Virus record (IMG/VR): IMGVR_UViG_3300036104_000011
Span: 1-41,060 of that record
Direction: 5' to 3' (one strand)
Length of the DNA stretch: 41,060 bases
Origin: a virus
The notes beneath the pieces are model-generated. The model had not been told where the DNA came from. It made no database searches and saw only the letters and a program-made list of their open reading frames with translations. The translations under genes were made by a program, and so were the position numbers. Shown here one piece after another: positions 1 to 41,060 of this stretch (position 1 is the first letter of the stretch; every line of letters begins with the position of its first letter).

Positions 1-294
1 ATGAAGCCACCGTGCCCCGCCATCGTGGCGCAGCTGCAGGCGCTGATCCCCACCGCCTGTGACGATGCTCGGCTCTCGGCCGAGGGCTGGACCGACCTGG
101 TGGCGCATTTCGGCATCTCATCCCGCCAGGTGCTGCGCCTCTTCGAGCTGACTGAGGAGGCCTGCAGCGTGGCTTTCGAGCCGGTGGACGCGATCGAGTG
201 GCTGCTCTCCTGCCCCACCCTGCTGGGTCTGGCCGAGATGGTTGAGCAGAAGCGCGCCGAGGCTGCGCAAGGTCCAATCGGCGGTGCGGCATGA
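1..294 (+). CDS. hypothetical protein, 97 aa
   Basis: Function not recognised. The reading frame starts with ATG at the first base of the window, so nothing upstream can be used to judge the start. The product is a soluble, alanine- and leucine-rich protein of 97 residues, with a central stretch (about residues 28-50) that could form a helix-turn-helix-like pair of helices, but no family signature is visible. Its stop overlaps the start of the next small gene (ATGA), which is the coupling style used throughout this phage and supports it being a phage early gene rather than host DNA. A regulatory role is possible but is only a guess. Confidence 0.6.
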   Translation: MKPPCPAIVAQLQALIPTACDDARLSAEGWTDLVAHFGISSRQVLRLFELTEEACSVAFEPVDAIEWLLSCPTLLGLAEMVEQKRAEAAQGPIGGAA

Positions 295-419
295 ACGGCC
301 CCACCCCGCCCCCCATCCGCATCCGCGACGTGCTGACCGGCATCGCTGCCGGCCTCGGCCTCTGGGCGGTCATCGCTGTCGCGTTCTGGGTCGACAACCA
401 GCTTGGGGGCATTCCATGA
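291..419 (+). CDS. small membrane protein, 42 aa
   Basis: A 42-residue frame starting ATG inside the stop of the previous gene (ATGA overlap). The N-terminal third is proline-rich and probably cytoplasmic. Residues about 14-34 form one hydrophobic stretch containing GLGLWAVIAVAFWV, which reads as a single transmembrane helix. The protein then ends almost at once. No family is recognised. Its stop again overlaps a possible ATG (416). Small single-span proteins are common in phage early regions, where some act on the host envelope or block superinfection, but nothing in the sequence decides that here. Confidence 0.5.
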   Translation: MNGPTPPPIRIRDVLTGIAAGLGLWAVIAVAFWVDNQLGGIP

Positions 420-661
420 AGCGCCAGAAGCCGATCCCGGCCTTCCTCGGCGCTGGTCACCTGCGCTTTCGCCAAAGGCGTGCCGGGGTCGCTACTGGCC
501 AAGATCAGGCGGCGCTTGCGGCGATGGTTCGCCGCACGATGCTTTCAGCGATTGCACACGCGCTACCAGCGACAGCAGCTTCTGCTCGGCAAGCTGAAGC
601 GCCTCTTGCGCCCACCCCTCGGGCTGCTGATCGGCGATATCCAGGAACTTCGGCGCCATGA
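416..661 (+). CDS. doubtful small ORF, 81 aa
   Basis: The frame begins with an ATG that overlaps the stop of the preceding 42-residue gene, which would fit translational coupling. However, from 492 on it lies antisense to a better supported leftward gene (492-785), and its composition there (alanine, arginine and proline rich, without recognisable secondary-structure pattern) looks like an antisense shadow in GC-rich DNA. If anything is made from this start, only the first 25 or so residues, which are basic, are free of the overlap. It is listed because the coupling is neat and because otherwise the 420-491 stretch holds nothing. Confidence 0.2.
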   Translation: MKRQKPIPAFLGAGHLRFRQRRAGVATGQDQAALAAMVRRTMLSAIAHALPATAASARQAEAPLAPTPRAADRRYPGTSAP

Positions 662-785
662 CCGACAGGAGCTTTGTGAAAGCCTCTGTGTCGAGGGCGC
701 CGCTACCGATGAGCGTAGCGATGAGCACCTCTAGCGTGAGATTGTCCACCATCCTGTTGGCCAGTTCTTCAATCGAATTGCTCAT
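492..785 (-). CDS. leftward early protein, 97 aa, unknown function
   Basis: A leftward gene preferred over the longer frame reaching 902, because the ATG at 785 is preceded by a good ribosome binding site (GGAGAA, read on the minus strand, six or so bases upstream). The product is acidic at the N-terminus and mostly helical, with a run of leucine/isoleucine-rich helices (residues about 5-70) and a proline-rich tail ending PPDLGQ. No helix-turn-helix is evident, so it is not obviously the Mu c repressor, although it occupies the leftward, divergent position that the repressor holds in Mu. It diverges from the gene at 882 across a 96-base region containing two inverted repeats, so it may control, or be controlled with, the early operon. 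Function unknown. Confidence 0.65.
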   Translation of the reverse strand: MSNSIEELANRMVDNLTLEVLIATLIGSGALDTEAFTKLLSVMAPKFLDIADQQPEGWAQEALQLAEQKLLSLVARVQSLKASCGEPSPQAPPDLGQ

Positions 786-793
786 AGCGTTCT

Positions 794-820
794 CCATCGT
801 TGGTCGGGGGGCCACGATGG
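794..820. promoter_or_regulatory. inverted repeat in divergent early control region
   Basis: CCATCGT (794-800) and ACGATGG (814-820) form perfect 7-base arms around a 13-base spacer. The repeat lies between the divergent genes 492-785 and 882-1346, and its left arm partly covers the ribosome binding site of the leftward gene. The position suggests an operator or autoregulatory site for an early-region regulator. This is inference from symmetry and position; no known operator sequence is recognised. Confidence 0.4.
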
Positions 821-829
821 TAGGGCGGC

Positions 830-862
830 GGGCGGGGAGTCGTCTCGCACGGCTTCCCGCCC
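830..862. repeat. GC-rich imperfect inverted repeat upstream of early operon
   Basis: GGGCGGGGAG (830-839) pairs with CTTCCCGCCC (853-862) with one G/T-type mismatch and a 13-base loop. It sits just upstream of the regulator-like gene starting at 882 and next to the 794-820 repeat. It could be a second operator half or an RNA hairpin in the leader of the early transcript. There is no following T-run, so a classical terminator is unlikely. Confidence 0.3.
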
Positions 863-881
863 TGTCTGCGATGGCCGCCTG

Positions 882-1346
882 ATGCCGCCACGCGCCTCCC
901 ATCTCGACCAGATGGACCTGTTGGCCTGGCAGGCGCCGGAGGTGGTGCGTTCCTTCGCACCCGAGCTAGTGCGTGGAGCCTCCTTCGAGGCGCGCATCGC
1001 GCGCGCCATCTCGCTGGCGCTGACTGATTGCGGGGTGCCCCGGGTCGAGATTGCGCAGCGGATGACCACGTTCCTGGGCCACAAAGTCAGCCTGGCCATG
1101 CTGAACGCCTATGCCAGCGCCGCCCGCGAAGAGCACACCATTTCGCTGCCGCGCTTCCTCGCCCTCATGCATGCCACCGGCGACCAGCGGCTGCTGGAGC
1201 TGCTGGCCGAGCCCTTCGGCCTGGCCGTCATCGAGCGGAAGCACCTGCCGCTGATCGAGATGGCGTTGGTGAGCGAGCGCATTGCCGAGCTGAAGGGCAT
1301 GCATGAGGCCAAGCGCCGCGAAGCCCGCGCCAAGGGAGGCCTGTGA
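882..1346 (+). CDS. early regulator-like protein (Ner position), 154 aa
   Basis: The gene lies immediately upstream of the transposase, where Mu-like phages usually keep Ner or another small DNA-binding regulator. Residues about 45-100 contain a plausible helix-turn-helix pattern (VPRVEIAQRM followed by VSLAMLNAYASA), then a segment, ISLPRFLALMHATGD, that resembles the middle of phage CII-like regulatory proteins, where a HTH is followed by a helical block used for oligomerisation. The C-terminus is basic (EAKRREARAK). The start is ATG at 882, next to the divergent control region; its stop overlaps the transposase start. I infer a transcriptional regulator of the early operon; the exact family is not certain, and a purely structural early protein cannot be excluded. 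Confidence 0.6.
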   Translation: MPPRASHLDQMDLLAWQAPEVVRSFAPELVRGASFEARIARAISLALTDCGVPRVEIAQRMTTFLGHKVSLAMLNAYASAAREEHTISLPRFLALMHATGDQRLLELLAEPFGLAVIERKHLPLIEMALVSERIAELKGMHEAKRREARAKGGL

Positions 1347-3292
1347 TGCCAGACGGCTCGCCCTATGACAGCACTGAATGGCTGAACGCGGCCGAGCTCG
1401 CCGCTATGCGCATCCCCGGCCTGCCTGGCACCGCGCGCAGCATTCAGCGCCTCGCCGAGGCCCAGGGCTGGAACACGCCGGAGCGCGAGGGATCGATCTG
1501 GCGTAACCGCGAGGGGCGGGGCGGCGGCGTCGAGTACCATCGCTGCGTGCTGACCTCGCACCAGCAGGCCCACCTACTTCTGAAGGCTGGGCCGATGGCG
1601 ACACCTGTCGACACCGGCGCCGCGCCGAGCAGCGAACGCTGGGCCTGGTACGACCGGCAGACCGACCGCACCAAAGCCCGGGCCCAGGAGCGCCTGGCCG
1701 CCGTGCACGCCATCTACGCGTTGACCGATAGTGGCATCGGCAAGACCGAGGCGCTGAACAGCATCGCGCGCAGCCGCGGCATCGGCATCTCCACACTGCA
1801 GATATGGGACGGCCTGGTGCGCGACATCCCGCGCGACCATTGGCTGCCGCATCTCGCGCCCGGCCATGGCGGCGGCCGGCCGCAGGCCGAATGCCCGGAG
1901 GAGGCGTGGAACTTCCTCTCCAGCCTGTATTTCAAACAGTCCCGCCCAAACTTCCGCGAGTGCTGGCGCCAGCTGGTGATGAGAGCGGCGGAACTGGGCT
2001 GGAAATTGCCCGCTGAGCGCACCCTCTACGACCGATTGATGGCCCTGCCGGAGCCGCTGCGGATCAAGCTGCGCGAGGGCGATGACGCCCTGCGCCGCCG
2101 CCTGCCCGCCCAGAAGCGCGACCGCTCCGTCTTCCATGCCATGGAGGCGGTGAACACGGACGGCCACCTCTGGGATGTCTTCGTGAAGTGGCCGGATGGC
2201 ACGGTCGCGCGCCCGCAGATGGTGTGTATGCAGGATCTGTACTCGGGCAAAACGCTCTCCTGGCGCGTGGACCAGACGCTGTCCTGGCACCTGGTGCGCC
2301 TGGCCTTCGGCGACATGGTCCAGAGCTATGGCATCCCGCGCCTGTGCTGGATGGACAACGGCCGGGAGTTCGCAAGCAAGAAGATCACCGGCGGCCAGGC
2401 CAACCGCTACCGCTTCAAGATCAAGGACGAAGAGCCTGAGGGCCTGATGACCAGCCTGGGCATCGAAGTGCATTGGACCAGGCCGTATAGCGGCCAGTCG
2501 AAGCCGATCGAGCGCATGTTCCGGGACTTCGCGCAGAACATCGCGAAGCACCCCGCCTTCGATGGGGCCTATGCCGGCAATAGCCCGACGAACAAGCCCG
2601 GCAACTACGGCCAGCGCGCGGTGCCGCTGGATGAGTTCCTGGCGGTGATCGGCCAGGGCATTATCCAGCACAATGCCCGGCCCGGCCGGCAATCCGATAC
2701 CGCCAAGGGCCGCTCCTTCGACGAGACCTTCGCCGAGAGTTTCAGCGCCAGCGTCGTGAAGACGCCGACGCCGGAGCAGCGCCGCCTCTGGATGCTGGCT
2801 GCCGAGGGCGTGCGGGTGCGGAAGCAGGACGGCAAGATCCTGTTCCAGGGCAACGAGTACTGGTCGGAGTTCCTGCTGCGCCACATGGGCCAGCAGGTGA
2901 CCGTGCGCTTCGACCCGGCGCGGCTGCATGAGCCGCTGCATGTCTACACCCTGGATGGCCGCTACCTGGGCGAGGCGCAGGTCTGGGAGGCCTCAGGCTT
3001 CGACAGCAGCGAGGCGGCCTCGAAGACCGCCAGGCTCAACAAGAAGGTGCTGCGCGCGGTGCGTGACCAGGCCGATGCGCTGGCGCTGATGCCGGCGCGC
3101 GACCTGGCCAAGATCATGCCGAAGATCCCGGAGCCAGACCTGCCATCGCCCGGGATCGTGCAGCTCTTCACCGGCAATGCGGTGCCGAAGCCGATGCCGA
3201 TCGAGCATGCCGAGGAAGAGGTCGACGAGATCACCCGCATCCTGACCGGTTGGACACCGCAGGTGATCGATGGCGGCGGCGGCGAGCCCTGA
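1346..3292 (+). CDS. tnpA: Mu-type DDE transposase (MuA homologue)
   Basis: This is the transposase that joins phage ends to target DNA for integration and replicative transposition. The ATG at 1346 is preferred, six bases after GGGAGG; a GTG at 1343 would add one residue. Order of parts: an N-terminal Mu-type winged-helix DNA-binding region (about 5-75), end-binding HTH region (about 100-240), then the RNase H-like catalytic core with Asp at about 272 (NTDGH), Asp at about 337 (WMDNG) and Glu at about 389 (KPIER), close to MuA's D269, D336 and E392. A Mu-type C-terminal beta-barrel and tail follow. The total of 648 residues is near MuA's 663. The MuB-type gene follows, separated by a hairpin. 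Identification is firm; the end sequences it binds are outside the window. Confidence 0.97.
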   Translation: MPDGSPYDSTEWLNAAELAAMRIPGLPGTARSIQRLAEAQGWNTPEREGSIWRNREGRGGGVEYHRCVLTSHQQAHLLLKAGPMATPVDTGAAPSSERWAWYDRQTDRTKARAQERLAAVHAIYALTDSGIGKTEALNSIARSRGIGISTLQIWDGLVRDIPRDHWLPHLAPGHGGGRPQAECPEEAWNFLSSLYFKQSRPNFRECWRQLVMRAAELGWKLPAERTLYDRLMALPEPLRIKLREGDDALRRRLPAQKRDRSVFHAMEAVNTDGHLWDVFVKWPDGTVARPQMVCMQDLYSGKTLSWRVDQTLSWHLVRLAFGDMVQSYGIPRLCWMDNGREFASKKITGGQANRYRFKIKDEEPEGLMTSLGIEVHWTRPYSGQSKPIERMFRDFAQNIAKHPAFDGAYAGNSPTNKPGNYGQRAVPLDEFLAVIGQGIIQHNARPGRQSDTAKGRSFDETFAESFSASVVKTPTPEQRRLWMLAAEGVRVRKQDGKILFQGNEYWSEFLLRHMGQQVTVRFDPARLHEPLHVYTLDGRYLGEAQVWEASGFDSSEAASKTARLNKKVLRAVRDQADALALMPARDLAKIMPKIPEPDLPSPGIVQLFTGNAVPKPMPIEHAEEEVDEITRILTGWTPQVIDGGGGEP

Positions 3293-3300
3293 ACGAAATA

Positions 3301-3324
3301 CCCCCGCCGTTGGCGCGGCGGGGG
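3301..3324. promoter_or_regulatory. strong hairpin between transposase and ATPase genes
   Basis: CCCCCGCCG (3301-3309) and CGGCGGGGG (3316-3324) form a perfect 9-base-pair stem with a six-base loop, starting 9 bases after the transposase stop. No T-run follows, so it is not a textbook Rho-independent terminator. It could lower the transcription of, or set the mRNA stability boundary for, the following ATPase gene, or act as a weak terminator. The ATPase start is 31 bases further on. Confidence 0.55.
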
Positions 3325-3355
3325 CGGAACTGAACCTGAGAGAGGACGAGATTAG

Positions 3356-4357
3356 ATGCCATCGGATACCCAAGCAATCGAAACCCGCGGGCCACGCCTC
3401 GCCATCCAAATGGAGGAGGCTGAAATCGAGGAAATGCGGCGCGCGTGCCGCGCCATCATGTCCGATGCCAGCCTGAGCGGCACGCAGCTGGCGCAGCAGC
3501 TCGGCATGAAGCAGGCGACGTTCAGCCTGTGGTTGGCCGGCAAATACACCGGGCGAAACGACGTCCAGGGCGCTGCCGTGAAGGCCGGCCTGCAGCTGCG
3601 TGCCGAACGCGATGCGGTGCGCGCGATCGCGCCGGAGGCGCCGGGCTTCACCAATACGCCGAGCTCCCGTGAGTTCCTGGAAATCTTCTCCCATGCGCAG
3701 CATCTGCCAGACTTTGGCGTCATCACCGGCGCCGCCGGCATCGGCAAGACATCAGCCGCCTGCCATTACGCGCGCACCACGGCCGGCGTCTGGAAAATAA
3801 CCGCCTCGCCCTCAGTGATCGGGCCACGGGCGCTGCTGGACGAGTTCGCCCGGGCGATGGAGATCAGAGAGCGCCTGGCGCTGCACAAGCTGCACCACGC
3901 CATCGTGCAGAAGCTGCGGGGGACCAATGCGCTGCTGATCGTGGATGAGGCCCAGCACCTGCAGCCGCAGGCGCTGGACGAGCTGCGCGGCCTGCATGAC
4001 CAGCCCGGTGTAGGCGTGGTGCTGCTCGGCAATGAGGTGGTGCTGGGCAAGATCGATGGCGGCATGCGCAAGCCGGAATACGCGCAGCTCTATTCCCGCG
4101 TTGGCCGGCGGCTGACCCGTAAGGCGGTGCGCGCCGGCGATGCCGAAGCGCTGCTCAATGCGGCGGAGATCGACGCGGATGACGTCCGCAACATGCTCAC
4201 GGCGATCGCGCGCCGACCAGGCGCGCTGCGCGGCATGGTGAAGACCTTGCGCCTCGCGCAGATCGTGGCGGCGAAGGAGAAGGTGCCGCTCAACCTCCGC
4301 CATGTCGAGCTGGCGGATAAGAGCCTGGGCGGCGAGCGCCGGGCGGAGGCGGCTTGA
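3356..4357 (+). CDS. tnpB: AAA+ ATPase, transposition target activator (MuB homologue)
   Basis: MuB-type ATPases bind target DNA as ATP-dependent filaments, deliver targets to the transposase and give target immunity. Residues about 25-80 form an N-terminal helix-turn-helix of the MuB/phage regulator kind (SGTQLAQQLGMKQATFSLWL). The AAA+ core follows: Walker A GAAGIGKT at 125-132, Walker B LLIVDEAQ at 193-200, and a sensor region near LLGNE around 223-227. The C-terminal helical domain (about 265-325) matches the MuB C-terminal DNA-binding region in position. The 333-residue length is close to MuB's 312. An AGAGG sequence lies about 10 bases before the ATG. The stop overlaps the start of the DnaA-like gene, so the two are translationally coupled. 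Confidence 0.95.
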   Translation: MPSDTQAIETRGPRLAIQMEEAEIEEMRRACRAIMSDASLSGTQLAQQLGMKQATFSLWLAGKYTGRNDVQGAAVKAGLQLRAERDAVRAIAPEAPGFTNTPSSREFLEIFSHAQHLPDFGVITGAAGIGKTSAACHYARTTAGVWKITASPSVIGPRALLDEFARAMEIRERLALHKLHHAIVQKLRGTNALLIVDEAQHLQPQALDELRGLHDQPGVGVVLLGNEVVLGKIDGGMRKPEYAQLYSRVGRRLTRKAVRAGDAEALLNAAEIDADDVRNMLTAIARRPGALRGMVKTLRLAQIVAAKEKVPLNLRHVELADKSLGGERRAEAA

Positions 4358-5724
4358 TGAGCGCGAGCACTCAAAACCACGCCACAACGCCATCGCCGGT
4401 TGCGGCGGCAAGCATGACGCCACGCCCGCCGCCGTGGATGCGCCGCATCCTCGTGGCGACGTCGGAGGAGTTCGACGTGGATCCAGAGGGCATCCTCGGC
4501 GCCATCCGGACGCAACCGGCGTCGCTCATCCGTCAGGTGGCGATGTACGTCGCGCGGTCGCACACGATCATGAGCTACCCGCAGATCGGCCGCGCCATGG
4601 GGCGCGACCACAGCACTGTCCTTCATGGCTGCGACAACGTGCGCGCCCGCATGCTGACCCACCCCGCCTTCGCCCGGAGCGTGGCCAGGGTCATCGACCG
4701 CTGGCGGGCGCTGAGCGCCACGGCACTCGGCCCGCCGCAGGGCCTGTCTTCCAACCACGGCAAACACGAACCTCAGGAGCCCTTCCATGGCAAAGACGAA
4801 CAGGCTGAAGCGCCCGGCCGAGACGGCACGCGCACCGGCGGACCGCAGCGAGGCGGAGACGATGCTGGCGCGGCTAGGCTCGATTCGGCGCGAGCTGGCG
4901 CTCTCGGGCGCGGCGTTGGAGGAGACGGTGGCCGGGTTGAAGGCCCAGGCCGAGGAGGCCGTGAAGCCGCTGGCGGCGGAGGCGGAGATGCTGCTCCGCG
5001 GCCTGCAGCTCTACGCCGAGGCGAACCGGGCGGCACTGACGGATGGGGGCAAGACCAAGACCGTGAGGCTGGCCACGGGCGAGCTGGTGTGGCGCCTGCG
5101 GCCGCCGAGCGTGCGGTTGCGCGACGTGGCGGCGGTGATCGAGACCATGCAGACGCTCGGCCTCTCGAAGTTCCTGCGCACGAAGCACGAGGTGAACAAG
5201 GAAGCGCTTCTGGCGGCACCGGCGGAAGCATCGGCGATTCCGGGTGTCTCGATCGGCAGCCCGGGCGAGGAGTTTGCGGCGGAGCCGCTGGCGATGGAGT
5301 TGGTGGCGAGCCGGGCGGCGTAGAGGCGCAACCTGTCAGGAAGACCCGAAGGAAGCGCCTCACCGCTGAACAGCGTGAGGCGAGCGTGGTGCGGAGCCGC
5401 GAGCGCCGCAGGCTCTGGGCCAAGGCCCACTACGTGCCGGCGCAGAAGGGGCCGAGACCCCCTCGCATCCAGGCAGCGGCGCCAGCACCGGTCAAGATCG
5501 CCCCGGTGATCGTGCGGCGCTCGTCCACGCCCATCCTGGCGACCCCCAAGCAGGTGCGCGAATGGCTGGCTCAAAGCCTCTACCTCTGCGGCGGCACGCG
5601 CCTGGATGCCGCCGATCGCGTCGCGCTGATGACGCACGAGGAAGCCCTGGCCGAGGCGAACCGGCGGCGCGCGCAGCTTGGCGATGCCCCGATGCGGCTG
5701 ATCTTCGTGAAAGCGCGCGCATGA
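4357..5724 (+). CDS. DnaA domain IV-like DNA-binding protein, frame open through gam
   Basis: Residues about 30-120 match the C-terminal DNA-binding domain of the replication initiator DnaA: an RQVAMYVARSHT helix followed by the diagnostic IGRAMGRDHSTVLHG signature helix-turn-helix that reads DnaA boxes. No AAA+ ATPase part is present, so this is a DNA-binding domain alone. The ATG at 4357 is chosen; a TTG at 4354 adds one residue and both overlap the stop of the ATPase gene. Oddly, the frame has no stop until 5724, so the 455-residue product would run through the whole gam gene in another frame. The middle (about 145-325) is glycine-, alanine- and arginine-rich, as expected for an overprinted frame. 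After gam the frame again looks like real protein, basic and helical. Either a long protein with a disordered middle, or two genes sharing a frame. Confidence 0.65.
   Translation: MSASTQNHATTPSPVAAASMTPRPPPWMRRILVATSEEFDVDPEGILGAIRTQPASLIRQVAMYVARSHTIMSYPQIGRAMGRDHSTVLHGCDNVRARMLTHPAFARSVARVIDRWRALSATALGPPQGLSSNHGKHEPQEPFHGKDEQAEAPGRDGTRTGGPQRGGDDAGAARLDSARAGALGRGVGGDGGRVEGPGRGGREAAGGGGGDAAPRPAALRRGEPGGTDGWGQDQDREAGHGRAGVAPAAAERAVARRGGGDRDHADARPLEVPAHEARGEQGSASGGTGGSIGDSGCLDRQPGRGVCGGAAGDGVGGEPGGVEAQPVRKTRRKRLTAEQREASVVRSRERRRLWAKAHYVPAQKGPRPPRIQAAAPAPVKIAPVIVRRSSTPILATPKQVREWLAQSLYLCGGTRLDAADRVALMTHEEALAEANRRRAQLGDAPMRLIFVKARA
4787..5323 (+). CDS. gam: Mu Gam-like host-nuclease inhibitor
   Basis: Gam binds DNA ends as a Ku-like dimer and protects linear phage DNA from host exonucleases such as RecBCD. 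The 178-residue product has the family layout: an N-terminal helical coiled region (about 20-75), then the conserved core with WRLRPPSV (about 102-109), a helix ending FLRTKHEVNKEALL and a final strand PGVSIGSPGEEF. The length matches Mu Gam (174). The ATG is preceded by CAGGAG about seven bases upstream. It is nested entirely in another frame of the DnaA-like reading frame. Its third-codon-position GC preference shows that frame 2 is the coding frame here. Identification is firm. Confidence 0.93.
   Translation: MAKTNRLKRPAETARAPADRSEAETMLARLGSIRRELALSGAALEETVAGLKAQAEEAVKPLAAEAEMLLRGLQLYAEANRAALTDGGKTKTVRLATGELVWRLRPPSVRLRDVAAVIETMQTLGLSKFLRTKHEVNKEALLAAPAEASAIPGVSIGSPGEEFAAEPLAMELVASRAA
5386..5724 (+). 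CDS. possible separate gene after gam (same frame as DnaA-like ORF)
   Basis: This entry is the alternative reading of the last quarter of the 4357-5724 frame. After the gam stop the frame again has protein-like character: a very basic segment with SRERRRLWAKAHYVP, a proline/alanine linker, and a helical C-terminus of about 60 residues ending in FVKARA. The first usable start codon after gam is GTG at 5386 (another at 5389), with a weak GAGG about five bases upstream; there is no ATG. The stop overlaps the ATG of the next gene, which shows that the end at 5724 is real. The basic part suggests nucleic-acid binding. Whether it is made alone or as the tail of the DnaA-like protein cannot be told from the sequence. 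Confidence 0.35.
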   Translation: MVRSRERRRLWAKAHYVPAQKGPRPPRIQAAAPAPVKIAPVIVRRSSTPILATPKQVREWLAQSLYLCGGTRLDAADRVALMTHEEALAEANRRRAQLGDAPMRLIFVKARA

Positions 5725-5894
5725 GCCCGGAGCTCGAAGCCTTCCTCGTGAAGCGGTACCGCGAGGTCTACGATGCCGCGCGGCGCAACGCCCCGCGGGA
5801 CCAAGTGGTGGACCTGGCCGTCATCGTCACCGGCGCGCACATCGAAGAGGAAGTCCGGCGGCGTCTGCTACAGGCAGCGGCGGTGCAGCCATGA
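5721..5894 (+). CDS. small early protein, 57 aa
   Basis: A 57-residue, charged, helical protein starting with ATG inside the preceding stop (ATGA) and ending with another ATGA overlap to the next gene, so it is one of a chain of coupled small genes. Two amphipathic helices can be seen, residues about 3-22 and 27-50, joined by a short turn (NAPRDQ). No family recognised. It lies between the DnaA domain IV-like gene and the DnaA domain I-like gene, so a role in phage replication or its control is a fair guess only. Confidence 0.6.
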   Translation: MSPELEAFLVKRYREVYDAARRNAPRDQVVDLAVIVTGAHIEEEVRRRLLQAAAVQP

Positions 5895-6106
5895 CGCCCG
5901 CCATGCTGCTGCTGATCTACCTGTGCACGCCGCCTGCGGCACAGGGCGCCGCAATGGCATGCGTGGCGCGCGAGATCCGGGGTGAGACGTGCGAGGAGGC
6001 GCTGGCGCTGGCCGGCGCCTCCATGCGGCCGGACCGGGCCTGGCACGCAGTGGCCTGCATCGACGTCGCGCCGCGTGCGCCGGCCGCCCGGAGGGCCTCA
6101 CGATGA
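5891..6106 (+). CDS. small exported cysteine-containing protein, 71 aa
   Basis: The N-terminus (MTPAMLLLIYLCTPPAAQGAA) reads as a signal peptide with a likely cleavage after AQG or QGA, though with no clear lipobox. The mature part of about 50 residues has three cysteines (MACV, GETC, VACI) that could form disulphides in the periplasm, plus one in the leader. Start and stop both overlap neighbours by four bases. A tiny exported protein inside a replication operon is out of place functionally. Phage proteins of this size and destination include superinfection-exclusion and envelope-modifying factors; this assignment is inference. No family recognised. Confidence 0.6.
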   Translation: MTPAMLLLIYLCTPPAAQGAAMACVAREIRGETCEEALALAGASMRPDRAWHAVACIDVAPRAPAARRASR

Positions 6107-6645
6107 AGCGCGGCGATGCACTACCCGGCGAGCTGCGCGGCATCTTCGCCGACTTCTGGGAGGTCTATCCCTATCGGCGCCCGAATCCGCGCGCCCTCGC
6201 CGAGGCGGCGTTTGCCGCCGCGGTGAAGGCGGGTGCGAAGCCCGCCGACCTGGTGGCGGCGGCGGCTGCTTACGCCGCTGAATGCAAGAGCAAGGGCATT
6301 GCCGAGGCCTTCGTGGTGCATGCTCGCACATTTCTGGCGCAGCGACGGTTCGAGGATTATCTGGTGTCAGGCGCAGGGCAGGCGGTTGTCAGCGACAAGC
6401 CGGCGGAACCGGATCATCCGTGGTGGCCTGCCTTCCGTGGGCGGGTGAGTGCGGCGGCTTTCGCGCAGTGGATCGAGCCGCTCCGGGTGGTGGCCCAGAC
6501 GCGGTTGTTTGAGGAAGGCGGTCTGCTGAATGTCACGTTGAGCGCGCCCTCCGCGTTCCATCGGGACTATGTGCGCGAGCATTTCGCGGAGGCCATAAAG
6601 GCGGCGGTGCGGTGCCGTCAGATATACTGGGCGGCGGTGCGGTGA
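6103..6645 (+). CDS. phage replication protein with DnaA domain I-like C-terminus
   Basis: Two parts are visible in the 180 residues. Residues about 12-87 carry the FW-x2-YP pattern (FADFWEVYPYRR), a small helical stretch, and a closing ARTFLAQRRFEDYL, as seen at the C-termini of many phage replication-initiation and helicase-loading proteins. Residues about 106-170 match DnaA domain I: PWWPAFRGRVSAAAFAQWI, then EPLRVV, a short beta hairpin, and APSAFHRDYVREHF, equivalent to the tryptophan, FxxWIxPL and APNxFxxDWV motifs of DnaA. In DnaA this domain self-associates and contacts helicase and DiaA-type partners. ATG at 6103 overlaps the previous stop. With the domain IV-like protein upstream it suggests a split DnaA-like apparatus for recruiting host replication enzymes. 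Domain calls are good; the joint role is inferred. Confidence 0.8.
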   Translation: MKRGDALPGELRGIFADFWEVYPYRRPNPRALAEAAFAAAVKAGAKPADLVAAAAAYAAECKSKGIAEAFVVHARTFLAQRRFEDYLVSGAGQAVVSDKPAEPDHPWWPAFRGRVSAAAFAQWIEPLRVVAQTRLFEEGGLLNVTLSAPSAFHRDYVREHFAEAIKAAVRCRQIYWAAVR

Positions 6646-6647
6646 TG

Positions 6648-7034
6648 TCAGCGGAGCCTGAGGCCGGTGACGATTGCGCTGTCGTCTGTCCACTGCGTGC
6701 GCACGATAGTGCCTGGTGGAACCTCGGCGAAGACCTCGCCGATAGTTGGCGTCTCGGCGTGGACCCGTATCCGATCCTCGCGCAACTCGACGCATCTCAG
6801 GCCGTCCGAGCCACCGCCACCACAGAAGAGCGGCGCGCCGTCACTCGCTCGAACACGATCTTGGATCATGATCTGCCCGGCAGGGAACGACGTCACCTGC
6901 CAGGCAGTCCGAACATCGAATGCCCGCTCGAAGCGAATGGCATTGAAGCCCTCGCTTGGGCGCTGCACCTGAACCATCGGGACGGCGCAGCCGCTCAAAG
7001 CCAGCAGGCAACCAATTCGAGAAAGCGTTCGCAT
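6648..7034 (-). CDS. leftward lipoprotein, 128 aa
   Basis: A leftward gene inside an otherwise rightward operon. The N-terminus is a clear lipoprotein signal: basic MRTLSR, hydrophobic core, and lipobox LSGC with the acylated cysteine at residue 15. The mature part is beta-rich, with two further cysteines (FCGGGG, LRCVEL) that could pair, and a final ATIV-like strand region ending GLRLR. On the minus strand the ATG is preceded by GAGG five bases upstream. It is transcribed alone, with its end only two bases from the stop of 6103-6645, and it diverges from 7115. This is the typical look of a moron, a self-contained gene expressed from the prophage, possibly for superinfection exclusion or host envelope change. 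Family not recognised. Confidence 0.8.
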   Translation of the reverse strand: MRTLSRIGCLLALSGCAVPMVQVQRPSEGFNAIRFERAFDVRTAWQVTSFPAGQIMIQDRVRASDGAPLFCGGGGSDGLRCVELREDRIRVHAETPTIGEVFAEVPPGTIVRTQWTDDSAIVTGLRLR

Positions 7035-7071
7035 GAGGACCTCACAGGCGCGACTACTCGCTCACGTTTGC

Positions 7072-7085
7072 TGCATGTCCATGCA
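7072..7085. promoter_or_regulatory. palindrome between divergent genes
   Basis: TGCATG (7072-7077), two bases TC, then CATGCA (7080-7085) form a perfect short palindrome in the 80-base region between the leftward lipoprotein gene and the rightward gene at 7115. The region is less GC-rich than its surroundings. This suits an operator controlling one or both divergent promoters; no regulator can be named. Confidence 0.35.
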
Positions 7086-7114
7086 ACGTCAATCATCAAC
7101 TTGGAGGACGCCGC

Positions 7115-7651
7115 ATGACGGCCTCCCTCCTCCCCACGCCAGACGTTTCGGCGATCGGCGCCGTGCTGCACGCGATCGAGGCCGGCGTGTCGCCTAGTGG
7201 CGCGCTCGACGCGAAAATCCATGAAGCCCTGGGCTGGCTGGTGCTGCGCGGCACCGATGGCCGCCTCTCCATCCGCAACCCAGGCGCTCGGCAATGGCTG
7301 CGCATGCCCACCCCCAGCCGAAACGAGGCCGACGCCTTCGGCCTGATCCCAGCCGGCTGGCATCATGGCGTGGCGGTGCGCGACCGCATCCTGGGCTGGT
7401 GCGCCGATCCAGCTGAACCCACGAGGTACTTCGAGTGCATCGGCCGCAGCCGCGCGCTCGCCCTTACCCGGGCCGGTCTCTACGCGCAGCGCGCCATCGC
7501 CCTGCTGCCGCGCCTGCCAGCGCCCGCCCCCGCCTGTGCCTGCAGCTGGCAAGGCCCGGCTGCCGCCCTGCGCGCCGGCCGCTGCCCCGATTGCGGCCGC
7601 ACCCAGCTCGCCTGCCTTCCCACCCAGGAGACCGCCCATGGCCACGGCTGA
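7115..7651 (+). CDS. hypothetical early protein with C-terminal cysteine cluster
   Basis: A 178-residue protein starting at an ATG with GGAGG eight bases upstream, a strong site that marks the first gene after the divergent lipoprotein promoter. The N-terminal two thirds are mixed alpha/beta with no known family. The C-terminal region has CACSW and CPDCGRTQLAC, giving five or six cysteines within about 35 residues, suggestive of a zinc ribbon for nucleic-acid or protein binding. The stop lies 14 bases inside the next gene (gemA). It probably belongs to the middle/early operon that includes gemA and the Mor-like activator. Function unknown. Confidence 0.7.
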   Translation: MTASLLPTPDVSAIGAVLHAIEAGVSPSGALDAKIHEALGWLVLRGTDGRLSIRNPGARQWLRMPTPSRNEADAFGLIPAGWHHGVAVRDRILGWCADPAEPTRYFECIGRSRALALTRAGLYAQRAIALLPRLPAPAPACACSWQGPAAALRAGRCPDCGRTQLACLPTQETAHGHG

Positions 7652-8357
7652 ACGCGTCGCTTCCCCAGCCCAACCGAAGCTCATGCAGGCGGTGCACGCC
7701 TGCCGCCGCCAGGTGCCGGCATTGCAGGACGAGGCCGCCTGGCGCGGCTTCCTGCTGAAGGCCGCGGGGAAGGACAGCCTGCGCGCCATGACAGGCCGCG
7801 AGCTCGGCCGCGTGATGGACGCGCTGCATGCGCAGGGCGCGCCGCGGCGCGCTGGCACCGGCGCCGGTCGCCCCGCCAGCACCCTCGACACTCGGCCTCA
7901 GGCGCGGATGGCACGCGGGATCTGGATCGAGATCGGCAAGGCTGGTGTGGTGCGGGACCGGAGCGAGCGGGCACTCGATGCCTTCGCCAAGCGCATCACC
8001 GGCCGCGACAGTCTGCGCTTCTGCGATGCTCGCCAACTCAACCAGGTGGTCGAGGCGGTGAAGGAAATGCGAGATCGGGCATCGCGCCCGACCTCGGATG
8101 ACCTGCCGGTGCCCGAGCCGCGCGACGGTGAGACGAAAGACCAGGCCATGATCCGGGCGCTGTGGGACGCGCTGCGCCACTCCAGCGCCATGCGCACCGG
8201 CAGCTTCGCTGACCTGGAGACCTGGCTCCTCAAATGCGGCTACGGCCAGCGGCACGTCGAATACCTGTCGCCGGAGCATGCTGCCGATGCCGTGCGCAAG
8301 CTGAGAACCTGGTGGAGGCGCCACCGCGTGGCGGGCACGCCGGGAGGCCAGGCATGA
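7638..8357 (+). CDS. gemA: GemA-like regulatory protein (Mu gp16, DUF1018)
   Basis: The GemA/Mor-region protein of Mu-like phages, linked in Mu to modulation of host gene expression and DNA relaxation. The 239-residue product has the family hallmarks: residues about 40-67 KAAGKDSLRAMTGRELGRVMDAL, then about 108-145 with ALDAFAKRITGRDSLRF followed by a helix. A further repeat-like helical block (about 168-228, ending with VRKLRTWW) is longer than the usual family C-terminus. A proline/glutamate linker separates it. The ATG at 7638 is chosen because the family homology begins right after it. It overlaps the previous gene by 14 bases and the next by four. Confidence 0.85.
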   Translation: MATAERVASPAQPKLMQAVHACRRQVPALQDEAAWRGFLLKAAGKDSLRAMTGRELGRVMDALHAQGAPRRAGTGAGRPASTLDTRPQARMARGIWIEIGKAGVVRDRSERALDAFAKRITGRDSLRFCDARQLNQVVEAVKEMRDRASRPTSDDLPVPEPRDGETKDQAMIRALWDALRHSSAMRTGSFADLETWLLKCGYGQRHVEYLSPEHAADAVRKLRTWWRRHRVAGTPGGQA

Positions 8358-8602
8358 CGCTCGATGAGCAAACCGCGGCTGTCTGTGATGCCACCCTGGC
8401 GACGATCGCTGAGCTGCAGAAGTCCGGCCTCACCGAACCTAGCGCCCTGCTGAACGGCGTGGCGGCTGCACTGGGCAATGCCGTCGCGCTGTTTTCGATC
8501 CCTGGCAGCCGGGAATTTGTCCTTTCGGTCGTGCTAAGCTCGACCACCAAGTCCTGCCGCGGCCGCGCGCTGCGCGATGGCGCCACCGAGGGCCAGGGCT
8601 GA
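8354..8602 (+). CDS. small protein between gemA and mor, 82 aa
   Basis: An 82-residue protein starting in the ATGA overlap at the end of gemA and ending three bases before the Mor-like gene. The first half is helical (TAAVCDATLATIAEL) and the second half contains a hydrophobic ALFSIP region and a short SSTTK loop. No transmembrane segment or known family is evident. Conserved small genes of unknown role are usual at this position in Mu-like phages. It is almost certainly co-transcribed with gemA and the activator. Confidence 0.65.
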   Translation: MTLDEQTAAVCDATLATIAELQKSGLTEPSALLNGVAAALGNAVALFSIPGSREFVLSVVLSSTTKSCRGRALRDGATEGQG

Positions 8603-8605
8603 ACC

Positions 8606-9004
8606 ATGTCAGCCGCCCGTCCCTGGCTCCCGAACCTGCTGCGCGAGATGGCGGACGCCCATGGGCTGTCCACCGCGCTGCGGTTCGCGGAGCGCTTCGG
8701 CGGGCTGTACCTCCACCTGCCGGCAGCGGCACGACCAGACCACGTCGTCGCGAAGCACTCCGGCATGGCGGTGCTGGCCTGGCTGATCGAACAGCATGAC
8801 CGCAATGCACGCATCGTTGTGCCCAAGGCCGCCTGGGCGCAGCGCCAGCGTCGGCTGGAGGTGGTGCGCTCGATGACGGCCGATGGCCGCTCCGCCAACG
8901 AGATCGCCGTGGAGCTCGCGCTGCATGTCCGCCAGGTGGAGCGGCTGCGGGAGAGGATTGCGATGGACGACCGACTGCGGCAGGGTTCTCTGAATCTCGG
9001 ATAG
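8606..9004 (+). CDS. mor: Mor/C-family middle or late transcription activator
   Basis: Mor and C are dimeric Mu activators that bind inverted-repeat sites just upstream of -35 and turn on middle or late genes. This 132-residue protein (Mu Mor is 129) has the family's N-terminal dimerisation region, WLPNLLREMADAHGL followed by ALRFAERFGGLYLHLP (residues about 7-39), and a C-terminal helix-turn-helix, GRSANEIAVELALHVRQVERL, at about 94-114. It sits at the end of the early/middle operon and directly before the lysis operon, as in Mu-like phages. A palindromic element starting six bases after its stop, and repeated before the capsid operon, is its likely target. Only one such gene is seen, so it may serve as both Mor and C. 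Confidence 0.85.
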   Translation: MSAARPWLPNLLREMADAHGLSTALRFAERFGGLYLHLPAAARPDHVVAKHSGMAVLAWLIEQHDRNARIVVPKAAWAQRQRRLEVVRSMTADGRSANEIAVELALHVRQVERLRERIAMDDRLRQGSLNLG

Positions 9005-9009
9005 CGCCA

Positions 9010-9029
9010 GCCGACGCATGTCGGCCTGA
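9010..9029 (+). promoter_or_regulatory. candidate Mor-like activator site 1, before lysis operon
   Basis: The palindrome GCCGAC-GCAT-GTCGGC (9010-9025) is followed by CTGA. The same 20-base element, differing only in two spacer bases, occurs at 17081-17100 before the protease/capsid operon. Both stand in the intergenic gap before a late operon, with about 33 or more bases left to the first start codon, leaving room for a -10 region. The dyad symmetry and location suit a Mor/C-type activator site. Inference; no experimental site from a close relative is known to me. Confidence 0.5.
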
Positions 9030-9062
9030 GAACGCATCCACCCACGCGCGACAAATGCGCGC

Positions 9063-9548
9063 ATGTCCCAGACCCGATCCAACTCCAAGGCAGTCTCCCG
9101 CGGCATCCGGAACAACAACCCGGGCAATGTGCTGCGCAGCCGCACTGCGTGGAAGGGTGAGGCCGCGTTCACGGCCGGCGATGACATCGAGTTCGAAGTC
9201 TTCACGACGCCCGCATACGGCATCCGCGCCATGGCGATCACGCTGCTGACCTATCAGCGCGAGCATGGCCTTCGCACGACCCGGGCCATCATCGGCCGCT
9301 GGTGCCCGCCGGTTCATACGTTCCCCGACGGCACAAAGAAGGTCCAGGACACGACGGCCTATGTGAACCGCGTCGCCGCAGCCGTCGGCGTTGCGCCGGA
9401 TGCCGTCATCGACGCCAGCAAGGCGGCGATCATGCGCCCGCTGCTGAAGGCCATCATCCACCAGGAAAATGGCCAGCAGCCCTACGACGAGGCGACGATC
9501 GACGAAGCCATGCGGCTCGCCGGCATCAAGCTCAACCCCAAGGCATAG
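9063..9548 (+). CDS. RGIRNNNPGN-family peptidoglycan-active protein (probable endolysin)
   Basis: First gene of the lysis operon. Residues about 13-23 contain RGIRNNNPGNV, the signature of a phage family annotated variously as structural protein P5-like or as a lytic muramidase, followed by the typical FTTPAYGIRAMAITLLTYQ segment and an IIGRWCPP motif. The 161-residue length is usual for the family. It lies right before a holin, then the spanins further on, so I infer it is the endolysin replacing Mu's gp22 lysozyme, acting on peptidoglycan after holin triggering. It lacks a signal peptide, which fits holin-dependent release. A virion-borne role cannot be excluded. The start at 9063 follows the candidate activator site. 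Confidence 0.75.
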   Translation: MSQTRSNSKAVSRGIRNNNPGNVLRSRTAWKGEAAFTAGDDIEFEVFTTPAYGIRAMAITLLTYQREHGLRTTRAIIGRWCPPVHTFPDGTKKVQDTTAYVNRVAAAVGVAPDAVIDASKAAIMRPLLKAIIHQENGQQPYDEATIDEAMRLAGIKLNPKA

Positions 9549-9557
9549 GCGGACCCC

Positions 9558-9941
9558 ATGCACACTTTCATCACCATGCTCGCCCCCCTGCTCGCGCAGC
9601 TGCTCCCGTTGTTTGGCGCCCTCATGCTCGGCATCTGCTCCTGGGCGGCGAAGCGCGCAGCCGATTGGCTGAAGCTCTCCAACGACGCGGCTGTGCGGGA
9701 ATACCTGAACCATGCGCTGGAGAACGGCGTCGCCTGGGCCGAAGCGGAGATGACGAAGCGGCTGGTTGCCGTTGCCGCGGAGGGCACCGCTGCACCGACG
9801 CCGTCGCGCAGCGATATCCAGCTCGTGATCCAGGACGCGGCCGGCTACGTCGCCGCCACGGTGCCGGATGCCCTGAAGCACTTCGGCATCACCCCAGCCA
9901 CCCTTCAGCAGATCGTTCAGACCCGCCTGAGCGTCGTCTAA
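9558..9941 (+). CDS. LLH-type phage holin
   Basis: Holins open the inner membrane at the programmed time of lysis. The 127-residue protein has one hydrophobic N-terminal segment, residues about 4-28 (LAPLLAQLLPLFGALMLGI), then a charged amphipathic helical part with the pattern YLNHALENGVAWAE and a final SDIQLVIQDAAGYVA region ending FGITPATLQQIVQ, which is the signature of the LLH family of phage holins. It starts nine bases after the endolysin candidate's stop. The neighbour downstream is another single-span protein, which could act with it. Confidence 0.8.
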   Translation: MHTFITMLAPLLAQLLPLFGALMLGICSWAAKRAADWLKLSNDAAVREYLNHALENGVAWAEAEMTKRLVAVAAEGTAAPTPSRSDIQLVIQDAAGYVAATVPDALKHFGITPATLQQIVQTRLSVV

Positions 9942-9951
9942 GGCGCGGCTT

Positions 9952-10332
9952 ATGGACCTGGATATGCTGCTGCGCAGCCAGCCCCTGCTGATCGCCTTCG
10001 CGACCTTCATCCTGGCCGCGATGGGCTGGGCCTTCCGGCAGCATCTGACGCAGCTGCTGGAGAAGGCGCTGGGCGAAGCCGCGACCAGGTCCTCCGTCGA
10101 GGCCCTGGCCGTCAAGGTGGCCGCGCACTCCGACCGGCTGATGACGATCGAGATGGCGATGCAGCATCTGCCCACGGCATCGCAGGTCCATGGCCTGACC
10201 GTCGCAATATCCGACCTGCGCGGTGAGCTGCGCGCGGTCGGCGAGAATGTCGAAGGCCTGGATAGACAGCTGAGCGGCTTGTCGCGGCGGCTGGACCTGA
10301 TCGATGACCATCTGCGGAGCGGCAAGCAGTGA
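9952..10332 (+). CDS. Mu gp25-like membrane protein (DUF2730)
   Basis: A 126-residue protein with an N-terminal transmembrane helix (about 11-28, LIAFATFILAAMGWAF), a basic/charged stretch, then a long coiled-coil region (about 45-120) rich in regularly spaced leucines (DLRGELRAVGENVEGLDRQLSGL). This is the layout of the DUF2730 family of Mu-like phages, always found between lysis genes and the gp26/terminase genes. Function unknown; a role beside holin or in envelope association is plausible. It overlaps the following gene by four bases. Confidence 0.75.
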   Translation: MDLDMLLRSQPLLIAFATFILAAMGWAFRQHLTQLLEKALGEAATRSSVEALAVKVAAHSDRLMTIEMAMQHLPTASQVHGLTVAISDLRGELRAVGENVEGLDRQLSGLSRRLDLIDDHLRSGKQ

Positions 10333-10631
10333 ACCAGCCTTCCTTCTCCCAGCGGGTTGCCGAGGATCGTCGCCTCTCGATCCTGCTGCTGCTCTCTGCC
10401 TCCCAGGGTGGTTCGGCGAATGAGGCGCTGCTGCAGGCCGCTCTCGCGGACTACGGCCACGAGCCGAGCCTTGACCAGATCCGCGCCGACCTGGCCTGGC
10501 TGGCCGAACAGGGGTTGGCGGCGACCAGCGACATGCATGGCCTGACGGTGGGCCGCATCCTGGCGCGCGGCGAGGACGTGGCGGCCGGGCGCGCCAATGT
10601 GCCTGGCGTGAAGAAGCCCGTGCGCCGCTGA
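10329..10631 (+). CDS. Mu gp26-like protein (winged-helix type)
   Basis: A 100-residue protein resembling the VpaChn25_0724/Mu gp26 family: RRLSILLLLSASQGGSANE, a second helix pair, then DQIRADLAWLAEQGL, typical of a winged helix, and the closing LTVGRILARGEDVAAGRA with a basic GVKKPVRR tail. It likely binds DNA, but its role in the phage cycle is not known. The GTG start at 10329 lies within the stop of the gp25-like gene, and its own stop shares a base with the small terminase start. Found next to gp27 in nearly all Mu-like phages. Confidence 0.75.
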   Translation: MNQPSFSQRVAEDRRLSILLLLSASQGGSANEALLQAALADYGHEPSLDQIRADLAWLAEQGLAATSDMHGLTVGRILARGEDVAAGRANVPGVKKPVRR

Positions 10632-11179
10632 TGCCCCGCAAATCCACCATCGCCGCGCTGCCCGACCATCTGCTGGAGGCGCTTGAGCGCGCCATCCAGC
10701 AGGGCCGCGCCACGGTGGATGAGCTGGTCACCCTGGTGAACGGCGCGGGCCACATGGTCAGCCGCAGCGCCATGGGGCGGCATCGCAAGGTGAGCGTCGA
10801 GCGCCTGGCGAAGTTCCGGGAGACGCAGGAGATCGCTGGCGAGTGGGTGCGCCAGTTGCGCGCGGATCCCGATGGCGACATCGGCCGGATGCTGGGCGAG
10901 ATGCTGAAGCTACTGGCGTTTCGGACGCAGATGGAGATGCAGGAGGATGGTGAGGCACCTGGTCCGAAGGACCTCGCCATGCTGGCCCGCGCACTGCGCG
11001 ACCTCGGCTCGCTCGACAAGCTGAAGGTCGAGGCCGAGGCGCGCGTGGGCACCCGCATCAAGGGCGAGGCCGCCGATGCAGCCGCCGGCGCCGCGCGCGA
11101 GGCCGGCCTCTCCGAGGAGCGGGTCGCGCAGATCCGCCGCGAGGTGCTCGGCATCGGCCGACCGAAGGAGGCGACATGA
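10631..11179 (+). CDS. small terminase subunit-like protein (Mu gp27, DUF3486)
   Basis: The DUF3486 family is the presumed small terminase subunit that recognises phage DNA for headful packaging. Residues about 6-58 form the N-terminal DNA-binding region (IAALPDHLLEALERAI, then VNGAGHMVSRSAMGRHR), followed by long helices (about 60-145) that probably drive oligomerisation, and a C-terminal tail with LSEERVAQIRREVLG, which may contact the large subunit. The 182-residue length is normal. It stands one coupling step after the gp26-like gene, but the large terminase lies 1.2 kb downstream, with spanins, acb2 and a VWA gene in between. Confidence 0.85.
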   Translation: MPRKSTIAALPDHLLEALERAIQQGRATVDELVTLVNGAGHMVSRSAMGRHRKVSVERLAKFRETQEIAGEWVRQLRADPDGDIGRMLGEMLKLLAFRTQMEMQEDGEAPGPKDLAMLARALRDLGSLDKLKVEAEARVGTRIKGEAADAAAGAAREAGLSEERVAQIRREVLGIGRPKEAT

Positions 11180-11409
11180 TCGAAGCCCTGGGCGCGCACG
11201 CCCTCACCCTCCTCGCGATGCTGATCTGCGGCGCCGCCGTCGTCGGCTCGGTCTTTCTGATGGCCAAGCGCATCGGCGCCCAGGCAGCCGTGCAGGACCA
11301 AGCCCGGAAAACCCTCGAAACGGTGGAGACGCGAAATGCGGTGGAGCGCGATGTGGCTCGCGAGCCTGACCCTGCTGGCCGCCTGCGGCAGCGATGGAGC
11401 CGTGACTGA
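11176..11409 (+). CDS. Rz-like inner-membrane spanin
   Basis: Spanins fuse inner and outer membranes in the last step of lysis of Gram-negative hosts. The 77-residue product has an N-terminal membrane helix (about 9-30, ALTLLAMLICGAAVVGSV) and then a charged periplasmic alpha-helical part, DQARKTLETVETRNAVERD, ending REPDPAGRLRQRWSRD; this tail is characteristic of Rz-like proteins in Mu-like phages. The ATG overlaps the small terminase stop. The Rz1-type lipoprotein gene starts inside it in a different frame, which is the classic nested arrangement. Confidence 0.85.
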   Translation: MIEALGAHALTLLAMLICGAAVVGSVFLMAKRIGAQAAVQDQARKTLETVETRNAVERDVAREPDPAGRLRQRWSRD

Positions 11410-11539
11410 CTTCTGCGCGGCCGCGCAGCCGATCCTGGTTAGCAGCCGCGACGTCCTGACCGACGAGACGGCGCGCCGGATCCTGGCGCTGAACGAACTC
11501 GGCGCCAAGCGCTGCGGCTGGCAGCCCGGCGGGCGCTGA
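11336..11539 (+). CDS. Rz1-like outer-membrane spanin lipoprotein
   Basis: A 67-residue lipoprotein encoded in another frame across the end of the Rz-like gene. The leader MRWSAMWLASLTLLAAC contains the lipobox LAAC with Cys17 as the lipid attachment site. The mature part of about 50 residues has two more cysteines (DFCAAAQ, KRCGWQP) and lacks the usual proline richness of lambda Rz1; in Mu-like phages this FCAAAQPI...S.D.LT..T..IL pattern is common. Overlap with the Rz gene by 74 bases supports paired function as i-spanin and o-spanin. Confidence 0.8.
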   Translation: MRWSAMWLASLTLLAACGSDGAVTDFCAAAQPILVSSRDVLTDETARRILALNELGAKRCGWQPGGR

Positions 11540-11562
11540 GACCACCAACGAAGGGGCTACCG

Positions 11563-11784
11563 ATGGACAATCAGCACAGACACATCAAGGGCTATCGCGA
11601 GCTTTCGGCGGAAGAGATCGCGGGCATGAACCGGTTCAAGCAGATCGGCTTGGACCTGGAAGAGGCCATCGCCTCTGCCAGGGAAGCCGGCGCGGATCCG
11701 CGCGACCTGGCCGTGGCGAAGACGCAACTGCAGACCGGCCTGATGTGGGCTGTCCGCAGCATCGCCAAGCCTGAAGGCTTCTGA
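11563..11784 (+). CDS. acb2: Acb2/Tad1 hairpin-domain protein, anti-CBASS nucleotide sponge
   Basis: Acb2 hexamers bind the cyclic di- and trinucleotides made by host CBASS and related systems and so stop activation of the defence effector. The 73-residue product matches the family in length and layout: HIKGYRELSAEEIAGMN (residues 7-23), a helix, then LAVAKTQLQTGLMWAVR (49-65) and a short KPEGF end. From memory of the characterised Pseudomonas Mu-like phage protein, Tyr11 and Lys26 contact ligand; both Tyr11 and Lys26 are present here at those positions. It has a good GAAGGGG upstream and lies between the spanins and the late structural genes, the same area as in B3-like phages. No signal or membrane segment: it acts in the cytoplasm. 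Confidence 0.88.
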   Translation: MDNQHRHIKGYRELSAEEIAGMNRFKQIGLDLEEAIASAREAGADPRDLAVAKTQLQTGLMWAVRSIAKPEGF

Positions 11785-12374
11785 TGTTCTGCGCCGTCGC
11801 CCTCGTGCTGCTGCTGGATGCCTCAGGCTCCGTCTCGGCCGAGGACTGGCGGCTGCAGGCCGGCGGTACCGCGGACGCCATTGCCGACGAGGCCGTGGTG
11901 CGGATCATCGAGCGGCAGGGCGGGGTGGCGGTGACTGCCGTCGCATTCTCGGACATCACACGGCCGTTGGTGCCATGGCGCATCGTCACGAGCGCGGCGG
12001 ACGCCGGCGCCTTCGCCCATGCGCTGCGCGAGGCGCCGCGCAACCTGTATGGCGGCACACGGATCGGCGAAGCCCTGACCGACGCGATCGCTGCCTTCGA
12101 GAGCGCGCCATGCGAGGCCGAGCAGCAGGTGGTCGATATTTCCTCCGATGGTGACGCCGACCCGACGCCCACTGGCCGGGCGCGGGACCTGGCAGCGATG
12201 CGTGGCATCCGGGTCAATGCCATCGGCATCGGCCGGCTACCGGGCGGCACGCCTGCGGAATGGCTGCGCGACAATGCCGTCACCGTGGGCGGATTCGCGC
12301 TGGCCGCCGGTGACTGGGCCGACTTCGCCCGGGCCATGCGCCGCAAGCTCGCCATGGAACTGGCGGAGCGATGA
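11784..12374 (+). CDS. DUF1194-type VWA domain protein
   Basis: A single von Willebrand A-type domain. The MIDAS metal site is visible: DASGS at residues 12-16, a threonine in GGTRIGEAL near 94, and an aspartate in DISSDGD near 120. The spacing and IERQGGVAVTAVAFSD, VVDISSDGDADPTPTGRARDLA and GIRVNAIGIGRL segments match DUF1194, common in alphaproteobacteria. Bacterial relatives carry a signal peptide; here the start is directly before the first strand, so the leader seems to have been lost and the protein is probably cytoplasmic. It overlaps acb2 by one base and the large terminase by four. Not a known phage structural gene; perhaps an accessory gene of protein-protein interaction or defence-related role. 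Function unknown. Confidence 0.8.
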   Translation: MFCAVALVLLLDASGSVSAEDWRLQAGGTADAIADEAVVRIIERQGGVAVTAVAFSDITRPLVPWRIVTSAADAGAFAHALREAPRNLYGGTRIGEALTDAIAAFESAPCEAEQQVVDISSDGDADPTPTGRARDLAAMRGIRVNAIGIGRLPGGTPAEWLRDNAVTVGGFALAAGDWADFARAMRRKLAMELAER

Positions 12375-13927
12375 TCGACACGATCGCCGATCTGGTGCCG
12401 CTGGCGGAACTGCCGGCGGGGCACGACCCGCTGGCCGATGGCATCCTCATGGCGCATCAACGCGCCTGGCTGGAGGACAAATCGCCGCTGAAGATCGCGG
12501 AGAAGGGCCGCCGCACTGGCATCACCTATGCCGAGGCGCTGGACGACACGCTGATCGCGGCCTCGGCCAAATCCGCCGGCGGCGACAACATCTTCTACAT
12601 CGGCGACAGCAAGGAGAAGGGGCTGGAGTTCATCCGCTACGTCGCGCATTTCGCGCGCGTCGTGGCGAAGGAGCTGCACCTGGTCGACGAGTTCCTGTTC
12701 GAGGACAAGCGGGAGGACGGCAGCAGCAAGCAGATCGCCGCCTACCGCATCAGCTTCAGCAGCGGCTTCCGGGTGGTGGCGCTCTCCTCCCGGCCGGCGA
12801 ATATCCGAGGCCTACAGGGCACGGTGGTGATCGATGAGGCCGCCTACCACGATGATGTGGCGGCGGTGCTGGACGCGGTGAATGCGCTGCTTATCTGGGG
12901 CGGCCGGATCCGCGTCATCTCCACGCACAATGGCGAGGAGAACCCGTTCAACCTGCTGATCAAGGACACCCGCGCCGGGCTCTACGATTACAGCATCCAT
13001 CACATCCCCTTCTCGGCCGCGGTGGAGAATGGCCTCTATGAGCGGGTTTGCCTCATCCGTGGCTGGACGCCATCGCCGGCGGCCAAGGCGGAATGGTTGG
13101 GCCGGATCACCCGCAGCTATGGACCGCGCGCCGAGGCCCGGGACGAGGAGCTGGAGGCGATCCCCCGCCGCAGCGCCGGCGCCTATCTGCCGCGCGCGTT
13201 GGTGGCGGCGACGCAGCTGCAGGGCATTCCTGTCGTCACCTGGTCGCAGCCGGAGGCGTGGTACCTGGATCCGGACCGACTGGCCGAGGCCGAGATCTGG
13301 TTCGAGGCGCATATCGCGCCGCTGCTTCGAACCCTCGATCCCCGCAAGCGGCACGCCTTTGGGCAAGACATGGGCCGCGACGGCGACCTCTCTGTCATCG
13401 TGGTCGATGAGGAGACCAGGCCGCATATCTGGCAGACGGCCTTCCAGATCGAACTGCGCCGCATCCCCTTCGATGTGCAGTGGCTCATCCTGGACCGCAT
13501 TCTAGCCGAGCTCACGCGCTTCACCGGCGCGCTCGATGCCCGCGGCAACGGCCAGGCGCATGCTGAGGCGGCACAGCAGCGGTACGGCCTGCAGCGCATC
13601 ACCTGCGTGAAGGCGACGGTCGCCTGGTACGCCGAGCATTTCCCCACCTACAAGGCCGCCCTCGAAGATCGCAGCAAGATCCTGCCGGCCGGCGAGGACA
13701 TCCTGACCGATCACCGCGCCGCCGTTCTGCGGGCCGGCCTGCCAGCAATCTCGGATGCCCGATTCAAGGGCGCCGATGGCGAGGGGCGGCACGGCGACAG
13801 CCTGGTTGCGCATCTGCTGGCGCACAGCGTCACCAAGATCGGCGAGGTGCGCATGGAGCACCGCTCCACTGGCAGGCGCCGGGTATCGCGCCAGGCTACG
13901 CGTGAATTCATGGGGATCGATCGATGA
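12371..13927 (+). CDS. large terminase subunit (Mu gp28-like)
   Basis: The packaging motor and headful nuclease. The 518-residue product has an N-terminal ATPase with an unusual Walker A-like EKGRRTGITYAEA (about 44-56, Mu type rather than GKT), Walker B VVIDEAAYH (about 152-160) and the coupling motif around ISTHNG (about 178-183). The C-terminal RNase H-like nuclease begins near residue 330 with FGQDMGRDGDLSVIVV, whose aspartates would bind metal, and continues with DARGNGQAHAE. The ATG overlaps the VWA gene stop, and the portal start overlaps its stop. Assignment is firm. Confidence 0.93.
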   Translation: MIDTIADLVPLAELPAGHDPLADGILMAHQRAWLEDKSPLKIAEKGRRTGITYAEALDDTLIAASAKSAGGDNIFYIGDSKEKGLEFIRYVAHFARVVAKELHLVDEFLFEDKREDGSSKQIAAYRISFSSGFRVVALSSRPANIRGLQGTVVIDEAAYHDDVAAVLDAVNALLIWGGRIRVISTHNGEENPFNLLIKDTRAGLYDYSIHHIPFSAAVENGLYERVCLIRGWTPSPAAKAEWLGRITRSYGPRAEARDEELEAIPRRSAGAYLPRALVAATQLQGIPVVTWSQPEAWYLDPDRLAEAEIWFEAHIAPLLRTLDPRKRHAFGQDMGRDGDLSVIVVDEETRPHIWQTAFQIELRRIPFDVQWLILDRILAELTRFTGALDARGNGQAHAEAAQQRYGLQRITCVKATVAWYAEHFPTYKAALEDRSKILPAGEDILTDHRAAVLRAGLPAISDARFKGADGEGRHGDSLVAHLLAHSVTKIGEVRMEHRSTGRRRVSRQATREFMGIDR

Positions 13928-15456
13928 GCGACAGCAACGCCCTGGTGCCGGGCAAGGTCGGCCGCGTGACGCTGAAGAAGGAGATCGCCTCCGTCATCTC
14001 CGACCCGACGCGGTGGCTCTTCGGCAAGCGCCTGGTGCCGACCGATGAGGTGCTGAGCCGGCGCGGCGGCGCCAGCGGCCTGGTGGTCTATGAGGAGCTG
14101 GAGCGCGACGCCCAGGTCTTCTCCGTGATGCAGAAGCGGCGCCTGGCGCTGGTGGGCCGCGAGTGGGCCGTGAAGCCCGGCGATGAGAGTGCCGCGGCCG
14201 TGGCGGTGGCCGACATGGTGCGGGAGGCGCTGGAGGCGCTGCCCTTCAACCGCATTGTCGAGGATGCGCTCGCAGCGCTGCTGGCCGGTGTCTCGGTGCT
14301 GGAGACCATGTGGCAGCAGGTGGGCGACAGGCTGCTGCCCGTCGCGCTGCTGGCGCGCAACCCGCGCCGCTTCAGCTTCGATATCGGCGACGACGGCGCG
14401 CCCATGCTGAAGCTGCTGACCAAGACGAACCTACTGGATGGCGAGCCGGTGCCGGAGCGCAAGTTCGTCGTGCACCGCTTCGGTGGGCGCTATGGCGACC
14501 CTTGGGGATTGGGGCTGGGCAACCGGCTGTTCTGGCCGGTCTTCTTCAAGCGCCAGGGCGTGGGCTTCTGGATGTCGGCGCTGGAGAAGTTCGGCCAGCC
14601 CACAGCGATCGGGAAATATCCGGCGGGCACGACCCAGGAACAGATGGATGCGTTGCTGGCGGCGCTGGGCGCCATCGCCAGCGATGCGGGCGTGGCGTTC
14701 CCGGACGGGATGGTGGTCGAGCTGCTGGAGGCGAAGCGCGCCGGCAGCTTCGACAGCTACCAGACGCTGGCCAGCTACATGGACGACGACATCGCCAAGG
14801 TGGTGCTGGGCGAAACCCTGACCACGAATGCCGGGCAGAACGGCAGCCGCGCCCTGGGCACCGTTCACAACCAGGTGCGCCTGGAGATCACCAAAGGCGA
14901 TGCCGACAACCTGTCGGATACGCTGAACTCCACGCTCATCACCTGGATCGTCGAGCTCAATGCGCCCGGCTATGCCGGCCCGATGCCGCGGCTGTGGTGG
15001 GAGGTCGACCAGGAGGAAGACCTGAACGCCCGGGCGGAGCGCGACACGAAGATCGCGAGCCTGGGCTTCACCCCGACGCTGGAATACATCCTGGAAACTT
15101 ACGGCGAAGGCTGGGAGGCGGCGCCGCCTCCGCCGCCACCGCCTCCGATGCCAGGCCTTGCGCGGCTGCAGCCTGGCGTCGCGCCGGCCGCGGCCTTCGC
15201 CCAGGCGGCGGATCCACGCGACGCAGCCGACATACTCGCCGAGCAGCTCGATCGGCTTGCCGCGCCGGCGATGGACGCCGCAGTGGCGCAGCTGCGCAAG
15301 CTGCTCGACAAGGCCACAACGCTGCAGGAGTTCCGTGACGGCCTGGCAGGACTCTATCCCGATCTGCCCACCGATCAGTTCGCGGCGGTGATGGGCGAGG
15401 CGCTCGTGCTGGCGAACCTGGCGGGGCGATCGGACCTGACCGATGGCCTGGTATGA
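13924..15456 (+). CDS. portal protein (Mu gp29-like, DUF935)
   Basis: The dodecameric portal at the capsid vertex through which DNA enters and leaves. The 510-residue protein shows the DUF935 pattern: VYEELERDAQVFSVMQKRRLA (about 56-76), a repeated AFxRIVEDALAALLAGVS-like helix, HRFGGRYGDPWGLGLGNRLFW (about 182-202) and KVVLGETLTTNAGQNGSRA (about 291-309). A run of prolines (about 401-409) separates the core from a helical C-terminal region (about 415-505) typical of gp29 proteins. It lies between large terminase and MuF as expected. Confidence 0.93.
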   Translation: MSDSNALVPGKVGRVTLKKEIASVISDPTRWLFGKRLVPTDEVLSRRGGASGLVVYEELERDAQVFSVMQKRRLALVGREWAVKPGDESAAAVAVADMVREALEALPFNRIVEDALAALLAGVSVLETMWQQVGDRLLPVALLARNPRRFSFDIGDDGAPMLKLLTKTNLLDGEPVPERKFVVHRFGGRYGDPWGLGLGNRLFWPVFFKRQGVGFWMSALEKFGQPTAIGKYPAGTTQEQMDALLAALGAIASDAGVAFPDGMVVELLEAKRAGSFDSYQTLASYMDDDIAKVVLGETLTTNAGQNGSRALGTVHNQVRLEITKGDADNLSDTLNSTLITWIVELNAPGYAGPMPRLWWEVDQEEDLNARAERDTKIASLGFTPTLEYILETYGEGWEAAPPPPPPPPMPGLARLQPGVAPAAAFAQAADPRDAADILAEQLDRLAAPAMDAAVAQLRKLLDKATTLQEFRDGLAGLYPDLPTDQFAAVMGEALVLANLAGRSDLTDGLV

Positions 15457-15655
15457 CGCCTCGCTGCCCCGCCGGAGGGTGGCTGCAGCGGATCGCCGGA
15501 TGGGCGCCCGCTGGCGCCTGTGGAGGGGTATCCTGGGGGCGTCTATCGCCCACGAGTCCCCCAAGCCGCCTGAGGCCTATTTAACGGGGCTTAATCGCCA
15601 ATTAAATCCGCAGCCCCCCACCGACATGCTGGTGGGCGGGGTGGTGGCGCCGTGA
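15443..15655 (+). CDS. possible small gene between portal and MuF, 70 aa
   Basis: The 195 bases between portal and MuF genes are open in one frame from ATG 15443 (14 bases inside the portal gene) to a stop that overlaps the MuF start codon (GTGA). The peptide has a very basic first half (LPRRRVAAADRRMGARWRLW) and a proline-rich second half; no family recognised and no good ribosome binding site. The overlap with MuF is suggestive, but the AT-rich patch inside the region may be regulatory DNA instead. Alternatively the region is non-coding. Confidence 0.3.
   Translation: MAWYDASLPRRRVAAADRRMGARWRLWRGILGASIAHESPKPPEAYLTGLNRQLNPQPPTDMLVGGVVAP
15579..15607. promoter_or_regulatory. AT-rich patch with inverted repeat before MuF
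   Basis: In very GC-rich surroundings, this 29-base stretch is markedly AT-rich, with ATTTAA (15579-15584) and TTAAAT (15602-15607) as inverted arms and TTAATC plus AATTAA between. It lies about 45-75 bases upstream of the GTG start of MuF. It is followed by a short hairpin, CCCACC (15618-15623) with GGTGGG (15631-15636). Together these could be a promoter with an operator for the MuF-toxin gene. Evidence is composition and symmetry only. Confidence 0.3.
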
Positions 15656-16917
15656 CGCCCCAGCTCGGCCAGGTCCCCTTCCGGGAAGCGATCGACTTCT
15701 TCCGGCAGAAGGGCATGGTGCTGACCGACCGGTGGCCGGAGCTCTGGCAGGAACAGCACCAGGTGGCATTCACCGTCGCCGGCGTCGCCAACATGCAGAT
15801 GCTGGCGGACATCCGGGCGGCGGTGGACCGCGCGATCGCCACCGGCACCACGCTGGCGGACTTCCGGAAAGACTTCGACCAGGTCATCCGCACCCATGGC
15901 TGGACGCTGCGTGGCACGCCGGGCTGGCGCAGCCGCATCATCTTCGAGACCAACCTGCGCACGTCCTATGCCGCCGGCCGCTGGGCCCAGATTGAGCGCC
16001 TGCAGGCAGCCAGGCCCTTCATCCGGTACTCGGCTGTACTCGATAACCGCACCCGGCCGCTGCACCGTGCGTGGAATGGCACGATCCTGCCCGTACAGGA
16101 TCCGTGGTGGAACACGCACTTCCCCCCGAATGGCTGGCGCTGTCGCTGCACCGTGATCAGCCTGGCGCAGCGCGACCTCGATCGTCGGAAGTGGAAGGTG
16201 ACCGATCCGGCGCCCAGCTCGCCGATGCGACAGGTGGCTGTCGAGGGTCGGGGCACGATCCAGGTGCCCGAGGGCATCGACCCGGGCTTCGGCTACAACC
16301 CAGGCAAGGGCGCCGCAGCGCGCCAGTCGGATGCCGTGGCACAGCGCGTGATCGCCGCGGCGCCGGCCGACCTGGCGGCGGCGGCTCGGGGTGCGTTGGC
16401 GTCCTCGGCCGTGCCGACGGCGCCAGCGGCGGTGGCGCCATTCCCACAATGGGCACAGGCAGTTCTCGACGCAAAGAAGCCGGACGGCACCTTCCGGAAG
16501 GTGGGCAGCCTGCCCGACGACGTGCTGGCGCAGCTGCCAGGCGGGGCCGAAAACGCTGGTGACCCGGATGTGGTGGTGACGGCGGAAGCCCTGCTGCATA
16601 TGGCCCGGGGATCGAAGCAGGCACGCGGGACAGGGCTTAGTGTCGCGGATCTGTTGCGCCTGCCGGAGATCGTCGCGAACCCGGACGCCATCCTGCGCGA
16701 CAAGCGCGACGGCGATGTCCTGCTGGTGTTCACGCCCGCAGGCGTCGAGGGGCGTGATGGCGCAAAACTGGTGGTGCACCTCGGCTACCGCCAGAAGGTG
16801 CGATCCGGCGCGGACAGGTTCGCATTGACATTCAACGCCATCAAATCGGGCGGCTTGGTGTCGCGGGATGTCCTGCGCTCACAGACCGAATACGAGGTCC
16901 TGTCGGGGGCGGTGTAG
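15652..16917 (+). CDS. MuF head protein with C-terminal toxin/nuclease-like domain
   Basis: The first part, residues about 1-175, is the Mu gpF (gp30) minor head morphogenesis domain: PFREAIDFFRQKG, ETNLRTSYAAGRW near 99-111, RYSAVLDNRTRPLH and the closing HFPPNGWRCRCTVISL. It is packaged in the head near the portal. After an alanine-rich linker (about 222-262) comes a separate domain of about 150 residues, with VVVTAEALLHMARGSK, LSVADLLRLPEIVANPDAIL, DVLLVFTP, KLVVHLGY and LTFNAIKSGGL. This pattern resembles the phage-encoded Barnase/EndoU/ColicinE5-D/RelE-like (PBECR) nucleases that are fused to MuF proteins as polymorphic toxins. The start is GTG. No immunity gene is recognised next to it. 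The toxin assignment is a family-level inference; the residues needed for catalysis were not verified. Confidence 0.85.
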   Translation: MTPQLGQVPFREAIDFFRQKGMVLTDRWPELWQEQHQVAFTVAGVANMQMLADIRAAVDRAIATGTTLADFRKDFDQVIRTHGWTLRGTPGWRSRIIFETNLRTSYAAGRWAQIERLQAARPFIRYSAVLDNRTRPLHRAWNGTILPVQDPWWNTHFPPNGWRCRCTVISLAQRDLDRRKWKVTDPAPSSPMRQVAVEGRGTIQVPEGIDPGFGYNPGKGAAARQSDAVAQRVIAAAPADLAAAARGALASSAVPTAPAAVAPFPQWAQAVLDAKKPDGTFRKVGSLPDDVLAQLPGGAENAGDPDVVVTAEALLHMARGSKQARGTGLSVADLLRLPEIVANPDAILRDKRDGDVLLVFTPAGVEGRDGAKLVVHLGYRQKVRSGADRFALTFNAIKSGGLVSRDVLRSQTEYEVLSGAV

Positions 16918-16957
16918 CCGGTGGAGGAGCGCCAGGCCCTCCCTGGACGGCCGGCTA
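16915..16957. terminator. inverted repeat at end of MuF gene, possible terminator
   Basis: TAGCCGG (16915-16921, starting at the MuF stop codon) pairs with CCGGCTA (16951-16957), and between them CCAGG (16932-16936) pairs with CCTGG (16942-16946), giving a nested hairpin structure. No T-run follows, so termination would be factor-assisted at best. Its place before a 200-base gap and a likely new promoter supports an operon boundary here. Confidence 0.35.
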
Positions 16958-17079
16958 CCAGGGCCGGATCGCCCAGCCGGTCGAGCGCATTCGGGACCGG
17001 CTACGAGGCAGATATAGGAATTCCCTGAGCTAAACGCCAGCCGCGCAACGGGCAGTAAGGCGCAGGCTGTCGTTGCCTG

Positions 17080-17100
17080 GGCCGACAGATGTCGGCCTGA
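17080..17100 (+). promoter_or_regulatory. candidate Mor-like activator site 2, before protease/capsid operon
   Basis: Perfect arms GGCCGAC (17080-17086) and GTCGGCC (17091-17097) around AGAT, followed by TGA. Bases 17081-17100 agree with the element at 9010-9029 in 18 of 20 positions, with both differences in the spacer. It lies in the 257-base gap between MuF and the protease gene, about 75 bases before the ATG, with CATAGGGT-type sequence some 19 bases downstream that could serve as a weak -10. The gap (16918-17174) otherwise holds the MuF-end repeat and a short CAGGC/GCCTG repeat (17063-17079) but no gene. Confidence 0.5.
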
Positions 17101-17174
17101 AGGCCGTTCCATGGCGCGCATAGGGTGCACACCGAAGCACCCCACTGCAACCCATCTGGAAGCCAAAACGCCCG

Positions 17175-18299
17175 ATGCCCCAGACGATCGAGATCTTCCG
17201 GGCCGGCACCCATACCGGCGCCGACCGCATCCCCCGCACCTTCACGCGTGCGGATGTGGAAGCGATCGCCGCCGGCTATAGCCAGGAGGCGCATGCCGCG
17301 CCGATCGTGGTCGGCCACCCCGCCGCCGACGCCCCGGCCTATGCCTGGGTCGGCGGCCTGCGCGCCCAGGGCGACGTGCTGGTGGCGGATCTCGACCAGG
17401 TCGATGAGGCCTTCGCCGACATGGTGAAGAAGGGCCGCTTCCGCCACGTCTCCGCCGCCTTTTATGAGCCGGCCGACACCCACAACCCCAAGCCCGGCCA
17501 ATGGTCGCTCCGCCATGTCGGCTTCCTCGGCGCCCAGCCGCCCGCAGTGCGCGGCCTGAAACAGGTTCAGTTCGCCGCCGGCGACGGCTTCGTGGCCTTC
17601 ATGGAGCCCTGGCAGCAGGGCCTGGTCGCCGGGATGTTCCGCCGCCTGCGCGAATGGATGATCGGCACCGCCGGCCAAGACGCCGCCGACAAGGTCCTCC
17701 CGACCAGCGAGATCGATGAGGTCGCGCGCAACTACCCGGACATCGACGATGCGTTGGCGATGCCCGGTTACTCCCAACCGAAGAAGGAGCCCGCCGTGGC
17801 TGAACCCAATGCGGAGGCCCTCGCGGCCGCGCAAGCCAAGCTCGATGCCGATGCCGCCGCCCTCGCCGCCCAGCAGGCGGCCCTGCAGGTGGAGCGCGCG
17901 GCATTCTCCCAGGCCCAGGCCACACTGCGCGCCGGCGAGGACGCGGCCTTCCTCGACCGCCTGCAGGCCGAGGGCCGGGCGCTGCCCGCCAACCGCGCCG
18001 ACACGCTGGCGCTGCTGGCGCATCTGCCGGCCCAGGCCGAGGGCGCCGGCATGGTGGCCTTCTCCGAAGGAGAGCCGCGCAGCCCGCGCCAGGCGCTGAA
18101 GGACCTGCTGGCCCGCCAGCCGAAGATGGTCGCCTTCCAGCAGATCGCCGGTGGCCCCGACGGGACCAAGGCCAACCCCGAAGACCCCAAGGACATCCAG
18201 CTGAAGGCCACCGCCTACAGCCAGGCGATGGCCGCCAAGGGCGTCATCGTGACGATCGACCAGGCCGTCAGGGCCGTCATTGAAGGAGAGCCGGCGTGA
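17175..18299 (+). CDS. Mu I-like prohead protease with scaffold region
   Basis: The maturation protease of the prohead fused to scaffold, as in Mu gpI. Residues about 1-135 form the protease part: FRAGTHTGADRIPRTFTRADVEAI, IVVGHPAADAPAYAWV with the conserved GHP, LVADLDQV, FRHVSAAFY (HxSxxx) and LRHVGFLGAQPPAV, matching the phage I protein family. A bridging region leads to a long alanine/glutamine-rich coiled coil (about 208-255) typical of scaffolding, then a C-terminal basic capsid-binding end. An internal GTG start at 17796 probably makes scaffold alone. The ATG at 17175 starts the capsid operon. Confidence 0.9.
   Translation: MPQTIEIFRAGTHTGADRIPRTFTRADVEAIAAGYSQEAHAAPIVVGHPAADAPAYAWVGGLRAQGDVLVADLDQVDEAFADMVKKGRFRHVSAAFYEPADTHNPKPGQWSLRHVGFLGAQPPAVRGLKQVQFAAGDGFVAFMEPWQQGLVAGMFRRLREWMIGTAGQDAADKVLPTSEIDEVARNYPDIDDALAMPGYSQPKKEPAVAEPNAEALAAAQAKLDADAAALAAQQAALQVERAAFSQAQATLRAGEDAAFLDRLQAEGRALPANRADTLALLAHLPAQAEGAGMVAFSEGEPRSPRQALKDLLARQPKMVAFQQIAGGPDGTKANPEDPKDIQLKATAYSQAMAAKGVIVTIDQAVRAVIEGEPA
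17796..18299 (+). CDS. internally initiated scaffold protein (Mu Z-like)
   Basis: Inside the protease gene and in the same frame, GTG at 17796 follows AAGAAGGAG with six bases between GGAG and the start, a better ribosome binding site than most genes here. It falls exactly where the protease part ends and the coiled coil begins, giving a 167-residue product starting VAEPNAEAL. Mu Z and lambda Nu3 are made the same way from internal starts to supply excess scaffold. The start is inferred from the sequence and position. Confidence 0.6.
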   Translation: MAEPNAEALAAAQAKLDADAAALAAQQAALQVERAAFSQAQATLRAGEDAAFLDRLQAEGRALPANRADTLALLAHLPAQAEGAGMVAFSEGEPRSPRQALKDLLARQPKMVAFQQIAGGPDGTKANPEDPKDIQLKATAYSQAMAAKGVIVTIDQAVRAVIEGEPA

Positions 18300-18676
18300 G
18301 CCTTTTGCACAGCAAGACCTACATCGCGAACGGCGCCATCGCCGACAAGCGGTTCGTGAAATTTCACGCCACGCTGGCCGGCCAGGTCGTGCAGGCCTCG
18401 GCGGCGACCGACGCGATCATCGGCGTCTCGAACCAGCCGAAGGGCGCGGCCAGCGGCGACCGCGTCGACGTCAACCTGATCGGCGAAGTCCCGGTTGAGG
18501 CGGGGGCCGCCATCGTGGCCGGCACCATGCTCACCGCCGACGCCTCCGGCCGAGCGGTGACAGCCGCTCCCGCCGCGGGCGTCAACAACCGCATTGGTGG
18601 CTTCGCCAACGAGGCGGCCAGCGCCGCCGGCGACATCATCCGCACCGTCCTCAGCCAGTCGACCCTGCAGGGTTAA
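18296..18676 (+). CDS. capsid decoration/stabilisation protein (DUF2190-like)
   Basis: A 126-residue, beta-rich protein between protease/scaffold and major capsid, the usual place of a head decoration protein. It contains the DUF2190-like features GAIADKRFVKFHA, an AIIGVSNQPKGAASGDRVDVNLIGEVPV region and GAAIVAGTMLTADASGRAV. Such proteins bind capsid trimer sites and stabilise the filled head. The start is GTG at 18296, overlapping the protease stop (GTGA), with GAAGGAGAG just upstream. Confidence 0.8.
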   Translation: MSLLHSKTYIANGAIADKRFVKFHATLAGQVVQASAATDAIIGVSNQPKGAASGDRVDVNLIGEVPVEAGAAIVAGTMLTADASGRAVTAAPAAGVNNRIGGFANEAASAAGDIIRTVLSQSTLQG

Positions 18677-18687
18677 GGAGCAACACC

Positions 18688-19644
18688 ATGGCCGATACCC
18701 CTCTGGCGCAATCCGCCGCACTCACCGCCATCTCCGTGATGTACAAGAACGAGGCGCTGATCGCGGATGCGGTGATGCCCCGCGTTCCCGTCGCGCTGCC
18801 GACGTTCGAGTACACCGTCTATGCCCTGGAGCAGGGCTTCACGGTGCCCGACACGAAGGTCGGCCGCCTGGGCCGCCCGACCCAGTTCGTGCCCGGCAGC
18901 GACAAGGTGCCAGGCGCGACTGCAATGTATGGCCTGGAAGTGCCGGTACCGCGCCGTGACCAGCGGGTGGCCGCCGCCATGCGCGCCGCTTTCCCGCAGG
19001 CCGCCGCCACGCAGAATCCGATGGACCTGGCGAGCATGATCTGCACCAACCTGGTGCTGCTCGATCGCGAACTGCGCGTTTCCAACATCATCTTCGCGCT
19101 GGCCACCTATCTGGCCTCTCAGCGCACCACGCTGAGCGGCGCCGCGCAGTGGAGCGATACGAGCTCCAGCCCGGTCGATGCGATCCTCACAGCGATGGAC
19201 AGCATGGTGGCGCGGCCCAACACGGGCATCATCGGCCGCCAGGCGTGGACGAAGCTCTCCCAGCATCCGAAGGTTGTCGGCGCCGTGCTGGGCAATGCCG
19301 GCACCAATGGCGTGGTCACCACGCAGGCCCTGGCCGGTGTGCTGGGCCTGAAGGATATCAAGGTCGGCGAGGCCTGGTTCAACACCGCCCGCCTCGGCCA
19401 GCCCGCCAGCATGTCCCGCGCCTGGGGCAAGCACATGGCCCTGCTGAACATCGACCCGCTGGGCGGGCCGGATGGCTTGCCCTCCTTCGGCTGGACCGCC
19501 CAGTTTGGCGATCGCATCGCTTGGACCGGCTTCGACCCGAACATCGGCCTCGAAGGCGGTGACAACGTCCGCGTCGGCGAAGAGCTGAAGGAGACGGTGG
19601 CCGCACAGGGCGCCGGCTACTTCTTCCAGAACTGCGTGGCCTGA
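18688..19644 (+). CDS. major capsid protein
   Basis: A 318-residue protein that forms the capsid shell. It follows the decoration protein and is preceded by AAGGAG seven bases or so before the ATG, consistent with high expression. Features include an N-terminal helix (SAALTAISVMYKNEALIADAVMPRV), a PTFEYTVYAL strand, an extended loop region rich in charged residues (about 50-95), LVLLDRELRVSNIIF spine-helix-like segment, and NTGIIGRQAWTKLSQHP, typical of phage capsids of HK97 fold in B3-like Mu phages. The C-terminus ends AAQGAGYFFQNCVA. No signs of truncation. Confidence 0.88.
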   Translation: MADTPLAQSAALTAISVMYKNEALIADAVMPRVPVALPTFEYTVYALEQGFTVPDTKVGRLGRPTQFVPGSDKVPGATAMYGLEVPVPRRDQRVAAAMRAAFPQAAATQNPMDLASMICTNLVLLDRELRVSNIIFALATYLASQRTTLSGAAQWSDTSSSPVDAILTAMDSMVARPNTGIIGRQAWTKLSQHPKVVGAVLGNAGTNGVVTTQALAGVLGLKDIKVGEAWFNTARLGQPASMSRAWGKHMALLNIDPLGGPDGLPSFGWTAQFGDRIAWTGFDPNIGLEGGDNVRVGEELKETVAAQGAGYFFQNCVA

Positions 19645-19655
19645 GGGGCATCATC

Positions 19656-19844
19656 ATGGCGAAGAACCCGACCAAGGCCGAGAAGGCCGAACTCTGCTCT
19701 ATCACCGTCATCTCGCCGATCGAGGACGGCGATGGCCGCCACGAGATCGGCGAAAAGATGGAGCTGCCGGCCGCCGAGGCGAAGGCCTTGGTGGATGCCG
19801 GCGCCGCCGAATACGCGACCGCCGACGCGAAGCCGGCCGAGTAG
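19656..19844 (+). CDS. Mu gp35-like small protein, 62 aa
   Basis: A 62-residue protein, charged at both ends, with a central strand CSITVISPIEDGDGRHEIGEKMELPAAEAKALV-type pattern, split here as ITVISPIED, HEIGEKMELP and EAKALVDAGAAEYA. This resembles the short Mu gp35/FluMu family found between capsid and gp36 genes: a beta hairpin with a helix of head-completion type. The exact function is unknown. Eleven bases separate it from the capsid gene and twelve from the gp36-like gene. Confidence 0.65.
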   Translation: MAKNPTKAEKAELCSITVISPIEDGDGRHEIGEKMELPAAEAKALVDAGAAEYATADAKPAE

Positions 19845-19856
19845 CAGCCAGCACCC

Positions 19857-20294
19857 ATGCCCTACGCCTCCCAGGCAGACCTGGTCACCCGTTTCGGCTC
19901 GCAAGAGCTGATCGAGCTGACTGACCGGGCGAATGGCAACGCCATCGACAGCGCGATCGTGACGGTCGCGCTGGCCGATGCGGACGCCATCATCGACGGC
20001 TACCTGGTGGGACGGTACGCGGTGCCAGTCACTCCCACGCCGGCGCTCGTGCTGCGCGTGGCGGCCGATATCGCCCGCTTCCTGCTCCACAAGGACCGGC
20101 CGACCGAGAGCGTGCGCCAGGCCTATGAGGACGCGCTGAAGATGCTCGCGGACCTGTCCAAGGGCTTCGCGGCACTCGCAGGCGCGGCGCCGGCCCCGGT
20201 CAATGCAGCACCGGCCACGCCGATTGGCCGCATCCTGACCAGCGGTGGCGACAAGCAGCTGACCCGCGACAGCCTGGCGGATTACCTCGGATGA
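19857..20294 (+). CDS. Mu gp36-like head-completion protein (DUF1320)
   Basis: DUF1320 proteins are thought to be connector or head-tail adaptor proteins that sit under the portal. The 145-residue product has the signature MPYASQADLVTRFGSQELIELTDR, IVTVALADADAIIDGYLVGRY and LRVAADIARFLL followed by a helix with AYEDALKMLADLSKG; the spacing is the family's. An alanine/proline-rich stretch precedes the end, which overlaps the next gene by four bases. Confidence 0.88.
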   Translation: MPYASQADLVTRFGSQELIELTDRANGNAIDSAIVTVALADADAIIDGYLVGRYAVPVTPTPALVLRVAADIARFLLHKDRPTESVRQAYEDALKMLADLSKGFAALAGAAPAPVNAAPATPIGRILTSGGDKQLTRDSLADYLG

Positions 20295-20887
20295 GCGGCG
20301 CCGAGATCACCATCACCGTCGATGATGCCGGCACCGCGGCCATCCTCGGCCAGCTGGCGGCGTTGATGGACGACATGACGCCGGTCATGGATGAGATCGG
20401 CGGCCACCTGGTGGCCAGCACGCAGATGCGGTTCGAGGACAGCAAGGGCCCGGGCGGCGTGGCCTGGAAGCCCAGCCTACGCGCCCTGAAGGCCAAGGGG
20501 CAGACGCTCGTCGAGAGCGGTCGGCTCAAGGCCAGCATTACCCATGAGGCGGGCCCGAAGAGCGTGACGGTCGGCACCAATGTCGCCTATGCCGCCATTC
20601 ACCAGTTCGGTGGCGAGATCCAGCAATACGCCTATTCCCGGAAGGTGCGGTTCCGCAGCTTCGAGGAGACCGGCGAGGACGGCGTCATCCGCAAGCGCCA
20701 CCACTTTGCCAACGCGAAGGCCAAGAAGGACGTCACCGAAAAGGCAGTGGAGTTCGGCGCCCGCGCCATCACCATGCCGGCCCGGCCTTTCCTGGGCTTC
20801 GACGAGGACGATCGCACGGCGGTCGTCGACATCATCGCCGGCCACATCAACCGCATCACCGGCGGTGGGGGCGCGGCCACCCTATGA
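20291..20887 (+). CDS. virion morphogenesis / tail completion protein (Mu gpG-like)
   Basis: The phage virion morphogenesis family (Mu G, P2 S-like) is involved in head-to-tail joining. The 198-residue product has MDEIGGHLVASTQMRFEDSK, GVAWKPSLRALKAKGQTLVESGRL (about 56-79), VTVGTNVAYAAIHQFG (about 95-110) and TMPARPFLGFDEDD (about 158-171), which are the family's conserved blocks in order. The insertion between the HQFG and ARPFLG blocks is a basic, lysine/arginine-rich segment of about 45 residues. The gene overlaps both neighbours by four bases. Confidence 0.9.
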   Translation: MSGAEITITVDDAGTAAILGQLAALMDDMTPVMDEIGGHLVASTQMRFEDSKGPGGVAWKPSLRALKAKGQTLVESGRLKASITHEAGPKSVTVGTNVAYAAIHQFGGEIQQYAYSRKVRFRSFEETGEDGVIRKRHHFANAKAKKDVTEKAVEFGARAITMPARPFLGFDEDDRTAVVDIIAGHINRITGGGGAATL

Positions 20888-21357
20888 TGGATGCCATCCA
20901 ACAGCGTCTGCGCGCGCAGGTCACTGCGCTGCGCCTGGTTGAAGGTGCGGGGGAGTATGCCGCACTCCAGCAGCTGCCGACGCGCGAGAAAATGCCCGCC
21001 GCCTATGTGCTGCCGATGGACGACAGCGCCCGGCCGAACAGCCGGGCCAGCCAGCTGGTGCACCAGGCCGTCGAGCGCCGCATCACCATCGTGCTGATGA
21101 CGCGCAACGCGCGCGATACCCGCGGCGAGAGCGCCGCCGAGCAGCTGGAGCCAATCCTCTCGGCGATCCGTGCCGCCCTGATCGGCTGGACGCCCGCGCT
21201 GACGGCGCAGCCCGCCCAGGGCGCGCAGATGGTCGATGCCGAGGCCCTGGAGTTCCGCCGCGGCCGCCTGGTCGGGATTGATGACGGCGTCCTCTCCTGG
21301 TCCGAGGAATACGCCTGCCGCGCCGTTCTCCGTGTTTCCTATTCAGGGGTCCCTTAG
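20884..21357 (+). CDS. tail terminator-like protein (Mu gp37-like)
   Basis: A 157-residue protein between the tail completion gene and the tail tube gene, the position of the tail terminator that caps tube polymerisation. It shows an N-terminal helix (MDAIQQRLRAQVTALR), a strand with MPAAYVLPMDDSA, a middle VERRITIVLMTRNARDTRGE, a helix with EQLEPILSAIRAALIGW, and a final strand EEYACRAVLRVSY. This matches the layout of gp37/minor tail protein U-type proteins. Role inferred from layout and place. Confidence 0.75.
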   Translation: MMDAIQQRLRAQVTALRLVEGAGEYAALQQLPTREKMPAAYVLPMDDSARPNSRASQLVHQAVERRITIVLMTRNARDTRGESAAEQLEPILSAIRAALIGWTPALTAQPAQGAQMVDAEALEFRRGRLVGIDDGVLSWSEEYACRAVLRVSYSGVP

Positions 21358-21359
21358 CC

Positions 21360-21560
21360 ATGACTGAGCGCGTCCAAATGCCCATCGCCGGGGGCAGCTA
21401 TCTGCGGCTTGAGGATGGCAGCCTGCAACTGGTGGAGGGGCCGACGGAGACGACGGAGGCCGTGAGCGAGGCCGCGCCACCGGCACCGGTGGAGCCCGCA
21501 CCCACCGCCGATGCGCCCGCCGCGGTCGCGCTCACCACCGATGAAGAGGAGCACATCTGA
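21360..21560 (+). CDS. small tail-associated protein, 66 aa
   Basis: A 66-residue protein with a short beta-type N-terminal part (RVQMPIAGGSYLRLEDGSLQLV) and a long disordered tail rich in alanine, proline, threonine and glutamate, ending EEEHI. It starts three bases after the previous stop and shares one base with the tail tube gene. Similar short proteins with a variable acidic tail occur just before tail tube genes in Mu-like phages; function is unknown. Confidence 0.6.
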   Translation: MTERVQMPIAGGSYLRLEDGSLQLVEGPTETTEAVSEAAPPAPVEPAPTADAPAAVALTTDEEEHI

Positions 21561-22498
21561 TGGCTCGCATTACCCACCAGGTCGCCGTCGCCAAGCTGGA
21601 GAGCACCTACGGCACCGATATCGTCCCTTCGGCCGCCACGGCCGCGGACGTCGTGCTCTGCGACAACTGCACCATCAGCGGCTTCGAGGCGCAGATCGCC
21701 GAGCGCCAGCGCCTGGTGCCCTGGCATGGCAACCGCGGCCGCCCCAGCGCCTATGCCCGCAGCGTGCAGATCAGCCCGGAAGTGGCACTCTGCGGCGGCG
21801 GCGCCGCCGGCACCGTCCCGGCATGGGGCAAGCTGATGCGCATGTGCGGCATGGCGGAGGTCATCACGGCCTCCACCAAGGTGGATTACGCGCCCATCTC
21901 GGCGAGCCAGGAGAGCGGCAGCTTCTACCATTTCCTCGACGGCACCCGGCATCGCGCCCTGGGCGCGCGGGGCAGCTTCGTGTTCAACCTGGCGGCCGGC
22001 GATGAGCCGACGATCGCCTTCAACTTCACCGGGCTGTATTCGGACCCGACGGCCGTGGCGCTGCCCAGCGCCACCTATACCGCCTGGCGCGATGCGCTGG
22101 TGCCGCGTTCGGGCATCACCACCTTCTCGATCGGCGGCAATAACTACCCGCTCCGCATGCTGCGCTACACCCATGGCAATAGCCTGGCCGTGCGCGACAT
22201 CCCGCAAAAGGCCGAGGTCCGCATCACTGACCGCCAGCCGACGATGGAGCTGACGATCGAGGCGCCCGACGCGATCTCGCCCGCCAACTTCTTCGCCCTG
22301 GCCAATGCGGAGACCGAAATGGCCATCATCGCCACCCATGGCACCGTCGCCGGCGACATCATCGAGCTGCGCGCGAACCAGGCCCGCCTGATGCCGGGTG
22401 TGAAGTACGACCGGGATGGTGACGTGGCGATGCTCACCATGACGTTCATGCCGCGCCCCTCGGCCGGCAATGACGAAGTCCTGATCACCGCGCGCTGA
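21560..22498 (+). CDS. tail tube (major tail) protein
   Basis: The 312-residue protein most likely forms the tail tube. It shows AVAKLESTYGTDIVPSAATA near the N-terminus, a VPWHGNRGRPSA loop, a long beta-rich core with FVFNLAAGDEPTIAFNFTGLY, and a C-terminal VAMLTMTFMPRPSAGND, as in major tail proteins of siphoviral Mu-like phages. No sheath gene accompanies it, so the tail is non-contractile. It is followed by the two-frame chaperone gene and the tape measure gene, the canonical order. GAGGAG is present just before the next gene. Confidence 0.85.
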   Translation: MARITHQVAVAKLESTYGTDIVPSAATAADVVLCDNCTISGFEAQIAERQRLVPWHGNRGRPSAYARSVQISPEVALCGGGAAGTVPAWGKLMRMCGMAEVITASTKVDYAPISASQESGSFYHFLDGTRHRALGARGSFVFNLAAGDEPTIAFNFTGLYSDPTAVALPSATYTAWRDALVPRSGITTFSIGGNNYPLRMLRYTHGNSLAVRDIPQKAEVRITDRQPTMELTIEAPDAISPANFFALANAETEMAIIATHGTVAGDIIELRANQARLMPGVKYDRDGDVAMLTMTFMPRPSAGNDEVLITAR

Positions 22499-22508
22499 GG
22501 AGACCGCC

Positions 22509-22865
22509 ATGTTCAAGCTGATGCAGGAGATGACCTGGCTGTGGCCGGTGGCGGTGAAGGTGCCCTGCGAGGGCGGCTTCATCGACCAGGCCTTCCGCGT
22601 GAAGTTTCGTCTGGCGCCGGAGGACCTTCGGTTCGCCATCGGTTACGCGCGCAACGACCAGGAGCTGCAGGCCGGGACCGCCGCGCTGATGAGCGCCGCG
22701 CTCATGGAGATCTACGACGTCCTGGATGAGAACGATGCGCCAGTGGCGCTCAACGACGTCACGCGCCCGGCGCTGCTGGCCAACCCGCTCATTCTGCGCG
22801 CGCTGACCAATGCCTACGTGGAATCCCTGACCGGACAGCCATCGGCCGCCGACGCAAAAAACTGA
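22509..22865 (+). CDS. tail assembly chaperone, zero-frame product
   Basis: The lambda gpG equivalent: a 118-residue helical protein made in excess that binds the tape measure protein during tail assembly. It contains AFRVKFRLAPEDLRFAIGYARNDQELQ and a C-terminal PALLANPLILRALTNAYVESL helix. The ribosome binding site is AGGAGA seven bases before the ATG. At the end of the frame A-AAA-AAC directly precedes the stop codon, so a fraction of ribosomes should shift to the -1 frame and make an extended product. Confidence 0.8.
   Translation: MFKLMQEMTWLWPVAVKVPCEGGFIDQAFRVKFRLAPEDLRFAIGYARNDQELQAGTAALMSAALMEIYDVLDENDAPVALNDVTRPALLANPLILRALTNAYVESLTGQPSAADAKN
22856..22862 (+). promoter_or_regulatory. 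-1 ribosomal frameshift slippery heptamer
   Basis: A-AAA-AAC, an X-XXY-YYZ slippery heptamer in the correct phase, lies immediately before the TGA of the zero frame. A possible stimulatory hairpin, CCCGC (22875-22879) with GCGGG (22890-22894), begins 12 bases downstream. The -1 frame stays open from here to 23236. Programmed frameshifting at this point is a conserved feature of siphovirus tail chaperone genes. Confidence 0.85.
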
Positions 22866-23236
22866 AGGCCATCGCCCGCGCCTGGGCCGGCGGGGGTGAT
22901 GGCGGGAAAGCGCCTGAAGATGCGGCCGAGCAGGCCGAAGGGCTTGGTGTACCGGCCGAGGTGATCGCCGCGATGGTCCAGCGGGCGGCGCGAAAAACTG
23001 AGGCTCTGATGGATGTGTCACCGACGAATTGGGAGGCTCTACGCGTGTTCTGTGCGATGGGAACCCAGTGGCGAAGGGTCGGTATGACGGCGGTTGCCAC
23101 CGGCCTCGACTATGCCGCGCTGCCTGTCGTCTGCGGTGCGGCCGGCATCGAGATCGGCGCCGACCTGATGGCCCGCCTGAGGGTCCTCGAAGGTGAAGCG
23201 ATCGTCGTCATGGCGCAGCGGAGCAAGCGCTCATGA
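22862..23236 (+). CDS. tail assembly chaperone, -1 frame extension (gpT-like)
   Basis: The extension reached by -1 slippage from 22856-22862. It adds 124 residues to the 118 of the first product, giving a fusion of about 242 residues, comparable to lambda gpGT. The first 33 residues are an alanine/glycine-rich linker; from GVPAEVIAAMVQRAARKT on it is helical and resembles small phage proteins annotated DUF1799-like (residues NWEALRVFCAMGTQWRRVG, then GLDYAALPVVCGAAGIE). A GTG at 22961 gives a shorter frame, but no convincing ribosome binding site precedes it. The stop overlaps the tape measure ATG. Confidence 0.8.
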   Translation: MKAIARAWAGGGDGGKAPEDAAEQAEGLGVPAEVIAAMVQRAARKTEALMDVSPTNWEALRVFCAMGTQWRRVGMTAVATGLDYAALPVVCGAAGIEIGADLMARLRVLEGEAIVVMAQRSKRS

Positions 23237-26200
23237 GCAGCACGATGCGCGTCGCACTGGAGATGACGGCCGATAACCGCCAGGCGGTCACAGCGATCGC
23301 TGGTGTGCGGCAAGAAGTGGAGAAGCTGGGCCCGGCCGCCGCTGCCGCTGGCCAGGCTGGCTCGGCCGGCCTCACCCAACTCGGCACAGCAGCTGCGGGC
23401 GCCGCCACCCCGCTCACCCGCGCGGCAGGGGGGCTGCGCGAGACGGAGGTGGCGGCGCGGGCGGCGGGGCAGGCCGTCGGCGTCACGTCGAACCAGATGC
23501 GCCAGCTGGCGCCGCAGCTGAACGACATCGCCACCCAGCTGGCCATGGGCCAGAGCCCCTTCATGATCCTGGCGGCGCAGGGTGGCCAGATCACGCAGAT
23601 CTTCGGCGGGGTGCGCAACACGCTTGCAGCCCTGGCCGGCTTCCTTGGGCCGGGCGGCATCGCAGCCATCCTTGGTGTGGGCATCGGTGGCGCGATCGCG
23701 GCTGGCCTTCAGCGCGATGCCGTAGCGCTGAGCGACCTAAGCCAACGTCTTCGCGCCACTCGAGCTGATGCGGCGAGCCTCGCTCGCGAGGTGGATCAGG
23801 CCGCACAGAACGTTTCCCAGAGCAGCGGCGTGAGTCGGTCCGATGCTCGGGACGTCGGGCGCATCATTGCCGGCCAGCGGAATTTCCAGGGTGATCGAGC
23901 AGAGATCGAGGGGCTTATCCGTCTATCAGCTGACCTCGCGCGCGTCATGGGCGTGGATGTGACGCAGGCGGCGGAACAGTTCACCGCCAAGGCGATCCGC
24001 GACCCCGCGGCCGCTGCACGCGAGGCTGCTGCAGGTGGGCTGCTTGGCTTCAACGATGCGCTCAGACGCCAAGCTGAGCTGCTTGTTGCGGCTGGTGACA
24101 GGGCCGGCGCATCCAGGCTGGTTCTCGATCAGTTCGGCCGTGCGGCCGCTGGTGCCGCGCAGGACCTGACGCCGCTGCAGCAGCTGTGGGAACGCGTGGC
24201 GAATGCGATGTCGAGCGCTGCAAACGCCGCGACCGATCTCGCTAATCGTGCACTTCGCGGTATGCCGGCACCGAGCCAGGGGGTGCAGGACGCGCAGGGA
24301 CTGAGCACTCGAAATACGACTCTGGAGATTTTGCGCCAGGAGCTCGCCGCGCGGCAATCGGCATTGCCTGAGGGACGTCGCGACACGGACCCCAGGGTCG
24401 TGTCGATGCAAACGGAGATCGCGCGTCTTGAGACCGAGGTTGCGTCGCTCAGTGCGCGCGTTCCCACCGCGCTCCGCAGTAATTCAGTCAGCCCCGAGCT
24501 GAGCGTAATCACCGCCACCAGCACGACCCGGGAGGTACAGGCCGCGGTAACGGCCCAAGCGCGCCTCATGGGTGTGCCGGAAGACCTGGCCCTCGCAATT
24601 GCACGACGCGAAAACGGGCTCAGCTTCAACGGACGCAATGGCGAAGTCGCCCGTTCGCCTGCGGGCGCGTTGGGCACAATGCAGCTTATGCCGGAGACGG
24701 CGGCAGGCCTTGGCGTGGACCCGCGCAATCCGATCGAAAACATCCTCGGCGGCTTGAAATTCATCCAGCAGCTCGCCGCTAATCCGCTCTTCAGAGGCGA
24801 CAACAGCCTGATCGGCGCAGCTTATAACGCTGGCCCAGGTCGGGTGACGCAGTATCTACAAGGCGAGGGCCGCCCACTGGCGGGCGAGACCCTTCGCTAC
24901 GCCGCCGCGATGCCAGGCGGAGGACGCCTGGCCGAATCGGGCCGAGCGGTGACCGCTGCCGACCAGGCCACCCAAGGCTTTGATGGCAACGCCGATCAGC
25001 GACGCGTGCTGAACGAACGCATCTCCACTGCCCGGCGCGGTTTGGCTCCGCTTGATCCCGACAGCGATGAAGCAAAGCGATATTCAGAAGCTATAACTCA
25101 GCTTCAGGCCCAGCTGGCTGCCTTAGACACACCGCTGGAGCGGTCAGCCCGCGCACTCCGCGACCAAGGCGCGGCCTTTAGAGAAAATGCCGGCGCAGCG
25201 CGTGATCTTGTCCAGGCTGAGAGCCAGGCGCGCAACACTGCCCGCGAGCGCGGGCTAACTGGCCAAGGGGCTGACGCCTTCGTCAGCGATGAGGTCCAGC
25301 GGGAGCGTGGCCGGCTGGCCGACACCTTCCGGCAGAGCGTCGTTGAGCGGACTCGCGAAATCGATGTCCAGCGGGCCGGCCTGGCGGTTGCGCAGGACGG
25401 GGCTGCCGCAGTCGAGCGGGATACCATCGCCCAGCAGGCTCGCAACATCGCTCTGCGTTCCGCCATTGCCGGCACGGCTGAATATGCCGAGCAGGTACGC
25501 ACCCTAATCCCGCTCCTGACCACGGCGGCAAGCACTCCGCGCATCTCAACGCTCCTCGTCGATCAGTCGCAGCGCCGGGCGAGCCAGAACCTGGAACAGG
25601 ACCTTATCGGCGCAACCGCGACTGAGCGCGCCCAGCGCACCGCGCAGCTGCGCGCCGAGCAGCGCCTCGGCATTGGCGCGAACACGCCCGAAGGCCAGAC
25701 TGCAATAGCCAATGAGCGTGCGCTCGCCGCGAACCAGGTTGAGCTGGAGCGACAGCAGGCCACGTTCCAAGAGATCGGTCGGGTGGGCGAGCAGGCCTTC
25801 GACCGGATCGGCAGCGCGATCACCAGCGGCACGCTGAGCCTGAAGAGCATGGGCAGCATAGGCACATCCGTCGCCAGCGAACTCGTGCAGGCCTTCGCCC
25901 GGCTTGCCATCCTGAACCCCATCAAGAACGCGCTGCTCGGCGGCAACAGCCCGACCCTGTCGGATGCTGGCGGCTTGTTGGGCCGGCTGCTGGGCAACAG
26001 CACGCTGCAAACCGGTAGTGCGACCTCCGCATCGACCTACGCCTCCGTGGGTGGCGGCATCGATGGCGCATTCGGCTTCCATGGCGGAGGCATTGCCGGC
26101 GGCATTCCCACCTTCTTCCGGCCGATGAACGACAACCTCTTCACCGATGCCCGCCGCTATCACGCCGGCGGCCTGATCGGCCACGACGAGGTGCCGGCCA

Positions 26201-26469
26201 TCCTGCAGAAGGGCGAGGGCGTCTTTACCGCCGACCAGATGGCGGCCATGGGCCCGGCCGGCCACAACGTCACCGTCAACATGCCGGTGAACTTCACCGG
26301 CGACAGCGGCAGCCAGGCCGACCGCGAAAGCCTGCTGGCCGTGGTGGACCAGCGGGTGCGCGCCGGCGTTGCCGCCGCGCTGCCCAGCACGGTGAAGGCC
26401 GCCCACGCCTACACGCTGGCCGAGGTGAACCGCGGCGGTGCCGCCGCCAGAACCCTGGGGAGGCGCTGA
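23233..26469 (+). CDS. tape measure protein with lytic transglycosylase domain
   Basis: A 1078-residue protein that sets tail length and forms the core of the tail. The N-terminus shows AGVRQEVEKLGPAAAAAGQ-type coiled helices, and a tail-length domain with LRQLAPQLNDIATQLAMGQSP (about 88-108) and a hydrophobic helix AALAGFLGPGGIAAILGVGI (about 132-151). Residues about 437-570 form an SLT lytic transglycosylase: catalytic Glu460 in ARREN, GALGTMQLMPETA near 477-489 and GAAYNAGPGRVTQYL. This would cut peptidoglycan as DNA enters. A long helical region follows (to about 880). The C-terminus (about 930-1030) has glycine-rich and HAGGLIGHDEVPAILQKGEGVFT segments typical of tape measure ends. Confidence 0.92.
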   Translation: MSSTMRVALEMTADNRQAVTAIAGVRQEVEKLGPAAAAAGQAGSAGLTQLGTAAAGAATPLTRAAGGLRETEVAARAAGQAVGVTSNQMRQLAPQLNDIATQLAMGQSPFMILAAQGGQITQIFGGVRNTLAALAGFLGPGGIAAILGVGIGGAIAAGLQRDAVALSDLSQRLRATRADAASLAREVDQAAQNVSQSSGVSRSDARDVGRIIAGQRNFQGDRAEIEGLIRLSADLARVMGVDVTQAAEQFTAKAIRDPAAAAREAAAGGLLGFNDALRRQAELLVAAGDRAGASRLVLDQFGRAAAGAAQDLTPLQQLWERVANAMSSAANAATDLANRALRGMPAPSQGVQDAQGLSTRNTTLEILRQELAARQSALPEGRRDTDPRVVSMQTEIARLETEVASLSARVPTALRSNSVSPELSVITATSTTREVQAAVTAQARLMGVPEDLALAIARRENGLSFNGRNGEVARSPAGALGTMQLMPETAAGLGVDPRNPIENILGGLKFIQQLAANPLFRGDNSLIGAAYNAGPGRVTQYLQGEGRPLAGETLRYAAAMPGGGRLAESGRAVTAADQATQGFDGNADQRRVLNERISTARRGLAPLDPDSDEAKRYSEAITQLQAQLAALDTPLERSARALRDQGAAFRENAGAARDLVQAESQARNTARERGLTGQGADAFVSDEVQRERGRLADTFRQSVVERTREIDVQRAGLAVAQDGAAAVERDTIAQQARNIALRSAIAGTAEYAEQVRTLIPLLTTAASTPRISTLLVDQSQRRASQNLEQDLIGATATERAQRTAQLRAEQRLGIGANTPEGQTAIANERALAANQVELERQQATFQEIGRVGEQAFDRIGSAITSGTLSLKSMGSIGTSVASELVQAFARLAILNPIKNALLGGNSPTLSDAGGLLGRLLGNSTLQTGSATSASTYASVGGGIDGAFGFHGGGIAGGIPTFFRPMNDNLFTDARRYHAGGLIGHDEVPAILQKGEGVFTADQMAAMGPAGHNVTVNMPVNFTGDSGSQADRESLLAVVDQRVRAGVAAALPSTVKAAHAYTLAEVNRGGAAARTLGRR

Positions 26470-27125
26470 TGGCCTATCTGCCATGGCCCAGCGTGCTCCT
26501 GCCGTCGAGCTACGAACTCTACCTGGCCTTCAATACCCAGTCCGGCGGCGTCAGCCCCTTCGACAAGAGCGAGCAGACGCTGGAACAGCCCGGCGCGCGG
26601 TGGGTGGCACGGCTCAACTTCGAGAACCTCTTGATCTCCGAAGGGCGGCTGCTGACGGCATTTCTCAATGGCCTGCGCGGCCGCGCCGGGCGCTTCACCT
26701 GGGGCCCACCCTCCTGGGCGCCACAGGGCAGCGCCATAGCCGATGGCGGTTCGTCGGTCATCAACGGCGCCTCGCAGAGCGGGGTGCTGGTGCAGACGCG
26801 CGGCTTCGCAGCCAGCCGCCCGGCCATCTTCTACCCCGGCGACTTCCTGAGCTGGCCCGACACCGCAGGCCGGCCGCAGCTGCACCAGGTGGTGGCCGAT
26901 GGAGCGACACCGGACGGCAATTTCGCCGCTACCGGCAGCAGCGCTGGCGGGTTGTGCAGCTTCCGGGTCTCCCCGCCCATTCGGCGCAGCCCGAATGACG
27001 GCGCGGTCCTGAGCATTTCCGCGCCGACCGGCCTGTTCCGCCTCTCGAAGGATGCGGTGCCGCCCAGCTTCTCGGGCGGGATGTTCGCCAGCTGCAGCGT
27101 CGATATCGAGGAGAGCATCTTTTGA
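26469..27125 (+). CDS. distal tail protein-like, 218 aa
   Basis: First gene after the tape measure, sharing its last base. The 218-residue protein is beta-rich, with SSYELYLAFNTQSGGVSPFDKSEQTLEQPG split across the N-terminus, then GRAGRFTWGPPSWAP, VLVQTRGFAASRPAIFYPGDFL and a final SFSGGMFASCSVDIEES. It resembles the tail-tip proteins following the tape measure in B3/RcapMu-type phages, equivalent to a distal tail protein. The assignment is mainly by position and fold-like pattern. Confidence 0.65.
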   Translation: MAYLPWPSVLLPSSYELYLAFNTQSGGVSPFDKSEQTLEQPGARWVARLNFENLLISEGRLLTAFLNGLRGRAGRFTWGPPSWAPQGSAIADGGSSVINGASQSGVLVQTRGFAASRPAIFYPGDFLSWPDTAGRPQLHQVVADGATPDGNFAATGSSAGGLCSFRVSPPIRRSPNDGAVLSISAPTGLFRLSKDAVPPSFSGGMFASCSVDIEESIF

Positions 27126-27721
27126 CCCGTGGCCTGACAACCGCCGTCTCGAATGCCGTCTCGGCCGCGAATGTCGTTCGCACCTGCGCCGTCGAGCTCG
27201 ACTTCGCCTCCGGTGTGCTGCGCGCCGCCGGAAGCCCTTGCGACGTGATTTTCGGCGGCAGCACCTATCTGGGTGTGGGGTCGCTGGGTGGGATTTCCAG
27301 CGTCCAGGAAAGCCCGGAGCTGCGCAGCTACGGCCTTACCCTGGCGCTGGCAGGTGTGCCGCGGGACGCCGTCGCGATCGCCATGGGGGAACACTACCAG
27401 GGCCGCAGTGGAACGGTGTGGGAGGTCGTTCTCGACCCCAGCACCTATCTGCCGCTGGCCGATCCGATCTGCGTCTTCCGGGGACGGATGGACCAGATGG
27501 TGGTGCATCTGGGCGATACCGCGACCATCCAGCTCACCATGACCAATCGGCTGGCGGACTGGGAGCGGCCGCGGCTGCGCCGGTACACTGATGAGGACCA
27601 GCGGCGCGACTACCCCAGCGACGACGGCTTCCGCTTCGTGCCCTCCACCGCTGAGAAAGAGCTCGTCTGGCCGGCCAAGGGCTTCACGGGCAGCAGCTCG
27701 TCCAGCTCATCGGGACGATAG
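27122..27721 (+). CDS. tail tip/hub protein, 199 aa
   Basis: Starts with TTG at 27122 overlapping the previous stop. The 199-residue product has a beta-rich N-terminus (TCAVELDFASGVLRAAG), a GVGSLGGISSVQES segment, YGLTLALAGVPRDAVAIAMGE and a C-terminal region with RYTDEDQRRDYPSDDGFRFV followed by KELVWPAKGF and a serine-rich end. This resembles small tail-tip proteins that precede the NlpC/P60-type protein and gpJ in lambda-like tails. The exact function is unknown. Confidence 0.65.
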   Translation: MTRGLTTAVSNAVSAANVVRTCAVELDFASGVLRAAGSPCDVIFGGSTYLGVGSLGGISSVQESPELRSYGLTLALAGVPRDAVAIAMGEHYQGRSGTVWEVVLDPSTYLPLADPICVFRGRMDQMVVHLGDTATIQLTMTNRLADWERPRLRRYTDEDQRRDYPSDDGFRFVPSTAEKELVWPAKGFTGSSSSSSSGR

Positions 27722-27723
27722 GC

Positions 27724-28155
27724 ATGCGCGAGCCTTCCACCCTTCGCCGGCGACAGGACTGGCCTGAAGTGCTCGCTACCGAGCTCGATGCACGGGCTGC
27801 GGCGTCTTTCGTCTGGGGTTTGAACGACTGCTGCACCCTGGCTTGCGACATGGTCCTGGCGCTGACCGGCGTTGATCCGATCGCCGAGTTTCGTGGCAGC
27901 TACAACAACGAGGCGGGAGCCGAGGCAATTCTCATCCATGAGGGCGGCCTGGCTGCGCTGGCCGAGCGGGTGGCCGCGGCTGCCGGCCTTGGAGCCTGCC
28001 ATCCCGGCTTTGCTCAGCGCGGCGACGTGGCCCTGGTTGAGCATGGCAACACACTCGCCATGGGCGTGATTGCTGGCGATAGCGTCGCGGTACCGGGCCC
28101 GGATGGCCTCCACTTTCTGCCGCTCAGCGTCGTGCTGCGCGCCTGGAGCGTCTGA
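27724..28155 (+). CDS. DUF6950-like tail-associated protein (NlpC/P60 position)
   Basis: A 143-residue protein at the place where lambda-like tails encode gpK (NlpC/P60 peptidase). It shows FVWGLNDCCTLACDMVLALTG near residues 30-50, with a cysteine in the typical WGxxDC position, then DPIAEFRGSYNNEAGA, GGLAALAERVA and FAQRGDVALVEHGNTLAMGVI. This pattern fits the DUF6950 family, related to cysteine peptidase folds. Whether it is an active peptidase is not certain. It ends right before the large fibre gene, with no gap. Confidence 0.75.
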   Translation: MREPSTLRRRQDWPEVLATELDARAAASFVWGLNDCCTLACDMVLALTGVDPIAEFRGSYNNEAGAEAILIHEGGLAALAERVAAAAGLGACHPGFAQRGDVALVEHGNTLAMGVIAGDSVAVPGPDGLHFLPLSVVLRAWSV

Positions 28156-31100
28156 ATGCCCGCCTTAATCCCAGTCGCTATTGGCTTGGCTGCGGGCATT
28201 GGCGCTGCCGCCGCTGGTGTCGGCACGATCACGGTGCTGGGCTTCGCGATCTCGCTCGCTCAAGTCATCGGTACGGTCGTCTCGATCGCCGCCAGCTTGG
28301 CAATCGGCGCGATCACCAGCAAGCCAAAGGCAGCCCGGCCGACCAACACCGGCACGACCGAGGATCGCAAGCAGATCATCCGCGGCTCGGTTGAGCCGCG
28401 CCAGATCATCTATGGCTACGCCCGGGTCGGCGGCGCCATCGTCTACGCTGCCTCCTCTGGCGACAACCTTCGCTACCTGCACCTGGTCGTGGTGGTGGCG
28501 ACCCACCAGGTCGCGGCCATCCCGATCGTCTGGCTCAATTCCCAGCTCATCCGCGACAGCGACTGCGATGGCGCCGGCAATATCACCCGCAGCGACCACC
28601 CCTTGGTGGGCAAGGTGCGGATCGAGAAGTACCTCGGCAACCAGACCACCGGCTCTTCGACGCTGGCATCTGAAAGCCCGGATGGCTGGTCGAGCACCCA
28701 TGCCCTGCGCGGCTGCGCCTACATCTACATCCGCCTCGAATACGACCAGGAGAAGATGCCCGGGCTGCAGGCGATCGAGGCTGAGGTCCAGGGCAAGGCG
28801 GATATCTACGATCCGCGCTCGACCAGTTCTGCATACACCGATAACTGGGCTCTTTGCGTGCTCGATTACCTGCGTAGCCCCTTCGGCCTAGCCTGCTCGG
28901 ACGACGAGATCGATTACGCCAGTTTCGTCACGGCGGCCAACCTCTCCGACGAGAATGTGCAGATCACGGCGGAGGGAACGACGCAGGCGCGGTTCGTTTG
29001 TAGCGGTAGTTTCAAGCTCGACCGAGCCCCGATCGACGTTATGGAGGCGCTGCTCAGCGCCGGCTCAGGGGCGCTTTGTTATGTCGCCGGGCAGTACCGC
29101 CTTTATGGCGGATCCTACACAACGCCGACAGCCTCGCTTGGGATTTCCGACTTCGCCGGTGAGCTTGAGGTCACGCCGCGGGCCGCACGGCGGGAGCTGT
29201 TCAACGGCGTCCGCGGCACCTTCATCGACCCTGAGCGCGGGTACCAGCCCAGTGAGTTCGGTGCCGTCTTCGACACTGGCTATGACGCGCAGGATGGCGG
29301 CGAGCGGGTCTGGAGGGACGTTGAGTTCGCCTTCACCAACAACAATATCCGTGCCCAGCGACTAGCCAGGACGGTGCTGTTGCGTGCTCGCCAGTCCTTG
29401 AGGATCAAGGCGCCGGTCAAGTTCTCGGCCCTGCGGTTCTGCGTCTGGCAGATGCTCTATGTCACCCACCCAGATCTCGGCCTTAGCGCCAAGCCGATGC
29501 GGGTGATTGGCTGGGAGTATGAGCCGAACACCGGCGTAGTGATGGTGGAGCTGCAGGCCGAGGCCGCCAGCGGGTACGCCTGGCTCTACGACTATGCCTA
29601 CAACCAGCCGTCATCGCCCGACACGACGCTGATCGACCCGCTGGCGCTGCCCACACCGGCGCCGCCGAGCCTGGCCGCGACTACAGTCCTGGCCGACGAC
29701 GGGGCCATCGTGCCCGCCATCGCGATCACCTGGGCCGCGGTGGCCCATGCCTTCGTCAGCGCCATGGAGGTTCAGTGGCGCGTGAACACTGGCGTCTGGA
29801 ACACGGCCTTCGTGCCGGTTGGTACCACCCGCTTCGATGTGCGCCCGGCTATCGTGGGTGGCTCCTATGAGGCCCGGATCCGGGCGACCTCGCAATTCGG
29901 CCGTAGCGCCTGGTCGAACCTGTCTGGCGCGGTGTCAGGTGCTGCTGATTCGACCGTGCCCTCCGCGCCCACCGGCATTTCCTCCGTCGGCGGCATTCGC
30001 ACGATCCGGGTGCTCTGGAATGCAGTCACGACGCGGGATGTCGACCGGTATCGGGTCTATGAGCGCCTGAATTCGGGCAGCGCTTGGTACATCGCGGCAG
30101 AGCCTTACAGCACGGACTTCGTGCGCGCCGGGCTGCAGCCTGGTGAGGCGCGCGAGTTCCAGGTCAGCGCCATCGATCGTAGCGGCAATGAGGGGCCTAA
30201 GTCGTCTGTCACGGGCGCCAGCGCCAGCCTGCTGATTGCCGCCGACATCCAGGACGGCATCCTCAACACCGCCAAATTCGCGGCCTCGATCGAGCCGGTC
30301 GGCCTCTTCGCCACGACGCCTGGCTCGAAGACCACCAACACGATCTTCAACACCACGGACAACAAGCTCTATCGTTGGACCGGCACTGCCTACACCGCCG
30401 CCATACCCGCCGTCGATGTCGTAGGGCAGCTGACCAACAGCCAGATCGCGGATCTCGACGCCGCGAAGCTGAGTGGCACCATGAACGTGGCCCGCATCGC
30501 AGATGGCGCGCTTGCGGACACGAAGCTCAAGGGCGGCGTCTCGGGTAACCAGATATGGAATTCCTGCGCGGCCAATGGTCTGACGGGTTGGGTGACGTCT
30601 GGCTCTGCACCCCCCACCAGCTCAGGATCGACAAAGGGTTCCGTCCTTGGCGCTGCTCTTGATAACTGGAGGCTGAGCGGCTTCGGGTCTGGCTACATGA
30701 CCCGCGCCAGCATGACCAGCGGTCAATACATGGATGTGTACTGGCAGCCGGGTGCCTCCTTCGCGGGAGCGATCCCCGTTACGCCCTACCTCCGCTACGA
30801 ATTCCAGGCCCGGCTCCTCCCTATCGGCGTGTCCGCCTGTGTCGTCCTGCAATTCTACACCGCTGCCGAGGGCTATATTTCAGAGCTTGCCGGCAACTCG
30901 ATCTCAAGCTCCAGCAACACAGACGGCAAGACGCTCGGCCGCTACACACGCAGCTACGTCCTTATGGATGCCCCCGGCACCGCTGCTTTTGCTATCCCGG
31001 TGATACGGGCGATTGCCTCTGGAACGGTCAGCAACCCCACCCTGATCTTCAGTCAGGCCCTATTTGGCGAAGCCCGCGTCAACCAGACCGATCCTTCGGT

Positions 31101-34100
31101 GTGGTCGCCAGGCGCCATGTCGGACGGCGATCCGGCAATTTTCCCGGCGGCTTCGATCACAGACGCCCTGCTCAACACAGGCATCTCGGCCGCAAAGATC
31201 ACGGGCGCCCTGAGTGCGGCCAGCATCGCCGCCTCTGGTGTGAGCGGTGTCCTGGCCCTCACCAATATCCCGACTATCCCGGACGCCAAGATCGGGGATG
31301 TGTCCCCCTCTAAGCTCAGCGCCGTTCTGACGACGAGCAACTTCGATAACACCCTGCGGCCTCCTGAGCGCTTGGCTACTTTGCCGACGACAGGCAACTT
31401 CCAGGGCCGCCTGATCTTCCTCACGTCGGACAACAAGCTCTACCGCTACGACGGCTCGGCCTTCATCTCCACGACCGCTGCCGCCGATGTGTCGGGCACC
31501 TTGCTCAACGCCCAGATCGCGAGCGGCCTGGACGCGGCCAAGCTGACGCTCGGCACACTGGATGTCGCGCGTGTTGCGGACGGCGCACTGGCGGATGCAA
31601 AGCTCAAGGGCGGAAACGGCGCAAACACGATCTGGAACAGTTGCGCGGCCAATGGACTGGCCGGCTGGTACGTCGGCGGCACTGCCGCGCCCGCGACAAC
31701 CAGTGGCTCCACCAAGGGCGCCGTGCTGGGTGGAAGCACGGACCTGTGGCGCCTCGCGGGGTTTGGGTCTGGATATGTGGCCAAAAGCAGCGTGTCGGCT
31801 GGTGCCTACCTGGATCTTGCTTGGTATCCCAACGGGCAGCCTACAGCCGTACAGGGCACGCTACGATATGAGTTCCAGGCCCTCGTTATCCCGAAGGGCC
31901 TGGCTGTCGAGCTGAAGGTCGCGTGGTACGATGGCGTTGGCGCCTATTTGAGCGAGACGTCCATTGGGACGGCTTCGGTGTCGTCTGCCACGGCTGGCGG
32001 CCTGATCTCCAACTACACGCGCGTATTTGGTTTCGCGACCGCTCCAGGTGGCGCGGTAAGCGCGGTGCCGGTTTTCCGGCTGTCGGCAGCCTCCACGACA
32101 AGCAACGTCTCTCTGGTGTTCTCGCGGGCGATGTTCTGCGAGGCCCGCTCCAATCAGACAGACCCAAGTGTGTGGTCGCCCGGGGCGCTCTCCGATGGCG
32201 ACCCTAATGTGTTCGCGGCGGGCTCTATTGGGGACGCGCTGGTCGCGAGCGGTCTGGACGCCGCCAAGCTCGCGGGGACCATCGCGGAGGCGCGTCTGGC
32301 CTCTATTGCCGCGTCCAAGGTGACCGGGCAGCTCACAGACGTTCAGATCGCGGCCCTCGACGCGGCCAAGCTGAGCGGCACCATCGCGGAAGCCCGCCTG
32401 GCCTCCCTCGACGCAAGCAAGTTGACCGGAACCATCGCCGAAGCCCGCCTGGCGTCCATCGCCGCCAGCAAGGTGACGGGGCAGCTCACGAATGCGCAGC
32501 TGGCTGACCTCGCCGCGACGAAGGTTACGGGGCAGATCACCGAGACACAGATCACCGATAGCGCCATCACCACGGTGAAGTTGGCGGCCGGGTCTGTTGT
32601 CGCGGGCAAGATCGCGGCCGACACGATTACCTCCAACGAGATCGCCGCGAACGCCATAACGACGGCGGAGTTGGCTTCCGGCGCTGTCACCACAGCAAAG
32701 TTGGTCGCTGGGGCGGTTACGGCCAATGAGATCGCGTCCGGGTCCATCACCACAGCGAAGCTCGCGGTCGCCTCTGCCAATGTGATCTGGAATAGCTGCT
32801 GCACCCTGACGACTGCGGGGTGGTCGTTCGCGGGGGACACTGGCGCGTCGGGTGTCAGCGGTTTGGTCGCGGCTGTCTCCGACACCTCATTCTCTCTCGA
32901 TTATCATGGCTCTGGTGTGGTGCGCGCGACCACCGCACCGAGTGGCGGGCGGTTCTATGCTTCGTGGAACGACTTTTTGCCCGTTCTGCCTGGCCAGAAA
33001 GTGCAAATCGCGGCCATGCTCAGTGGTCGCCTGCTCGCCAGCATGTTCGTGGGTGTGTCGTTCTTCGGCGCCTCTGGCACTTACCTCTCCGAGAGCTACG
33101 GAAACTCCCTGTCAGCCCAAAACTCGACCGGCGCCCAGCGCCTGGATCTCTACGGGCGCAGCTCAGCGGTAGTGACCGTGCCCGCCAACGCGTATCGGGC
33201 TCAGTTCTTCGTGATGGGTACGGGTAACGGCAGCACGCCTGCCAACCTCTCCTTTACCCAGGCGACCTACGGTCTGACGACGGCAAACGCCACCGAGGTT
33301 GCGGCCTGGGAGCCTGGTGGGGTCACTCGCATGGACGGCGGGCAGATCATCACGGGCTCTATTTTTGCCGCCCAGATCGCTGCCGGTACGATCACGGCGG
33401 CTCAGATCGCGGCCGACACGATCACGGCAGGCCAGATCGCCGCAAACGCGATCACCGCCGGGGAGCTGGCGGCCGGCGCGGTCACGACCGCGAAGCTGGC
33501 CGCTGGCGCTGTTACTGCCAATGAAATCGCCGCCCTGACGATTACGGCGGCTCAGATCGCGGCCGACACAATCACCGCCGCTCAGATTGCCGCAAACGCC
33601 ATCACGACCAGTGAATTGGCGGCCGGCGCGGTCACGGCGGCAAAGATCACGGCCGGGACGATCACCGCCAATGAAATTGCCGGCCGGACCATCACCGCAG
33701 GTCTGATCGCCACCGGAACTCTGACCGCCAACGAGCTGGCGGCGAACAGCGTCACGGCCACACAGCTCCAGGCTGGCAGCGTCTTGGCCTCCAAGGTTGT
33801 GATCCAGCCGCAGAACCTGAACCTCGACCCGACCTTCGCCGACGTGGCTTATTGGAGCAACGGCTTCCCAGCCTCCGGCAGCAGCTCGACGGGCTGGTGG
33901 CGGGAAGCGGGAAGTAACGCCCAGGCACGAGGCACAACCGCCGGGCTGGTCCTGTGGAGTGGGGCCGGGTTCACCTCGACGGCGGTGGCTATCGCTGAAA
34001 CGGCCATCACCTACGGCCTGCGTCCAGCGTCAAAATACACCCTGCGTTGTCGCGGACAAAATACGCACGCCACGCAGACGCTCGCCGTCATCATCTTCTG

Positions 34101-37100
34101 GTACGATGCCACGGGCACCTACCTGTCTTCGCACCAGATCACGGTGCCGGCGGGGACCATCAGCGCCGCCCCCTTCACGCTCGCCCAGATCACGCCGCCG
34201 GCCAACGGCTACGGCTATCGCATATCCATCCGAAACAGCGGTGGCTCTGCCTTCTCGGGCACGATGAGCGTAGGCGCCATTGAGTTCTTCCTGGCCGCCG
34301 ATGCTGATCTGATCGTGGATGGCGCGATCGTGGCCGGCAAGATCGCGGCCCTCTCCATCGTGGCGGGCGACATCGCGTCCAACGCGATCATCGCTTCGAA
34401 GATCGGGGCCGGCGAGATCGTCGCAGGCAAGCTCGCCACAGACGCTGTGGTGGCGACCAACATCGCCGCCGGACAAGTCACCGCCGGCAAGCTCGCAGCG
34501 GGGTCGGTGTCGGCCGACAACATCCAGGCGAACGCTATCAGGGCGCAGCACGTTCTGATTTCCGGGAACAACATGGTTCTCGACGCCGATTTCACCGACG
34601 CGACCTATTGGTCGAATCTGTATTCGGGCACCGGGTCCAACGCCAATCTCTGGGTGCGCGAGACGGGTGTTGGTCCAGGCAGCACCGCCGGCCTCGGGTC
34701 GGCCTCAGCGGTTGTTATGAGCGGCGGCTGGCACACCGGCACAGGCGACATCTACATGGTGAGCGCGCAGCGCGGCGGCATCGTGGGTGGCCAGAAGCTC
34801 CGCTTGCAAGCCCGGGGGTACAACCCGAGCAACAGCACGATGCGGGTCTTCGTGCAGTATTACAACTCGGCGGGCGGATACCTGTCGAGTGGCACGAACT
34901 CAACCTACATCGATTGGGCTCCAGGCGCCGCTGCTTCGACCCAGAGCGTCCAGATCACGGTGCCGCAGGACGCCGAGACCTTCTCGTTTATCGTCCAGAA
35001 GCTCGCTGGTTCTGCCTTCTCGGGCTACATGGCGTTGGTCGATCCGCAGTTGATTCCGGCGGCCGAAGGAACCCTCATTGTCGATGGGGCCATCAGCGCC
35101 ACGAAGATTGGCGCGGGCCAGGTGTCGGCCGACAAGCTGAGTATCGGCGCCGCAGGTCAGAATGTCTGCTGGAACAGTCTGATGCTTGCCCCCATCGACG
35201 CCTACTCGGCGCCGGATGGTTGGTCCAATGGCGGCGACACCTCCGGCACAGGCTTCGCGACAACATTGGGGGTTGATAGCGGGGCGGGTCTTCTTGGAGC
35301 ACGCGTCGCCTTCATCGCGTACACCGGGTCTGGCTTCGGCACCTCGTCGGCCATGTACGCCGTATGGGCTCCGAAGGGCGATTGGAACCGGGTGGTCGCC
35401 GTCACGCCGGGTCAGCGCATGCAGGCCAGCGCCTACGTGCAGACCGTTCGCTGCGACTGCTACGTAGAACTCAATTTTTTCGACGCGGCCGGATCGCCTT
35501 TGGGTGCGTTTTACAGCGGTTTGTCCGGCGTCACCGGAGATCTAGGGCGCTCAACGCTTTCTAGCTTCACTCGGATTGGCGTGCTGGGGACCGCGCCGGC
35601 GGGCTCCGTGTATGCTCGTGCGTATATCCGCGCTATCGGTCTCGCATCTCCTAGCACCGACCCCTACTGCTTCTTCACGCACTTCATGTTCGGGCGAGCC
35701 AACCCCCTGCAGGTCGTGCTCGACGACTTCCAGCCGGGTGGCGCGACCGAAATCACGGGTGGCCTGATCCGCACCGACGCGATCCAGGCGCGGATGATTC
35801 AAGCCAATGCAGTGGCGGCAGGAAAGATCGCGGCTGATGCCGTGACGGCCCGAGAGGTTGTGGCCGGTGCAATCACCACCGCCAAACTGGCCGTGGCCTC
35901 GTCCAACGAAATCTGGAATGGCTGCTGCACCCTGACGACGGCGGGCTGGAACGGTTATTCTGAGGCTGGTGGCGGCAGCGCCCTGACGGAATTCGCATCC
36001 TGCTCCACGGCCCTCGGCGAATACTTCCTGGCCGGGGTCGGTACGGGCTATATGCGAAAGACCGGGACGACCAACGGTCCCCGGATGCTATCGACGTGGA
36101 ACCAAGCTATCCCGGTCACGGCCGGCAAGAAGTACCAGATAGCGGCTTTGCTGAACGCCCATAGATGCACGGGCTACGTCATCCTCGCTTTCTTTACTTC
36201 CGCTGGCGCCTACATATCGGAGTCCATCTCGTCCACGACCACAAATGCTTATAGTGGTGGCACTTCGGAGAGCCAATACACTCGAGTGACGGGCATTGTG
36301 ACGGCGCCGAGCGGTGCGGCGTATGCGTATTTTAGTGTCTGCGGCCTCACGACCAACCAAGACGGCCCCTATCTTTTCTTCACGAAGTGCATGGCGGGCG
36401 AGGCGCCACCGAATGCCACGGAGGTTGCGGCCTGGGCTCCAGGTGGCGTCACTCGCATAGATGGCGGGCAGATCGTCGCGCGGTCCATCATCGCCAATCA
36501 GATCGCGGCCGACACGCTCACCGGCAACGAGATTGCCGCGAACACGATCACCGCCTCTGAGATCGCGAGCCGCACGATCACCGCTGACCGGATCGCCACA
36601 GGGGCCATCACCGCCAACGAGCTGAGCGCGAATAGTGTCACCGCCGCTCAGATCCAGGCCGGCGCGGTCACTGCTTCAAAGGTTGTGATCCGGGGCGGCG
36701 ATCTCGTCTTTGACCCTCAGTTCGACGACAGCTCCTATTGGTTGTTCGATCAAACGGGCGGCTGGTTTTTTGAGACTGGCGTCAATTTGCCGGGGGCGCG
36801 CCGCTATGCCGCGATTTGGGACGGTTACACCACCGGCACTATCGCCTATGGGATGCGAAGCCCCAGGCTTCAGCCCGTCTCCGAAGGCCAGGTGCTTCGC
36901 CTTCGCTGCCTAGGGCGAACCGTCACGGCCAGCAAATTTACCAGGGTTGTGGCCGAGTTTTTGAACTCCTCGGGCACTTCAGTCAGCGCACCTGGGATTG
37001 CCCTACCGACTGGCACAAACGCGTCCGCCCCTTACGAGGTCCAGGTCACTGTCCCTTCGACGGCCACCCATGTGCGGCCTGCTATCTTCACCGATGCTGG

Positions 37101-38328
37101 CGTGGCCTGGAACGGGTTCGTGGCCGTGTCCGACATCTCCATCCAGGTGGCAGCAACGGCGGCGCTGATCGTTGATGGTGCCATCGTCGCCGGCAAGGTT
37201 GCCGCGAATGCCATCACGACGGGGAACCTGGCGGCCGGCGCTGTCACCACCGAGAAGCTAGCGGTCGGCTCGGGCAATATCATCTGGAACTCTTGCTGCA
37301 CGATCACCCCGGGTGGCTGGTCCGCTTTTAGCGAATTCGCGTCCACGAGCTATGTCGCTTATATTTACGCGGCAGCCTCTTCGAACCCGGGCTTCGCCCT
37401 GCAATCCCTGGGCTCTGGCGACCTTTATTCCGCCACGTCCGTGAACGGCCAGCGCATGTTTGCGCAGTTCGACACCTACTTGCCGGTGCAGCCTGGTAAA
37501 AAAATCCAGGTCTCTGCTTTGCTCAGCGGGCTAAACGTCGCTTCATCTCGCGTCGAAATCGTCTGGACGAACTCGGGCGGCGCCTACATCTCAGAAACCG
37601 TTACGCCGTCGATCACGGCGCAAAACTACGGCAACGCGCAGACCCTCGACGCCTATGCCCTCTCCGCCGCGATCATGACTGTGCCGTCTGGCTGCTATCG
37701 CGCATACTTGCGTGTCGCGGCCGTCGCTAATGGATCGACGAACTGCCACCTGTGGTTCAGCCAGGTCGTGCTGGCCCCAGCACCGGACAATGCCACGGAG
37801 GTTGCCGCCTGGGCGCCTGGCGGCGTCACGCGTATCGACGGAGGGCAGATCGCCACCGACAGCATCACATCGGTGCAGATCGCTGCCAACGCCATCACGT
37901 CCAACGAGCTGGCCGCCAACTCGGTCATCGCCGGAAAGATCCAGGCGGGGGCGATCAGCGCCACAGAGATCGCGGCTGGCGCCATTGTGGCCGCCAACCT
38001 GGCGTCCTCCACGCTCATCACTTCGGCAGGTCAGCTCGGCACCGCCGTGATCGGCACGGCGCAGATCGGCGACTTGACCGTGAACCGGATCAAAGTGGTG
38101 AACGGCGCCATTGGCGGCTCAGTCAGCGCTACGGCGTCGGTCAGCGCCACCGTCACGCCGCCAGCCAACAGCACCTCGGGCAGCTTCTCGACAGGCTTCA
38201 ACTACGTGCAGCTAGTGACCTGCTCGGTGACGGTCGGGAGCAACGAGAACGGGCTTTTGGTCGTGTTCCCGGACAGCAACACAGACCGGATTATTTCCGA
38301 GGTCTCGAACCTGACATACGGGGAGTAG
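28156..38328 (+). CDS. giant modular central tail fibre (gpJ-like base)
   Basis: A 3390-residue protein, nearly three times lambda gpJ. Order: hydrophobic N-terminal helices (about 5-54); a gpJ-like base (about 60-490) with VEPRQIIYGYARVGGAI and NTGVVMVELQAEAASGYAW; two FN3 domains (about 497-690); two DNKLYRYDG-type shaft segments (about 715-740 and 1085-1110); then nine beta-sandwich-type modules of about 160-200 residues, six beginning WNSC/WNGC/WNSL and three with a D-F-D-YW start, alternating with arrays of ITANEIA-type and KLSGTIAEARLAS-type repeats. The C-terminal 80 residues, after TVNRIKVVNGAIGG, are a different beta-rich domain. Located at the tail tip, it should bind the host surface, the modules probably carbohydrate. 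No chaperone autocleavage domain is seen. There is no frameshift. Confidence 0.92.
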   Translation: MPALIPVAIGLAAGIGAAAAGVGTITVLGFAISLAQVIGTVVSIAASLAIGAITSKPKAARPTNTGTTEDRKQIIRGSVEPRQIIYGYARVGGAIVYAASSGDNLRYLHLVVVVATHQVAAIPIVWLNSQLIRDSDCDGAGNITRSDHPLVGKVRIEKYLGNQTTGSSTLASESPDGWSSTHALRGCAYIYIRLEYDQEKMPGLQAIEAEVQGKADIYDPRSTSSAYTDNWALCVLDYLRSPFGLACSDDEIDYASFVTAANLSDENVQITAEGTTQARFVCSGSFKLDRAPIDVMEALLSAGSGALCYVAGQYRLYGGSYTTPTASLGISDFAGELEVTPRAARRELFNGVRGTFIDPERGYQPSEFGAVFDTGYDAQDGGERVWRDVEFAFTNNNIRAQRLARTVLLRARQSLRIKAPVKFSALRFCVWQMLYVTHPDLGLSAKPMRVIGWEYEPNTGVVMVELQAEAASGYAWLYDYAYNQPSSPDTTLIDPLALPTPAPPSLAATTVLADDGAIVPAIAITWAAVAHAFVSAMEVQWRVNTGVWNTAFVPVGTTRFDVRPAIVGGSYEARIRATSQFGRSAWSNLSGAVSGAADSTVPSAPTGISSVGGIRTIRVLWNAVTTRDVDRYRVYERLNSGSAWYIAAEPYSTDFVRAGLQPGEAREFQVSAIDRSGNEGPKSSVTGASASLLIAADIQDGILNTAKFAASIEPVGLFATTPGSKTTNTIFNTTDNKLYRWTGTAYTAAIPAVDVVGQLTNSQIADLDAAKLSGTMNVARIADGALADTKLKGGVSGNQIWNSCAANGLTGWVTSGSAPPTSSGSTKGSVLGAALDNWRLSGFGSGYMTRASMTSGQYMDVYWQPGASFAGAIPVTPYLRYEFQARLLPIGVSACVVLQFYTAAEGYISELAGNSISSSSNTDGKTLGRYTRSYVLMDAPGTAAFAIPVIRAIASGTVSNPTLIFSQALFGEARVNQTDPSVWSPGAMSDGDPAIFPAASITDALLNTGISAAKITGALSAASIAASGVSGVLALTNIPTIPDAKIGDVSPSKLSAVLTTSNFDNTLRPPERLATLPTTGNFQGRLIFLTSDNKLYRYDGSAFISTTAAADVSGTLLNAQIASGLDAAKLTLGTLDVARVADGALADAKLKGGNGANTIWNSCAANGLAGWYVGGTAAPATTSGSTKGAVLGGSTDLWRLAGFGSGYVAKSSVSAGAYLDLAWYPNGQPTAVQGTLRYEFQALVIPKGLAVELKVAWYDGVGAYLSETSIGTASVSSATAGGLISNYTRVFGFATAPGGAVSAVPVFRLSAASTTSNVSLVFSRAMFCEARSNQTDPSVWSPGALSDGDPNVFAAGSIGDALVASGLDAAKLAGTIAEARLASIAASKVTGQLTDVQIAALDAAKLSGTIAEARLASLDASKLTGTIAEARLASIAASKVTGQLTNAQLADLAATKVTGQITETQITDSAITTVKLAAGSVVAGKIAADTITSNEIAANAITTAELASGAVTTAKLVAGAVTANEIASGSITTAKLAVASANVIWNSCCTLTTAGWSFAGDTGASGVSGLVAAVSDTSFSLDYHGSGVVRATTAPSGGRFYASWNDFLPVLPGQKVQIAAMLSGRLLASMFVGVSFFGASGTYLSESYGNSLSAQNSTGAQRLDLYGRSSAVVTVPANAYRAQFFVMGTGNGSTPANLSFTQATYGLTTANATEVAAWEPGGVTRMDGGQIITGSIFAAQIAAGTITAAQIAADTITAGQIAANAITAGELAAGAVTTAKLAAGAVTANEIAALTITAAQIAADTITAAQIAANAITTSELAAGAVTAAKITAGTITANEIAGRTITAGLIATGTLTANELAANSVTATQLQAGSVLASKVVIQPQNLNLDPTFADVAYWSNGFPASGSSSTGWWREAGSNAQARGTTAGLVLWSGAGFTSTAVAIAETAITYGLRPASKYTLRCRGQNTHATQTLAVIIFWYDATGTYLSSHQITVPAGTISAAPFTLAQITPPANGYGYRISIRNSGGSAFSGTMSVGAIEFFLAADADLIVDGAIVAGKIAALSIVAGDIASNAIIASKIGAGEIVAGKLATDAVVATNIAAGQVTAGKLAAGSVSADNIQANAIRAQHVLISGNNMVLDADFTDATYWSNLYSGTGSNANLWVRETGVGPGSTAGLGSASAVVMSGGWHTGTGDIYMVSAQRGGIVGGQKLRLQARGYNPSNSTMRVFVQYYNSAGGYLSSGTNSTYIDWAPGAAASTQSVQITVPQDAETFSFIVQKLAGSAFSGYMALVDPQLIPAAEGTLIVDGAISATKIGAGQVSADKLSIGAAGQNVCWNSLMLAPIDAYSAPDGWSNGGDTSGTGFATTLGVDSGAGLLGARVAFIAYTGSGFGTSSAMYAVWAPKGDWNRVVAVTPGQRMQASAYVQTVRCDCYVELNFFDAAGSPLGAFYSGLSGVTGDLGRSTLSSFTRIGVLGTAPAGSVYARAYIRAIGLASPSTDPYCFFTHFMFGRANPLQVVLDDFQPGGATEITGGLIRTDAIQARMIQANAVAAGKIAADAVTAREVVAGAITTAKLAVASSNEIWNGCCTLTTAGWNGYSEAGGGSALTEFASCSTALGEYFLAGVGTGYMRKTGTTNGPRMLSTWNQAIPVTAGKKYQIAALLNAHRCTGYVILAFFTSAGAYISESISSTTTNAYSGGTSESQYTRVTGIVTAPSGAAYAYFSVCGLTTNQDGPYLFFTKCMAGEAPPNATEVAAWAPGGVTRIDGGQIVARSIIANQIAADTLTGNEIAANTITASEIASRTITADRIATGAITANELSANSVTAAQIQAGAVTASKVVIRGGDLVFDPQFDDSSYWLFDQTGGWFFETGVNLPGARRYAAIWDGYTTGTIAYGMRSPRLQPVSEGQVLRLRCLGRTVTASKFTRVVAEFLNSSGTSVSAPGIALPTGTNASAPYEVQVTVPSTATHVRPAIFTDAGVAWNGFVAVSDISIQVAATAALIVDGAIVAGKVAANAITTGNLAAGAVTTEKLAVGSGNIIWNSCCTITPGGWSAFSEFASTSYVAYIYAAASSNPGFALQSLGSGDLYSATSVNGQRMFAQFDTYLPVQPGKKIQVSALLSGLNVASSRVEIVWTNSGGAYISETVTPSITAQNYGNAQTLDAYALSAAIMTVPSGCYRAYLRVAAVANGSTNCHLWFSQVVLAPAPDNATEVAAWAPGGVTRIDGGQIATDSITSVQIAANAITSNELAANSVIAGKIQAGAISATEIAAGAIVAANLASSTLITSAGQLGTAVIGTAQIGDLTVNRIKVVNGAIGGSVSATASVSATVTPPANSTSGSFSTGFNYVQLVTCSVTVGSNENGLLVVFPDSNTDRIISEVSNLTYGE
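32266..32571 (+). repeat. six tandem 51-base units in the fibre gene
   Basis: Exact 51-base periodicity: the codon AAG starting each unit falls at 32266, 32317, 32368, 32419, 32470 and 32521. Each unit encodes 17 residues of the type KLSGTIAEARLASLDAS or KVTGQLTNAQLADLAAT; the two subtypes alternate irregularly. The array links the second and third beta-sandwich modules and passes without gap into seven 10-residue repeats. Likely a beta-helical or triple-stranded shaft. Confidence 0.85.
32566..32775 (+). repeat. seven 30-base (10-residue) repeats in the fibre gene
   Basis: Seven consecutive decapeptides of the pattern [IV]T-x-x-x-[IL]-A-x-x-x, such as ITSNEIAANA and VTTAKLVAGA, directly after the 51-base array. 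The same decapeptide type recurs at 33391-33800, 34310-34560, 36450-36690 and 37840-38000 between other modules, so the repeat unit is used throughout the protein as a linker or shaft. Confidence 0.8.
33391..33690 (+). repeat. 150-base tandem duplication in the fibre gene
   Basis: Bases 33391-33540 and 33541-33690 are two copies of a 150-base block made of five 30-base decapeptide units. The first 60-70 bases of the copies are almost identical (for example both contain CGGCTCAGATCGCGGCCGAC), the rest more diverged. It shows growth of the shaft by unequal recombination or slippage at two levels, 30 and 150 bases. Confidence 0.8.
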
Positions 38329-38330
38329 AC

Positions 38331-38573
38331 ATGGCTATCCCGAACAGTTTGTTCCAATCAAAGGGTGGGGTGGCGCTGATGCGCTACGACGGCTCGCTGT
38401 CTGAATGGTTTTTCGTGGCATGGGCCAGCAAAGGCTGCGTCGTGGACATCGTCACCGCCGGCCGTACCTACTCCTACGCCCTCTGGCTGGTCTGTGGTTA
38501 TGCCGCTCCCGGCGTCACCAGCTTGACCGTCACCGGCACCTCTAAGCTTGCGATCATGCAGGTGGCGAAATGA
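38331..38573 (+). CDS. small tail-tip protein, 80 aa
   Basis: An 80-residue protein that starts two bases after the fibre gene, with GGGGAG seven bases upstream. Residues show a short beta pattern (GGVALMRYDGSLSEWFFVAW, then GRTYSYALWLVC), two cysteines and a hydrophobic character but no clear transmembrane helix. No known family is recognised. Small proteins after the central fibre in related phages are often tail-associated or fibre accessory proteins. It overlaps the next gene by four bases. Confidence 0.6.
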   Translation: MAIPNSLFQSKGGVALMRYDGSLSEWFFVAWASKGCVVDIVTAGRTYSYALWLVCGYAAPGVTSLTVTGTSKLAIMQVAK

Positions 38574-39034
38574 CTGAACGCCACGACTTCCCCCAGCCCG
38601 ATCCGCTCTTCGTGTTGGCCTATGTCTGGCACGTCGGCCCGCTCATCGTGGGTGTCGGGCACTGCCGGGTGATCGAGTACGAGCACCAGAACGGGCCAGA
38701 GGGCGCCGAGCGCGTGGTTGTTCCCGAGGCCCTGGCCCGCTTGATCGACGACCCAGCCGCTTGGTGGTGGAACGGCGATACGGCCGTGCCGCGCGAGAGT
38801 AGCGGTATCGACGCCAGCGGCGCGATGGTCGCCGCCAATGGCGCGGATGAAGTTGCCATCACTGGCATCCCGCCGGGTGCGCGGCTGTGGATCTCGGGCA
38901 CCATGAACATCCGCGACTTGGCGGTTGACGACGACCACCTGGCGCTGACCACAACTCAACCAGGGCTCATGCGGGTTCGCATCGTCTGCCCCCCGCCATA
39001 CCTCACCTGGGAGCACGACATCCATGCGACTTGA
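38570..39034 (+). CDS. phage tail-associated protein, 154 aa
   Basis: A 154-residue protein. The first half, with FVLAYVWHVGPLIVGVGHCRVIEY split by a loop and VVPEALARLIDDPAAWWW, contains aromatic residues that may be surface-exposed. The second half, with GADEVAITGIPPGARLWISG, is an Ig-like beta segment followed by TQPGLMRVRIVCPPPYLTWEHDIHA; this ending is common in phage tail accessory proteins of unknown role. It starts in the overlap with the 38331 gene and its last 11 bases overlap the next gene in another frame. Confidence 0.6.
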   Translation: MTERHDFPQPDPLFVLAYVWHVGPLIVGVGHCRVIEYEHQNGPEGAERVVVPEALARLIDDPAAWWWNGDTAVPRESSGIDASGAMVAANGADEVAITGIPPGARLWISGTMNIRDLAVDDDHLALTTTQPGLMRVRIVCPPPYLTWEHDIHAT

Positions 39035-39395
39035 TCTCGGCCCCACGCTGGCTGCGGTGCGCGCCGCAGAGCTGGCGCGGCTGGACGTGGAGGCTCATGC
39101 CGCCCGTGAGGCATTCCGCCCATCCAGCCTCGCCGCCATGGACGCCATGCGCATGGACGAGGCTCGTCGCGTGCTGGCGGGAGAGCGGCTGCGCGCCACC
39201 CCAGCCCTCGACGCGATGCCGGGCGACCAGCACACCGAGACCAAGGCCATGACCGTGGTGGAGGCCGCTGAGGCCCAGACACTCCGCATGCTGGCCATCG
39301 AAGCCGCCCGCCTCGCCGCCAAGGCTAGACTGCGCGCCTGCACCTGCCCCGCCGCCATGCGGCAAATTCAACTGGAGATACACCATGAGCGATAA
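39024..39395 (+). CDS. alanine-rich helical tail-associated protein, 123 aa
   Basis: A 123-residue, alanine-, arginine- and glutamate-rich protein that is helical along nearly its whole length, with a probable coiled coil at residues about 5-55 and 78-105. A cysteine pair (ACTCPAAM) lies near the end. No known domain. It overlaps the previous gene by 11 bases and the next by 11 bases. Found among tail fibre genes, it may be an assembly factor or a structural spacer; this is inference. Confidence 0.55.
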   Translation: MRLDLGPTLAAVRAAELARLDVEAHAAREAFRPSSLAAMDAMRMDEARRVLAGERLRATPALDAMPGDQHTETKAMTVVEAAEAQTLRMLAIEAARLAAKARLRACTCPAAMRQIQLEIHHER

Positions 39396-40131
39396 TCCAC
39401 CCGTGATCGACGGCGAGGCCGAAGAGGTGCCCGCCAACCCGATGGGCATGCCGCCCGACGTAATGGCGGGCATCGCGCGGTGCCAGGCTCTGGCCAGCGA
39501 GACCGAGATGGTGCGCGTGACCCGCCGCAATCCCGAGACGAACGAGTGGTGGTGCGCCACGGAGCGCACGGGCGGTGGCTTTGTGGTCTACGAGGTGCCT
39601 GCCACCGGCCCCGCCATCCAGCACTCCGTCTGGGAGACCCTGGGGCAGGTTGAGCGCGTCGTGGACAATCTCGCTGAGGGCCGCCCCGCCGACGACATGG
39701 GTAGCCTGCCACCCCCGCCACCCCCGCAGCCTCAGCCCTTCGATGATGACCCGGTCGCGCGCCTCGCCTGGGTGAAGGAGAGAGCCAAGCAGAAGGTGGA
39801 TCGCGAGGCCGAGACAGCCCGGGCGAAGTACATGACCCCGGGCGCCGGACAGGCCATGGAATACCTGGCCACCGAAGCCGAGGCCGAGCAGGTGCTGGCC
39901 ACGTCGGAGAGCGTGGATCTGCCCGCCGGCGTGTTCCGCTTCCTCGACGCTGAGGTGGAGGCCCGTGGTGGCACCCTTCGCGAGGCAGCCACGCGGGTGA
40001 TGCAGGCCGCCGCGCAATGGCGCCAAGTCGGCGGCGCCATCAAGCAGATGCGCCTCGCCGCCAAGGACGCGGTGGACGTGGCCGAGACTGAGGCTGATGC
40101 CTGGGAAGCTAGCAAGGTGATGTGGCCATGA
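39385..40131 (+). CDS. probable tail fibre assembly-like protein, 248 aa
   Basis: The N-terminal half shows a short acidic start, VRVTRRNPETNEWWCATE and FVVYEVPATGP, then a linker with a run of prolines (about 112-119). The C-terminal half has the layout of tail fibre assembly (Tfa-like) C-termini: LAWVKERAKQKVDREAE, GQAMEYLATEAEAEQVL, a LPAGVFRFLDAEVEARGGTLREAA block and VMQAAAQWRQVGGAIKQMR, with a final W near the end (VMWP). Such proteins help fold and attach distal fibres. The length is at the upper end of the family. The last four bases overlap the next gene. Confidence 0.6.
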   Translation: MSDNPPVIDGEAEEVPANPMGMPPDVMAGIARCQALASETEMVRVTRRNPETNEWWCATERTGGGFVVYEVPATGPAIQHSVWETLGQVERVVDNLAEGRPADDMGSLPPPPPPQPQPFDDDPVARLAWVKERAKQKVDREAETARAKYMTPGAGQAMEYLATEAEAEQVLATSESVDLPAGVFRFLDAEVEARGGTLREAATRVMQAAAQWRQVGGAIKQMRLAAKDAVDVAETEADAWEASKVMWP

Positions 40132-41060
40132 GGGCGCTCAAGATCGCCGTCGTCACCCTGACGGCCTCCATCCTCCTGGCGTGTTTGCCGGCGATCCCAG
40201 GCCTTCATTCAGGCGCACCTGACCGCCTGCCGCCGCACACCGGCACGATGGACGAGGCCGCCCGGTTCCTGGTGGAACACATATGCCCAGGCGGAGCGCC
40301 GGCCATCGAGATTTGCGATGGTGCGGCGCCGGCCTGGGCGGGCCGCGTGCCTGTCCGCCGCGCGGACTGGCCGCGCGAGATGGTCAGCAATTCGGTCATG
40401 ACCCGCCATCTCGACCAGGTTGTCGTGGCCCAGACCTTCGACTTCGGGAACAACCCACAGGAGGCGTTCGGACGGCGTGACCCCGGCGATGGCGGCGACG
40501 CTATCCGTGTTGGCCAGGATGGCGTCGGCATCTACTTCACCCAGGACCCGGGCGGCGGCGCGCAGTGGCTGCAGGGGCCGCGGTGCCCGGAAGGAGCTGG
40601 ATGGCTGCTGTGGCGCGGCCCGCTCTCGCGCGAATGGTCGGACAGCGTTGCCCAATTGGCCATCACAAGATCCGCCACGGCATGCCCGTCACGATGGTCT
40701 TCCGCATACACGCGCTGGCGTCTGACGGACCACGAAATCGCGTGGCGTTCCCAGGAGGGCGGCGCCGGCGATTTTCGCCGCGCGACCATGCTGGTCGAGC
40801 ACTATGGCGGGGCCACACGAGAGACTGCCTGGCACATGGAGCGGTTCTTCTTCGGCGAGCTGCTGGGGAAGTGGCGGTGGGAGCGGTGGGAGCATATCGG
40901 CCGCAGCAGCACGCCCAATCTGCAGCATAGAGCCGAGCAGACGGCGTATCGATGCCCGGGGCAGCCCGAGCCCAGTCCGGGCGATGGGTGGGTGAGGCTG
41001 GACTGCCGGCACTGGATGGTTTTCGAGCGCGGAGAGTTCACGACAATCGAGTGGCCCTGA
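40128..41060 (+). CDS. terminal lipoprotein, 310 aa, unknown function
   Basis: Starts with ATG at 40128, overlapping the preceding stop; a GTG at 40122 would add two residues. The N-terminus has a basic start (MRALK), a hydrophobic core (IAVVTLTASILLAC) and a possible lipobox ending LLAC with Cys19, so the protein is probably a lipoprotein. The mature part of about 290 residues has several cysteines (HICPGG, EICDG, PRCPEG, YRCPGQ, LDCRHW) that could form disulphides, a WLLWRGPLSREW segment and a C-terminal HWMVFERGEFTTIEW. No known family. As the last gene of the window, and probably near the right end of the prophage, it fits a moron or a host-modifying gene. Its stop is the last three bases of the window. 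Confidence 0.7.
   Translation: MRALKIAVVTLTASILLACLPAIPGLHSGAPDRLPPHTGTMDEAARFLVEHICPGGAPAIEICDGAAPAWAGRVPVRRADWPREMVSNSVMTRHLDQVVVAQTFDFGNNPQEAFGRRDPGDGGDAIRVGQDGVGIYFTQDPGGGAQWLQGPRCPEGAGWLLWRGPLSREWSDSVAQLAITRSATACPSRWSSAYTRWRLTDHEIAWRSQEGGAGDFRRATMLVEHYGGATRETAWHMERFFFGELLGKWRWERWEHIGRSSTPNLQHRAEQTAYRCPGQPEPSPGDGWVRLDCRHWMVFERGEFTTIEWP

Follow-up and report, generated by a model that had tools for sequence, protein, structure and literature searches.

Organisation of the early region

The stretch of DNA analysed here, called the window below, covers positions 1 to 41,060 (41,060 nt) of IMG/VR virus record IMGVR_UViG_3300036104_000011 and belongs to a Mu-like phage of Roseomonas-type bacteria. 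Both hallmarks of Mu-like phages, a MuA DDE transposase (DDE_2) and a MuB ATPase (Phage-MuB_C, E 1.1e-17), are present, and a Mor/C-type late activator gene lies at 8606-9004 (phrog_836, E 6.9e-18). The early genes (Table 1) are linked via overlapping stop and start codons. The gam gene has its own Shine-Dalgarno-like sequence, CAGGAG, and is nested within the domain IV frame, which lies at -1 relative to gam. MuA, MuB, Gam and the Mor/C-type activator are shared with the early region of phage Mu, but here two genes encoding DnaA domains come after MuB and Gam, respectively, and such genes are not known from Mu. The sequence-only reading had these two genes separated by small genes, and two small ORFs do lie between them; the interval also holds gam and a C-terminal module in frame with domain IV.

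Table 1. Features of the early region of the window; labels beginning with L denote related loci.
Feature	Position	Strand	Evidence or remark
Early regulator-like gene	882..1346	+	phrog_2345, E 3.8e-36
MuA transposase	1343..3292	+	DDE_2, E 1.9e-50; phrog_310, E 5e-143
MuB AAA+ target-selection protein	3356..4357	+	stop overlaps start of domain IV gene (TGATG)
DnaA domain IV protein	4357..4770	+	DNA-binding domain at residues 30-95; contact motif GRDHSTV
Whole open frame of domain IV gene, 455 codons	4357..5724	+	no stop before 5724
gam (Mu Gam-like DNA end protection)	4787..5323	+	Phage_Mu_Gam, E 1.6e-31
C-terminal module (P7), same frame as domain IV	5323..5724	+	third-position substitution bias
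Small ORF	5721..5894	+	start overlaps preceding stop at 5724 (ATGA); conserved in L003 and L004
Small ORF, signal-like N-terminus	5891..6106	+	start overlaps preceding stop (ATGA); conserved in L004 and L005
FWxxYP phage-initiator segment (~residues 14-90) and DnaA domain I (residues 112-169)	6103..6645	+	start overlaps preceding stop (ATGA)

Two early proteins carry DnaA end-domains

The frame that starts at 4357 encodes a genuine DnaA domain IV. Its DNA-binding domain matches Bac_DnaA_C (E 3.4e-21; 75.5 bits, where the cut-off is 31.5), and solved DnaA DNA-binding domains match it by sequence (3pvp, E 1.1e-11). The AlphaFold model of the protein has a mean pLDDT of 83 and finds its best PDB fold matches in the M. 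tuberculosis and E. coli DnaA domains on DnaA boxes, the match to 3pvp giving E 2.8e-6 and TMt 0.91. The DNA-contact residues are largely retained, with GRDHSTV in place of the GRDHTTV of DnaA, the sequence lies nearer to DnaA than to the remaining domain IV models searched, and several homologues carry an N-terminal zipper-like stretch. The predicted DNA-binding protein is most likely a DNA-binding regulator or tether. No cluster of DnaA boxes that could serve as its target was found in the phage DNA: DnaA-box-like sites with at most one mismatch number 3 against the 11.3 expected by shuffling, a count that is ordinary against permuted motifs, so that neither an enrichment nor a firm depletion of such boxes stands.

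A genuine DnaA domain I forms the C-terminal end of the 6103-6645 product. A domain I-like module had been claimed for this protein, and when residues 106-170 were tested for DnaA_N similarity it was found at residues 112-169 (E 3.6e-9). For a profile of ten members of the FWxxYP-domain I family, domain I of E. coli DnaA (2e0g) scores E 4.4e-7 and that of B. subtilis E 8e-4. A four-member profile matches, via its domain I part, frames of ~500 codons in many host-family genomes (E ~1e-4 to 1e-3), as host DnaA would be expected to give. In the structural model domain I shows the order helix-helix-strand-strand-helix-strand at a pLDDT of mostly ~87 (68 in one block). Its top fold match is DnaA domain I, yet with an E of only 0.025 (probability 0.99); the N-terminal half of the product is modelled with low confidence. 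The DnaA_N scores of some family members are borderline, L004 reaching 23.1 bits where the cut-off is 24.6.

In E. coli, domain I of DnaA binds DnaB via E21 and F46 and dimerises via W6, F46 being a contact for both DnaB and DiaA (PMC5448010). Alignments place F152 of the phage protein at the F46 position, and all ten homologues have phenylalanine there. The E21 equivalent is A119 in the window, S in L003 and G in L004, whilst the remaining seven homologues have E or D.

The fusion of domain I to a phage replication segment, proposed from the sequence, is also borne out. From residue 14 (of 180) the product aligns with the segment found at the C-terminus of phage replication initiators (phrog_270, E 7e-12), the segment giving E 7e-12 to 1e-14 with phrog_270-type initiators, and its N-terminal half also matches DnaD-like loader and primosomal families. 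The N-terminal half of the initiators is absent, and the homologues of the phage protein start at about the same place. Annotated carriers of the FWxxYP segment adjoin the gene for a DnaB-like helicase or a G39P-type loader; it forms the C-terminal half of initiators lying directly before the DnaB-like helicase in Gordonia phage Birdsong or the G39P-type loader in a Moorella phage, and no DnaA_N was detected in these initiators. A tblastn search with P0002 over 50,697 phage records found no FWxxYP-domain I fusion in named phages, and the three scanned matches of a second query carry the FWxxYP segment with no DnaA_N match. As had been read from the sequence, neither this product nor the domain IV protein gives a match to the AAA+ domain.

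Co-occurrence of the two genes

The two genes recur together in related prophages. They share one operon in eight loci, namely the viral contigs (the window, L003, L004 and L005) and four prophages in bacterial genomes (L065, L066, L067 and L069), and in all eight the operon is of the MuA/MuB-domain IV-Gam type with the FWxxYP-domain I gene downstream of domain IV, MuB being partial in L066. Where the related loci carry a genus name, it is Roseomonas or Neoroseomonas. In one further genome (L023/L068) the two genes are on separate contigs that break inside the region. Full-length matches to the FWxxYP-domain I protein occur in 3 of 397 host-family genomes, all three with domain IV, which is itself found at only ~5 of ~40 MuB loci; the probability of this 3/3 co-occurrence by chance is ~0.001 by a hand calculation that ignores shared ancestry.

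The dependence is one-way: domain I accompanies domain IV, and the reverse does not hold. Five operons (L006, L010, L011, L116 and L146) carry domain IV with no detected domain I gene, the search having covered the whole contigs of L006, L010 and L011; domain IV thus needs no domain I partner. Two isolated phages, Sinorhizobium phage StopSmel and Ochrobactrum phage POA1180, were considered as relatives in which domain IV might follow MuB, but those of their genes that were tested gave no match.

Since domain I is fused to a segment of ordinary phage initiators and domain IV occurs with no detected partner in these five operons, the idea of the sequence-only reading that one DnaA has been split into two proteins is unsupported, while its observation of two DnaA end-domains in one conserved early operon stands.

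The domain IV frame is open through gam

In the domain IV frame the first stop is at 5724; the frame runs across all of gam and joins the conserved C-terminal module in frame, giving 455 codons made up of domain IV, a Gly/Arg-rich stretch that overprints gam, and the module. This lack of a stop of its own was overlooked in the earlier reading. The frame is likewise open through gam into the downstream module in L003 and L004; domain IV stops at the gam start in L005 and L006 and shortly before gam in L067. No clear homologues of the module were found beyond the three phages.

Over alignment columns 1-85 of the module, L003 and L004 differ by 7, 9 and 23 substitutions at codon positions 1, 2 and 3, a bias which suggests that the module is translated in the domain IV frame. 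Ahead of its conserved part there is no ATG, GTG or TTG in L003 or L004, and in L004 a single GTG lies late within that part. A programmed -1 frameshift from gam into the module was considered and rejected, there being no slippery heptamer common to the three phages. Given the open frame, the codon bias of the module, the lack of start codons, the lack of a shared slippery heptamer and the stop/start overlap at 5724, the simplest reading is a candidate 455-residue fusion with gam nested inside. Codon usage puts the probability of the frame staying open through gam by chance at ~0.06, and shuffling of gam's own codons puts it at 0.15-0.24. Divergence at fourfold sites in gam is close to that in MuA and MuB when the window is compared with L003 or L004, and is lower when L003 is compared with L004 (0.11 vs 0.20-0.36 for MuA and MuB). 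If the frame is translated, one entire gene would lie inside another, which is unusual.

Proposed functions of the two proteins

The genuine pairing of the two domains and its recurrence among related phages suggest an adaptor for the host replication machinery that the phages themselves supply. We propose that the FWxxYP-domain I protein is a helicase-recruiting adaptor and that the domain IV protein is a DNA-binding tether or a regulator of phage genes, a reading to which we give a probability of about one half. The adaptor would consist of the C-terminal part of a phage initiator fused to that domain of DnaA which in E. coli makes contact with DnaB, and would help to bring host DnaB to the forks of MuA transposition or to phage DNA. 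It would do so without the usual DNA-binding head of an initiator, which domain IV could supply in trans as a tether; alternatively, domain IV could regulate phage genes. DnaB binding, action at transposition forks and a physical cooperation of the two proteins are parts of the proposal that we infer. The adaptor reading draws on the matches to initiators, DnaD-like loaders and primosomal families, on the helicase and loader genes that neighbour the FWxxYP segment elsewhere, and on the invariance of the F46 equivalent. It also draws on the domain assignments, on the recurrence of the pair in one operon and in the host-family genomes, and on the stop/start overlaps between the genes. Mu turns its strand-transfer products into forks by host restart proteins and, to our knowledge, manages without any adaptor of this kind. 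This reliance on host restart proteins alone counts against an adaptor, as do the A, S or G at the E21 position in the window, L003 and L004, the five domain IV operons with no detected partner and the lack of a DnaA-box cluster.

A somewhat less likely but still plausible alternative, which the sequence-only reading did not raise, is that the two proteins are functionally apart and only have an operon in common, the FWxxYP-domain I protein acting in replication and domain IV being a transcription regulator like GafY. GafY (HdaB, the N-terminal part of GafA), the studied stand-alone domain IV of the Alphaproteobacteria, activates a phage-like gene cluster (PMC9632790, PMC9638019, PMC11150451), and for this reason a regulator role for the phage domain IV is nearly as likely as a tether. 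GafA, like the phage protein with its GRDHSTV, has S at the T435 position (PMC9638019), the zipper-like stretch of several homologues is as in dimeric regulators, and the domain IV operons with no detected domain I gene would fit a function separate from replication. The regulator role is weakened by the absence of GafZ (DUF6456), the partner of GafY, from the record (the control search matched it in Caulobacter) and by the Mor/C-type activator that the phage already has. The closeness of the domain IV sequence to DnaA and the limitation of FWxxYP-domain I to operons with domain IV also speak against this alternative.

A two-protein initiator made from DnaA end-domains with no AAA+ motor, the domain IV of one clade being the 455-residue fusion that overprints gam, is in our view unlikely. 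Here domain IV would mark a phage site to which the FWxxYP-domain I protein would deliver DnaB, giving the phage its own route of fork assembly. Less probable again is a pair of decoys that stop host initiation during phage growth, domain IV occupying host DnaA boxes and domain I titrating DnaB or other partners of DnaA. The largely retained DNA contacts of domain IV and the resemblance of the phage domain I to that of host DnaA would suit decoys, and YfdR of the cryptic prophage CPS-53 provides an earlier example of a phage protein aimed at DnaA domain I (PMC5448010). With no DnaA-box cluster in the phage, a DnaA-like target, if any, would be the host's. The box counts, and a domain I that in the window keeps the F46 equivalent but has lost that of E21, tip the balance neither for nor against decoys. 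A pure decoy, however, would have no need of the fused initiator segment, and domain IV recurs alone. Finally, domain I may have no host contact at all, as a captured fold that serves only for dimerisation or to support the initiator fragment. The loss of E21 in the window clade and the borderline DnaA_N scores of some members point that way, but an F46 equivalent invariant over 10 divergent homologues and the preservation of the full fold speak against it, and this reading is about as improbable as the decoys.

If the adaptor reading is true, a Mu-like phage with a domain I adaptor would have a second route to forks, and would offer a minimal, motor-free system for what domain I alone does in helicase recruitment.

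Comparison with known systems

The closest counterpart of the domain IV protein is GafY/HdaB of Caulobacter crescentus, equivalent to the N-terminal part of Rhodobacter capsulatus GafA, which is a stand-alone domain IV protein tied to a phage-derived element in the Alphaproteobacteria, the likeness being drawn by description. GafY first appeared under the name HdaB and, by the account of later papers, was initially read as a replication regulator acting on DnaA; a subsequent study made the case that it activates transcription of a phage-like element (PMC9632790). The phage protein differs in lying between MuB and Gam with FWxxYP-domain I downstream, and, although it has no AAA+ domain, its frame runs to 455 codons in the window clade. 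It joins a growing set, with GafY/HdaB, in which a DnaA domain is reused by phage-derived elements.

The FWxxYP-domain I protein shares its segment with the initiators of the phrog_270 group, such as gp82 of Gordonia phage Birdsong, encoded beside the DnaB-like helicase. In these initiators an N-terminal half precedes the segment and DnaA_N is lacking, whereas in the phage protein that half is missing and a C-terminal domain I is added. DnaA_N outside DnaA has also been described on other mobile elements, in DALP of Rickettsia plasmids, where it is C-terminal, and in proteins of the Orientia RAGE (PMC4316617, PMC10732058); the element types are different, and the portions of these reports that describe the proteins mention neither an FWxxYP segment nor a separate domain IV partner. 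Compared with bacterial DnaA, the phage system retains domains I and IV but not the AAA+ domain III, carries the two on separate proteins and has domain I placed C-terminal to a phage segment. What is new here is this unusual domain arrangement, a variant of phage initiators and of the stand-alone DnaA domains of mobile elements.

Variation in the domain IV gene

The open frame that encodes the DnaA domain IV protein runs without a stop across the entire gam gene in the window and in the related viral contigs L003 and L004, and the downstream coding module is continuous with it in frame; gam may thus be a gene nested within a gene. A separate stop ends domain IV in L005, L006 and L067.

The window protein lacks the heptad-like N-terminal stretch seen in four homologues (Table), which may be a coiled coil; its presence suggests that these homologues bind DNA as dimers. 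Those of the related loci L010 and L011 have DP for DH in the DNA-contact motif and carry a C-terminal extension, and their site specificity has possibly changed.

Neighbouring genes and genome G011

The small ORF between the early genes is 89% identical to its L004 counterpart across 63 residues. Immediately past the domain I gene, and convergent to the early operon, lies the gene with the lipobox-like start (Table), alike in the window, L003 and L005, a candidate lysogenic cargo gene. The Neoroseomonas genome G011 holds two domain I and two domain IV genes (contig pieces C13, C14, C24 and C25), and this duplication of both suggests two related prophages.

Table. Positions of the features discussed
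Feature	Position	Remark
Open domain IV frame	window 4357-5724; L003 5829-7130; L004 5353-6663	no stop across gam
Domain IV homologue, heptad-like N-terminal stretch	L005 3896-4000; L065 8104-8526; L067 5507-5896; L068 6819-7544	
Domain IV homologue, DP for DH	L010 5279-5830; L011 6539-7099	
Small ORF	window 5891-6106	N-terminus hydrophobic, signal-like
Gene with lipobox-like start	window 6648-7034; L003 8483-8863; L005 5631-6047	minus strand; LALSGC
Mor/C-type late transcription activator	window 8606-9004	phrog_836
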